Shown: positions 1 through 64,000 of the stretch, piece by piece
Layout: each line of letters begins with the position of its first letter
Numbering within the stretch: the first letter of the stretch is position 1
Origin: Centroberyx gerrardi
Lineage: Eukaryota > Chordata > Actinopteri > Beryciformes > Berycidae
Assembly: GCF_048128805.1 (NCBI RefSeq)
Contig: NC_136019.1
Coordinates: 15,999,881 to 16,063,880, forward strand
Direction of reading: 5' to 3'
DNA length: 64,000 nucleotides
The notes under the pieces: model-generated
Told to the model about the DNA's origin: nothing
The model's input: the letters and a program-made list of their open reading frames with translations, nothing else
The model's database searches: none
Translations under genes and position numbers: made by a program

Positions 1-356
1 TTGAAGCAGTCTGTACAAATTTCATTGGCTGATGAAGTCCGTTAGTGGATGTTTACCTGTGCGCCATCAAAAATTCAGCAAGTTTAAACTTTTTTGATGG
101 ACTGGGTTGCGATATCTTGATGCGCTGCACTCCGACAATCCATGTTATTCGTTAATACATAGGTCTTATTGTAATACATGAAATATTTCCAATTTTTTGC
201 TGTATCACAAATGCTCATGTGAACACCTAATTAAAATATTGTTTGTAAAGATTTGAGAAGAAAAACTGCATTTCACTTCAGAGCATCTACAGCTTTGGAG
301 TAAGCTGGTTGGATAAGAGAACTGTAACTCATTCATAACTGACCATAAGTATTGCA
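1..356. other. Gene-free left edge
   Basis: AT-rich unique-looking sequence. I see no convincing ORF, RNA gene or repeat here. It may be intron of the gene whose last exon lies at 1216. Confidence 0.4.
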
Positions 357-357
357 A

Positions 358-1121
358 TGACTGCGTTTACATGGACTTGAGTATCCCGGTTATGATCGGG
401 TTTTTGAAGTATCCCGTTTTTGTGTTCGCGCATGTAAACATCATATCCCGATTTCAGAAACCTGGATAAGCCCTTATCCCGGTTTTGAGAAACCCGATTA
501 TGCTAGCTGGAGTACTCCGAAAGAAACCGGGATACTGTTGCATGTATACATCTTATCCCAATTTCTGACCGCTGCAGACTACCTGCGCAGGCGCGGCTTC
601 AGCCAAGTGACGTAACAGAAAAACACAAACAATGGCGGCAACGAGAGCGTCTCACTTCTGGAGCGATGAGGAAACGGAGTTTTGTCTTTCGGTGATGAAA
701 GAATGAAATATACTTGGCAGTTTAGATGGGAGAAAGCATCGAAATGCTGACCTATTCAAGTCTGTAGTATACAGACTACAGGACGCCGTTTCCTAACACG
801 TACAGTGGAGCAAGTCAGGTCACGGTGGAAAATACTAAATATAGCTTATAGCCGCTTATAGCCCGCTATAATCCAAAGTGGTCTCATTTGCAATAGCCAC
901 AGTCAAATTAATTTAAGGTTAACAGTTACCTGTAAACATCACAGGCGCCTGCGCAAATAGCATGCAGTAATCAGTAACCAGGATACTAGTATCTATCATG
1001 TATATGGAGATATGAATAACCAGATTTCTCTGTGTTCCATGTAAACGCCATATCCAGAATATGATCAAAACCAGGATAAGCCTCATAACCAGGATACTCA
1101 AGTCCATGTAAAAGCAGTCAT
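358..1121. mobile_element. Harbinger-like non-autonomous DNA element with Myb/SANT remnant
   Basis: The two ends are inverted repeats of about 36 bp: TGACTGCGTTTACATGGACT at the left, and its near-perfect reverse complement ending at 1121. The left third carries further internal copies of a motif like CATGTAAACATCATATCCC. Inside, from the ATG at 632, the plus strand encodes a broken Myb/SANT-like start (ATRASHFWSDEETEFCLSVM, then a stop, then LDGRKHRNADLFKS and later VEQVRSRWKIL). That pattern is typical of the DNA-binding accessory protein of PIF/Harbinger transposons. I could not define a clean target-site duplication, so the superfamily call is inferred from the Myb-like remnant. Confidence 0.6.
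632..840 (+). pseudogene. Decayed Myb/SANT-like transposon protein fragment
   Basis: The frame starting at ATG 632 reads WSDEETEFCLSVMKE and then meets a stop near 705. The same frame continues with a recognisable LDGRKHRNADLFKSVVYRLQ, and a shifted frame gives VEQVRSRWKIL. These are spaced like the helices of Myb/SANT-like (MSANTD) DNA-binding domains carried by Harbinger elements. Stops and a frameshift show it is dead. Its position inside the inverted-repeat element ties it to that element rather than to a host gene. Confidence 0.5.
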
Positions 1122-1215
1122 TATCTGTTACATAACAAACATAACATAGGGTAACATAGCAATATGTAGCAATATGTATATGCTATGTAATGAATCTGGT
1201 TTTTCTTTCCCCCAG

Positions 1216-1491
1216 GAAGACTATGAGTCAAAACACAGCGTCCTTTCAGAGGTTATGAATGAAAATGAGCGCTATGTGAACGCTATGCTGGCACTAATGG
1301 AGAGAGGTCCACCTGAGTTTAAATCACAGCAGGCATTTTTTGAGTCAATCAAGGCCTTCAGCGACACAATCAAGACTTTCATGGATGGGGTGGAGGAGCA
1401 TACAGCTGCAAGATTTGAGAACCTCGAAAATAAATTGGAAAGTACGAAAGAGCTGCTAAAAAGCCTTGAGGAGGATCATGATGAATTCTAA
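1216..1491 (+). CDS. Terminal coding exon of an unrecognised gene
   Basis: A pyrimidine-rich acceptor (TTTTTCTTTCCCCCAG) ends at 1215. The open frame from 1216 runs 91 codons to TAA at 1489-1491. The peptide begins EDYESKHSVLSEVMNENERY and ends in a charged, coiled-coil-like tail (FENLENKLESTKELLKSLEE). I do not recognise the family. Acidic and helical C-termini like this occur in Myb/SANT-like transposon-derived proteins, and a Myb-like remnant lies just upstream, but that link is only suggestive. Earlier exons would lie left of the window. AATAAA at 2036-2041 could be its polyadenylation signal. Confidence 0.45.
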   Translation, partial: EDYESKHSVLSEVMNENERYVNAMLALMERGPPEFKSQQAFFESIKAFSDTIKTFMDGVEEHTAARFENLENKLESTKELLKSLEEDHDEF

Positions 1492-2640
1492 CAGTTTCCA
1501 TTCCTGTCATTGTTTCTGTCTCTGATACTGTATCCATGTGTGAAGTCCTTCTGTTTTATTGTCCAACCTCAGTTTAATATTCTATATTCTCAGTTGTCCT
1601 TACTCCCCCTATTACAGAGGCAGGTGGTGAAAACTTTGTCCCACTGGCCAACACTGCAGACTGAAACTCGGCTTTTAAACATCAGCCCAACATGTTTTAG
1701 TAATATGGGACAAAGTTTGTATTTCAGAGTCAGTAATGCTAATTTGTGTTTTCCTCCTAACTGAACCTTTTGAAACTGAAGTAAAAAAAAAATATCAATG
1801 ATCTGCTCCAGCATGTCATATGCACATTATAATTATACATATACTTAGTAATATAAGGTTTATTTGTGTTTGCTTTTCTTGTTTTCTTTCTCTATTACTT
1901 TACATAGTTCACACCTTAACAGACAAAGCAGAGTGATTTAGTAATAAATATCTTAAGTGCATTTGGATGTTTGTTTCCTGAAGATCTATTATTAGGAATT
2001 ATTGATTTGTCAACTGCATATATCCATACAAAAATAATAAATGACTAAAGTCAAACTATTGATTGGTGAAGGCTGATTCTGTTTCTGTTAATAAATGATG
2101 AACCTCACATGGAAACGAGAGAGAAGAAAAGAGAGAGGAAAGAAAGAAAAAACAAAGAATGAGGGAGTGTTCAAGTCCAGATTCACTGTGTACACAAAAT
2201 ATACTGGGTATAGTATAGAACAATTTCTGCTTCAGTGATTTCTGGAACCACAACAATGTTTTATTTCTCACATGGCACCTCAACTTGATTTACAAAAAAT
2301 AATAATAATCTTGACTTGTTTTGTGCTCATTCCCCACCATATCAGGCTGAAACACACATAAAATGATCGGAAACTTGGTTATCATTTACATGTAGTTTAG
2401 TTTTTCAGGAATGAACAATCATGTATCCCTGAAATTCATCTGCAAAAAAACAATATTCAATAGGTTAGCAATTTGAGAACATTATCTATTCACTGAATAG
2501 ATAATAACTCACATTCAAGAAAAAGGGTTCATTGTACCAGTGAAGGAAAGAATGAATGAAACAACTAACTAACCAGTCAGTCAGTCAGTTTCTATCTCTC
2601 AACCTATTGTTTTTTTTTGTGCTTTTGCCCTCTTGGCTGA
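1492..2640. other. Gene-free spacer between edge exon and TRIM gene
   Basis: AT-rich sequence without convincing coding potential. It contains a possible polyadenylation signal AATAAA at 2036-2041 for the exon ending at 1491. No mobile element was recognised. Confidence 0.35.
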
Positions 2641-2643
2641 AGT

Positions 2644-2655
2644 GAAAGTGAAAGT
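2644..2655 (+). promoter_or_regulatory. ISRE/IRF-type element upstream of the TRIM gene
   Basis: GAAAGTGAAAGT fits the interferon-stimulated response core GAAANNGAAA and sits about 100 bp upstream of a TATA box. IRF and ISGF3 complexes bind this core in vertebrates. The element suggests interferon induction of the TRIM gene downstream, as is common in fish TRIM families. Confidence 0.6.
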
Positions 2656-2753
2656 GGTTTGAAGAATTTAAATGAGGGTAAGTACTGTAAGTACAGATGT
2701 AACTATGACAGTAGGTAACAGTCACCCAGGTACATTCCTCTTCCTCTGTGGAC

Positions 2754-2809
2754 TATAAATACCAGGTGAAAAGACAAGGACACAGACGGAACAACACAGA
2801 CAAAACAAG
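2754..2809 (+). promoter_or_regulatory. TATA box and non-coding first exon of the TRIM gene
   Basis: TATAAAT at 2754-2760 predicts transcription starting near 2784. A short leader then ends at 2809, where CAAAACAAG is followed by the consensus donor GTGAGT. The matching acceptor (CCCTTTTGAACAG) ends at 4039, twelve bases before the start codon. The 5' untranslated region is therefore probably split by a 1.2 kb intron. The start point is inferred from spacing. Confidence 0.5.
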
Positions 2810-2939
2810 GTGAGTGATCAAAATGAGTAAATGATGAGACACTTAGACACTTAGAATTAAGACACTTAGAATTGTAAAAAGAAATCAAGTACTTTATGCA
2901 TTGCTAATTGTATTTTGATATACAGTTAATAATTCTGAA

Positions 2940-3130
2940 CTTTGATCAGTTTTAGTATTAGTATTAATATTAATATTAGTATTAATTACTTCTATTATTA
3001 TTATTAATTATTATTTTTAGTAGTGTATAAGTAGCATTATTATTTGTATTGCTATTAGTATTAGTATTAGTGTTAGTTTTAGTTTTTGTATTATGTATTA
3101 TGATTAGTATTATGATTAGATTTCCACTGG
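2940..3130. repeat. Imperfect TTAGTA/TATTAT simple repeat
   Basis: A degenerate AT-rich run of ATTAGT, ATTATT and TTAGTA steps within TRIM intron 1. It has no coding potential. Confidence 0.6.
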
Positions 3131-3232
3131 TAACTTCTTATAAACAAAATATAAAAATAATTTGAATAATTCATAACTTAAATAACAACAAAGCAGTGAA
3201 AATAAATGTTTTAGACAGCTTTATATTGTGCC

Positions 3233-3580
3233 CAGGGCCGGAGTGGGACTCATTATTTCACAGTATCCTTTTCTATGGAAAACAATATCTTTTAGTGCAA
3301 ATGAATCTGTCTAGCCCTAGAAATATTTGCTGAATCACACTCGACAGCTCAAACATGAACATGTCACATCAGATTAGACCAATCACAATCTAATGTGTGG
3401 CAGGTTGTCAGGGAAAACGGGGGCGTGTCAGTAGCAGTGTGTGTGTGTGAGTGTGAGGCACAGAGAGCAAGTCAGCCTACATGTTGATATATTTACAAAA
3501 TGATTGCGTTTCCCAACCCGTTACTGGCCCAACAACAACAGCGGCCCACCAGGAATCTTCACGGTTCTCCCGTGGGGAGT
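3233..3580 (+). mobile_element. Possible 5' fragment of a hAT-like transposon
   Basis: The stretch opens with CAGGGCCGGAGTGGGACTCA, which resembles termini of fish hAT elements. About 280 bp on it has an ORF start at 3500 (MIAFPNPLLAQQQQRPTR). A matching right terminus was not found, so this would be a 5' fragment inside TRIM intron 1. The assignment rests on recalled terminal motifs only. Confidence 0.3.
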
Positions 3581-4051
3581 GAGTATTTCTTTTGTTGCCT
3601 GTGTCACTGTCAGTTTGATGATTCATACATGTAAAATATAAAGACATGTAATTTCTGAGGAAGAACAGTGGGAACTACCCACCTTACCGTCGTGTGTTTC
3701 TCTCCCAAAGTAAAAACTGAAACTTAAAATGCTGACATATGAAAAGTACATAGGAATAAACAAACTGGAATCTGGATTTACCAGCTCTTCAAGTTATACG
3801 CATATCAGATTTATACTCCTACTACTACTGTACTACTACTTTCTCCAGTTCATAGGGAGATCATTAAAAGTTTTAGCTATTAGCAAAACTTTGAGCTGTC
3901 TCATAGGCCGTTGAGAGAATCAGGTACCTTTACAGATACTTCTGGCTACATTATAGCCTACATTGAATCCCAGGATAGATTCATGTAATTTAAGACTTTT
4001 TGTCTCACTCAAGACCTTTATCTTCTCCCTTTTGAACAGCTGTTTTACACG

Positions 4052-4485
4052 ATGGCCTCCCCCAGTGATCTCCAGTCCAGTTGCCAATGTTCTATCTGTT
4101 TGAATACCTTCATTGACCCAGTCTCTACTCCTTGTGGACACAGCTTCTGCAAAGTCTGTATTGGCACTCACTGGGACATGAGTGATGCTATTCAGTGTCC
4201 AATTTGTCAAGAAAGCTTCAAGAAAAGGCCACAGTTCCGTGTCAATATCACAATTATAGATCTGATGAACGTGCTCAAGGTAAACGGAGAAAGCATACAT
4301 GAGGAAGAGATTTCGACCCAAACTTAAGACGTTTTGTGTGATGTCTGTACCGGAGAGAAGAAGGCGCTCAAGTCCTGTCTGCAGTGTGAAGAATCTCTCT
4401 GTGCTGAACACCTGAAACCTCACCAGAATGATGCTGAGCTGAAGAGACATGAGCTGTGGGATCCTGTCAACAAACTGAAGGAGAG
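4052..4485 (+). CDS. TRIM coding exon 1: RING and B-box 1, interrupted by TAA
   Basis: The exon starts MASPSDLQSSCQCSICLNTF. The zinc ligands CxxC, C, H, CxxC and CPIC of a C3HC4 RING are all present, so a 91-residue RING-only product could be made. TAA occupies 4325-4327. The same frame then continues with B-box 1 (DVLCDVCTGEKKALKSCLQC, then AEHLKPHQ) and ends at donor AGAG|GTGAGG, phase 2. Confidence 0.85.
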
Positions 4486-5989
4486 GTGAGGCCAAGTTTT
4501 GGTGAAGTTTCTATATTTTTTCACTTATGGTTAAGGTTAGGATTTGCCCCTATTTGTCCCTATTGTATATAAACACAGCAAATTGTCTTAGGAAGCATTA
4601 AGGCCCAAATGCTCTGGAAGTGACTTTTATCGCACCTTGTTTGATGCTCCTATGGGAGGGACATTCTAAAAAGCTTAATGTTAAAAAGGCTTAACAGGGC
4701 CAAAAAAATATTTAACTTTGATGAAGACATCAAAGTTTTTCCCAGGTATACAGCACCATAAGAATTAGCAATGATGAAAACAAAATCAATCAAAATCAAT
4801 TTGATTGACTTGAAAAAAAGGGGGCTTAACATGGCTTAATGAGCTAATATTGAAACAAAAATGCTGAAAATGTAACCATGAATTATAGACCATAACCCTT
4901 AACTAGCGTCCAAAAAGAATGTCTAGAAAAAACAGACAAACGTTTTGTTTTTTTTAAATCACCACAGTCTGAATTTCGACAAAAATGAGGGCTTATTTTG
5001 CCTTAATGTCCTAAAATCGAAATAGAAAAATTCATCTTTATTTCAGGCATCAGGGAGATACAAGGACATACTGTTGTGAAAATTTCAAGTTTCAAGTTAA
5101 AGTGAAAGTTAAAGTTAAAACTATAACAAGTTTGAAAACATGCGTCTGATGTTTCCAGTGTGTGTCTGGCAAAATAGTTTTAAACAAGCACAGATGCTGT
5201 ACAGGCCCATGCCGCTTTCAGTTCAATTCAATTCAGTTCAATGCATTGAAGCATTGAGACAATTTTTTAATCAGTTAAATGACCTAATTGCACTAACATT
5301 ACTTAAATACCACAAGGTAATAACATTACCTGCCTTTAAAGTTTCTAGGGCAGCAGAAGACGAGTTATCAGGTTACTGTTTACAAATCCCGTTACTAACA
5401 CATACAAGTTTGGAGCAAATTGTGGAATGTTAAGTTTTACTTTTGTTTTCACAGCAGGAGACTCTGTTGGATTGAGTACAATGCTCCTGGTCTGCTGTCT
5501 GTGCATCTCCAAATGACAGACATGACGTCATGCGCACATCAGGCGCATCACGTCTGATGAATTGTTGATGACTGACTGACTGCCTGACCTGAATATGTCT
5601 CGCGACGCCCTTGGCCTTGCCGTGGGAAAAACATTCACCATGTTTTGTACTAATCTGATACACCAACATATGATCTCTAGATAGGTTATTTACCATGTGC
5701 ATTTAACGGCTTGTATAATAGCTTGTATATGGATCATGAGGAAGTGCAATTGTGGGAAATGTAGTGAGGATCCATTTAGGACAAAAATATAAATAAAGAT
5801 GTATTATGGAACATTTTGATACTATGATGGGGAATGGAGCTGCTTAGGATGGAAGGCTTCCACAGAACATCACATCTCATCCCCATGCCCACGGACTATA
5901 GATGAATAACAGTTTACTAACTGGTGGACTTGATGAATACCCTATACCCCTGTCAAATAAACTACTTAACAAATTAATCTCACCAACAG

Positions 5990-6125
5990 GGTGTGCAAGC
6001 AGCACAGAAAACCTTTGGATCTCGTCTGCCAGTGTGATCTGACCTGTGTGTGTGTCCTGTGCGTCCAATCAGACCACCAAGATCACAACTGTGTCCCTTT
6101 GGAGGGCCATCTGAGAAAGAAGAAG
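5990..6125 (+). CDS. TRIM coding exon 2: B-box 2
   Basis: Acceptor CACCAACAG ends at 5989. The exon reads VCKQHRKPLDLVCQCDLTCV and continues to DHQDHNCVPLEGHLRKKK, with the Cys/His spacing of a type 2 B-box. Donor AAG|GTGAGA follows. The first base completes the arginine codon of exon 1. Confidence 0.85.
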
Positions 6126-6272
6126 GTGAGAGATTGATCAGGGACCTTTCCTTTTAGCATGAGTACTTTATTCTAAGACAACTACACACACCTGATTACA
6201 CTACTGAAAATGCACTGACATTCTTTAATTAGTATTATGCAGTATGAATTATTTACCATATTACATGCTCAG

Positions 6273-6368
6273 ATCAAGGTTGAGCAGGCATTGACAAAGG
6301 TGCAGCAGGAGATCAAGAAGCGGGAAGAGATGGAGAAAAAGGTTGTGCGATCAGTGGAAATCAGCGAA
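6273..6368 (+). CDS. TRIM coding exon 3: start of coiled coil
   Basis: A 32-codon exon (IKVEQALTKVQQEIKKREEM and on to SVEISE) lies between acceptor ATGCTCAG and donor GAA|GTAAGT. Both ends are phase 0. The 96-nt size is the usual size of this exon in TRIM genes. Confidence 0.85.
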
Positions 6369-6616
6369 GTAAGTCAAGCTAAAGATATTTACTGTAATTC
6401 CTTATAAAGTGAACGATTTTCTGCAGGGGTTCTTAAACTATGGCTTGAGACCCTACATGGGTCAGAGGCAGACGTCTGGTAGGGTAGCAATATGTTTTAA
6501 AGGGCCATGGTGACACAGAAAATAAGATAAGACTGAAAACGTTTGAGAGCTCCTGATTTTTTGCTATTTAGTGTAATACATATATCAATATCAAAATAAT
6601 TAATCTAGGTTATTTC

Positions 6617-7088
6617 CACAGAATTTGAATGGATAGAACGGTCTTTCCACTGTTTTCTATGGTATTTTGGCTGGTACACCAAAAAATGGCGTCTATGGTT
6701 AGTTTCTATGGTGACAACGGAAGTTTGACCATTAAGGCCGTAAAGTGTGTCACCGGCTGCCTCATAGTGGAGTGGGTTAGCTTTGTAATGTTGCAAGACG
6801 AACGTTAAATGAGTAAAATGTGATGACTTACCAACAGTAATATAGCGCGATTAAACCCAAACGGTCCAAAAATCCTTCAGTAGCTCCCCGCTGACAGCAA
6901 AGCGACGCAGTTTTCCACTGCCTGGTCCTTGCTGCGACTTTCCGTAAATCGGTTTATACGGAAGCTAGGCCAACGGTACAAAGGAGGTTTTATATCATGG
7001 AATGCTACACCTAAAAATGGCCACCACTCCGACCACCAGGACAGTTGATTAGAATGGGAAAGACCGTTCTATCCATTCAAATTCTGTG
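6617..7088. mobile_element. hAT-type MITE with 8-bp target-site duplication
   Basis: The ends are a 32-bp inverted repeat beginning CACAGAATTTGAATGGATAG. GTTATTTC lies directly outside both ends (6609-6616 and 7089-7096), a perfect 8-bp target-site duplication as made by hAT transposases. The 472-bp interior has no ORF. The element sits in the intron between TRIM exons 3 and 4. Confidence 0.85.
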
Positions 7089-7340
7089 GTTATTTCAATG
7101 ATTTAAAGCTCAAAATTGAGCTTTAGTGCAGTGCATCTCATGTATTATACTGTATACCATACTAATGTGGAATAAAATAGAATAAAAGTTTGGATCTTTA
7201 ACATCTTACTTACTGAATTTTGATACAGATTGCAAGACATAACACTTGGACAGATATTATTCAGCTGTTAAACTTTATCCAAATTCCTTCAGATTATTTG
7301 ATTGACTGTCAAACTTTATCCAAATAAAAAAAAACAACAG

Positions 7341-7574
7341 AAAAATGCCAGCACAGACACTGAAGACACCCTGAGGATATTCACTCGTCTACAGCAAGTG
7401 TTTGAGTTAAGTCAGACAAGACTTCTGGATACGATCCCCATTCTACAGAGAAAAACAGAGGATCACTGTAAGTCAGTCAAAGAAAAGCTACAACAGGAAA
7501 TTGGTGAGCTGGAAAAGCAAAGAAGTGAACTGGAGCAGCTCTCTCACATTGAGGACCATCTCCATCTTCTACAG
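7341..7574 (+). CDS. TRIM coding exon 4: coiled coil
   Basis: The 78-codon exon is alpha-helical and rich in Gln, Glu and Leu (FTRLQQVFELSQTRLLDTIP, later ELEQLSHIEDHLHLLQ). The LSHxEDHLHLLQ end is characteristic of btr-type TRIMs. Acceptor AAACAACAG ends at 7340; donor CAG|GTAATC starts at 7575. Length 234 nt is the standard for this TRIM exon. Confidence 0.85.
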
Positions 7575-8089
7575 GTAATCTGTGGTGCTCTTCTTCATCT
7601 CTTTCTCAACTGAGCATGATCATTGCAGATTGTAGTTTTAGTTTTTTACAAACATTGCTCTGGAGGCAGAAATAATCAGTTAAGTTAAACTTCAGTGGGC
7701 GTAATGCTGTATGAATGCTTGACTGAAGTCCAGTGAAAAAAACAAGATGTAAGAGAGGAGGATGCTAATATTACGAAGCCTAGCACTCTGCTACTAACTG
7801 ATACAAAAATGGGAATCTAGCCATACTAAGTTATCTAGGTTAGCTAGTTAGCCTAGCTGACCTTAAGTTCAAACTAGTCATAGCCTATAGTTATCTAGGT
7901 AAGCTAGCCAGCCTATTGACGTTACAGTCACGAATGCCATGGTCATGAATGAATAAAAACAAGAAGTCATTGCCGTTTACATTTTATATTTATATTTTGA
8001 TCAGGGTTCCTTCTTTGCCGTTAAAGTTTGCCACTTAGCTAACGTGCTGAAAGAAAATGGTTCTTTGGCTCCGCCCATTGAGCCAATAA

Positions 8090-8212
8090 AAGAAAGGCCA
8101 ACCTACCAGTCGATTGCTGTTTTGAAGTTCGCTTTCAAAATGTTCCTCCATGATGTTTCCTAGACTATACAAACCAGTGTTGTTAATTTTTCCGAATCAT
8201 TCAAGAAAACAT
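8090..8212 (+). repeat. Dispersed repeat, copy 1
   Basis: The segment from AAAGAAAGGCCAA through TTCAAAATGTTCCTCCATGA and CCAGTGTTGT matches, with divergence, sequence at 58613-58752 in the same orientation. It is probably part of a MITE family. It lies in the TRIM intron before exon 5. Confidence 0.6.
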
Positions 8213-8313
8213 AATTCTGCATAATTGCTTGTTGCATGTAACATTGCCATGATAGCAATTAAAGTTTCTGTCTGTCTGTCTTTGCCTTTGCCCCCCTCAA
8301 TCCCTCACTTCAG

Positions 8314-8473
8314 AGTATGAATTCCCTATGTGATCCTCCAACCACTAAAGACTGGTCTGAGATCAGTGCCTACAGTGATCCAGGAGTGGGTATACTGCAA
8401 TCTGCTGTCAGTCAGCTGCTCATGACACTTCACATTGCAATCAGCAATGAACGGAAAAGAATGGTTAAAAATG
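8314..8473 (+). CDS. TRIM coding exon 5: linker
   Basis: The exon reads SMNSLCDPPTTKDWSEISAY and continues to ISNERKRMVKN. PPTTKDWSEIS is a signature of btr-type TRIMs between the coiled coil and SPRY. It ends in phase 1 at AATG|GTGAGG. Confidence 0.85.
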
Positions 8474-8869
8474 GTGAGGATGCGATGTTAACAGTGTCCT
8501 GCAAGAAGAATCTCAATTTATCTGTCATTTATATGTCTTTTTTGGTTATCACTAATAGGTTTACAGGAGTCCAGGACTGGGTAACTTAATTCCAAAAACA
8601 CTGTAAACATAAACACATTTTTGTGTTTTTCTTTTTTTTTTTTCTTTTCCTAACCTGTCCCAAAAAAAGTGGGCTGGCAACTCATTTTCAACACATTTTC
8701 ATCCCTAAACAAGTTTTCTCCAATATTTGCAACCTGTCATGCAAAACAGACCAGGTTGTATTTTGCCTTCATTCAAGGGGGTGTTGTTCTTACTTTTTTG
8801 TTTGCTTGTTTATTCAGTCATTAATTACTGAATTTTCATTCATTCATTCATTCATTCATTCCCTTACAG

Positions 8870-8896
8870 AGATTAAGAGAATTCAGCAATATGCAG
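8870..8896 (+). CDS. TRIM coding exon 6: 27-nt microexon
   Basis: Acceptor CCCTTACAG ends at 8869. The 27-nt exon encodes EIKRIQQYA and shares its first and last codons with the neighbouring exons. Donor is CAG|GTACAT. Microexons of this size between coiled coil and PRY are standard in the family. Confidence 0.8.
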
Positions 8897-9055
8897 GTAC
8901 ATCTTGTTTCATTGTTTCATTGTATAGTCTTATCATTGATGAATACATCAGTCATCTGAATACATCATCTTCTATTCATCTGTTCCATGGTCTTTTTTCA
9001 CAAATTATTTGACAGAACCCACATGTACAAACCATTCTCATTCTCTAGCTGTTGT

Positions 9056-9062
<7 letters not shown>

Positions 9063-9122
<60 letters not shown>
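9063..9122 (+). repeat. (CT)30 microsatellite forming a polypyrimidine tract
   Basis: Thirty CT units end five bases before the SPRY exon junction, so the repeat doubles as the acceptor's pyrimidine tract. Confidence 0.95.
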
Positions 9123-9125
<3 letters not shown>

Positions 9126-9127
9126 AG

Positions 9128-9303
9128 TGGATGTGACTTTGGACCCTGACACAGCACACCAGGTCCTCATCCTGTCTGAAGATGGGAAGCAAGTGAGACA
9201 TGGAGGCATCCCCCAGAATCTCCCAGACAACCCAGAGAGGTTCAACACTCTCCTCGGTGTCCTGGGAAAAGACGGCTACTCCTCTGGTGCCTTCTACTTT
9301 GAA
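9128..9303 (+). CDS. TRIM coding exon 7: PRY domain
   Basis: The exon reads VDVTLDPDTAHQVLILSEDG and continues to DGYSSGAFYFE. The LDP motif and the FYFEV junction are PRY/SPRY hallmarks. It opens at GTCAG|TGGATG after the CT repeat and ends at GAA|GTCAGT. Confidence 0.85.
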
Positions 9304-9640
9304 GTCAGTGACTTTTCTGTTTAACCCCTTGAACTCTGATTTTCCCCCTAAATTTCCCCTTAAGTAGCTCCAAAGTTAGAAATATTTTTTTTTCCCATAC
9401 TGTATGACTGTGTCACATACATATTCTGTATCTGCTCCTTCCAATGCTTATTGAATCTACAGCATGCATATATTGAGTGAAATATTCAAACTGCTTGCAC
9501 ATATCACTCTGGAAAACCCTTTGTGCTTAGCTTTTCTGCAACACAATAATGCTGCCCTTTTACTCTTTGTGTTGTACATGTTCATTTTAAAATTGCAAGG
9601 AATACATTACTTATTTTGAAATTATCTGTATTGCCCAAAG

Positions 9641-10012
9641 GTGCAGGTGGAGGGCAAGGCTGGCTGGGACATTGGGGTTGCCTTGGAAACAGTTGACAGG
9701 AAAGGCAACAGTGATGTCAGTCTGAGCAAAGGATTCTGCGCCCTGATGCTAAGGGGTGAGGAGTTCATAGCATGCAAGCAACCCCCAGTCAGGATTAATC
9801 TCTCCAAGAAGGCCCAGAAGGTGGGGGTGTTTGTAGATCACGAGGAGGGAGAGGTCCGTTTTTACGATGTCGGGAACAAGACCCATATCTACTCCTTTAC
9901 TGGTATGAGGTTTCCCAAGAAGAAGTTGCACCCTTACGTTAATCCCTGTGGCATATGTGAAGGCAAAAACTCAGCCCCCATGCTAATCACTCCTGTCATC
10001 CAGGACATTTAG
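9641..10012 (+). CDS. TRIM coding exon 8: SPRY domain and stop
   Basis: After acceptor TTGCCCAAAG the frame gives VQVEGKAGWDIGVALETVDR, then QKVGVFVDHEEGEVRFYDV, and ends GKNSAPMLITPVIQDI with TAG at 10010-10012. The VGVFVDxEEGxVxFYDV core and the SAPxxI end are typical of TRIM B30.2 domains, which bind the target protein. Confidence 0.88.
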   Translation: MQVEGKAGWDIGVALETVDRKGNSDVSLSKGFCALMLRGEEFIACKQPPVRINLSKKAQKVGVFVDHEEGEVRFYDVGNKTHIYSFTGMRFPKKKLHPYVNPCGICEGKNSAPMLITPVIQDI

Positions 10013-10413
10013 GACAACTGGGACGAGCTTAGCCTCAAGAAAGCATTCCTTCTGGTGCAGGTGGCCATTTTTCACTTCACACATCTCAGAAAAGCAGTTT
10101 TGAACAATGTGACTGGTGTTTTTCAAATTACTGACAACTGATTGTTTATGATAGTATGAAGAATAGAATGAATCGTCTGTTTGGTTGGTACTGGGGTTAT
10201 AGATGTCCAAGACAATTTTCATTTTTCTTTGCTTTTAAGTTTTTCTGCCCACTTTCTTTTAAGTCTTCCTTTCCCATTGAGTAAGTGTTAATGTAAGGAT
10301 TATGAATTATCAATCAAATGCCATCAAATAATGATAAAACCAATATCAGTTTGAGATCAAATGAACAGGTGATTGTACTTTTTTGGGATGACGTTATTCT
10401 GTGTGTGAATAAA
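10013..10413 (+). other. TRIM 3' untranslated region with polyadenylation signal
   Basis: Non-coding, AT-rich sequence follows the SPRY stop. AATAAA at 10408-10413 is the first canonical signal downstream and is the likely end of the transcript. Confidence 0.5.
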
Positions 10414-12058
10414 TAATGATTAACGCGAAATCCTAGTTGTTATTTATTGCTGTGTGGTGTAATTTCACTATTTTTCTAAACATACAATCAATAACCATCA
10501 GATTGGATCAGCTCTTGGAAGAAACATTGTTGAGTCAAAGGCATTTAGGGGCACCATCCTTAAGCCAACAGTTGTTAAGGAAGCAGGAGAGCAAATTTGT
10601 AGAAGCTGTACACTGTATCACTATTGGACCAACACCAAACATTCTTGATGAAGCTCAAACACAAGTGACATCTTTGTTGAGCAACTTTTGCATGTTGGCC
10701 ATACCCTGTGGTGAAGAGCTGGACTACTTAGAGGGATGTAATAAAAACTGTACTTTACTAACAATACAGTGCAATGCTGGTTCTGATGTTCTGATTTTAA
10801 CATTTTTACATGCAAAGTACATCAAAGGTTAAATTAAGCTAGTAGCTGTTCATAAATATCCCATGACATTTTTTCACCACTGTTTTCTCATTTTGATGCG
10901 GACATAATTCAGTGAACAGACCACTCATTCACTATTTTTTATTTGGCATGACACTGAAGTCACTGTCAGTCAAACAATAAGCAAGAAGGTGTAGCTGAAG
11001 TGTGCAGCCAGGGGCGAGGAGGGTGCAGAGTCAATATTGACATGCAAAATACTTTTTTAGGGCTGTCACACTTCTGCATGGGTACAGTACATCTTCAACT
11101 CTGTTGGCCACTCTGCTCACAAAGTCATCCTGCTTGTGATGACACTGTAGGAAACATAAAGTCAAGGTCTTGGTGGGATCTAAACCTATCCAGTCAGGAA
11201 CATGTTTCTGTAGGCTGGGGTCCTGACCAGTGAGTGTCTCTCAGGAGAGTGGATCAGCTCTGACAGGACTGCAGTCAAGCACAGAACTTCACAGTAAGGT
11301 GAGTGATGTGATCATTTAATTTAATGTGTAATGTTTAGGATGTTAAATTGCACACTAGTTATTATTCTAGTTATAGTTATAATCATTTAATTTATTTTAT
11401 TAGTAGTAGTAGCATTGATCTAAATGTGAATTTTGCAAATGGTATTCTGTGACATTGTAGAGCAGTGTTATGTATAGTCAAGTCAAGTTTATTTGTATAG
11501 GCCGCACTCAAATCTATCTCATATTATAAATCTTTCTTATAATAATATTCTTATAATATTCTTCTTATAATATTCAATAGCAGGCTATTTTAAATTAGTG
11601 TGGTAAGTGTCCCTTTCCTTGAAACTATAGTGGTAAACAATTACTGTATGGGAAACAGATATGGGGTGGATTTACATATAATGAGTTGTTTAATCTTGCG
11701 AATCATTTTGTTTGTCATTGAGGGTCTGTGAGATACTGGGAACAGAAGACACAGTTGCCACCAGGCAAGTTACCACTGGTATCATGTCTCACATGTGCTC
11801 TGGATGTGTGCCAGTGTGTTTGGTGTTTGGTCTCTGTAGCCTAGCCACTCCTCTTCACCTTCATCTCTTGACAGTTGATTTATGTCTTCTATCTTTTATT
11901 CTTAATTGTTTAATTTTGCTTGGTTACATTTTGTGGTAATCCACTTCTAACCAGGGAAGAAGGTATCACAAAACACAAACTTCAGGCTACTGCAACATGT
12001 GATCCTTTCAAGATCTGATCTCAGTTGGAAATATACAGGGCAATGTCAAGAAATTAAG

Positions 12059-12157
<99 letters not shown>

Positions 12158-13320
12158 TATATATATATGTCTGTGCTCTTTTAGCAGGATTGCTGTAGTC
12201 ATTCTTCTTATTCTTGAGTCTTATGTTTTTACTTTCATTTTTAATTCTTTGATTTTGCTTGATTGATTGTGTGCTTTCAAGGGTGTGGCATTATGTGCAA
12301 GTGAATGCAGTGATTGTTATCCAAATGTCATGCAGCTAGGGAAATGCAGAGTTGGGACTGAATCACAAGGTCACAGGAATATTGCATGTAGCTAGCTCAG
12401 AGTCACCAGAAGGTCCCCAGATCTCAGGTTGTAAGGCTGAACAAGTGTGTGTGGCAATAAGGTGCCCCGCTTGCAAGAGAGGAATTCCCTTCACTTTCCA
12501 AAGCCCTATGCATATTGATCTAAAATCTCTCTCAGATCTACCAACTACCATCTATGTTTGAGACAAAATTTAAGCAACTTTCTAAGAGGTTTAATACATA
12601 GTTTAAATCATATGACTCCTGGCTCGCCTCTTTTCAAGGAAAATGCATTCTCCAGTATGAACACCAGGTGTCAGTGTTTGATCATATTAAACTTTGAACC
12701 AGTGACTGGTGTATCTGTTCATATTTTATAACCTTTGGCTAGAGGTGCAGAAAATGACAAGATCAAAAAGTGATTGTACCAAAGCACAACTTTTAATGTA
12801 TTTTATCTTCCAGAGCCTTTCCTTTCCTTTCCAGAAATCAGCTTTTTTCAGATCCCTTCTTTTGTCTGAAGTCAGAGGCAAACTGGTGAATTTCTACCAA
12901 AATTAGGCCTACATCAATGGGTTCCTCAGGTTGCACCATTTGAGATAGTTTCACCTGTACGAAAGTTCAAATGCAGTTATAATGTAGGCAGCTACTTATG
13001 TACGCATTACTGAAATATTGAAATTTAAGTTTAAGCAATCCCTTTGGTATATCCCACCCTCCATCTCTCCATCATAAAGAAGTCTTTTGAGGACAGTGTA
13101 ATAAATTGCATACACTTGGTACATGTTGGTACAAGTGTAATATGTTATACTGTATCACCTTGGATGATGAAATGTTAATTTCTACTTCGAGATAGTCTAG
13201 ATGTTCTAGTTCTGTTCTACATTTAAAGTCATTTTTTAAGCCAAATTTTGAATTTACATGTAGACTACCTTAAGTCATCGCCTACATTAAAATTTTAAAT
13301 GTAAAATCAGCGTTATTACT
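10414..13320. other. Intergenic region between TRIM gene and syt4
   Basis: The 131-codon open frame at 10437-10832 has no recognisable domain and no good start context. Near 11298 the leader-like sequence CACAGTAAG|GTGAGTGAT resembles a donor, but I find no RING downstream. CAAGTCAAGTTTATTTGTAT at 11482-11501 is a fragment common in fish repeats. Nothing else is supported. Confidence 0.35.
12061..12168. repeat. (GT)n microsatellite with short (TA)n end
   Basis: About 50 interrupted GT units, broken by GCGCGTGTCT, run into TATATATATA. Confidence 0.95.
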
Positions 13321-13323
13321 GTA

Positions 13324-13436
13324 GACTCATATTTGAGGGTGGGATTATACTATACCAACCTATCAGCCTATTATGGACTTGTATTAGAGGGAGGGGTCAT
13401 AGTACACTAACCAATCAACATAAATACTATGGACTT
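13324..13436. repeat. Diverged tandem duplication upstream of syt4
   Basis: Two units of about 57 bp each run from GACT(C/T)(A/G)TATT to (A/T)(C/T)TATGGACTT. The second unit carries CCAAT at 13411-13415 and the TATA-like CATAAATA at 13419-13426, so it may contribute to the syt4 promoter. Confidence 0.45.
13411..13426 (+). promoter_or_regulatory. Possible syt4 core promoter (CCAAT, CATAAATA)
   Basis: CCAAT at 13411 and CATAAATA at 13419 lie about 630 bp upstream of the syt4 start codon, just before a (CA)n/(GA)n tract and a GC-rich leader. The spacing between the two motifs is unusually short for a classical CCAAT/TATA promoter, so this is tentative. Confidence 0.25.
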
Positions 13437-13458
13437 AAGTAAGGATGCACAGCACACA

Positions 13459-13461
<3 letters not shown>

Positions 13462-13545
<84 letters not shown>

Positions 13546-13566
13546 AGACAGAGAGAGAGAGAGACT
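13462..13566. repeat. (CA)n(GA)n compound microsatellite
   Basis: A (CA)n run to 13490 passes directly into (GA)n to about 13541, with a second interrupted GA run after GTCGGAGACA. It lies in or just upstream of the syt4 leader. Confidence 0.95.
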
Positions 13567-13729
13567 GAGTGTTTCCTCTCTCCCTTAACGGTCAATCGGG
13601 GAAATTGACAGCTCTGTTGTGCTGCTTCACCGGGGGCCCTGATATCACAGCCAGCCTCCGTCACTACTGCGTCAGCGCCGATGAACTCAGCGTTACCGGT
13701 AGGGAGGGGGAGGAGGAGGGAGTGGGTGA

Positions 13730-13732
<3 letters not shown>

Positions 13733-13767
<35 letters not shown>
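13733..13767. repeat. (GA)n microsatellite in syt4 leader
   Basis: About 17 GA units within the GC-rich 5' leader region of syt4. Confidence 0.95.
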
Positions 13768-13771
<4 letters not shown>

Positions 13772-14035
13772 CGGGGTGTTGCCGCCTCCGAGACACACTC
13801 ACGCATCGCAGAGTAACGGCAGCAGGGCGAGAACAGAGCATCCTTCTCCTCCCTCCATCCTCCTCTCTGGGAAAACAAGGGTTGCTTTTTGAATTATTGA
13901 AGCCGTACACAAACCTGTACATTATTAAACATAATCAAAGCCGACATATTGCGGAGATACCTCGACATCAAGAGACCCGAGTTGCCGTCGTTCGAGAGGA
14001 GAGGAGAGACATCCGTGTGAGACTGAGAAGAGCAT

Positions 14036-14056
14036 TTCAGCACCTCGGACAGCGAC
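14036..14056 (+). promoter_or_regulatory. RE1/NRSE-like REST binding site
   Basis: TTCAGCACCTCGGACAGCG at 14036-14054, followed by AC, matches the 21-bp REST/NRSF element at 19 of 21 positions (differences at 14045 and 14055). It ends one base before the syt4 start codon. REST silences neuronal genes in non-neuronal cells, and synaptotagmin-4 is neuronal. Confidence 0.8.
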
Positions 14057-14057
14057 C

Positions 14058-14091
14058 ATGGCTCCAATGGTGGCGGACGGGGCGCAGCTCG
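14058..14091 (+). CDS. syt4: syt4 coding exon 1: start codon and short N-terminus
   Basis: ATG in strong context (GACCATGG) opens MAPMVADGAQL. The exon ends in phase 1 at CTCG|GTAAGT. A tiny first coding exon beginning MAP matches the Syt4 pattern. Confidence 0.88.
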
Positions 14092-15373
14092 GTAAGTCAA
14101 AACACCGCCGGTTAATGTGTTTAAACCAGTGTGTGGGTGTGGGAGGTTGTTGGTGGTTGACTTGTTACTCCCCTTAAGTAACGCGTTACTCATTACTCGT
14201 TTCTCCTCCCAAAAGTATTGTCGTTACTTTACGCATTAACCTATCCATAGTAGCAGTAACGCTAATTCGTTGTTTTGGTTTTCCGTTACAACCTCCAAAA
14301 CTATCGGTTGCCTCCTGTCTTGCCTTCAAAAATAAGGACAATACAGTTTCATCACCTGTGAATGGTCAGGGAAGTAAATAGCGTTGATATCCAGTGTGTT
14401 CCTTTTACTGGATAAAATCAAAGTATTTGGGAATACTTCCACCTGGTAAACTTCAATTTCGCATCTAAGCTAGCTTAGTAGGGCGACGGCTAATAACTAA
14501 CGACTTGTTTTTCTTTTTTTTAGATGGGTAGCTAGCTAAATTATTACAGAACTTGGAATAGTAATTCGTTACACTACTCGTTACTGGGGAAAGCAATAGT
14601 ACTGTGTTGCCTGTTGTTAAATAGTATTCGTGGCTCCTAGCCCACACCGGTAAAGGCTGGGAAGCACCTGTTTCTTTTCTTTCTTTCTTTTCTCTTCGTT
14701 CAGCAGCTCAGCTCCCTCACCGCCCTCCCGTCGCCACAGCCATCTGTCTGTTGTTGTTGCCACGTAGAAAACCAATCCACCCAGGATGCTAGACTGAAAT
14801 ATTAATGGAAAGGGGACAGGAAAATAAATATGTACAAGCGCTGGGAAATAAAACTGTAATTATTTTACCATCTCTCCATTGCGCTCCCACGAATATAATT
14901 ATATGAAAGGCAGTCCCTTAAAAAAAGAACTACAGTAATCCTATTATAGGCCCAAGTTTTAGAGGGATGCTATACAATTATCACAGCAAAACTATATCCT
15001 TAAAGGTAATGCATAGGAATAATACAATGATACCATTGGAGGAAAAAATTCCATTAAGTGCGATTAGGTCACTATAAACACTAATGTGGAACACAGACAC
15101 ACCATAAGTGCCTATAGGAATATTATAGGAAAATGAAAATTATTTTTTGTTTGGTCCAGACATGGCACTTCCAGCACTATAGTCTCTCAGGCAATAATGC
15201 TATTATGTGAGATTTTTTAAAAAAAAATTATTTTTTTTATTTTTTTGTCAATAATGCTGTAGCAGTGCTGACCATCTGTAGTCTATGTGAATTGGTTTTC
15301 ACTGGATGAAACAGATTTGGTAGGCAGGAACATTGTCACTTTGTCACATGAGTGATGTCCTGCTGTGTGCAAG

Positions 15374-15420
<47 letters not shown>

Positions 15421-17262
15421 CCTCTCTCTCTCTCTGTATGGGTGTGAACCTGCATGCTTTTCCACTGGGCGATCCTCTTAACTGCAGGAAATTGTCTGTG
15501 TTTCCTCCAGTGAAATAGACCTATTATCTCTGGCTGCTTGAGCAGGCTGCCTGATTGGTGTGGAGTCACAGTGGACCATCCCTTATAAACTATAGCAATC
15601 CTATAATAAATACATCTCAGAAAGGTATGAAGCAAATATTACAGCAATAAGGCCCATGAGTATATTTCAGAAATACCTATAGGAGATAAAAATAACATTA
15701 AGTAGAATAATGTCACTTAACTCACTAGACACATTTTGATTCCTTGTAGGAATATTATAGGAATATCATAAAGAGGGTAAAGGATAAATGGGTGTTGGAA
15801 AGTGAGTGATATGAGAAAAATAGAAAGAGATCAGCATGTCAGCACAAATAAATTAATATAGCCTACTCCCTTATTTATTTATTTTCATTTTTACAAGGGA
15901 TTGTAAGGAAAACGTGACTAAATAAATTGCTCACCATCTCCCTTGTTGAGTTTGAACAAATCCCCCACTGGTGTAGAAGGAATATATTTCAGCATAATGT
16001 GAGCAGATCACAATTTGCTAGGCTGTTACTCTGTCATCATGATATCTAAGACCTTTTCAAATTTGGATTTCGCTGGGGAATGATAAGTTAAAGTTGTAGC
16101 TTACAGCACTTCCATTGAAATTATTTCCAGTGCAGAGTATTAACATAGTGAGACACTAAAACTACCTGCACAGTGGTAAGGGATACAATGTTGTGCACAA
16201 ACACTGAATACTGGACAAAATTGTATAATCTATAATAATGTGTTTGGCTATTCTGTATAAGCCTGTCTTGGTTTTTTGTTTTGACCAGGATGATGATGTT
16301 TCCTTGTCATCATCATCAAGTCATGGCATAACAGATGATCAAAGATTGGAAAAAAAATGTCTCTGACCTGTTTAGATATGTAGGTCTGCATATCATTGGC
16401 CTGACACTGATGATTATCATAATGATTGTTATGATACTTGACAAGTTGTCCTGTTTTCTGTTTGATGGCACTTAAAAGAAAAACAGGGATTAGAATAAAC
16501 GCTATTCTTCCTGGGCTTTGTTACTATATTAAGCACATGGAATACTTTTGTACGCTATGCTTCTGAGTTCAACTATTTTTATTCAGCTGCCATGAAGAAA
16601 TCAACCAAGCATCACTCGTAAACAGGATTCATGCAATTTCTCCCAAACAGTTGCACTTCACCAACAATAGCAATTCAATTTTAGAATGATTCAAAACACA
16701 GCAGCCGTTTGCCATGTTTAGAATATGAACACGATTCTGATGCTAATTCATGGGGGTTGAACAGATTGTGTTGTTGTCGTCTCTCTGTGAGTCAGACTGC
16801 AGCCTGCGTCAGTCAGACCGTCACACAGACAGAACGGATTCAGTTGACTCGGCATGACAGTAAAACCTCTTGAGGTTGGTCGTTGGTTGTGAACGGGGAA
16901 CAATATTTTTTTGTGTGATTGTTCTACTATTGATTGTTCTACAATCTTGTGTACAAGCTAGTTTGTGGAGGTGTATAACCAGAAATGCATTAATATTGCA
17001 TTAGTAAGGTGGGGTTTTCAAAAGTAGACGCGCTTTCAAAATATGGTGCAGCAGGCATGTACAAAGTAGGACTTTTGTGATGGTTATAGTGTCAGTTTAA
17101 GTTTTGAGGTGGTTCAACATTTGGAGCCCAGCATGGGAGAAGCTGAAAGCTGAAGCCAAATTGGCCAAACACCCCACTGGGACATTTACTGATAGCAAAG
17201 TAAAGTGAAGAGGAGTAGCTTGCCAGAACTTGTCTGATATACTGTAGAGCAGAGCTGGCACG

Positions 17263-17325
<63 letters not shown>

Positions 17326-20300
17326 TGCACACGCAGAGATACACAAGCTTTAAGAGTGGTTACAGAGAAAATAAACAGTGAGATGTGCAGGTGGATTATT
17401 TATTCTCTCTCTTTCTCTCCTCTCCCTCTCTCTCTTTCTCTCTCTGTCTGTCTCTGTCTCCTCCTCTGTAGTGGAGGTGCCAGTGAGCGTTGCCGTGGTG
17501 AGTGTGTTCGGCCTGGTGTTCAGTGTATCAGCCTTTGCCTGGATCTGCTGTCAGCGTAAAAACACCAAATCCCAGAAGACACCTCCCTACAAGTTCGTGC
17601 ACATGCTCAAAGGGGTCGACATCTATCCCGAGAGCCTCAGTGGCAAGAAGAAGTTTGGTGCAGCCGGCACTCCAACTAACGACACCAGTAAAACTGACGT
17701 TAACGGAAACTGCCACACCACTTCGACGGTGACCCCTACCGGCACCGCTAAGCTGGCTTCAAGTCCAAACGGCTCCAGACAGGCTCTGCATCTGGACCTG
17801 GAGAAACGGGATCTGAATGGCAACTTCACCACCAAACCCTCCCACCACCACTTACAGCAGCAGAAGGTCCGGAGCTCCCCGGACCTGGAGCTGCCCTCTC
17901 CCCACACGGGGTTCACCCAACCTGGGGTGATGGACCGCCGTGACCTCCCCTCTCCCTCCAGCACCCTCTCCAGCCAGGCGCCCACACCGGCCGTGGACAA
18001 ACCCCAGGGAGAGGAGAGGGAGGGCGGGCTGGGGACCCTCCACTTCTCCCTGGAGTACCAGCCCGAGAGGAAGGCCTTCGTTGTCCATATCAAGGTACTG
18101 TGTGTGTTTAAGTGTGTGTTTAGATGTGTGTGTACGTGTGTGTGTGTGTGTGTGTGTGTGTTTGTGTGTTTGCTCATCTCTGAAAGATATTTATTTCAAG
18201 TTATTTATTCTTGTGTCTGTTTGTTTAGTCTTTCTCTTTTTGCTTTTGATATAAAGTATGAAGTGCAATTCAGTGAGTGTCATGAATACAATTTAGATTG
18301 ATTAATTGATTGATTGATTGATTGATCCATCCAGGAAGCCCATGGCCTGACTCCGACTGATGAGCAGTCGCTGACCTCTGACCCCTACATCAAGCTGACC
18401 CTGCTGCCAGAGAAAAAGCACCGGGTGAAGACCAGAGTGCTGAGGAAGACTCTGGACCCCGCCTTCGACGAGACCTTCAGCTTCTACGGGATCCCGCTGG
18501 TCAGAGTGTCGGAGCTGGCGCTCCACTTCATGGTGCTGAGCTTTGATAGGTTCTCCCGCGATGAGGTCATCGGGGAGACCCTCGTCCCATTGGCCGGGAT
18601 CGACCTGTCGGAGGGGCGTGTCCTGATGAGCCGGGAGATCATCAAGAGGAATGTCAAGGTAAGAGCTGGAACAAACCAAAGTTTAAACCCTTTCAGGCTT
18701 GGTATTTGAATTGATATCTTCAGCGTCTTTGTTTTTTAACTATCATCAGTTATCAGTTTCCTTATTGGAATTTGCAATCATTGTGATTAGATTCATGACA
18801 CAAACTGAAACCAATTTTACAATGAGCAAACTCTAAATTGATTCCAGAGATCTTTACCTTTGTTCGGTTTAACAATTCCAGTAACACTCCAACAAAATGT
18901 ATATGTACCAGCAAATTCAAATTCCAATATTGTTCCAATAATGCCTCATCGTTACCTTCATTATAACAACAATGCCTGCGTCATTAGTCCCTAACATAAT
19001 CTACTCTAGAAAAATATAAGAATTTGCATAATTTTACTAACGTGCAGTTCCAGTATTATAATATTAATCACAACACATTCATGCTGAGAGCCATTTATCA
19101 CTTAAAATATAATGGTATTTAAATAATAGAGCTTGCCACTCATCTAAATGCAAATGTGACATAATATTAACATATTGCTTGACACCAATGACCGGGCAGA
19201 AATTTTCTATAATACTTTTAAGTCCTCATCATTGGTAAACCCTGCATCTTGGATGTAGGTTGTCCATTTTTAACTCTAATCATTAAAGCTATTGCTGTTT
19301 GCATCATATATTATGTTGCATTCAGTGTAGCAGGAATGCTTTTAAAAGCATGTAAATATTCTTTATTCACACTTGCATCATTGTCTAGCTAAAGACGTGA
19401 AGCTTCAAATTAATTGGACATTCAGACATATAGTCATTGTATTTTTATGTATTTTGCAATTGCAATCTGGGAATTCACTTTTATTGTATCCATGTCCAGT
19501 TGGCTTGCAAAGTATTTTACATTAGTACTTTGCAAGCCAACTGGGATGTGAGAGAGTGGGCGTATTCCTCTGCAGAGACAGAGAGATGAGATCTGTTGCA
19601 TCAGTATAGATCTGTAAGCTGATATTCTGCTCAAATGGACTGCTGTGTGGTTAGATACATAAAAGCCTTAGGCCTATAGCTTCACTGTTTTTTCTTTTTA
19701 TTTGTTTCGGCATTTTCGCTTCTGTTTATTATTTGTACCAAGAAAGTTTCAACCAAACACTAGTTTCAAAAATTCTGTTTGTCAATCTGAGGTTGAATTT
19801 TCAATTTTCAATTTTCAATTTTTTGAGATACAATCTACATCTCATACATCTCAATCTACATCTCATAGCAGTGATTGGAAATATGGCAGAGACCGATATA
19901 TTCACATTAATTTATACATTTGTTTATACATGCATTTACTGGTACATTTCCAGTGTGTTTAATGCATTTAATAGGCGAAATGTGAGATCATATAGAAGAG
20001 TTTCCTACCAAAATACCTGCTAATTAGTAAGTAAAGGTCTCAGACTTGCTAATAATCTCAATTATAATCAGTTGTGTGTTTAATTTTCAAGCAAGCAATC
20101 ATTTTGTCATTTGAAGGTCTTCATATGCAGACTGTTCTTGTACATCTCCGGTCTGAAACAGCTTCACTACATTACAGAGTAGTGCTGGGACGGCTGATGA
20201 GAAAGAGAATATCACGTGTCCATTTGTACATTCCCAATAGTGTATTGAATAGAGGGAGTGATATCTACACCACTCCATTATAGATCTGTGGGCTGATACT

Positions 20301-21766
20301 CTATAGACTTTCTGGTGAAGACGGGTTGTGCCTGGCTGCTCCGAAAGGCTGCAAATGCGTATCATTTCCAGTACATTTCCAGTAGGCATGGGACTATGGA
20401 GGAATGTCAGATAATATCAACACCAATTATAGATTTGGGCTGCTTTACTACTCCGTAGAACTGAGCTAAAAGATGAGCTGCGGCAACTGTTAGAGAATAT
20501 ACCCATGTGTATATTTACATTTCCAGTAAATGTATTGGATTGGACATGGTTTGTGGCACCAGGGATTGCAACATTGCATCCTGTGTAATAATACATTAAA
20601 ATGGAATAAGAGATGATATATGAGCTGTGCTAAAAGGTTGGGCTGAGCACATGTGCATTTGTACATTTCCAGGTGGAATGTGAGACGATATCGCTGCAAT
20701 TATAGATCTGCGGGCTGATGTGTGGTTCTCTGTAACGTTCGGCTAAAATGGACGGACTGTGCCTACCTGGTGTGAGAGGATACTTTTGTCCATTTCCAGG
20801 TGGAATGTGAGATATCTGTAACATCATTAAAGATCTCTGAGCTGGTATTCTCCAGAGTAGTGCTGGGAAACCTGACTCAGAGATTCTGAGAAACCAGAAG
20901 GTCGGTTACTTCTCGGTAGAGCTCCACCTGTTTTTCTTCTGCTGGCTCTCCCCACGCGAAGACTAATAGTATTTTTTCATTTCCATTCCTCATTTGACAA
21001 AACAAATGTTCAAGTAACCCCTGCTGCAGGGAGGCGTCTGTACTGTCTGAACTTCTATTTGTGGAATCAATCGCACTTTAGTTTTACAGTTTGTGATATT
21101 TCTCTGGGACGGGCTATTTCTGGATGCTTCTGTATCATTTGATCGTCGACAGGGGAAAAGAGAAAAGGGCTCGGCCTCTTTCAGTTATTTGTTGTGTATC
21201 GGCTTCAATTGCAAGAGAATATATTGGCGCTGGTTCTGCTGCATCAGAGGGAGAATCACTTTATTTGCCAAGGGCAATAAATGAGCAGGAATTTGTCTTG
21301 GTGCCACTGGTGCAGAGACCTCAACAACTTTAATAGAGTACACACTGACACACAGAGGGGCAACAGAGCCTCACATAGAGTGCAGAGGAACAGTGCAAGA
21401 CATACAATAGACAGGCACTCTATATATATACAGTCAACATTCAGTGTCTATGTGTGTATAACATGGAGTAGTGCTTGTTTTAAAAAGATGGTGTTGTTTG
21501 CTGCTTTTGAGATATCTGAGATGTCTGCTCTCTTTTGTCTGCATGAGTTACAGCCTTTTGCAGACAGGGTGGTGGCTCTCTTTGTCTACGTCGCATGGAT
21601 TTTGTCTGACTGCTTTGTGTGTGTGTGTGTGTGTGTGAGGGGCCAGCAGTTCAAGGAATGATCGATACAGCATGTCATAAACAGCGCATCGCCCCTTTTC
21701 TGTTCTCAGACAATCCACCCAGGAGGCATTTATACTGAACCACAGGGACAGAAAATAGTCCTCTGT

Positions 21767-21808
<42 letters not shown>

Positions 21809-22360
21809 CCAAACAAAAATGCATTCTCAACCTAAAGAATAATAGCAATGAATTGTATCTCTATTGAAGTGAGGACTGGTGCTTCTTATGCCAGTACCTG
21901 GAATATTGTTTGTGTTATATCATGATAATAATATAGTCATTACAGTATAGCTGCATCAGCATTGTCATTGTTTCTGAGCTATGCAATTAAACTACTGTAG
22001 AAGCCCTTGATAATTCATAATTAACAATTTTTTATAAGCAGGAATCCAGTTTTGAGTATTTCATTAACAAAAGTCTTTTCTTCTAAAGCCTTTTATCTTT
22101 CTCCAAATATTGTACTAAAATAACAGCGACTAACTGATGGAGTAGAATAGAATAGAATAGAATAGAATAGGATAAATTCCATTATAATTCTATTTTTCCA
22201 TATCTATGGACTTCTATCCACTCATCCTCTCCCTGTCATCTGTAATAGAGTCCATCCTCCATTATTCGCAGTGTAAATATCAGTTCATCATCGTAATCTC
22301 CCTAATCTCCATGAAGGTCCTCAGAGGAATGAGATGAGAACATACTGTACCACCTGGCAG

Positions 22361-22413
<53 letters not shown>

Positions 22414-24257
22414 ACATATACAAATGTGCTTATTGCCATAGTAACCAGGCCCAGAGGTGTGAGATCCTGTTAAGTGTGATCGCAGCAGCCAAGGTGTCAA
22501 CCCTCGAGTGTGAGTGTGTGTGTGTGTGCTGGATATAGTACAGTGGGGTGCTTCTCACTGGCATATTTATGATATGATGTGAATTGAGTCCATAAGCAGG
22601 TGATGATTATTTTGTTGCCATGACACCAATGACATGGTCAGCACTGCCACCAATTATAACCAATTCAATTTTTCACTGCAGTGTTGTTGTACAAAGTGTA
22701 CAAATATAAGCGTACAAAATATTAGGATGATCTGTAAGTTTCAATGAAGAGAATCCAGGTGAAAGCTGTGATCTTTTATTAAAAGACCCATTATAAACCT
22801 ATTAAATCTTCTTTAATCATGAAGAGGAGATGTAGATGAACAGGAGGTGAAAGCTTAAAGGTTTTTAAGCCTTAGGGCAACTGAGACATGAGCTCAACAA
22901 TATATTAGGAAAGTGGTCTTCATATTTTATACACTATGTGTACATAAAGGGACAAGAAATTGTCAAAAATTCAAAATAAACATCATTTGGCTCTCTTTAG
23001 CCAGCTCCCTAAGATGCTTTTGGGTATCTCACTGGATGAAAATGTCTCAAAATCTCTTCTCCTCCTTTCTCCTCTGTTCTTTTCCCCTCTGCCATCACTC
23101 TTCCCCCACTTCGTATCACTCTCTTTCTCACCTCCACTCCCTCTCCCTCTCCCACCACCTCTCACCTCATCTCCTCCTCCTTTTTCTTCTCTGTGCCCTC
23201 ATCCCTCCCTCCTAAATTTACCCTCCCCTCCCCTCCCCTCCCCCCTCCCTCCCTCCCTCCATCTCTCTGTCCGTCCCCAGAAGTCATCGGGTCGCGGCGA
23301 GCTGCTGCTGTCACTGTGCTACCAGTCCACCACCAACACCCTGACCGTGGTCGTCCTCAAGGCCCGCCACCTGCCCAAGACCGACAACGGACCTACAGGT
23401 ACGCACGCTCAGAGTTCCAGCAGTTCCCTTCGAAACACAATCCACGAGATCACTGCTTACATGCCTGAGGGCACGCACGGACCATACACACACACACACA
23501 AATGCACGTGCACATACACACGCACGCTTGCTTCACATAACAACAAATAGATGAGGCCAAATTGATTTTTGTCCTTCCTGTCGCACAGCCCAGACTACTT
23601 ATGATGCTGTGATAGTGGCCATAATGACACGGCCACCGCACTAAAGTAATCTGATCTGGATGTGATAGAGAGCACTTTCGTGACAAGCACACCCACACAC
23701 ACACACACACTCACACACACACACACCACACGCACACACACAAGCAAAGTGTTTACACAGCCAGCCCCTCCGTCCTCGTCACTACCATCCATCATTTCCG
23801 CTTTATTGATCGCCATATCGATCTGGCCCAGGAATAATATGCCACTCTCAGACTGCTTCAGGGATGGATACTTACCATGCCTTCTTTTCTCCTTCCTTCC
23901 TTCCCTCCTTCCTTCGTTTCTTCTCCTCCTCGTCTAGACCCGTACGTCAAGGTGAACCTGTACCAGGGGAAGAAGCGCGTGTGCAAGAAGAAGACCCACG
24001 TGAAGAAGTGCGTCCCCAACCCGGTGTTCAACGAGCTGTTCGTCTTCGACCTGCCCTCCGACGAGGGCCTGCGGGACACCAGCGTGGAGCTGCTGCTGCT
24101 GGACTCAGAGAGGGGCGACTCGCGCTGCCCCAACCCCGTCCTGGGGCGCCTGGTCCTGGGCACGGCGGCGGCAGGCACCCCCGGCGAGCACTGGAGGGAG
24201 ATCTGCGACCACCCGCGCCGCCAGATCGCCAAGTGGCACGCCATGTCGGAGGATTAG
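14058..24257 (+). CDS. syt4: Synaptotagmin-4, five coding exons
   Basis: Coding exons 14058-14091, 17472-18094, 18335-18658, 23281-23398 and 23938-24257 total 1419 nt and encode 472 residues; mammalian SYT4 is about 425, the extra lying mainly in the linker. A short lumenal N-terminus (MAPMVADGAQLVEVP) precedes one membrane span (about residues 15-38, ending AWICCQRK). A conserved juxtamembrane stretch (TPPYKFVHMLKGVDIYPESL), the Syt4-specific LHLDLEKRDLNGNF, then C2A and C2B follow. Syt4 is a vesicle membrane protein of neurons and endocrine cells that modulates dense-core vesicle exocytosis. In C2A the third loop reads LSFDRFSRDE, retaining the Asp-to-Ser change known in Syt4/Syt11 that weakens calcium binding. 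The Syt4-like C2B start (KSSGRGEL) favours Syt4 over Syt11. Confidence 0.93.
15377..15417. repeat. (TC)n microsatellite in syt4 intron 1
   Basis: About 20 TC units. Confidence 0.95.
17263..17322. repeat. (CA)30 microsatellite before syt4 exon 2
   Basis: Thirty CA units about 150 bp upstream of exon 2, complementary to the GT-rich run that follows the exon. Confidence 0.95.
17472..18094 (+). CDS. syt4: syt4 coding exon 2: transmembrane segment and linker
   Basis: After a long CT-rich acceptor tract ending TAG at 17471, the exon encodes the span VSVAVVSVFGLVFSVSAFAW, a cysteine pair ICCQRK (likely palmitoylated), the basic juxtamembrane region, the Ser/Pro/Thr-rich linker with a short His run, and the first C2A strand (LGTLHFSLEYQPERKAFVVH). 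It ends at CAAG|GTACTG, phase 0. Confidence 0.92.
18099..18170. repeat. (GT)n-rich run after syt4 exon 2
   Basis: Interrupted GT repeat starting four bases inside intron 2. Confidence 0.9.
18335..18658 (+). CDS. syt4: syt4 coding exon 3: most of C2A
   Basis: The 108-codon exon gives EAHGLTPTDEQSLTSDPYIK, then RVLRKTLDPAFDETFSFYGI and LSFDRFSRDEVIGE, ending REIIKRNVK. Loop acidic residues are kept except the Ser in SFDRFS, as expected for Syt4. Acceptor ATCCAG and donor AAG|GTAAGA are both phase 0. Confidence 0.92.
19496..19544 (+). repeat. Perfect 19-bp hairpin in syt4 intron 3
   Basis: CCAGTTGGCTTGCAAAGTA at 19496-19514 is followed by an 11-base loop and its exact reverse complement at 19526-19544. 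Confidence 0.9.
19540..20870. repeat. Degenerate tandem array in syt4 intron 3
   Basis: Two motifs recur: a form of TATAGATCTGTGGGCTGAT near 19605, 20280, 20430, 20700 and 20830, and a form of TGTACATTTCCAGG near 19940, 20155, 20230, 20370, 20515, 20665 and 20790. Copies are strongly diverged, with spacing of roughly 130-160 bp in the later part. Confidence 0.65.
21769..21805. repeat. (GT)n microsatellite
   Basis: About 18 GT units in syt4 intron 3. Confidence 0.95.
22144..22168. repeat. (AGAAT)5 pentanucleotide repeat
   Basis: Five AGAAT units in syt4 intron 3, the reverse-complement motif of the longer ATTCT array at 46041. Confidence 0.95.
22363..22409. repeat. (CA)n microsatellite
   Basis: About 23 CA units in syt4 intron 3. 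Confidence 0.95.
23281..23398 (+). CDS. syt4: syt4 coding exon 4: start of C2B
   Basis: After a pure pyrimidine tract ending GTCCCCAG, the exon reads KSSGRGELLLSLCYQSTTNT and then LTVVVLKARHLPKTDNGPT. It ends in phase 1 at ACAG|GTACGC. The sequence is close to mammalian Syt4 and unlike Syt11 (which starts C2B with CISRGEL, from memory). Confidence 0.92.
23938..24257 (+). CDS. syt4: syt4 coding exon 5: rest of C2B and stop
   Basis: Acceptor TCGTCTAG ends at 23937. The exon continues DPYVKVNLYQGKKRVCKKKT, then VKKCVPNPVFNELFVFDLP and ends RRQIAKWHAMSED with TAG. The polybasic KKRVCKKKT strand and the WHxL-type end (here WHAM) are synaptotagmin features. The third C2B loop (LLLDSERGDSRCPNPVLG) looks about three residues longer than in mammals. 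The exon is very GC-rich. Confidence 0.92.
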
Positions 24258-24800
24258 GACGGGCGGATTCTGTCGTCCAATCGCGACGGGGATGTTTCGA
24301 GGAATGGGCGGGATTTACCGTTGGACTTTCAGTGAGGGGCGGGTGGGGAACGAGGGGAAGGGAGTTCTTGGGACTTTGGTGTTTGGTTGGTGGGTGGGGT
24401 GGGGTGGGGGTGGGTGGGGTCATTTGAATTGATGTCATCATTCAATCAGTCAATCAATCACTCAATCAATCTTTGAAGTTATTGGGGTTTCAACGGGTTC
24501 AGGAGGGCGGGGCATGATAAAAGGGGACCCGATGGCTTTAAACAATCCCAAAGACTGTCGCCGAAAATCACCCGGTTACATGCAACATCATCTCCATGGC
24601 AACAAGCAATTGTCACGGCAACCGTGTGCAGTGCAGAATGTCTTAAATGTCGCTATCGCTCTTCTTCTTCTTTTTCTTCTTCGGCTTCTTTCCTCTGCTC
24701 TTCCTCTTATAAATATTACCTATTCCGTCGTATGAAAAGCAGAATGAACAACAACTTCTGACAATGCTGTAAAAAATGTGGATTATTAAACTTTATTTTA
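24258..24800 (+). other. syt4: syt4 3' untranslated region
   Basis: Non-coding sequence follows the stop, with a G-rich GTGGGTGGGGT stretch near 24390-24420. ATTAAA at 24785-24790 with downstream T-rich sequence is the first plausible polyadenylation signal; the true end could be later. Confidence 0.4.
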
Positions 24801-25053
24801 TAAAGATAATGTTTTATTTATAAAAATGTAGATTGTTTTTATTTATGTTGTACGTTTTGTACTCCTGGTTGATTTGTTGAACATGTTTTGTAAGTATAAG
24901 TGGTATTTCATATATCATTACTTCGGTACAAGAAAGCCTAAATTAGGTGGGGTGAGAGAGGACTGGAACAGACTGAGTGCATTGGGGACAGTAACTGTGG
25001 GTGCATTTGTGTGTGTGTGTGTTTCGATATGCGAGTGCATGGGTGGATCTGTC

Positions 25054-25084
<31 letters not shown>

Positions 25085-25671
25085 GTGTGTGTGTGTGTGC
25101 TCTGAAGGGATGCGAGCCACATAATGTTTACTGTAGGTGTTTTGTCCCCCTTACTGTGAGCACAAAGACAGATGAAATGTACATGTACTGTATGTACCTT
25201 ACTATAAAACATGGCAAGTTCTGAGAAAAAAACACCAACCGAGTGTGTAGTCTTTATTTCACAGCTGGGCATCAGTGACATTAATACATTGTGTATGTAC
25301 TGTATCTCAGTGTGTGTGTGTGTGTGTGTGTGTGTATCAGGTATTCACCCTTAAGTGCAGTATTACTACCGGATAATGACTTGTGAGGACTTTTTTTTTT
25401 TATTCCTTCCAGGGTAAAAGCCTTCTTTAGGGTAATGGAATTGGAATTAGGTTACAGAAAGCATCAGGGTGCGATTTAGGTGTTAGAGAATGAGTAAGAG
25501 CCATTTTAATGTCCTCTTATGTATAGCTGAAACAGTGTGTGTGTGTGTGTGTGTACCAGATATTCCTAAGTACAGTATGAAAATCAGTGAGACTATTCTT
25601 CCAGCAAAACAAAGCAAAAGAAGCAAAATCCTCTTTTCATGTTATCATACAAAATGATGTGTGGGTGTCTT

Positions 25672-25721
<50 letters not shown>

Positions 25722-27022
25722 CTCATCTCACCTCCAGCGTCCTGGGGGATGACATCACCATCCCCGTCCCATTCTAAGGCTGATGATGTAATATCTGCTG
25801 AGTGGCTAAGTGCTCTGGGATGAAGTCATCATGTCTGAATTTAATATCAGCTAAGTGGCTCGCTGAGGGAGGACAGCTGGCTCAGCTCACTTTCTTTTTT
25901 CTTCTTCTTGCTTGCTTTTGCTCTTTCTTTAACCATTTGTAACCCTGTCTCACTTAAAGGGACACTTCACCCATAATGCATCCAAACTCTCTCAACCTAA
26001 TTGATTGTCCTAAACCAGGTTCTTCTTCTTCTTCTTTTAGTCAAAGACAAAAGAGTTTGCCTGGATATGACCAACCCGTGCCATTGCACATAAAACAAAA
26101 AACAAAAAGAAATTCTATCTTTATCTCTTCTCTTCTTTCTTCATTCTGCCTCTCTCCCTTCCCTCCCTCCCTCCCTCCCTCCTCTCTGTCTCTTTCATTC
26201 TCTAGTCTTACACAAAGTTACATCATCAGTGTTTGGCGGTGGAACCTCTGGAGAAGCAGGATGTGCTGTCGTTCTGTTCTTCTCCGGCTCTGACCTCTGA
26301 GGTCATCCTCTGAGGCAGGTTTCTATTTTAAAACTCCACTGTCATCCTTTCACACAGTCAGAAAACAGACCTGCGCAATCTGCAGCATCACTCCCCTTCC
26401 CTTCTCTTCTCCTTTTACTCTCCACCACACAACCAACTACAATCAAGGCCAAACATTTTGTGCAGACTGGACCCAAAAGCTGCATGTTTATGTCACTGTC
26501 TGTCTGTCTCCCTTTTTCCAAGGATGTAATTAAGGGTATTTTAATTTAAATTGAGAGAACTAAGCAACTAAAGACAATAAACAAGAAAAGAATAGTATGA
26601 AAGTAGTATGAAAAAATAAAAAATAAATAATCAAACAACTAAAAAAGAAATAATAAGAATAATAAGTATTTTCTCCCAAAATTCTCATTCTCCATATTCT
26701 CCATGACTTGCAATTCCAAAACTCAAAAACAGAAAAAACAATTAATAGTGAGTATTTTGACTTTACTAATAAGAGGTTATTACAGACCTGTGTTATGGTA
26801 CATGTAGAATTTCACCATCAGGCACACAAACTTCTCAATAAATTCTCAATAAGTTATAATCCATAAATTCATCCATTGGCTAACCATTGATGTTTCTGTT
26901 CTTTGATTGTTTTTTTCCCATTGAATGGCAATGGAGAGTCTGTTTCCCTTTAACCTGTGCTTCAGGACCAGCCAGACACTTCCTCAACCTCTCTGCAACA
27001 ATGGAGGACATTTACTAACTCA

Positions 27023-27071
<49 letters not shown>

Positions 27072-27354
27072 ACAACTCAGCCAGACCTGCAATTACTGAT
27101 TTCACAGTGTTTTACTCCGGGTCAGACTGAAGGGACTGGTGCAGCTGTTTGGACTGAGGAACATTGTGTGTGTTTGAATGTGTATGTGTGTGTGTGTGTG
27201 TCTGTGTGTGTGTGCGTGTGTGTATTGACAGCTGGCCCAAGAGAGCAGTCAGTAGTCCCTCAAGACTTAATCAGAGAGTGCCTTCTGTGACGCAAAACCA
27301 GAACCCTGCTCTCTCTAGCCTACTGCACAGTCTGTTGTAGACAGGCACACACAC

Positions 27355-27396
<42 letters not shown>

Positions 27397-27548
27397 ACTC
27401 GCGTACATCATGATATTACCTGTCCAGGGCATAACATCTGTCTGTGTTCCCAGTAAGGTCAAATCAATCTGTTTTAGAGAGAGAGGCAGAGAAAGCAAAA
27501 CACAGAGAGCCCAGAGTGTGTGTAAGTAGGTCTCTTAGAGTATGTGCT

Positions 27549-27587
<39 letters not shown>

Positions 27588-28280
27588 ATGTGTGTGAGTT
27601 TGTGTACAAGAGAAAGAGATTTGTCCTAATTAGGAAAATGCTGGGAGAGGACATAAACCAAATTATACATCTCTGTTCTTATGAAAGCCTCTCATCTCAG
27701 CATTCATCTTATTGTAAATCATCCAACATAAATGCCTGCCCATTGAAACTGCTATAGCACCAAGCTCCCAGTTATGATAAGAGATAGAGGCATCATTCTT
27801 AATTACTGGAAATGTTAAAGCTGCCCTAGGCAAGATTTTGATGTCAAAATGTACCCGTCTTATCAGCGTAAATCACAAAGTGGGGCCACAGTAGAGAAGA
27901 TTAGAATAGATTACTAAAAGAATACATGACTGATATTCTAACTAGTAACTGGAATACAGCTTTAAAATAACTAATATAAATAAATTCTCCTTATATAGGT
28001 TATTCTTATAGCCTCCCATTCATTGTCAGTGGACATTACAGATTGGAATCTGGCCTCTGTTATTTCTACGTTCAGTTGGATTTATTCATTGGATTAAATG
28101 TCCAAAATGATTGGAATTAAGTATGTGAATCCCACTTTAGGGTGGATGTTTCCTTTAAACAGTCTTCCATTCCAACGTATTGTAGTGGTGGTAGGTATTA
28201 ATGGTGTCTGATATCAATATAATTTAGAGTTAGCTTCAATGAGAATTAAGAACGGGGCACCAGATAACAGACAGCATCGA
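24801..28280. other. Gene-free region dominated by microsatellites
   Basis: Holds (GT)n runs near 25050-25100, 25310-25335, 25534-25554, 25676-25718, 27180-27225 and 27555-27590, and (CA)n runs near 27022-27063 and 27355-27391. AAAGCTGCCCTAGGCAAGAT near 27820 resembles a terminal motif of common fish repeats. No gene is supported. Confidence 0.5.
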
Positions 28281-28286
28281 CAGGTC

Positions 28287-29386
28287 TCATCTGAAGGAGT
28301 GACTTTGAATTTAAACTCACACAATGAGCACAGGAGGTGACTTTATGCAAAATAATATATTTATTACTAAACTAAAGCACACTCAATAATCTGATAAATA
28401 CAAGTGAATATAGTACAGTATATACAAGAGGTATACCTATGAATTGTGATGAATCAGTGGCAATAGGAATAGATGATCATGTGAATATACAATGCTGATA
28501 ATTAAACCAACATTTCAGCAGACACAATCATGGAAGATGAGCAGTGGAAGACATGAGTCAGCAACGATAGCAATAAGGGGCGACAGTATAACTATCTGGA
28601 AAACTGACTTAAATGAATCCTTGAATGAATGGTTACTATAACTACAGGGAGCCGTAATAAAGTGTGTGATATGTGTGTGAAGTGTGAATGTGGTTGAATG
28701 GCTATGTGTGATGTATGATATCATGCCCAGCGGACAATGATCAATACATACGACACCAGGGGGTCTGGAGGGAAATGAAGCACGTTGAGGCCGGGAGTCT
28801 GTGAGGAGTCTCGGCTCGATGAGGTGCTGGAGGTTGAAGATCCGACGTCTGTTCAGTTGATCTCAGCAGGCCGCAACAGAGTGAAGCACGCAGGCTGGAG
28901 CATGCAGGCTGCTGGAGAGGGTTGCGGGTCTCTCAAGGCTAACGCCGACCCACTCTGGAGGTTCCGATGATTCTTCAGAGTTAAACTCAGCAGGATAGCT
29001 GATATGGTTGTAGCAGGCAGGACACACAGACACACGTGCTGGTGTGTGTGTGTATTTGTCAGGCAGACAGGAAAGGCAGCAAGGCTCTCTTCACTGTTTC
29101 AGATGAAACAGGCTTTCCACTTGGCTTGTGATGATGATGCAGTTGAGTCTGTCTTTGGAGACAAACTTTGGAACAAAGTTGTTGTCAGACTCCGTTAGCA
29201 CACGTGTCGCGACCACGTAAAGTGCATGAAATCTGCATTGGAAATGTGTGTGTTTGATTTTGTTGTGATCAGTTGAGGGGTGTGTGCGTGGGCTGGCATG
29301 TCTAGTGTTACGGCTCATTACATATGCATCAAACCCTAATTTTGGTTCCCAGATCTATCCAATATAATTGACCGTCGTAACATTAA
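28287..29386 (-). mobile_element. Possible LTR with adjoining primer-binding-like site
   Basis: Read on the minus strand, the segment opens TGTTACGACGG, contains AATAAATA followed by GT-rich sequence, and is followed within a few bases by TGGTGCCCCG, which resembles a tRNA primer-binding site. This order fits the 5' LTR of a retroelement followed by a short internal remnant. No gag or pol ORF is present and no second LTR was found. Confidence 0.35.
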
Positions 29387-31884
29387 CATTATTAAACTCA
29401 GCACAAATTCATGAACACTTTAATATCAAACATGGCTATCTAAGCCCCATGTAAAGATAAAGAAATTGAATAATGCAAATAACTATTATATAAAACATCA
29501 CAGTTACACATAAAATTAGACATATACATTAGAGTCCACCACAATGTGATACCCAAGGTTTCATGAGTCTGTATCAAAGATTTCTCCTGATTTTGGACAC
29601 ATTCCAATGTGTCTCATCCCAGACTCTCTGTCTCCTTGGGGATTAACAAAGACAGGGCTTAGTATTGGAGTTTTATGGTTATTTACCAGGTCTGTTCCTT
29701 GATACCAGCTCTTAGGGGTGGAAATTAGGTAATTTACGTTGAGGTCAGTGCCCTTTCCTTTCGATCTCACAGTCTTCCCCACCATACTGATCTGTTGTCA
29801 GGGAGGAGGCTCACACAAAATGCACAGGGCCTTTCCAGATGTGAGATGACAATGATGGTGTGGGTGCAGTTACTACAGTATCTAGTGTTCACAACGGTGG
29901 GAGCGAGGAAAGGAAGATTGCTTTTTTAAAAATATCGAATTGTATGGCATTTCTGGTCTTTTATGTAAGATACAGTGGAGAGTAATGGGAAATATGCGAG
30001 TGAAGGAATGAAATGCGACACACTGTACTGTAGCTCATGAGCCAGACCTGAATGGCATAAGTGCTGGGTATGCACCTTAGTCCTCGGAACCACATACCAT
30101 CCAGAAATAATGCATCTGAAGTGAAGAGCAATGAAAAGTTTCTGAGGAGAGACTGCAGCAGCGGGGGAGGGAGGACAGTTAGATAGATGACATAGTGCCA
30201 TGTTGACATATGAACTAAAGGAGAAGGGGGAGGAGGAGGAGGAGGGGACCGAAAAGAGAGAGACGAGTGGAGGAAAAGTTAGTTCGGGGGACGAGACGAG
30301 ACGAGTGAGTCTGCGATGTGAATGGCTGATGCTGTGTGTGGGTTCGCAGACAGCCGTCTAGCTGGGTACTGAAGGGTCATTTATGGTGATGCACTGCAAT
30401 GAAAAGACGGCATAGAATTGAAGAGGTAATGAAGAGGCTGAAGTCTTTATTACATCTGATCGAATTGAACCGGATGACTTCAGTAGAATGCGGGAGAGAA
30501 CTATTCAGTGACTTCAAAAGCGGCTGCTTGGAGATGAAGGACAGAATGTTTGGGTGCAATTCAGCCAAATGTCTCCTCGCGTCTCACTGGTAGAACTGCA
30601 GAGATGAAGCTGTAGTAATAAGACTCTTCCAAAATGAGACATTACAGACCTTAGAATATCCAGAGACAATTAATATGATGGTTCTGTAATTAATCCTTAG
30701 GTAAACAGAGGCTATTGGAGATTGTTGGTCAGTACAATGTGAAAGGGGGGTCACAATATGACATCACAATGGGCAGAACATCTGAGCATGACAGTCACAG
30801 TCTAAATGGTGATGTCACAATGGTCACAACATCCAGACGGACCATTCTAATCACTGACATCACAATGGAAGGAATTGCTGGGAAAGAGAGAGAGAGATTT
30901 GATTTGGAACCCGTTCTGATAACTGCATTTATGAATACACACACCAGCAGCACATTTTGCATCCCTACCCATAGCTTCAAACACATGACTGTATAGAAGG
31001 AAGGGTTCATTTCCAAAACACTGCATATCCATTTTAGAAATAAATGTATAAAACTTAAAATGTATTGAGACACATTAGAAGCAGATTTTAAGCCCATTAG
31101 CAGCAAAGATAATTTTCTGTTAAAATATTGACCCACATCATCAGCCAAAGAAATTACATTTGATTGAATATCATGTCATTAACTATACAGTTGCACCATA
31201 AAGTATTGTTTTCACACCATGTTCTTCATATCATGCTTTGATTATAATTGTCATACACTCACAACGTGCTTATACTGCATTTATGATGCTTCATAATGCC
31301 TTATGAGCACCACACAAGTATTGTGTTACAAAAAATCATTACTTCCAGTTCATTGCTTAGTTTTTTTTCTAGAATATAGAAGATGCAGCCTGTAAAAGGT
31401 TATCATGTTATCATAAGTAATCTAAAGTCTTTTAATAAGTACCACGGATTGTTTTAATCTTGTGCTCGCAATTATTTTGTAAGACTGTGAGACACTTTTT
31501 TCAAATAGCATTTAATTTCATTTCATTTTGTAACAAAACGCTTCAATTCAAGGTTGCTCTGTTGACAGCAGAGGAGAAAGAGACGGCAGTTCTGACACTG
31601 CAGAACAGAGACCGATATTTATATAACCTTTATTAGCATTTATATCTTTACCTGAGACGCGTTACAGAGAGGGAGGGAGAGAGAGAGAGAACAAGGGAGA
31701 TGGAAACAGCAGAAAGAACGAGTGTTAGAGAGAAGGAGAGAGAGCATGTGGGTGGTGGCAAAACTTCACGGGAGCCAATTAATTATTAATGGAGACAACA
31801 TTCTTATGTAAAAGACTCCATATTAGACACCGCTTGCTGCCTTGTATGCAGCTGAACACTGGGTTGAACAGAGCATGGCTCAGA

Positions 31885-31889
<5 letters not shown>
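29387..31889. other. Gene-free region
   Basis: AT-rich sequence with G/A-rich patches (30210-30310 and 31660-31750). Around 30730-30870 a motif like GACATCACAATGG recurs three times. No splice-bounded ORF is convincing. Confidence 0.4.

Positions 31890-31975
<86 letters not shown>
31890..31975. repeat. (GA)n microsatellite
   Basis: About 40 GA units with a few G or A interruptions. Confidence 0.95.
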
Positions 31976-32637
31976 TAGGGGTTATGGGAGGCATAAGACA
32001 TAAGACAACAACTGAAGATAGAATTACTGTATTGTTTGTGAACAACCGTGTCTTATGTAATACCAGGACTGGGTACAACAGATTCAGTAATGTTATCAGC
32101 TATAACGATTCCTTCTCAATGTTCAGAATTTGGCAGTTGGTAGAGGAATGCGATATGAACGCTTCGGATTCGTCCCATGTGGATAAAATGTTTTTCTCAG
32201 ACATGAAGATAAGGGATTCTGCAAAGCGCATGAATACTTTGTCTAGCAAGCCGTTTGAAGGATCTTCCCCTGCAAAAACAATCCAGCCGTGTGCGATTTG
32301 GGAACTGCAGCAGACAGTTTGAGATTTTGATATTCAGTTCACTGTGATGGAAATATGTGGTATCATACAGCATTTAGTGTCTACAGTGGCTGGTCGCTTC
32401 CCTTTTTTACCAAAGAGATGGGATGGGAATGACAGTCCTCGCCTTTGAACCAAAATATATACATACAGTATAATAATTCAATGCATTTTGTAGTATTTTG
32501 TAGTATTAGGCTACTAAATGTGTCCAGTGAATGCTTTCCCAAATCACTATAGGCAATAAATATATGGATATATGGATTACAGGCCTATGACATCAGTCAG
32601 AGTGGTTCATTTTAGGTGTTTTACCTTACCTACTTTA

Positions 32638-32660
32638 CCCCCCCCCCCCCCCCCCCCCCC
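32638..32660. repeat. Poly-C run of 23
   Basis: An uninterrupted run of 23 cytosines, rare in vertebrate DNA. Confidence 0.9.
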
Positions 32661-33003
32661 TCCTGTGTGCCTCTGCCACATTATAAGAACCACTGAATTT
32701 CCATTCAACCAATCTTGTTTTGTCCCAATTTGCTCCAAAGCCATTCTAATCTGTCAGTGTGCTCTACTTTTTAAAACCATCTGTCTGTCTATCTAGCTGG
32801 CTGGCTGGCTGGCTGGGGAAGTCTGTCCCCAATGCATTGTGGGATAGAAGAGATGACTCATCATGGAAATGACCTTCACGCAGCCAGACAATTAAACAAG
32901 CCTCACTGAGACCTTTAGATATGGCACATACACACACACACACACACACACACGCGTGCGCATGCAGAGGCACGTTCACTTAAGCACATATATTCATGCA
33001 TAC

Positions 33004-33006
<3 letters not shown>

Positions 33007-33039
<33 letters not shown>

Positions 33040-33058
33040 ACACACACACACACACACA
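33007..33058. repeat. (CA)n microsatellite
   Basis: About 25 CA units with one AGAC interruption; a shorter CA run lies at 32931-32953. Confidence 0.95.
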
Positions 33059-33059
33059 T

Positions 33060-33640
33060 GCACAGTTTTAGTGCATCTTCCAAGCCATCCTGATCACAGA
33101 CCGTAAAAGGACAATAACATTAAACAGCCATCTTTCTCGGGCCTGACGCTTAAACCACACATAATAAACACACACTAATTGCTTCATTCTAATGGGAACT
33201 GAAGGTTGCCTTTTAGTCTGGTTGTGAGAGCAAGGAGAAATAGATTAGTTAGGGGTTACAGCCATTAGAGGGAAAGGGGCTAGCACTGGTAAATGAGAGC
33301 AAGTAATAGCTTTTGGGGAGTTTGCTGCTCAAGAGTTGAGAAGTAGAAAATGCGGTGCTGTCATTGAAAAGTAATGTCACTGCACATTAAAAGGTTAGTG
33401 TTAGAGCCATTTCTGCCTTCAATTACTTCTCCTTTTTATTCAGCATTATCTAATTAGTCGGTGTGATGGCCCTTGACTAGAAATGCTTCATTAGAATGTA
33501 CCATAGCAGAATCCTCCATTGTTGTCTTCCTTGTTAGCGCATTCACTAAATGCAACAGTCTATTCCTGCTGCATGGCCACTAGACACCTGAGAGTAATTG
33601 TTAGAAAATGCAGGAATTGTTTTTGTTTTCTTAAGGTACA
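33060..33640. other. Unique AT-rich block without ORFs
   Basis: This block lacks microsatellites and recognisable repeats and is rich in TAAT/ATTA homeodomain-type cores (for example CACTAATTGCTTCATT and TATCTAATTAGTCGG). It could be a conserved regulatory element, but conservation cannot be judged from one sequence. Confidence 0.25.
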
Positions 33641-34303
33641 AGGAATAAAAATCAGAAGGTACAAGGAATAAAACTAAAAAAAAAAAATAGTAATAATAAT
33701 AATAAAAATAAACATACTAGAGGGTAAAAACAAGATATAATGAGGAAAAGGATAAGAGATATCAAGAAACAAGAAGTGATTTAAAAGATGACACTGTTTC
33801 TTCAGTCGTTCCTGAATGCAGGGGCTCTGATGGTAAAAGCCCAGTCACTTTTGGTTTGGCAACCATTTAACAGATGCAATTCTTGTGTAACGCCAGTTTT
33901 TCCACAACATTTCAGGAAGAAAAGCATCTGTAGCCAGCTGATATTGTATTCCCAACTAACCTGGCCAATAGCTTGGCTACTTGTACAGAAAACAAATCAA
34001 TTCTGCAACAAATTTTTATTTCACCGAATATTGGTACAGATTCTTAATGAACACCGGCTTCCTCCCCTCCAACCAATCAAAACACAGCCTGGGGCGTTTC
34101 GGCCAATGGGGGATCCACAAAGGGACATGGAGATGATGAGGTTACCATAGCAACGGCATGAAGGCCACAGGTGTCTATTCCTGAGAAAGAGACAGCAATA
34201 GAGAGGGAGAGAACAAGAGTCTCTTGGGTTTACGAGGTCTCGCCTATAAAGCTATAAAACAACCACCTGGGGATTTAAGCGTGTGTGTGTGTGTGTGTGT
34301 GTG

Positions 34304-34353
<50 letters not shown>

Positions 34354-34504
34354 CACACACAAATACATGTGTGTGTTTTGGGCATGCTCACACAAGCAAG
34401 AGGTTAAAAACAGGTCCTTGGATCTGTTGCCTCGACACTACCTTTGTTGTCATGACAACAGAGCGCTGTGAAGGTTCCAAGGTAGGAGAGAGACAGAAAG
34501 TGAA

Positions 34505-34553
<49 letters not shown>

Positions 34554-36730
34554 AGATGCCAGAGAGGGGACGATAAGATGGAAGAAAAGGAGGAAGAAGG
34601 TAGGGCAGGAGGCAGGAGATTGATGGAGCAGGGACGGAGGGATGTGGGAAGGAGAGATTGGGGAGGAGGAGAAGCTGGCCAGCCTTAACGGTCTCGCTCG
34701 CTCGGCCCAACAAAGAGACAGAAGAATAGGAGGGGAGGGAGGGTGAGATAATGGGGCAGAAAGGAAAGGCATGGGACGAACGCACCAATAATTTTTCACT
34801 ATCAATGCCTATTCCCAGTGCTCACCGTTTTGTATCAACTGATAGTGAATGCCTGTCCATTTACGTTTTTACAGAATACAAACGCTCAGGAAATAAAAAA
34901 TAAATACTGTAGGAGAGTAGAAACGAAGGGTGGGAGAATGGCTGTGAGGTGTACAGTGAAGGAGAGAGGTGGATCTGAAGGAAAGGGAGGGAAGGGAGGA
35001 GGGGTTAATCGGTCGTGACTGTGAACGGTCTCTTGGGTTCACCTTCTTTTCTGCTTGTCTCTGCAGGGACCACAGCTAGAGAGCGAGACAGAGAGAGAGA
35101 AAGAAAGAGGTCAAAGGTCGCCGCTGCCTCTCAATCTGCTCATGAAATAAAAATAACTGCACGCCCAAAGGCAAAAATGGCCTTGAGAATGTAAACACAC
35201 TTGATGAATTGACTATTAAAGGTGCTACTTGTAGCATGTTAACATCAATAAATCATTGTCACATTAATTATGACACAGTTTAATTACTGTAAACAAATAA
35301 TACCATCGGCGAGAAGATTGGCAGTAATTTTGCGCCACCAGGTCAGATTCCACAAGAAATCTGCTGGATTGCTTTATGGCACAAAACAGGAAGGGGGCGC
35401 TGTTCTTCCAGAGCAAACGGAGCTAAATTTCAAGAGTTTTTCGCAATGGCAGATGGTGGAAGGAGTCACCTCCAACGTCTTTATCCTCTTCAGTAAAGCT
35501 AAAGAGAAAACGGCACAGCGGGGTTTATGGAACATGTGGTTTTAATATAGTTCTACAAACGTACCACAATTCATTTGACAAGGAGCCATGCCATGATGAG
35601 AAAGGCTGCAACCACATAAAAGCAGCTCCTCTATTGCTGCATGGAGGGTAATTGGCAATTCAAGTACTCGCTTATTGTATTACTAATGAATGACTAATCT
35701 TTTTATATTCAGACGTATTATCGCTAGGGTAAAATTGGCCACTTCTATCATCCGTGATGTTAATACCTCTGTGCTAATCTATTTTTCTTTGTACTTCCCC
35801 CTGAGTAAGGTGCAAAAGGCAGAACAGAGGGGAGAAAGAGAGGCTCAATGGGAAATACATCCATAAGATTGACTGACAAACGTAATCACATACACCGATT
35901 TTTTCATGGTGCTGTATTGTGAATTTCCTGATAAAAAAAAAATGATGTGAGAGTAATGAATTATTACTCTTTTATGAATCTATTGTAAATTGCTTGATTG
36001 AGAAGGATGCATAAGGTGTCATAGAGGAAAAGGAGATGGGTGATGTTAGAAAGGCAGAAAGGTGGAAAGGGAAGAAAGAAGGAACTCTGTTGTTAAGAGG
36101 TTGGAGGAGGGAGGGATGGGAGGAGAAGCCCCAGGCCAGAGAGACCGCTCCACTGAGGTACAGCACCCTGCCTTTGGATTGTGGACTGGATTATTACTCT
36201 GTGCTCTGTGTGCTTAACCTGTGCCCGACAGACTGGTTTACTGATTGAGTGGACGCCCCCGGAAACTGACCTGCTACAGAGTGAATTGACGACGGATTGG
36301 ATCGCGGACTCACGGATTTGTAAGCCAGGCAATTCCCCTCCTATCCCTCCGTCTCTCTCGCTCCCTGCCCTCTGTGTGTCCTCTCTCTGCCCCGCCGACT
36401 GGACGAGAACCCTTTGTTTCCCTTAGCTTCCCTTCGGCCCAACTTCCTTTCACCCACGTTATTAATACCAGACTTTCTGTTTAACACCTGAAACCTGTGT
36501 CTCAGTGCTTTTCCCCCAAGAATTATAGAGCGTCTCTCCAGAGCCGAGTGCCGCAAAGGACAGAAGATGCAACCTGGACGTCACCTTTCATTCTTTTCAT
36601 ACTGCACATGTAGTCCTGGGTTATCTTGAGCCCCAGAATCATAGTTAGCCTCAGCCTAAGTTAGAGCTTTTTCACATTTTACCAGTTAGTCTGAGAGTTC
36701 CTGTTATTCCATTTGTAGTTCTGCTTACTT
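33641..36730. other. Gene-free region with microsatellites
   Basis: Contains (GT)n at 34280-34350, (GA)n at 34507-34552 and an AGGTGCTACTTGTAGCAT motif near 35220 that looks like part of a dispersed repeat. The C/T-rich segment 36160-36600 has a few open frames but no recognisable domain. Confidence 0.4.
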
Positions 36731-36860
36731 AAACCCCCAAACCCAAAACTGTGGTGAAGCCTGACACCTAATGGTTAAAAGCATGCTACTGAAGTGGCCA
36801 GGTGCCAGGTTTTTTACCATTAGGTGTCACGCTTCAGCACAGATTTGGGTTTGGGGTTTA
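36731..36860. repeat. Foldback inverted repeat
   Basis: Left arm 36731-36780 (AACCCCCAAACCCAAAACTG onward to GACACCTAATGG) is the near-perfect reverse complement of the right arm at about 36811-36860. A loop of about 30 bases separates them. It resembles a small foldback MITE. Confidence 0.75.
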
Positions 36861-37898
36861 GTTACTCTTTAGTTTGGGACAGAGCCATTGGTAGAGTTTG
36901 GTCTGGTTTGGTCTGGTGGCAATATCATCCATAACATTGCCACTGTAACATGCTAAACAAGTAACTGGTATCACTGTTTACCTGCTGTAACAAGATTGTG
37001 CAGCTGATACCCCTTTCTCAGTGGACTAGGGACCTGGGTAAAATGCGGGTCGACTGTCAGTGTGATCCACCTGGGTAAGTCGACCCCCCGAAATGCCCCT
37101 GATCCAGTTAAGGGTTAACACCCAGGTCATACTTTGCTCTTCTTGGTGTGAAAGTTTAATGTTTAACCTGTGTTGCTGCGGAGCGTCACATCATCCACCA
37201 TGTTGAACACAGAGAAAACATGCCTTCCTTTGACAGTATGACAGCCAACAGGACATTCCCATGTATGAGACTCGGGGTCTATGATGATCTTCCTAGGTTC
37301 TTCATTGAATTATTGTATAAAGCACACCTACAGTCTTCAAAGATTTATTCATTTAATGGAGAGAAGGAACATAGAAGCATATATGCACCTCTCTCAAAGG
37401 GAATCACTGTAACAAAGCTTATATGCACAAGGCCAAACACTTGCTGTAGACAAAGCAACACCTTATGATCACACTGCTGTTCCAGGAAAAGAACAATATC
37501 TGTACAGACCATCTGTTGTGATCTGGAGCTTAAAACCTTCAGTAACATAGGAGAGACAGGATGAGCACAGTTCCTGATATCATATCAACATCTGTTAAGC
37601 GTCAAAATGTTTGCTGGGCTCAGGCTGTGTTCATGAAAGGAGTGGCCTTCACAACAGAGATAGAGAACCCTATGTCTACCTGTTAGGGTTAGGGTTTTTT
37701 GCTCCCTACATTAGAATGGATGAGTTTAAATGCTAAGTGGAAAGCCGAATGTAATCCAAGAATAGAGAGAACAGAGAGAGAGCTGCATCGTCCTTATCAC
37801 CTTGTTTTTCCAGCGCTGTTCGGAGAAACAGAGGGAAGCGGCGGCTAACGGTCTGAGGAGAGATGAAAAGAGTGACAGAACCTGAGCGTAGAGGATTA

Positions 37899-37930
<32 letters not shown>

Positions 37931-38239
37931 TGGTGTGAATTTCATGTGTCGTTAACAGACGGACGATTGGCATCCCAGAGGCGACAGATGAAAGGTTGAA
38001 AAACTTTCTTTTGATCTCTCCTATCCCACCCTCTTGCACTCTCTTGCTCTGCTTCTCTGCTCTCTCTTTCCTCTTCTTCCTCTCCCTCTCTGCTGTCCTG
38101 TCTCTCTCAGTCTTTTTCAATGTCTCTCTCTCCCTCTCTCTGCCTCTCCCTTTAAAATTCTCATAACACTCTCTTCCCTTCTTCACCGCATCGTCTCCCT
38201 GATGCAGCTCTTGTTACCAATCACCCATGCCTTCATTTG

Positions 38240-38270
<31 letters not shown>

Positions 38271-38361
38271 TTTCTCCATTACTCTCGACCCCCACATCCT
38301 TCTCTCCATCACTGAAGTATTCCCTGTGGTCACCGATGGCTTGTCATGGAGTGCCATTAGT

Positions 38362-38394
<33 letters not shown>

Positions 38395-38570
38395 GATCTC
38401 TGACCTTGTTCTCTTCTCCAGCTAACATCAGTGGCTCTCCATGTAGCGAAGCCACAAAGCTCGTATATCCTCCATCGATCGCCACTCCCATCTCATCCCT
38501 CTTTTCTTTCTCTACCTCCTCCTCTTCATCACCTTTTTTCCCCTCCTAATCTCTCCTTGTCCCTTTGGAA
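36861..38570. other. Gene-free region
   Basis: Includes microsatellites (GT)n near 37899-37925, (CT)n near 38242-38266 and (CA)n near 38362-38390, and a long CT-rich stretch from 38030 to 38300. No gene is supported. Confidence 0.4.
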
Positions 38571-38574
38571 ACCG

Positions 38575-38755
38575 TTTACATTTGCATTGTAGGCATTTAG
38601 CTGGCACTCTAATCCAGAGTGAATTACTGTACAAGTGAGTAGGTAGGAGTTCAATGTCTATGGACATATACAATAGGCCATTATGGGGATCAAACCCATG
38701 ACCTTCTGGTAACTAGACAGCATCTTTAGCCTAACTAGGCCACCCTGCTTCCCAA
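38575..38755 (-). mobile_element. tRNA-derived SINE
   Basis: On the minus strand the unit starts with a tRNA-like head containing box A-like GTGGCCTAGTTAGG and box B-like GGTCATGGGTTTGATCCCC. It ends with a GGATTAGAGTGCCAGCTAAA tail similar to the GGATAAGAGCxTCxGCTAAATG end shared by many fish SINEs. Length is about 180 bp. Confidence 0.7.
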
Positions 38756-38837
38756 TAGACAAGACATACAGTATATCTATACAGAAAAGTGGAAAACCAA
38801 AAAGCCAAAGGGGCAACCAAACCAGTTGCAAGCACAC

Positions 38838-38874
<37 letters not shown>

Positions 38875-38875
<1 letters not shown>

Positions 38876-38980
38876 AACACTCCATCTCTGTTGTTGAGAG
38901 TGACCTTTTTGAAGGACACAGAATATGTAATGGTTTACTGCAATCTTGCAGTTTGCAAAAGACGTTCCCACAAGTGTACA
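38875..38980. repeat. 106-bp exact duplication, copy 1
   Basis: This segment, from AAACACTCCATCTCTG to CACAAGTGTACA, is identical to 40809-40914 in the same orientation. Both copies are bordered by (CA)n. Copy 1 includes the last codons of the minus-strand gene at 38935. Confidence 0.9.
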
Positions 38981-39647
38981 TGCACACAAACTTCTTCGGT
39001 CATGAGAGGAGACTCTTTCTCTGTGGGAGGAAGGTCTCCTTTGTCCATATCCAAGAGAAGTGTGTATGCTGATGAAGCTGTGCTGGCTATTGGTTCCCAT
39101 ATATTGAGGCTCTCAAATCCACAAGCAGGTTTGGAGACGAGACCAACAGCAGACTGAGATGAAAGGTCACAGTCGAGCTCAGCGGTCACTCCAGAGAAAC
39201 TAGAGGCTTCAGCATAAAGGTACTGCTCCTTATTCAGGACCTTCACAAACATGCAGTTGATGTTTTCATGGCGATCGTCATTAAGGGCATTGAGTCGAGC
39301 GACTATTTGCATTGATGCTGAAAGAAATGCAATGGCAACATCTTAATAATCAAATAACCATAAGGCCACCTGATGTAGCTTCATTCAAGGTCAACATGCT
39401 TCATCACAGCTTCATCTTATGCCTTTCATCATAGTTTTGTTTCAACAACAAATCTAACTGTCAATTTACAATGTAAATCAAACTAAGGAAGAACTGGACA
39501 CAAATGAAAATCCTTCAACACAAACAACTAGTCTATCCTGACTCTCTGTGTTTGTCTGTTCAGCAAAATCCTCTGTACTAATCTTTTCCTGTTAAATAAT
39601 AAAATTATAAATGCATGTGGCTCACCAAGATGGAAATCACTCTCCAT
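38935..39647 (-). CDS. Putative two-exon gene of unknown function, 134 residues
   Basis: Minus-strand coding exon 1 is 39647-39626 (MESDFHL, donor CTTG|GTGAGC). Exon 2 is 39317-38935 (acceptor TTTCTTTCAG, stop TAA at 38937-38935). The join is in frame and gives 134 residues. The protein begins MESDFHLASMQIVARLNALN and contains INCMFVKVLNKEQYLYAEAS. It is soluble, has no signal peptide or membrane span, and I recognise no domain. A TATA-like CATAAAGG lies upstream at about 39788-39781. Support comes from the long open frame (127 codons in a low-complexity neighbourhood), the matching splice phases and the promoter-like motif. It could be a lineage-specific gene or a remnant. Confidence 0.45.
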
Positions 39648-39859
39648 GTTTTCCTTTCTAAAAGGTAGATATTGTTGATGTTTCTCCAAATGAATGCAAC
39701 GTGTGTTTTCTGTCTCAATGTGCAGGTGAACACCGATCAGAGATGAAACTGTGAGTCTGTTTGTGTTCAGGTCAATCGCTCCTTTATGACTCTGACATTC
39801 TAAATTCTATCAACTCTGCAGCATTCTGTCCAGCTGCATTATGATTCATCAGATGAAGA

Positions 39860-40230
39860 TCAGGCTCCAGTAAACTTTGATGACAGATGTCCCACTTTGT
39901 ACATGGTTCATAAACTACACATGATTAAAAAACACATAACTGAATATTTGGAATTTGTATTAAGATACCATATTTTTTATGCGGAAAAATCTATTTAATT
40001 GCTAATTCCTATTGCACTTTCACTGTTTTAAGCCACAAGTTAGCTCACTCTAATCTTACTACTACCTACTACTATTACTACTATATATTACTATTACCTA
40101 TTATTACTATCATATCTGAGGGGATACTTTAGGAAAATAAAAATAAAAGTTTTTCATCTTCAATTCAGCTTTTCAGGTGTATAATTTCTTTTTTCCAGAA
40201 CAACCTGTCCACCCATGTAGTTAATAGAAA
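39860..40230. other. Gene-free spacer
   Basis: AT-rich sequence with a short CTACTA/TTACTA imperfect repeat near 40065-40110. Nothing else is seen. Confidence 0.4.
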
Positions 40231-40234
40231 CATG

Positions 40235-40526
40235 GGTAGCACTTTACAATGGCCTTTTTCCAGTGCAACAACCTTTAAGAACCGATAACATTTAGTCCAC
40301 CCTAATTACATTTTTGTACCCTGTAATAATTTTTTAAGTATGCAGTAATTATGAAAATAGTTACACCATAACTACCTTATAAATCTCTCATAATTACAAA
40401 ATTACTCCTTAATTCCCGGACTTCTTGTTTTGCTACCCTGTAACTACAGCATTGTTATTTTATTAGTACCCCGTAATTACAAACTAGTTTCACAGTAATT
40501 AGTGGGCTGTAAAATAAAGCGTTACC
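40235..40526. mobile_element. MITE with GGTAACACTTTA-type ends
   Basis: Left end GGTAGCACTTTACAATGG and right end reverse complement GGTAACGCTTTATTTTAC are imperfect inverted repeats of a motif common at fish MITE termini. The interior carries several TACCCTGTAATTAC-like steps and no ORF. Confidence 0.6.
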
Positions 40527-40808
40527 AAAAAGACAGTTAACCCTGGTTCTCGACCAGTAATTAGTATTTCCTGTGGACAGTTGTTTTTCCTTACTATCCA
40601 AATATTAAGTATTGTTATTTACATCCTCAATTTGAACCAGATGCACCATCAGGAAAACTGCAGTCTGCTCAACTCATCTGATCATTTTGGGAAGCAGCAT
40701 TGACTATATACACCACAAAAGACACTGAGTCGGCTACCAAGGCACTTGACCTCAAGACGTCAGACAATATGGACATACACACAAACACACACACACACAC
40801 ACACACAC

Positions 40809-40914
40809 AAACACTCCATCTCTGTTGTTGAGAGTGACCTTTTTGAAGGACACAGAATATGTAATGGTTTACTGCAATCTTGCAGTTTGCAAAAGACGTT
40901 CCCACAAGTGTACA
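40809..40914. repeat. 106-bp exact duplication, copy 2
   Basis: Identical to 38875-38980 and bordered by CA repeats on both sides. It lies about 1.2 kb upstream of the minus-strand gene whose 3' end it copies. Confidence 0.9.
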
Positions 40915-41620
40915 CACACACAAACACACACATGTGCACACACACGTGCACACACACTGCCCAGCACTGATTATATTCTGTCCATGTTTGAGGCTAATCT
41001 CATTGAAATCACCTGCTTAACCTTTTGCTGACTCCCTATCGCTCATTGAGAGTGTGTGTGTACAGGTATATGCGCATGTTTTTGTGTTTGCTTGTGCCTG
41101 TGTTTGTGTGTGTGTGTGTGTGTGTGTCAATGTGTATGTGTATCAATGTGTATGTGTATGTGTGTGTATGCTGAAGCTATCTTTCATTGTGAAAAAGAAT
41201 AAGAATCTGCTGTTGGTCAGTTTGCCTCCATTAACTTTTCTAATCGACCAAAAAATGTGCCAAAAATGTGCAGATTGCCCTCACAATGCAATCTTAGTGA
41301 ATCAGGACACCGGCATTTATTTAACTTTTACGCTAAGTCAAGCCCTGTATTCCCCTAACCCTAAGACTGATGCTGCAGCTTGATGCCAATTCTTGTAACT
41401 CTCACTGTGAGACCACTAATCCATCCTCACTTACCCTCCAGAGTGAGGAGAGGCAGCCTGGATGAGAAGGGGTAAAGCTGGGTCAAAAACCCCAGAGACA
41501 GGCTGCTGTTCTGGGCTTAGTGCAGGGTCAGTCCTGGCTCTGTCTGGAGCAGACAGGACATGACTGTGGGCCGCCCTGGACAGACACGATCACACTGATT
41601 GGGTTGAGAGACAGTGCTGA

Positions 41621-42100
41621 TGCTGCGTTCAAGGGACGTTAGAAAGTCAGAAATTCTGACACCCTACTAGGAAAAAATGCTATGGGATGGCCCTTCAAAT
41701 CTGAATTCCAAGTAGGAAACTAGGGCAAGATTTCTCAACCAGTTATCTGATGTCCCTGTAAACGCTACTCAGCATTACTTAACAGGTTTATAATCCTCAA
41801 AATACACCAAAGTATTGATTTTCAGTGCTGCATGACCTTAAATCTAACAAAACACCTTTGTGGTAACTGGTTAAACCTATGCATTTGAAATATAATGCAC
41901 TTACAGCTGCTAATAGTCTATTCTAACTAATGTTGCCGAATATCATTGGCTTAACATTAGTGGTTGCATGGGGAACAGTATTTTATGCTGGGCAAAGAAA
42001 CTCTCATGTCCATGTTTGGACCACTGGAAAGCATGGAGTTTGGAATTATGACCTACCAGCAGGGGAATTTCCAACTTCCGACTTTGCATGGAACGCAGCA
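41621..42100. mobile_element. MITE with TGCTGCGTTC ends
   Basis: TGCTGCGTTC at 41621 and GAACGCAGCA ending at 42100 are exact inverted repeats. Similarity continues inward (AAAGTCAGAAATTCTGAC against AAGTCGGAAGTTGGAAATTC). The interior has no coding capacity. No clear target-site duplication was found. Confidence 0.6.
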
Positions 42101-43171
42101 TTGGCTCTAATGAGAGGCAGGCCAGAGACAGAGGGCTGAGTGAGAGCTGGGGAATGGCGTTAGAGAAGCAGAGCAGAGGCTAACGATTTGCTCTGTCAGT
42201 GGCAGCACAACCCACACTCTGTTACTGACACAGGAAGAGATGCACAAAGACAGGAAGCAAGCAGACACACACACACACACACACACACAGGGTTGATCGT
42301 TAGGGCTTAGCCTCCATAATGATCTCTTGTCTTCATGTGATGCTGGTGGTTAATTGCTTGGCGGCTGGAGGGAAGCAGGAAGGTAGCAGAGTATCGACCA
42401 ACTCCAGACAGCAGCGTCACTCATCTCAACAACATGCAAATCAGACTCTCGGGAGGCAAAGGTTGGAGCGTCGCAGGATTAAAATGTGTCCCCAAGCCGT
42501 CGGGGAGAAATCATTATCGATGGCTACTGATATATAAATCTACGTTATGATGTTTGTTGGTCAGTGCCTTTTCAAATCCCTTAAGCTAGCTAGCCAAATT
42601 ACTAGATTGGTCTGCGCAGGAGAATACAAAATCAGGTTTGGGTCTGAACAAAATGTAAAGTCACAATGAAACAGCATTTTGAGAGCATCTTTCTTCCTCA
42701 ACTTCACGCAGTTCCTGGTGAAACAGGATGTTGGGGCGGGACATAATGCAGAGAGGGATAATTCAAAAATGTAATGCAATGGGATATCAGTTAGGGAGAG
42801 AAAGGCAGTTTTATATGACGGAAGAGGCAGAGGGGTGGGACTGTTCAAAAATCTGTGATGGTTTTATTGGTTGGAATTTATATTTATGCCTACTGGTAAG
42901 CCATGAAGTTATCACTAAACATACACAGTTTTCCAGAAGAAAAGGTAATGGGATTTTGATATAAAAATACAAGAAAATGAAAATATTGTAATTTTTTTTT
43001 TTTTGTGATTTATTGTAGAATATGGAGAATTAGCTAACAAGGTGAAAAAGTTTTTTTTTTTTATTTCATTGTGACTGTAATATGAGCGTGTGGGTTGCTA
43101 AAAAAAAAACTGATGTAAATCGCATAGCTCCAGCTGAGTTTGGGTGAGGGACATAAGAATATTTATTGCTT

Positions 43172-43195
43172 TTAGGGTTAGGGTTAGGGTTAGGG
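43172..43195 (+). repeat. Interstitial telomere-type repeat (TTAGGG)4
   Basis: Four perfect TTAGGG units within single-copy sequence. Confidence 0.9.
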
Positions 43196-43257
43196 TTTGC
43201 ATTTATGGCTTTGTAATGTTGGCAATTTAGGAAGTTAAGCTTCTTCTGCTGTTGCAC

Positions 43258-43317
43258 TGATTGCAACAGTCATGGATGAGAGCATCAGCTAAATGCCCAC
43301 TTTGTAAAATGTAATGC
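43258..43317 (+). mobile_element. SINE 3' tail fragment
   Basis: GGATGAGAGCATCAGCTAAA followed by TGCCCACTTTGTAAAATGTAATG resembles the tail of fish tRNA-derived SINEs. No tRNA-like head is evident upstream. Confidence 0.5.
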
Positions 43318-45309
43318 GAGTGCAGATCAGATCTTTGGTTTGTAATGGGAGGGGCGGGAGTTGTTTCTCATCTTATTCTCTTCTGGCTTCTCATTCTTAT
43401 CAGGGAAACGCTGTAAACCTCAGCGATAAAACGGCCATCAGATTCCTCCAGTTATCTTGTCTCGTTTACCTCTCTGAAGGTTTTGGGTAGAGAATGTGTT
43501 CTTTCAGGCAGGAACATTGTACTCATGGCACCTCCAGGGATTTGAATTGCATTGCAAAAACAATGCAAAAGATAAAAAAGTAAGAGAGAAAATGCCATAG
43601 ATCGTTAGATGGTTGCTTCGTCTTCAGCCAGGCTGCAGACTATTTATTTATTTATTTCCATTTGACTTTTTATTTCAAGTCAGAGTGAGGAAGAGAAGAT
43701 GCTGATGTAACACACAGTCTTATGGGAAAAGAACGCCCCAACCTCCCTGTCAAGCTTTCACCGAAAACTGCTGTTTACACAACTTGAGATCAAACAGCTG
43801 ACATCAGCTCAGTAAAAAAAACAGTATTTTAAGATCAAGGACTTCATATCAAGGCCAAATAAAATGGGCAGATATTTTTAAATAGAACATAGACAGTTTA
43901 GACTGAGCAAAGTCTATAATCCTCGCAGCTTAGGCAACATAGGTTTTATTGAATCATTTCAAGGATAAACAGTGAATCTTCATATCAAATCTGCAGTCCA
44001 GCCTCTCTATTTTAAGTTGTCCTACAGCTTCATTTGATAGAGACAGAAAATATGAGAGGCTGATAGATGGATTGGGAGGAGAATGACCTGCAACAAACGG
44101 ATGAGTCACACAATATTGCACATGCTGTGTGTCTGTCTGGGTTGGATTGAACCTGTGACTCCCCTGTTGGAGGAATATCTGCCTAACCAGCAGGAAACCT
44201 TGCCAAGTCTTTTTAATGTCAAAGCAAATGCATCCTCCTGATAATACGGATCACAGCATGTAGTTTTCATTCAGGCTTATAAACAGTTAATAGGATTAGA
44301 TGGAACCACCACATAATATTTAACCAGACACATTTACTATGAAAGAACGCTTGTTTGTTTACAGCCATGACCTGTGTAGTTGTAAGTGTAGTGTGTGTGT
44401 GAGTGTGTGTGGTAGTGTAGTAACTCTGGTTCATTTTGCCTGCTGAGATTTCTGTACAGTCTGGGGAATTGAATTGACAACCATATGCTTGCTTCTCTGA
44501 CTTTAAGGCTATTCCCTCATTATAAACACATATGGTAATATGCTAAAGTGACTTCAAGTGACTCCAAGTTGATGAAAAAACAACTTGTGATAGATTTTTT
44601 TTTCCTCACACAGAAACAGTAACACCAATGAAGAGTTTAAAGGATATAAACTCAAACCATTTTTGACCTGGACCTTATTTTCCCGTCTTTCTCCATCATA
44701 CTGACCGAGCCTTATCAAAATCTTATCAATTTCTTCACAGAGTTACTTGTCTCCATCTCTGTCTTGCATGCTAATAAAGTTCTATAAGGCCAATGGACTT
44801 AAAAAATCAACCTCAAAAGCACCTAAGCATGTCTTTGTCAACACACTGATTGCTTACTCTGTACCAGTTTTGATGTTACCTTGGCCATTGCTTTAGCACT
44901 GCCTGTCTGCATGTGCCACTGTGTCAAGTGGGTTGATTTTTGGAGTGTTCATTGGCCCTATTGGACTGAAGAATCGACAGAATCAATTGGTATCATGGGG
45001 GAAAAAAATTGAAAATAGGGTCCATTATACTTTAAGTAGTTGGCTGACAAATGGTATTACAGATTTGGATCATAAAGATATTAAATGATGACCTCCAGAT
45101 AATATATTTTTTCCCAAAATGCATGTGTAGCGTTTTGCAAATGGGGGGCTTGGAGCCAGAGGGACTTAAGTAGGTTCTGGCAAACAAAATAGTGGACCTA
45201 ACTTTGATTCACTGTTGTAAAAATCTTTTAATAATGAAAACATCATCACATAAACACAAAAAATAGATACTTACACGACTAAATTGATCTCATAAAGAGC
45301 TTGTACTTC

Positions 45310-45341
<32 letters not shown>

Positions 45342-45569
45342 CCCAAAATGCCTGCTTGCCTAGCTTGTCCATGCAGCCATATGAGCAACACACAGCAGCT
45401 GTGTCACGGCCTGCAGCACAATATTCTCTGCTGCTGAGTCGCCACCTGCTGTAACAAGACATCAGTCATTCACTGCCTCCGTGTTGTCTGTTCTCTTCTC
45501 CTCTCATGTCATATATCAATTTGATTTGATTCGGTTTGGTTGTCCCTATTTCTGCAGGTGTCAAAAAAA

Positions 45570-45601
<32 letters not shown>

Positions 45602-46040
45602 GAGGATATCTGATTTAGAATCCCTGTCCATGCTGACCTAACCGGATCATATTCACCGTGGCTGCAGGCTGAATCACCACCTACCAGCATTGAGTCTGAT
45701 ACTGGCCAATGGAATATGAGCTTCACTACATCTACTGCAACATACACACACTGACTCACTTTATGCCACACTGGGGATCACACACACACGCACACACACG
45801 CACACAATTACTTCAGAAAATCGATAGCGTGAGCCCAATTTATGGTGCTTTCTCAAACGTTATAAATCGATATGCTGCATGTGGTGTGTGTGTGTGTGTC
45901 TGTGTGTGCGTGTGTGTGTGTGTGTGTGATCCCTGGGGAGGTATAAAGTAGCCAGTCGTGTGCCTAAGTCTGCATGTCATTTCACTTTGTGATAAATTGC
46001 CATGGCTCCTTGCCCAGCTTCTGAATTTTACACATTTTCT

Positions 46041-46095
46041 ATTCTATTCTATTCTATTCTATTCTATTCTATTCTATTCTATTCTATTCTATTCT
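46041..46095 (+). repeat. (ATTCT)11 pentanucleotide array
   Basis: Eleven uninterrupted ATTCT units. Confidence 0.95.
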
Positions 46096-47287
46096 AGCTC
46101 TGTGAAGAAGTTCTTATTTTTTTATATCTATCACACAGAAAAAAGAAAAAAAAATTTGTTCCATCTATTTTCAGTTAACTGTTTATAATGTAAGCAATCT
46201 ATGAATCTAAGCTTATTCTACTGTTGCATTTATGCTAAACTGGTCTAGATAAAAGAGTCCAAAATGTAGGAGAACACTGAATTTGAAATGACAGAAGAGC
46301 CAAACATTTCTCTTCTCATATGCTAAAAACTGCTTGGATGTTCTACTTTTTTTCTGCATTTGAATGAGCACAGAGACCCAAAAATATCATCCAGAAAGCA
46401 TCGTGCTGAGATCAAAAATTTCCCACAATGCTCCGGCACAGTGAGCGATGCTGAAGTTAACCACATGCAGCCAGATGTAAGGCAGCATTCAAAATGTTTC
46501 TGTATCTGCTTATGTGGTTCATCATGGAAGACACATTTCTAATCGCAGCTTGGGATTTTAGTTCTACAAACGTTTCTCAGAGGCAGAGCTCATGTGGAGG
46601 CAGAAGTTGGCTATTGGCAAACTTTAATGACCAAGAAGATATATTGATATATATCAAAATTCTATACAAAAAATGTGACACTGCGTATCGTGGGGCAGAA
46701 AAATGAATCGTGATATTAGCTCCATTTTATTCTGCTGTAGTAATCACAAATTTTCACAAGCTCTCCATGGAAATTATATTATTGTCACTTTGTAATGACA
46801 TTTTTAAATAGTTGTTTACATTCTGGCGAGCCAATGGCATCGCTAGAAAGATTTGTGGTTCATAAATAAACATAATTCTGCACAGTCAGACTTTGTTGTC
46901 ACTGAACTTTTATTTATTACATCGTATCGTGGTTGCACTGAATCGTGAACCCCATTAGAGGTTCACAGAGACAGAAAAAGAGAAGGAGGGATGAGGGAAG
47001 ATGGAGGTTAACAGGGTGGAGAGCGTGAAGTGAGGAAGAGTGAATTGAGAGAGCGGATTACCGGAATGGAACGGTGGCCACGAAGGAGAGTGGAGCTGCA
47101 CTCATCACCCAGAGGGCTCTCCATCTCCATCGGATCCTTCCATCTGTTCACCCCCTCCCTCCCTCCCTTTCTTTCTTTCTCTTTTCTCTCACTCTTTATC
47201 TCCCATGCTCTCTCTAATGGACTGTGAAGAAGAAGAGCCTCTTGGAATGATACTCACGCTTGAGAAGTCACTGCTAATTAAGCTGCC

Positions 47288-47322
<35 letters not shown>

Positions 47323-48557
47323 CTGTGTCTCTTGTATTTTTATAGTTATGAGGACCAAAGGTGGGAGTTTTTTACCTTTTATTTTGAGTCACATTGCTTT
47401 ACCACACTATACATGGCTCTAGCTATATGCTCCGCCATCCCCATGCAGCAATTGTTCACCTGCTATACAAATGTTTACAGGGTATTTCAGTCCCGTATTG
47501 TCTTTCCAAATGCAAATTGAGAGGTGCATTCAGGTGCTCCCTGCTTGCTCGACTGGTTAGACAAATGTTTTGGCCTGTTTTCCATCACCACTGTTGCCAC
47601 TTGCCTTCTCAATTGCAAATCGATCAGGAGGCGCACAGACGGAAAGTTCACTTTAATGTGGTGTGCTGCATAGCTTACATCTGCAAGAGGATAGAGAGCC
47701 ATAAGAAAACTACACTATGTTGCTTTCACCTGCTCAATTCCACAAAGTCCAGCTGAGTGTGGCTGTATTAGCAAGACGTTACTATTCTGTGTCTACCATA
47801 GATGTACAATACAGAATCTAATGTTGGAAAAACAGTAGAAACACTGGTTGGAAAGCTATGCATAATTGATTCAGTAATATAAGTAAATGGCCAATATCAG
47901 AATAGGGACCAACCATATCCTGTTTTGCTAATGTAGGCTACATTAGCTCAAAGTTACTATTCTGTGCCTATAACTTAGCCTATAGGCCTACGTGTGCTAT
48001 AGTGAATGTAGGATAGGATCAGTAGCAAGTTCAGTTCCACTGCTGAATACTAGCTGTCCCCGAGCACCTGTTAGTGTCAGGGATGAGGGAATGAATGTAG
48101 TCAATGAAGGTCCTTACAAGTGGAGTAATAAACATGTGTGTGTGTGTCTGTGAGTGTGTGTACGCATGTGCAGTGTAGGCATGATGCCTTGAATTGAAAC
48201 GTACAGTAGCTTTTAAATGTGCAAGGAAGAGGCATTTTTACATCTTTAATTATAGTATATGTCCTCACAGTCAAGAAAAAAAACTGCTGAACAAGTATCA
48301 GGTCGCAGTGCAATCCCAGCAGACGCTCAAGTGGAACAAAACCAGCACATCCTGAAGAAGGCTGTGGCTCTAAATACATTTTAAATGACCAAATAACAGT
48401 GTGATTTAAATTGGCAAAACAATCGACAAGGGAATGACCACCAGCACTGGATTCAGTCTGTTGCCGATCACTGATGTATTTGTCCAATTTAACCAACCCG
48501 TGTATGTGTGGGTGGGTGTGGGTGTGTGTGTGTGCCCCCTAGCTCACATTTCACAAC

Positions 48558-48591
<34 letters not shown>

Positions 48592-48749
48592 GGAAAAGAA
48601 CAAAAAGAAAAATGTCCATCTCCATGGAAACAGAAGGAAATGATTGCTCATTTTTGTCATCAAGTCGCTGGAATGATTTGCACGGTAAACAGAATGAGGT
48701 CCTGTGGGCAGCATGTGCAGCTTGGAAAACAACCTGTTTCTCCCTCACT

Positions 48750-48841
48750 CCTCTCCTCTCCTCTCCTCTCCTCTCCTTTCCTCTGCTCTCCTCTCTTCTC
48801 CTCTCCTCTGCTCTCCTCTCCCCTCCTATCCTCTCCTCTAC
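48750..48841. repeat. (CTCTC)n-type pentanucleotide minisatellite
   Basis: About 18 imperfect CTCTC/CTCCT steps with occasional substitutions. Confidence 0.85.
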
Positions 48842-49977
48842 TCAACCTGTTTTGCTAAATTGCATCCCAGAGCGTACTGCCTTTGAACCTAAATTTATCT
48901 TAATCTCCTTTTTGTCACAGTGCAGAAAATAATTAGTTTTTTTTACAGTAGAAGCCCTCTATGCCCTCTCTTATCAGTGTGTGTGTGTTTTCTGTGTGTT
49001 TCATGTGCGTCTTGGTGTGTATTTAGCTCTTATATCCAGGCTGTCTTCTGAGTCTTAGTAATTCTGTGTTTACACAACTACTGAATGACATTATGGGGAC
49101 GATAATCCCAGATGGGCTGTAATTTCAGCACCTCATTTGTGATGTTATCAGGGTCACAAGCTTCATTTGCTTTAGCGATTTGGAGTTTTCCAGCCAATTC
49201 AGTAATTGGATATTTCAGTGAGTTTGGGGTGTTTGCTGTCAAGTGATTCAATGGTTACCATAAGTTTTGGTTGTCGTCTTGGTATTCATTTAGATCTGCT
49301 GTCTAGATACTCCTTTAGAAAAACATAATTGAAAATGTTCCATAAACTGGCTTCATTCTGCAGTGTTTTCGAAACCACCTCCTCAACATTCTCTTTCTCT
49401 TTCTTTTTCTTTTGTTTTAAAGTTAGTTTGTGTTCTTTTTGAAGTTTAAAGTACTTACAGTAAGAGTGTAATTCTGTATTATTCTGTTCTCTATGGTTTT
49501 GATTTGACACTGATGGTAATTCTTTCCTCATCATTTTGCAATTACTGTCAAACCATGTTCTACCTGTACAGTGTTTTCTCTTTCTTTCTAAATTAGCAAT
49601 GCAATATCCCTATTGTCTAATGAACTCAACACTGTGTTCCAGGGTGAATTCTAGAAAGTTATATTTTTTCCCCACTGCGTTATTCTGGCACGGCAGGCTT
49701 TTCCATTATGTTTTGTTTTATATTCAGTAACACCAGAAGCCTGAACATACTGTATATGACACTGGATGACTTTGAAGACATGCTGGTAAGGATGTTGCCT
49801 CCTCTCTACACAATCAGAATACACCTGCTCATTGCTCCAGTGGAAAACCAAAGTATTGATTCTGTACCATACCCAAAGTAGGCCCAGATACATCATGATA
49901 CTTGTGCAATGGACTCAGTTAAATTATTGTTTGGGCTAATCTTTTAAAGTTATATTACCAAATACTTGTATAGAGTA

Positions 49978-50210
49978 TGGCCTAAAGCAGTTGACATTTC
50001 CATTGTAGGCATTGACCTGATGCTCTTATTCAAAAGCACAAGCATCAAAGTACCTTGCAACAGCAGGATTCTACACTTTATTTTGTATGGGAGACTCTAG
50101 TTACAAGGCGCCTCTAACCTTGGAAAGTGTTTGTTACGTGGAGATGCTGGGGATTGAACCCAGGACCTCATACATGCGAAGCATGCGCTCTACCACTGAG
50201 CTACATTCCC
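49978..50210 (-). mobile_element. tRNA-Ala-headed SINE-like unit, left arm of inverted pair
   Basis: Read on the minus strand, a tRNA-Ala-like head (50210-50139) is followed by a body of about 110 bp and a GAATAAGAGCATCAGGTCAA tail. The whole unit is similar, in inverted orientation, to 50450-50702. Confidence 0.6.
50139..50210 (-). tRNA. tRNA-Ala (CGC)-like, possibly a SINE head
   Basis: The 72-base minus-strand sequence folds as a cloverleaf with D stem GCTC/GAGC, anticodon loop TTCGCAT (anticodon CGC) and T stem CTGGG/CCCAG. It keeps the G3:U70 pair that identifies alanine tRNAs but has an A4:C69 mismatch in the acceptor stem. No TTTT terminator follows closely; the first is about 100 bases on, inside the repeat body. 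That makes a SINE head at least as likely as a working gene. Confidence 0.65.
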
Positions 50211-50449
50211 ACATTATTCCCTTGCACATCATCCCCTCCACCCCCTCTCCAGAAGAGAGCAAAGTGTATTTAAATATCTGCAACCAACTGGCTGTTTGAT
50301 GAAGCCTGTTTAATCCAATGTATTTATTATTGCTGTAAGACAAGATATGAATGTAATGAAATGTGTCTGAAGCCTCTTTAGAAATATATTGATCTGGCTT
50401 CGGTCAGACAACGGGAATTAAACTGTAATGATGTTTAACAGAGTAATGT

Positions 50450-50521
50450 GGGGATGTAGCTCAGTGGTAGAGCGCATGCTTAGCATGTATGAGGTCCTGG
50501 GTTCAATCCCCAGCATCTCCA
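50450..50521 (+). tRNA. tRNA-Ala (AGC)
   Basis: A 72-base sequence with a fully paired cloverleaf: acceptor GGGGATG/CATCTCC including G3:U70, D arm GCTCAGTGGTAGAGC, anticodon loop TTAGCAT (AGC), T arm CTGGGTTCAATCCCCAG. Internal promoter boxes A and B are intact. No T4 terminator is seen within about 200 bases downstream, and the flank looks like a SINE body, so it may be the head of a SINE rather than a stand-alone gene. Confidence 0.75.
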
Positions 50522-50702
50522 CTTCTTGTGATTGTGTGATCATGACAAACACTTTGCAAGGTCACTGGAGCCTTCCAACTAAAGTCACCCACACAAAACA
50601 ACGTGTAGGATCTTGCCACTGGATTGTGCTTTGATACTCATTGGTTTGGATAAGAGCATCAGGTCAATGCCTCCAATGGAAATGTCAGCTGCTCTAGACC
50701 AA
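50450..50702 (+). mobile_element. tRNA-Ala-headed SINE-like unit, right arm of inverted pair
   Basis: A tRNA-Ala-like head (50450-50521) is followed by a body and a GGATAAGAGCATCAGGTCAA tail. Body and tail match the left arm in inverted orientation. Confidence 0.6.
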
Positions 50703-52024
50703 AGGGCTGCGCGGTATCTGTGATGTCTGCAATCCTCCCAGGTGATAAGGTACAAGCCTGAGGGCTGACAGCACTTCCTCCTCCCCTTTGTCTTCATGCT
50801 CTTATCAAGGTTATTTCTTCTCAGAGAAATACACACAAACTCTGCTGGAACCTATCTAAATAAGTGTTTGTTTTTCTCTCTTTCATTGTCTTGCAGAAAG
50901 ACACCCTGTTACACAACATTCATAAATCAGAGTTTAAAAAATTCACTTACATAAAAAATGAGCAGTTCATGTTTTATACGGTGCAGATTTTTGTGTAATT
51001 TGAAGTGGGCGAGTGTAGCGCAGTCAAACTAGAGAAAATCTTCATTAGTAAATGTTCAGAACCTGAAGCCACAGTGCAGCTTCTCTCTTGTGTCCCTACT
51101 TTCCCCACTTCTTTTAATAAATTACTTTGGCCTCCTATTTGTGCATTCTTTTGTTCCTTTGTTCATGTGTCATGCTTTTTGCCTTGCACAGTTCTTAGGG
51201 GAGTAACAGTATGAATTGCTTAGGTGACAGCAGATCCAGAGTCCTGCATGAGGGAAATCCAGTGTGCGCTCGTACACCAGGCAATACGGTAGAAGTCCAA
51301 CAAGCAAATGGACCATCAACCAACTGTCCAGCGATTCTCTTGGTGCTGCAGCACTTTGGTGTAAACAGGTGGAAATGTTCTTGTATTTCTTGTATAGGAT
51401 TTGCAGCCTTGTTGTTTGGACTCTGTTTCATTTGGATGCTCTTCTGCTTCTACTTGCCTTCAGAATAAAAGGTCGCCATGGCCCAAGTTGTATCCCTAGG
51501 TTTAAGTATTCACTTACACAACACACCAGTAACATATTACATGTAATGCACACAGGCACATATACCGTGTGTCTCAACCCTCTGAATGCATGTTACTCTC
51601 TGTTGTGTTTGCATTCAGTGACCTTTGGCCTGTTCAGTGTTAGTTCAGTGTGTCTGGAATGTCTGGTGCTGGAAAATAAATACATTGGGCTGTAGGGTGA
51701 AAAAGGACACACACACACACACAAATGTACACAAACTGGAGTACTAACACTGGAGAAATCGTATTCATAGTTCTTGGACATAAATACTGAGCACCGCATG
51801 TAAAGTAGAACCAACAACAGCTATGATGGGCCATAAAACAATGTGCAGCCTTAATATTCTGTGATGTGTGTGCGTGTGTGTGTGTGCGTGTGTGTGTGTG
51901 TGACTGTGCATGTGTGTGCAGCATTTGTTTCCGCTGACTGTCTTAACAAAACCAAGACATTAGGTCAAACTGTAATCTTCCATCGTTCACCTGCATCTCT
52001 TCCTCTCATTACAGCCCCTCTGTC

Positions 52025-52073
<49 letters not shown>

Positions 52074-52204
52074 CCAACTGTAGCTCTCTCTCCCATTTCT
52101 CCAGCTTCACAGTCAGTGATTGATGGAATGAGCCAAGGACCAGAGTCAGACGGAGGGAGGCAGATGTATTTATTGAAGCAGATAAAAAATGGATGGAGGG
52201 AGAG

Positions 52205-52257
<53 letters not shown>

Positions 52258-52319
52258 CTTTTTACGAGGCAACAGGAGGTAACAGTAACATGGAGAGGAG
52301 GGTGGGAGGAGGGGAGGTG

Positions 52320-52359
<40 letters not shown>

Positions 52360-52540
52360 GTCAGTGTTCTTGAATGGCACAGCAATTCCCACCTGCAAGA
52401 ACAAGCCTTTTTAATCCCCGCTGCACTGGCTGAGATGGAGTGGAAAGATTCACATGTTGATGCGTTCTGGCATGCTGTTATCGCCTTCACTTGCTGCACT
52501 TTGAGCCTGCTAATGGACGCGCACCACCAGTCATGCACGT
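50703..52540. other. Gene-free region upstream of the urea transporter
   Basis: Contains (GT)n at about 51866-51905 and 52026-52071, (GA)n at 52206-52256 and 52320-52357. An 85-codon frame at 51211-51468 ends in a hydrophobic stretch but has no other support. Confidence 0.4.
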
Positions 52541-52544
52541 GCAC

Positions 52545-53165
52545 ACACAAGCACATAAACACACACACAAACACTCAGACGCACACACTTCTCTGAACTC
52601 AACATTCCTCTGTTCTTCAAGTGAAATCACAGCAGAAGCATTATCGCTCTTCTATAGGCAGCTTAACGACTTTGTTCAAATTGATGATAACATTGTTTTT
52701 CTGTTATTCAAGTCATTCAATTAGTTAATTGTCACTCAAAAACTGGGGAAAGGAGGCTATAGGGGCCAGATGCGCATGTGCACGCCCACCCACACAGACA
52801 CACACACACACATGCATATACACACACTTCTCTCTGCACTCATCATGTGTCAGTGTTCAAGTGCGACTGAAATCAAAGCAAAAGCAAGATCCTTCTAAGT
52901 CTCAAAATTGCTGTGAACAAAAAGTCATCAGTGAAACAACTTCTACCATTCAAAAACTGGGGGAAAAGGAGGCTATAGGAGCCTGACACACACACACACA
53001 CAAATACACACACTTCTCTCTGGACTCAACATGCCTCGAGCCAAAAAAAAAAAAAAGCAACAATTCCTCTGGTGGCAGCATAACGATCTTGTTATAACTG
53101 ATGTCAACCAGTGAAATAACTGCCATTCAAAAACTGCTGGGGAAAAGAAGGCTGTAGAGACTAGC
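52545..53165. repeat. Degenerate tandem triplication, units of about 170-240 bp
   Basis: Three landmarks recur in order: CACACTTCTCTxxACTCAxCAT (near 52585, 52822 and 53008), CAAAAACTGGGGAAA (52737, 52953 and 53126) and AGGCTATAGG, plus a CA repeat in each unit. Confidence 0.7.
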
Positions 53166-53735
53166 AGGACAATTTAAGACAAAAACACGTTCTTGTTCTT
53201 GCTCTTGTTGTTCTCCAGGTCACAGGTTTGACACAGACACTGATCAAATTTCAAATATTTGGTCCATGAAGTACACTGCAGGTCAGAGAAGAAGAATCAC
53301 ACTTCAAACCAGACACTTCCAAGACAATATTTTCCTCTCCTGCATCCATTTCTACCTGTTAAAGAGCCGGCAAAGATATCAGGGTTAGATATTACACGTT
53401 TTGAATAAACTCTAGATAACACAGCACCCACTAATGGCTTTACAAATGAAGCTAAGACAAACACACTGCCATAAAAAAGTGGATGAGTAGCTTGGCAGGA
53501 CAAACAATTGGTTAAGAGACGGCATTGTGGGACCGGCAGAAGAGAAAGAGGGGAGAGAGGACAGAAGAATGGGGGGGATTGTGCAATATGAAAATAGGGA
53601 GAGAGGGAAAGAGGGATAGAGAACCGATATCTTCCTCCTCTCCTCTCCTCTCCCGGCGGTGATGGTGTTGGACTTTGTTCGCTCCTCTGGCGTGGCTGGT
53701 CGGAGGCTGAGTGAATACGTTACCCGGTCTACCGG

Positions 53736-53741
53736 TTTATA
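53736..53741 (+). promoter_or_regulatory. TATA-like box of the urea transporter gene
   Basis: TTATAA within CCGGTTTATAAGTC lies about 165 bp upstream of the ATG at 53904. A GA-rich leader follows. The start point near 53768 is inferred from spacing. Confidence 0.35.
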
Positions 53742-53903
53742 AGTCATCTCCCCTTAAACCCCTGGCAGAGAGGAGGAAGAGGGGACAGCGAGAGAAGGGA
53801 AGGACAAACACAGGAGGGAAAGAACAAAAAGAAGCAGCAAAACAAGGGAGAGGCCGATACCATATATTTTATTCTAGTGAGTTCTGGTCCCAGAGCTGCA
53901 GCG

Positions 53904-54030
53904 ATGTGGACGGACACCAAAGCGGAGGGGAAGCAGGCCAGCGGGAGCGGTGCCGGCCTCCATCAGCGCCTTTTAAACACTCTGCTGCTTTGCACTGGGG
54001 ACATGGAGCGCTTGGAGAAGTACATGCAGG
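53904..54030 (+). CDS. slc14a2: slc14a2 coding exon 1: N-terminal cytosolic region
   Basis: The frame from ATG 53904 (GCGATGT) reads [20 protein letters not shown] and then [12 protein letters not shown]. The GDMxxxxxxxQDK segment aligns with the entry to repeat 1 of urea transporters. It ends in phase 1 at CAGG|GTAGGA. Confidence 0.8.
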
Positions 54031-55388
54031 GTAGGAGAACTCCCACACTGCAGCCTCACATCCACAAACTTTCACTTACGATAAACAAACTTCTCCGGAT
54101 GAAGCGAAGTATAACATTTAATATAGAAACTTTGAAAATATCATGTGTAAAATGGAAGTGTTTGGAAAAATACATAATTTATCAAGTCTGAAATAAGTTA
54201 AGGAAGTTGTCAAAAACTTGGCATATGTTAAAGTGAACTGAGATTGTTACATTTCCATTAAAATATGCAGATGTAATCCTCCAACCTACAGGATGAATGT
54301 TATTAAAACCATCTGGATTTCTTTTTAACCCTTAGAAGTAACAATCCAACAGAGAAACATGTTTTGTGTTGCAGTTTGCCAGTTCAGTTCCCCTTTTCAG
54401 AAAGAATAAGCTGAAAATATCTGAAGTCCTGCAAAGTTTGTGGGGGAGTCGCTCCGTCTCTCAAGCAAAATGTGGATGTTATTTTCCTCCCTGTGCCTCT
54501 CTCCAGACAAGATGTTTGTGCTGCAGCTGGCCGTGTGGAGCCTGCGGGGAGTGGCCAGGGTGATCCTAGCCAACAACCCACTCAGCGGCGCTCTCATCCT
54601 GGCTGCGCTCTGCTGGGCTTCCCCCTGGCAGGGCCTGCTGGGAACCCTGGGTCTGCTGGCCTCGACGCTGACAGCTGTTATCATCGGACAAGACAGGTGG
54701 ACGGATAGGAGCGTATACACACGCGCAGACACACACAAGCTCACGAAAGCAGACGTACTGCATGCAAGGAAAAAAGACAGGAGAAAACATATGCTTTTGA
54801 AATAATCAAACCCTTAATAACAACTGTGCTTGGCAGGCAATCCTGCTGCTGTAATTTCCGCTTGGCCTGGGACAAAACTTGATTAAGGGTTCTATTTAAA
54901 ATTCATGAGCAGAACTGCTCCATATCTGATAATCCTGTGTTCCCCCACTCCCCCCCTCCCCCTCCTAACAGTTCTTATTATAGCTCGCTGTCCCAATATT
55001 TATGCCATTCACAGTATTATATGCTAATACACAACCTTGTTTTAAAAGTTTTTGAAAATAATGCCAATTGCAATGGGATTCTTAATCTTTTTAAGTCTTA
55101 CATTTGGAATAAATCTAGTGTCACCCATGGGACCCGGGCTCATTAAAACACAACAGTTGCTTGCTTCATGTGGGGGCCGGCCAGAACAAAAACCCCCACA
55201 AGACTCAGTTTGAATCTCAAACACCAGCTTAAAAAACTCTGCTAATGTGTCTTTTGATCATAAAAAAACTTTCATCAGCTCACTGAAATATCTTGTTATA
55301 TATCTTGAGGTTTTTTTTTTAGAAAATGCAAAATACGCAAATGTGATATGAGTGCTATGCCTTCCTTTTCTCTGTCTTCTTCCTCTAA

Positions 55389-55446
<58 letters not shown>

Positions 55447-55578
55447 GCTGAGGTGTCGGGAGGTCTCCATGGTTTTAATGGCATGCTGGTGTCTCTGCTG
55501 ATGGGAGTGTTTAGCTCTGCCGGAGACTGGTACTGGTGGCTGCTGCTGCCCGTCTGCCTGGGGTCAGCCACATGGTGA

Positions 55579-55622
<44 letters not shown>

Positions 55623-55721
55623 GTAGACACTAAATATGTGTCCACAACCAAAAAAAAACAAACATGTATACCACTCACTGACACATGTAAATGGTAGATT
55701 TAGTTAAAAATAATCAACTCC

Positions 55722-55776
<55 letters not shown>

Positions 55777-55973
55777 CCTCCAGCACCTTTCTGTTCAGTG
55801 GTCTCTCCCCATTGTTGGACCGCTGGGACTTGCCGGTCGCCGTGTTTCCCTTCAACATCGTCATTCTCCTCTACCTCCTCTGTACCGGTCCAGACAACCC
55901 CTACTTCCCGCACCACCCCGCTGTGCCACCAGGGGCGCTGGAGCCCAACGCTACGCAGCTCAGCGCAGCAGAG
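53904..55973 (+). CDS. slc14a2: Urea transporter (SLC14A family), first four coding exons; partial
   Basis: Coding exons 53904-54030, 54507-54696, 55446-55574 and 55784-55973 join in frame (636 nt, 212 codons) and stop at a donor, so the gene continues to the right. The product is the first half of a urea channel: cytosolic N-terminus ([11 protein letters not shown]), family signatures [16 protein letters not shown] and the LPxxxxPF-type [10 protein letters not shown], and several membrane spans. These proteins are trimeric channels for passive urea flow in kidney, gill and erythrocytes. The later exons with the repeated second half (usually IPVGxGQVxGCxNPWTGG) were not found before the window ends. 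The slc14a2 name follows the usual fish naming and neighbourhood. Confidence 0.88.
54507..54696 (+). CDS. slc14a2: slc14a2 coding exon 2: first membrane spans
   Basis: After acceptor CTCTCCAG, the exon gives [20 protein letters not shown], then [17 protein letters not shown], and ends [17 protein letters not shown] and STLTAxxxxQDR are SLC14A signatures. Donor ACAG|GTGGAC, phase 2. Confidence 0.9.
55393..55442 (+). repeat. (TG)25 microsatellite at acceptor of slc14a2 exon 3
   Basis: Twenty-five TG units run directly into CAG, the acceptor at 55443-55445, with no ordinary pyrimidine tract between them. Confidence 0.97.
55446..55574 (+). CDS. slc14a2: slc14a2 coding exon 3: GLHGFNGML segment
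   Basis: The 129-nt exon encodes [20 protein letters not shown], then [17 protein letters not shown]. It contains the conserved GLHGxNGxLV turn of the urea channel. It begins and ends in phase 2, so its loss would keep the frame. Donor CATG|GTGAGA runs straight into (AC)20. Confidence 0.9.
55580..55619 (+). repeat. (AC)20 microsatellite at donor of slc14a2 exon 3
   Basis: Twenty AC units start five bases inside the intron, complementary to the (TG)25 upstream of the same exon. Confidence 0.97.
55727..55772 (+). repeat. (TC)23 tract before slc14a2 exon 4
   Basis: A pure TC run leading into CCTCCCTCCAG and the exon 4 junction. Confidence 0.95.
55784..55973 (+). CDS. slc14a2: slc14a2 coding exon 4: end of channel repeat 1
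   Basis: The exon reads [20 protein letters not shown], then [22 protein letters not shown] and ends ATQLSAAE in phase 0 before [16 protein letters not shown] is the family's LPxxxxPF-like signature. The Pro-rich loop after it is the extracellular linker between the two channel repeats (it contains NAT, a possible glycosylation site). Confidence 0.9.
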
Positions 55974-56612
55974 GTGAGGAAGACGAAGTCGTGTTTAGCG
56001 GTTGCGGAACCACATGGGAACCATTGATTGAGCATTTAAATGCCATGTTCTTGTCATTCCCTTTCATTTGGTCGAGGGCTGAAACTCTAAAATACCCAAG
56101 TGAAGTTACAGTAGGGTCCTTTTATAACATATGCTAGTTGAGGTTGCGTTTACGTTCCCTCTATCATTCTTCTTTGCTCCCTGCAGTGAAGAGTACAAAA
56201 TGTAGCCTTTACAACAAGTGTGTACCACAATGCATTGCTCCATCTCACATGCTCGAGAGAAAAAACATCAAGCAGAGAACAGTCTGCGTGAACAGATGAC
56301 TGAAGCGTGCAGGCTGCTTTCAGTTTTTATGGTTTGGTTAGAAAGAGGATATTCGGGTAAGCTGGCTTAATAAAAAGATGTAGAATCATATACAGTATAT
56401 GTTGCTGTTGTGTGAAAGCCTTGTAACTCCAGCGTTGGTGATTTTCATGTTTTTGCTTCAATTTAAAGGTTCCATGCTCCTCTGTGGGTTGAGAAATTTC
56501 TCTGACCCATTGGATAATGTAAAAAATGCAGTGCAAAAACAAAGCTGGTTATCATACTTTCTGAAAATGTGACATTTTGGAGATACATTGGTTTTAATGC
56601 AATAGCAATGAT

Positions 56613-56720
56613 TTGCTATTTGGTGGACGCTTTTATCCAAAGAATACCAGCAGTGGCTACATTTTTTAGCATGGGTGGTCGCAATGTTAGCGCCATCCTC
56701 TACCCACTGAGGTATACGGG
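56613..56720 (-). mobile_element. Short tRNA-derived SINE
   Basis: On the minus strand a tRNA-like head (TACCTCAGTGGGTAGAGGAT) leads to a TTGGATAAAAGCGTCCACCAA tail (20 of these bases match the common fish SINE end closely). The body is nearly absent. Confidence 0.5.
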
Positions 56721-58610
56721 ACCACACAGGCTCATATGAATAAATAATAGCAGTATTATACTATAAATAGGCCTAATAATATGATTCACGAGAACATCAG
56801 CAGTCTGAGTCTGCCAGTGACTCTCAGATCTTCTGCTCAGTTGCTCAGCATGACAAGGGGAGGAGATGTTGCCAAGCTTGTCCCTGGTGACGGGACGGTT
56901 TGAGGTTGAATGACTTTATTCTTCTCCCTCGACTGCACAGAGGAGCAGAAGGGTTTCACTGTTGCTAAGTGAGAGAGTCGTCATCAGAGGGATCAGTCGA
57001 GTTTGAGTTATGGATTAGAGCTATTAATGCCCAAATCCAACCAGGACCTTTTGGGAATTTCTCAACTGATGGATCTGGATTGAGCATAGGCTCAAACATA
57101 TTGTCATAATTTGAGAACTGATAGCTAGTTTGGTGCTTAGTTGGGTTTGGGGTCACAAAAAGTTAAAGCAAAACAACTTGAATAGCGCGCACTCAAAGCT
57201 GCATTTGTGTTTTTTATTCACCAACGCTTCAGCAGGCAAGCTGTCTTCATCAAGCTATCTGCTACTGTAACATTTCATTTGCACCGATACTTTAACAGGT
57301 GGAGCTCATCAAGTCACGCGATCAGAGCAACAGGTGTAGCTCATTATTGGGAGACACAAGAATTAATTACGCAATAATAAAATCGCCTCAAAATGAAATA
57401 TTACAAGTGAGAGAATGTATAATAAAGGAAAATATACAAAATGCTAACAAGTAAATTGATAGGAGACAATATTCATAAGATCAGCTGGCACTGAGTCACC
57501 AGTTACTTAGCAACAGCCACCGAGGGAGCTGATATTTGGAGACTGAAAACTGTCCAGACTCTTTTAATTAATGACGCCTCACACTGGAGGTGAAGCTGTC
57601 TCCAACGAAGGTGTGTGAGTTAGGTCTGCTGGATCTGCTAGGTCAGTGTCTTGAGGTCAGTGTTTTGAGATGAGATGTACTGCAGGTTGGACATAATATT
57701 CAGAACTGGTAGCCGGCCCCAAAGGTGGTGGAGAAAGTGGAGAAGCAGCTCAGGTTCAAACATCATTAATATCAGTCCAGGTTAGGATCCAGGAGTACTC
57801 AGGTTCAAGGGGATTTCTGTTCCACTCGTAATGACGTTACAAAATGGCTGCACCGAAGCTGGTCTTCTGCAACCCCTGTAATTAGCTTGGGATTGCTTTG
57901 CCTGAATTCTTATCACAGATTTAAAAGGAATTAAAGGTTGATTAAAAGTGATTTGTTCTCTTCAAGGCCTGCTAAAACCCAGTTGATTAGGAAGCAAGCT
58001 GCCGCACAATATCATGTCATAGCTTTCCCTCTCATGCAAAGAAATTAATTCAGGGTTTAAGAATATTTTAATGTTTTGTACAGTATAGCAGACAATAAGC
58101 GTCTACTGTTTGTAAGACGGTTTGTTTGGACCAGTGAGTCTAGATGAAATGCCGTTGCCTTGAGCCGTCTCACGAGAGTTTGCCGGCAGAATCCAGTCTC
58201 TCGCCAGCTGCTGCAGGCGGCTTTTCATCTCTCCCGGCCAGCTGGCATTTCAGTGGCTGAAGAACAACTGAATTTTAATCACCATGCTGTTGTTTGGAAA
58301 CAGACAGGGCAGATTATGTGATCCGAAGCGGAAGCCCTCCAAGTGCGGTGAATGTACGAGAGTTTTTCTTGTTGGCATTTGCGTAGACGACTCTATCGAC
58401 AACGTAGTTTGCCAGTGCATGCTGACATACGGTATAAACAGAATCTCACATACAGTGCAAAAGGACACTGACAAACAATGTGCAGCAGCCTACACAAATT
58501 ACTCTATGTATACACATTCATTATCTTTGCAACTTCAATATTTTAGGAACATACAATATACAATATATAAATACAATATGTCCATTGTACAGTGAGATAA
58601 TTAGCTCTAG

Positions 58611-58821
58611 AAAGGCCAAGACAATTATCTGGTCAAAGTCAGTTGACTGCTGCTTTGAATTTTATTCAAAATGTTCCTCCATGACTTCTCCTAGTCCCAA
58701 TTTCTGGACAATCCAGTGTTGTCCAGATTTTCAAAATCATGCAAGGAAATCGTATTTATAATTATATATGGGATATATAATTATAAATACTTCAACTGAC
58801 AACTTGGCCTTCTCTTAGATG
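58611..58821. mobile_element. Small MITE with internal perfect palindrome, repeat copy 2
   Basis: AGAAAGGCCAAG at the left is mirrored by CTTGGCCTTCTCT at the right. The left part (58613-58752) is related to 8090-8212. Near the right end lies a perfect 18-bp palindrome with a 3-base loop (58752-58790). Confidence 0.55.
58752..58790. repeat. Perfect 18-bp AT-rich palindrome
   Basis: GTATTTATAATTATATAT, loop GGG, then its exact reverse complement. Confidence 0.9.
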
Positions 58822-59199
58822 CCCCAAAATCCATTGGCCTTCCTGGTGTTAAACTGAATAACATGAATAGTAAGGAATAAGTTGTGAGAGCCAGAAGCCA
58901 TCAATTGTTTGTTGATCATGGTGTTGCGATGATGATGATGATTTGTCTCAAGCTGCATGTCTGAAACTCTGCACCGACACCTAGCTTTGGTGACTAACTG
59001 TTGTTTGTGCCCATCAATCTTCAGGCTTTCATGCTTTGTTTTTTAAGTAATGTTTTTGATACTTGAAAAACCAATTGCCAGTTGGGAGAAATAAAGTTGA
59101 AACTTGAATTTGCACTTGAACATGGGGAGATTCCAACAAAGTCTCATAAAGTTTCGTAAATTGTGCACGAATTCTGTAACCCGTGTTGCGGACACGAAC

Positions 59200-59480
59200 T
59201 CAGTGAACATTCGTCTGGTGAAAAGGTCAGTTTACGTTTAAGATTAGAGTTAGGTTTAAGCAACTAAAACTTTGGCTAAATTTAGGCAACTAAGACACTT
59301 TAGGTTAAGGTTAGGGAAAGGCTTTGGTCATGGTTAAACAAGAAGAACTTTCACAAAAAATTCAAACTTCAGTGACAGTAGAAAATGTCTTGGCATCAAT
59401 TGGGAATTGAACCCCAGTGTTCAGAAGTTGAAGGTAAATGAAGACAACCACTAACCCAAACACAACACTGTCTGTCTGTC
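59200..59480. repeat. Probable dispersed fish repeat (AGGTTAAGGTTAGG type)
   Basis: Steps such as TTTAGGCAACTAAGACACTT and GGTTAAGGTTAGGGAAAGG are followed by a tRNA-like GGGAATTGAACCCCAGTGTT, a combination I recall from common fish repeats. Boundaries are not defined. Confidence 0.35.
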
Positions 59481-61872
59481 ACTTTGTCAAACTACTGCCA
59501 CCGTCTTTTCATATCTCCTTCACATAATCTTTCTTCCACATAAACATTGTGCTCATTTCATGAAATTCCAGGAGACCAGGCTCTGATTCCCAATATGGCT
59601 TCATTTCCCTCGTACTTCCAGCAAAACCCACTTTGAAACATATGCTGGAGACTCTAGAAAGGCCAACGTTTCTTTCTCTGCTGCTATGCCAAAGTATCTA
59701 ATTAGATCTGCGAGGGTCTCTGGGTACAAAAGAAACTACGTGATTAATGACGGAGCACTTTCGGCAAAAGTTCTTGGATATATTTAGCATGAGGGGTCCC
59801 TGTGCTTTTCTACTGCGAGACGCCGGAGCAGAAGGCTGTAGATCTGCAAACTGACCGTGAAGCGGCCCAAACAAGATTATCTACGCTGACTAAACCCTAT
59901 CAGAGCTGTTAGGTGTCCTGAATAGAGTCAAGATTTACATAAGATTGTATTAACGAGCGTCACGTCCCATGGTACAGTATGTTCCTCTCGCTAAATAATT
60001 AGTTTCCACAAGTATCACCCCGCTCCCTGTCTCAGATAATCTCTCTCTCCCTCAGATACTTTCTCACTCTCTCCTCCCGTCTCTCCTCCTTTGATCCCTT
60101 CGCTCTCTTTTTAATATTCCGCTCCTATCGTTCCCTTCTCCTCCCCGTCTGTCTCTCTCTCTTCCTCCCTCTCTCTCTCTCTCTCTCTCTGGCCTTATAA
60201 ATTTTGTCCCTTTCATTTCATAAATTCCCCTTGGTTGATTTCTTGGGAGATCTGAAAACTCTAAATCCTCCTCTTGCATCCCTCCCCTTCTCTGCTTCAT
60301 TTCTTCATTTCTTCCTCTCTTCCCCCCCCCACCACTTCCTCACCCGCTATCTGTTTTTCTCCTCCGCTATGCAAATCTTTGCCCTCCCTCTTCCCCGTCC
60401 TCCCTCCGCCTCCATCTCCATCCTTCTCTCTTCTTCTCTCTCTCTTTCCATCTCTTTCTCCATCACCAGTCCTGCTTCTTGCTCTCTCCCACCTCTCCAT
60501 CCTCTCTCTGTTTCCTTTCTCTCCTCCCCTATCTCCTCCCTTCCTTCCTTCCTCATAGTTTCGTTCGGTTCATTTGGCAATTGAAGACAAAAATAAACAC
60601 ACAACTGGCATATGTAACAACATTTTCGGGAATGGCGCATTACAGTCACAGATTTATCTCCGTTATGGTCCTTGATGAGAAATGATCTCATCCTCTCTCT
60701 TTCCTCCTCCTCTCCTTCTGTCTTTCTCCTTCTTCCTCTACTCCTTTTTCTCTCGTTCTTCTCTTCTTCCTCCTCTCTCGTCTTTCCCCGGTTTCTCCAG
60801 AGACGGCGGTGACGTCAGTCCTATTTATATTTAATGTCTTCAGCTCTCACTCTGCTGAGGATGGCGCTCTGGCTGCACGGCCACAACAGACAACGTACTT
60901 AATCTTATTGCATGCACACACACACACACATATGCATGCACACACACGTACACACACACACACACACACACACACGTGTGGCAGCGATATAATTAAAGAC
61001 CATTTATGACTTGTAAATATCAGCGACAGGCAGGTGCACCCATCACGTCACCATGGAAACTCTTCACTTCTCACTGACTGTTGGGAATCCAGCATATGTG
61101 TGTGTGTGTGTTTAGCTGGGGTGATGGAAATTCACCGGAACGGCTCTGATCTTGACTGGGGAGAACAGCTTCTGAACAGATTCCACATAATTAGTCATCA
61201 TTCACATGCATTGTGTGTGTGTATCTATTACAGGAACATTTGGCTTACTTAAATGTAATTAAAGAACTAATGATGGGACTTTGAACCTTCATGTCTGTGT
61301 GTGTGTGCGTGTGCGTGTGCGTGTGTGTGTGTAGGTGTGTGTGTGAGTGTGTACTTGACTTACAGGAATTCTCAAGTTACATCTATTTGCTAAACGCTAA
61401 CTCACATTTGCAGAATGTAACTCTTCTTCTAATTTCTAACTCCTCCCTAACTCTCAACTCCTCTCTAACTTCTTTCCAAGTGCTCTCTAACTCCTAACTC
61501 CTCTCTAACTCCTCTCTAACTCCTGACTCCTCTCTAACTAGTCTCTAAATCCTAACTCCTCTCTAACTCTCTAATTCTCCAACTCTTCTTTAGCTCTCTA
61601 ACTCTTCTCTAACTCTCTATACTCTCTAACTCTTCTCTAAAGGCCTTTGCACACCAAGTCCGTATTTTTCGTCCGAAATTGTCGCACGTTTAAAAATAAA
61701 TATGACCTCACGTTGTGTCAATCACGTTTACACACCGACTCCGAAACTTTCGTCCGTCATTAAAGTTTTCGGAACAGGTTCGATTTGCTGCGTTTTTTTG
61801 CATCTGTCAAAAGCCTTTAGAGAGTTGTTTGACCACTCAGAGCCACCGTACTGTTGTTATTCATCATCCAAA

Positions 61873-62079
61873 ATGGCATCTGATAAGCTGATTCACTTCG
61901 TCTCCCAGCACAAAGCACTTTACGACAAACAAAGTAAAGAATACAGAGATGCGAAATTTAACGATAGATTGTGGCAGGTGATTTCAGAACAGCTTGGAAT
62001 TGCCATTACCATTACCAATTACCAATTACATTACCAACTAGAAGGGCACTCGGAGAGCGCTGACCTCCGCCAAGGCTAA
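61873..62079 (+). pseudogene. MADF-domain protein fragment of the Harbinger element
   Basis: ATG 61873 opens MASDKLIHFVSQHKALYDKQ, then SKEYRDAKFNDRLWQVISEQ and LGIA. The spacing LIxxVxxHxxLYDxxxxxYxDxxxxxxxW is that of the MADF DNA-binding domain found in the accessory ORF of Harbinger elements. After LGIA, at about 62005, the frame runs into an inserted repeat and ends at 62079, so only the first half of the domain remains. Confidence 0.75.
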
Positions 62080-62279
62080 ATGCTTGTTCGTGAGGCTTGT
62101 TCGTGAGTCGGATCCGGATCCGCTCCAAAAATGTAATGGGTTCTTCCTTGGCCCATGCTACGCCCTTCCACGAAGTTTCATGAAAATCGGGCCAGTAGTT
62201 TTCCCGTAATCCTGCTGACAGACAGACAAACAAACAAACAAACAAACGGCACCGAATACATAACCTCCTTGGCGGAGGT
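62063..62279. mobile_element. Foldback repeat with ACCTCCGCCAAGG ends
   Basis: ACCTCCGCCAAGG at 62063 and CCTTGGCGGAGGT ending at 62279 are exact inverted repeats. The interior (CGGATCCGCTCC, CATGAAAATCGGGCCAGTAG, CAAACAAACAAA) belongs to a family widespread in aquatic animals. It interrupts the MADF frame. Confidence 0.75.
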
Positions 62280-62364
62280 AATTACCATTACGCACGACTG
62301 GATCTACTGGGATCTCCGGCACAGCCTCGAAACACTGATACTATCAGCTCTGGCAGAAAAGTAT

Positions 62365-62683
62365 GGGGCGGCTGTGGCTCAGGAGGTAGAGCGGGTCGTC
62401 GTCCTCCAGTTCGCATGTCGAAGTGTCCTTGGGCAAGATACTGAACCCCAAATTGCTCCCAATGGTTGCGCCAGCACCCTGCGTGGTAGCTTGCTGCCAT
62501 CGGTGTATGAATGTGTGTATGAATGGGTGAACTCAACATCATTGTAAATGAGGGCAACCTCAATGGTTCTTTGAGTTTAAATAAAGGTTTGAATGAATGA
62601 ATGAATGTAGGCATTGTTGTATAGCGCTTTGAGTGGTCGGTAGACTAGAAAAGCGCTATATAAATGCAGTCCATTTACCATTT
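62365..62683 (+). mobile_element. tRNA-derived fish SINE with truncated head
   Basis: It begins GGGGCGGCTGTGGCTCAGGA (box A intact), continues CATGTCGAAGTGTCCTTGGG, and ends GCGCTATATAAATGCAGTCC before CATTTACCATTT, all typical of an abundant percomorph SINE. The box B part of the tRNA head is deleted and a GAATGAATGAATG-containing segment is inserted near the tail. Confidence 0.85.
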
Positions 62684-62740
62684 GCTGTCCATAAACAGAC
62701 TGATCACAGGACAACTATTGACCATGATCTTGTCTGTAAA

Positions 62741-62935
62741 CTAACTGGACCACCACTGACATCCTGAAATAGACCTGGAAACGATCGGGATAAACTCTCC
62801 TTGCTCTTGACGCCTTCTCAGGATCGGATGGACCCAATATTTTCTTTTTCTTTTTCTACTAAGAAGTGAGAGGACCACAAAATCATCCTCACTACTTGAC
62901 GACTTCATTTTGTCTCCTATTGCGAATTTTCGCAA
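62741..62935 (-). pseudogene. Harbinger transposase N-terminal fragment
   Basis: The minus-strand frame includes MKSSSSEDDFVVLSLLSRKR and KRKYWVHPILRRRQEQGEF. RxRRYWVHPIxxxRxxxGEF is the N-terminal signature of fish PIF/Harbinger transposases. After FIPIV the frame breaks: the next recognisable part (FQVYFRMSV) lies in another frame, and the catalytic DDE region is absent. Confidence 0.8.
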
Positions 62936-63150
62936 CGAATAGAATAATAAAACGCATCGGACTCATTGTGCAAGGTTTCTGTGTGTAACGATTTTTATCG
63001 GATGACAGATTCAAAAAACGCATATGAAAAATACAGACTTGGTGTGCAAACTCCTCTCTAACTCCTCTCTAGCTCTCTTGAACTCTTCTCTAACTCTCTA
63101 ACTCCTCTCTAGCTCTCTAACTCTTCTCTAACTCTCTAAGTCCTCTCTGA

Positions 63151-63552
63151 AGGCAAATTTATGGTTTCTGCTGTGTGCCCGGTGTTCGCGGTGCGGAGGG
63201 TCTGAGCGGCAAGTGCAGAGCTCCGCAGGGGGTCTGCGGAGGGTTCGCACCAAGCTCCGCGGTCCTCTCAAAAAATGAAACTCTGCGAAGGCCTCCGCAA
63301 ACGCCGCAGTCAGTTCAGAGGCTATGATTGGTTAATGGTTGCTATGTTAGTTGGTTACCAGGGAAGTAAGTCAAATCAGCCAAGTGACAGCTGACAACCG
63401 GCAAAAATGGACAATAGGAGGAGATTCTGCGCTCTCCGCGAACACCGCGCTGCTACCGCATTTACCATGAAATGCTGTGCCTCTGCGGAGAGAACGGTCT
63501 TGCCGTGAACACCGCGAACACCGGGCACACCGCAGAAACCATAAATTTGCCT
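63151..63552. mobile_element. Harbinger-type MITE in the minisatellite
   Basis: The 402-bp element starts AGGCAAATTTATGGTTTCTG and ends with the reverse complement; the inverted repeat extends about 40 bp. It is flanked by TGA (63148-63150) and TAA (63553-63555), a 3-bp duplication of the TAA in the host repeat with one mutation. It is GC-rich and has no transposase ORF. Confidence 0.8.
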
Positions 63553-64000
63553 TAACTCTCTAACTCTTCTCTAACTCTCTAACTCCTCTCTAACTCTCTA
63601 ACTCCTCTCTAACTCTTTAACTCCTCTCTAACTCCTCTCTAACTCTCTAACTCCTCTCTAACTCTCTAACTCCTCTCTAACTCCTCTCTAACTTTTCTCT
63701 AACTCTCTAACTCCTCTCTAACTCCTCTCTAACTTTTCTCTAACTCTCTAACTCCTCTCTAACTCATCTCTAACTCTCTAACTCCTCTCTAACTCTTTAA
63801 CTCCTCTCTAACTCTCTAACTCCTCTCTAACTCTCTAACTCCTCTCTAACTCCTCTCTAACTCTCTAACTCCTCTCTAACTCATCTCTAACTCCTCTCTA
63901 ACTCTCTAACTCCTCTCTAACTCTTTAACTCCTCTCTAACTCCTCTCTAACTCTTTAACTCCTCTCTAACTCCTCTCTAACTCTCTAACTCCTCTCTAAC

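Follow-up and report, generated by a model that had tools for sequence, protein, structure and literature searches.

The question raised by this locus is whether the 21-bp motif that lies directly against the syt4 start codon of Centroberyx gerrardi is a genuine site for the repressor REST, and what its position next to that codon means. In the window, i.e., the whole 64-kb stretch of DNA analysed, positions 14036-14056 of the forward strand, which is also the strand of syt4, read TTCAGCACCTCGGACAGCGAC, and 19 of these 21 letters are identical to the canonical RE1/NRSE, TTCAGCACCACGGACAGCGCC. The two mismatches fall at position 10 (A to T) and position 20 (C to A); the core, which is defined as positions 2-9 and 12-17 in PMC1794552, is identical at 14 of 14 positions. 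The site is composed of a left half (14036-14044), a 2-bp TC spacer (14045-14046) and a right half (14047-14056), and thus has the bipartite 9+10 architecture with a 2-bp linker described for the canonical element (PMC4777549), from which it differs at positions 10 and 20 and in terminating one base 5′ of a start codon. That single base is the C at 14057, and the ATG occupies 14058-14060. Both the 19-position match and the one-base distance from the ATG, as claimed in the initial annotation, were confirmed by direct reading and by script.

The motif stands far above the background of the window. A pattern search allowing up to three mismatches on both strands retrieved this one site, and no match at all in 100 dinucleotide shuffles; the chance of finding an RE1 with at most two mismatches in the window is about 6e-5 (1954/4^21 x about 128,000 positions), an estimate by hand arithmetic that assumes uniform composition and considers this one motif alone. 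Scoring with a REST matrix, proposed as a check together with the initial annotation, gave a clear result in favour of the site. Table 1 of PMC1794552 prints human NRSEs in 16 rows, of which 14 are distinct; the matrix was derived from the first 21 of the 22 printed bases of these 14, with uniform background. The syt4 site scores 28.2 bits, against 32.4 bits for the consensus and 17.7-31.5 bits for the training sites. The matrix is small, home-made and includes weak sites, so that absolute bits are rough and do not stand for a published threshold, and the informative quantity is the gap to the second-best site of the window, which scores 13.1 bits (window mean -32.3, sd 9.6). Additional or split half-sites were also considered, and the window yielded just one unconvincing pair of half-sites with one mismatch, 35 bp apart, at 36833.

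The ATG at 14058 opens a complete syt4 frame of five coding exons and 472 amino acids, with GT donors and AG acceptors; the model is based solely on the reading frame, the splice letters and the known SYT4 sequence. All exons are on the forward strand: exon 1 (14058-14091) encodes MAPMVADGAQL, ends in phase 1 and is followed by a GTAAGT donor at 14092, as established by scripts; exon 2 (17472-18094), supported by an own-genome exon match, contains the transmembrane segment and the linker, with the topology assigned by eye; exon 3 (18335-18658) encodes most of C2A, recognized by Pfam as C2 and matching the synaptotagmin IV structure 1ugk; exon 4 (23281-23398) encodes the start of C2B, and exon 5 (23938-24257, stop included) the rest of it, matching the synaptotagmin IV structure 1w15. 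Pfam identifies two C2 stretches in the 472-residue product, and its best two PDB matches are 1w15 and 1ugk; with its pair of C2 domains, for which synaptotagmin IV is the closest match, and a hydrophobic segment near the N-terminus, assigned by eye, the protein has the features of synaptotagmin 4. A protein search of the own genome placed the syt4 exons on C23 at 85-99% identity, and pieces at 51-67% identity on C19 and C12, which we take to be syt11-type paralogues. A second syt4 copy was looked for among the 52 own-genome matches and discarded, identity outside the gene itself being 26-67%. No RE1 was present in 19.8 kb on the 5′ side of either syt11-like locus, searched as two adjoining 9.9-kb stretches each (best 14/21 on C19 and 13/21 on C12); the first exons of these loci were not placed, which makes the contrast between syt4 and syt11 a weak one. 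The C2B coding region of syt4 is split by an intron (23399-23937) between KTDNGPT and DPYVKV; mammalian Syt4 is not known to have an intron at this position.

The gene adjoined by the motif is of the neuronal or neuroendocrine kind, with a neuronal and secretory role (PMC2573930, PMC4639699), and its control by REST is already well established in mammals, an NRSE having been called in the frog gene as well; the initial annotation does not mention this. In mouse ES cells, tiled ChIP-chip revealed REST enrichment confined to the Syt4 RE1, and dominant-negative REST induced Syt4 (PMC2573930); SYT4 is one of 15 known REST targets, all of which were bound in at least 14 of 16 human cell types (PMC4055426). 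Human, mouse and frog share 111 putative REST targets, 57 of them supported by ChIP-seq and syt4 among these (PMC4430910), so the evidence from orthologues is at the level of the gene in these three species. Syt4 is also counted among the exocytosis genes with a functional RE-1 in beta cells (PMC5323410, citing Martin et al. 2008), its log2FC is -10.56 in hrPC12 vs wtPC12 cells, where “hr” is read as high REST (PMC4639699), and its expression is raised in the Rest-knockout mouse lens (PMC5025245). When mouse neurons were hyperactive, Syt4 mRNA rose less, not more, in the presence of a REST decoy, and the rise of SYT4 protein did not change (PMC8639147), which indicates that the action of REST on Syt4 is context dependent. 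As for fish, zebrafish transgenes with consensus NRSEs showed neural-restricted expression (PMC3529185), and gel shifts showed binding of fugu NRSF protein to an RE1-competed probe (PMC4777549), so the RE1 code works with fish. Mouse and human Syt4 carry an RE1 that is REST-bound (PMC2573930, PMC4055426), whereas occupancy of the fish site is predicted; the zebrafish constructs contained the same motif as artificial tandem sites placed upstream (PMC3529185), whereas the syt4 RE1 is endogenous and lies at the start codon.

The two departures from the consensus are ordinary variants in the own genome of C. gerrardi. The pattern NTCAGCACCNNGGACAGNGNC, searched over 778,876,752 bases (779 Mb, 278 contigs), had 248 RE1-core matches, 128 forward and 120 reverse, and the reversed control pattern had none. 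A comparison set was derived from 100 of the 248 matches (contigs C1-C11), giving 94 loci, with two four-copy tandem arrays counted as one each and the site of the window not included. Among the matches listed, 7 of the 94 loci have T at position 10, 31 have A at position 20 and 79 have T at position 1; the same matches include a site, C4:13320526, whose 20 letters at positions 2-21 are those of the syt4 RE1.

A rest gene is assumed to be present in C. gerrardi, as in vertebrate biology generally. The best explanation, to which we give a probability of about 0.92, is that the syt4 site is a genuine canonical RE1/NRSE, through which REST would silence the gene outside neurons; the element is very probably functional. 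The prediction of direct REST repression through a canonical RE1, made in the initial annotation, is therefore well supported, given the complete syt4 gene model, the score of the motif, the status of Syt4 as a mammalian REST target and the frog NRSE. According to this explanation, the zinc-finger repressor would bind the 21 bp in non-neuronal and progenitor cells and recruit corepressors, silencing the CpG-rich promoter region in which the RE1 is contained, while in neurons and neuroendocrine cells syt4 would be freed from repression once REST is lost. The region around the RE1 (13600-14599) has a CpG observed/expected ratio of 0.61-1.01 per 200 bp vs 0.39 for the window; there is no ATG between 13681 and 14058, nor a TATAWA on the forward strand at 13401-14300. 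The motif evidence supports REST control of syt4 in a ray-finned fish, beside the evidence from mammals and frog.

The placement of the site required a separate survey, for which the flanks of the 94 RE1 loci were fetched. An ATG in the sense direction lies 0-12 bases downstream in 10 of the 94 loci, among the matches listed. Gaps of 1-3 bases occur at L118, L060, L035, L055 and L117, with frames of 6, 29, 3, 18 and 1 codons, respectively, and a GTRAGT donor is absent from the inside of all five frames; being short and devoid of this donor, they make unconvincing starts. The gap is 5 bases at L061, L095 and L101 (frames of 2, 18 and 28 codons). Candidate coding starts are L032, with a gap of 8 bases and a frame of 86 codons, and L067, with a gap of 11 bases and a 112-codon frame that has a signal-peptide-like beginning; no Pfam family was above the cut-off for either frame. 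A stricter genome-wide search for TTCAGCACCNNGGACAGCGNC followed by ATGG within 12 bases gave four matches and no match with reversed controls: apart from syt4 itself, these are three sites whose frames soon reach a stop or enter CT repeats. Thus, among the 94 sampled loci and the four matches of the strict search, syt4 alone has a convincing coding start at a gap of three bases or less.

The initial annotation had called the placement unusual, and this is half right. Packing against a start codon is distinctive, as one strict site in four is at a convincing coding start; promoter-proximal REST sites, however, are common, 51% of REST peaks in human T cells and 41% in neurons being located between 5 kb upstream and 1 kb downstream of a TSS (PMC4055426). 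The tight packing is the sole unusual feature of the syt4 RE1. A limited literature search, which also covered start-codon and untranslated-region RE1s, found no earlier report, in the text accessible, of an RE1 lying directly against the start codon of syt4; PMC4560861 places its NRSE in a promoter, from -383 to -363, the accessible parts of PMC8062533 and PMC10605157 give no RE1 position for syt4, and three strings of 12-13 letters from the human or mouse syt4 leader led to no SYT4 paper, as judged by titles and the beginning of abstracts.

Since the RE1 ends one base 5′ of the start codon, it also belongs to the initiation context, GCGACCATGG (14052-14061, forward strand), which includes its last five bases. 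The Kozak rule demands a purine at position -3 of the start codon; in the sequence as read, the A at 14055 occupies position 20 of the RE1 and at the same time Kozak -3, so that one base is found in both roles. Position 20 would then be read twice, as a position tolerant for REST and as the -3 purine. An interpretation going beyond this, which we consider rather doubtful, is that in fish syt4 the RE1 is fused with the context of translation start into a single, overlapping element. REST binding and efficient initiation would then have bases in common, position 20 would be kept as a purine by the Kozak requirement, silencing of transcription would have co-evolved with the start of translation, and REST would cover the DNA up to the start codon. 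With A frequent at position 20 elsewhere, the shared base is consistent with a joint constraint without proving one. If the spacing between RE1 and ATG were old, the syt4 start would hold a long-lived dual-use element. The tight overlap offers a clean case for studying the mutual tolerance of a 21-bp protein-binding site and an initiation context.

An alternative that we regard as probable for the placement is that the RE1 is real, its abutment with the ATG incidental and the shared base a coincidence; this narrows the best explanation and leaves its core intact. REST works from many positions near promoters, the distances between NRSEs and genes vary widely (PMC1794552), and the A found at position 20 in 31 of the 94 other RE1s, among the matches listed, implies that no Kozak explanation is needed for it. 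Nothing decisive opposes an incidental abutment, as the one convincing coding start in four strict ATGG-proximal matches speaks of rarity, not of selection.

A different proposal, which appears improbable, is that the motif has a second function in the mRNA, where it would modulate initiation as an element of the leader. Of the 22 bases that precede the ATG, the RE1 makes up 21, and it would be inside the leader of any mRNA that starts translation at 14058 with an unspliced leader longer than 22 nt. Fold prediction for the leader, however, gives nothing remarkable (z -1.09), 28 of 200 shuffles being as good, and the accessible text of the literature examined contains no such role for an RE1. 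Still less probable is that the TTTCAG where the RE1 begins serves as a splice acceptor, so that the leader would be longer and part of the motif intronic: the element does open with TTCAG and has a T immediately 5′, but the upstream sequence, GAGACTGAGAAGAGCATTTCAG, lacks a pyrimidine tract. Finally, chance resemblance devoid of REST function is hardly credible against 0 of 100 shuffles at three mismatches, 15 bits over the next site of the window, an established REST target gene and a genome strongly enriched for the motif (248 vs 0).

Other features were observed around the gene and at the sampled loci. CA/GA microsatellites are present at about 13453-13565 and 13732-13768, the first just upstream of the CpG-rich region that precedes syt4 and the second within it, and length polymorphism next to the promoter is possible. 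Upstream of syt4 and on the same strand, an open frame at 9620-10012 contains a SPRY domain (E 1.8e-17) and is presumably TRIM/B30.2-like; two divergent tRNA genes, 50139-50210 on the reverse and 50450-50521 on the forward strand, are about 240 bp apart (Rfam). At L067 (G000:C5:27914420-27915820), the RE1 on the reverse strand reads TTCAGCACCATGGACAGTGAC and is 11 bases 5′ of the ATG; it may be another RE1 close to a start codon, in this case that of a secreted protein. Two loci, L065 (G000:C5:27400140-27401540) and L079 (G000:C6:31114150-31115550), are tandem arrays, each with four core-perfect RE1-like copies and further near copies, spaced by 51 or 84 bp in the former and by 36 or 72 bp in the latter. 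Human NSF has four NRSEs within 100 bp (PMC1794552), and minisatellites that carry RE1s might serve as sponges for REST or as strong silencers.
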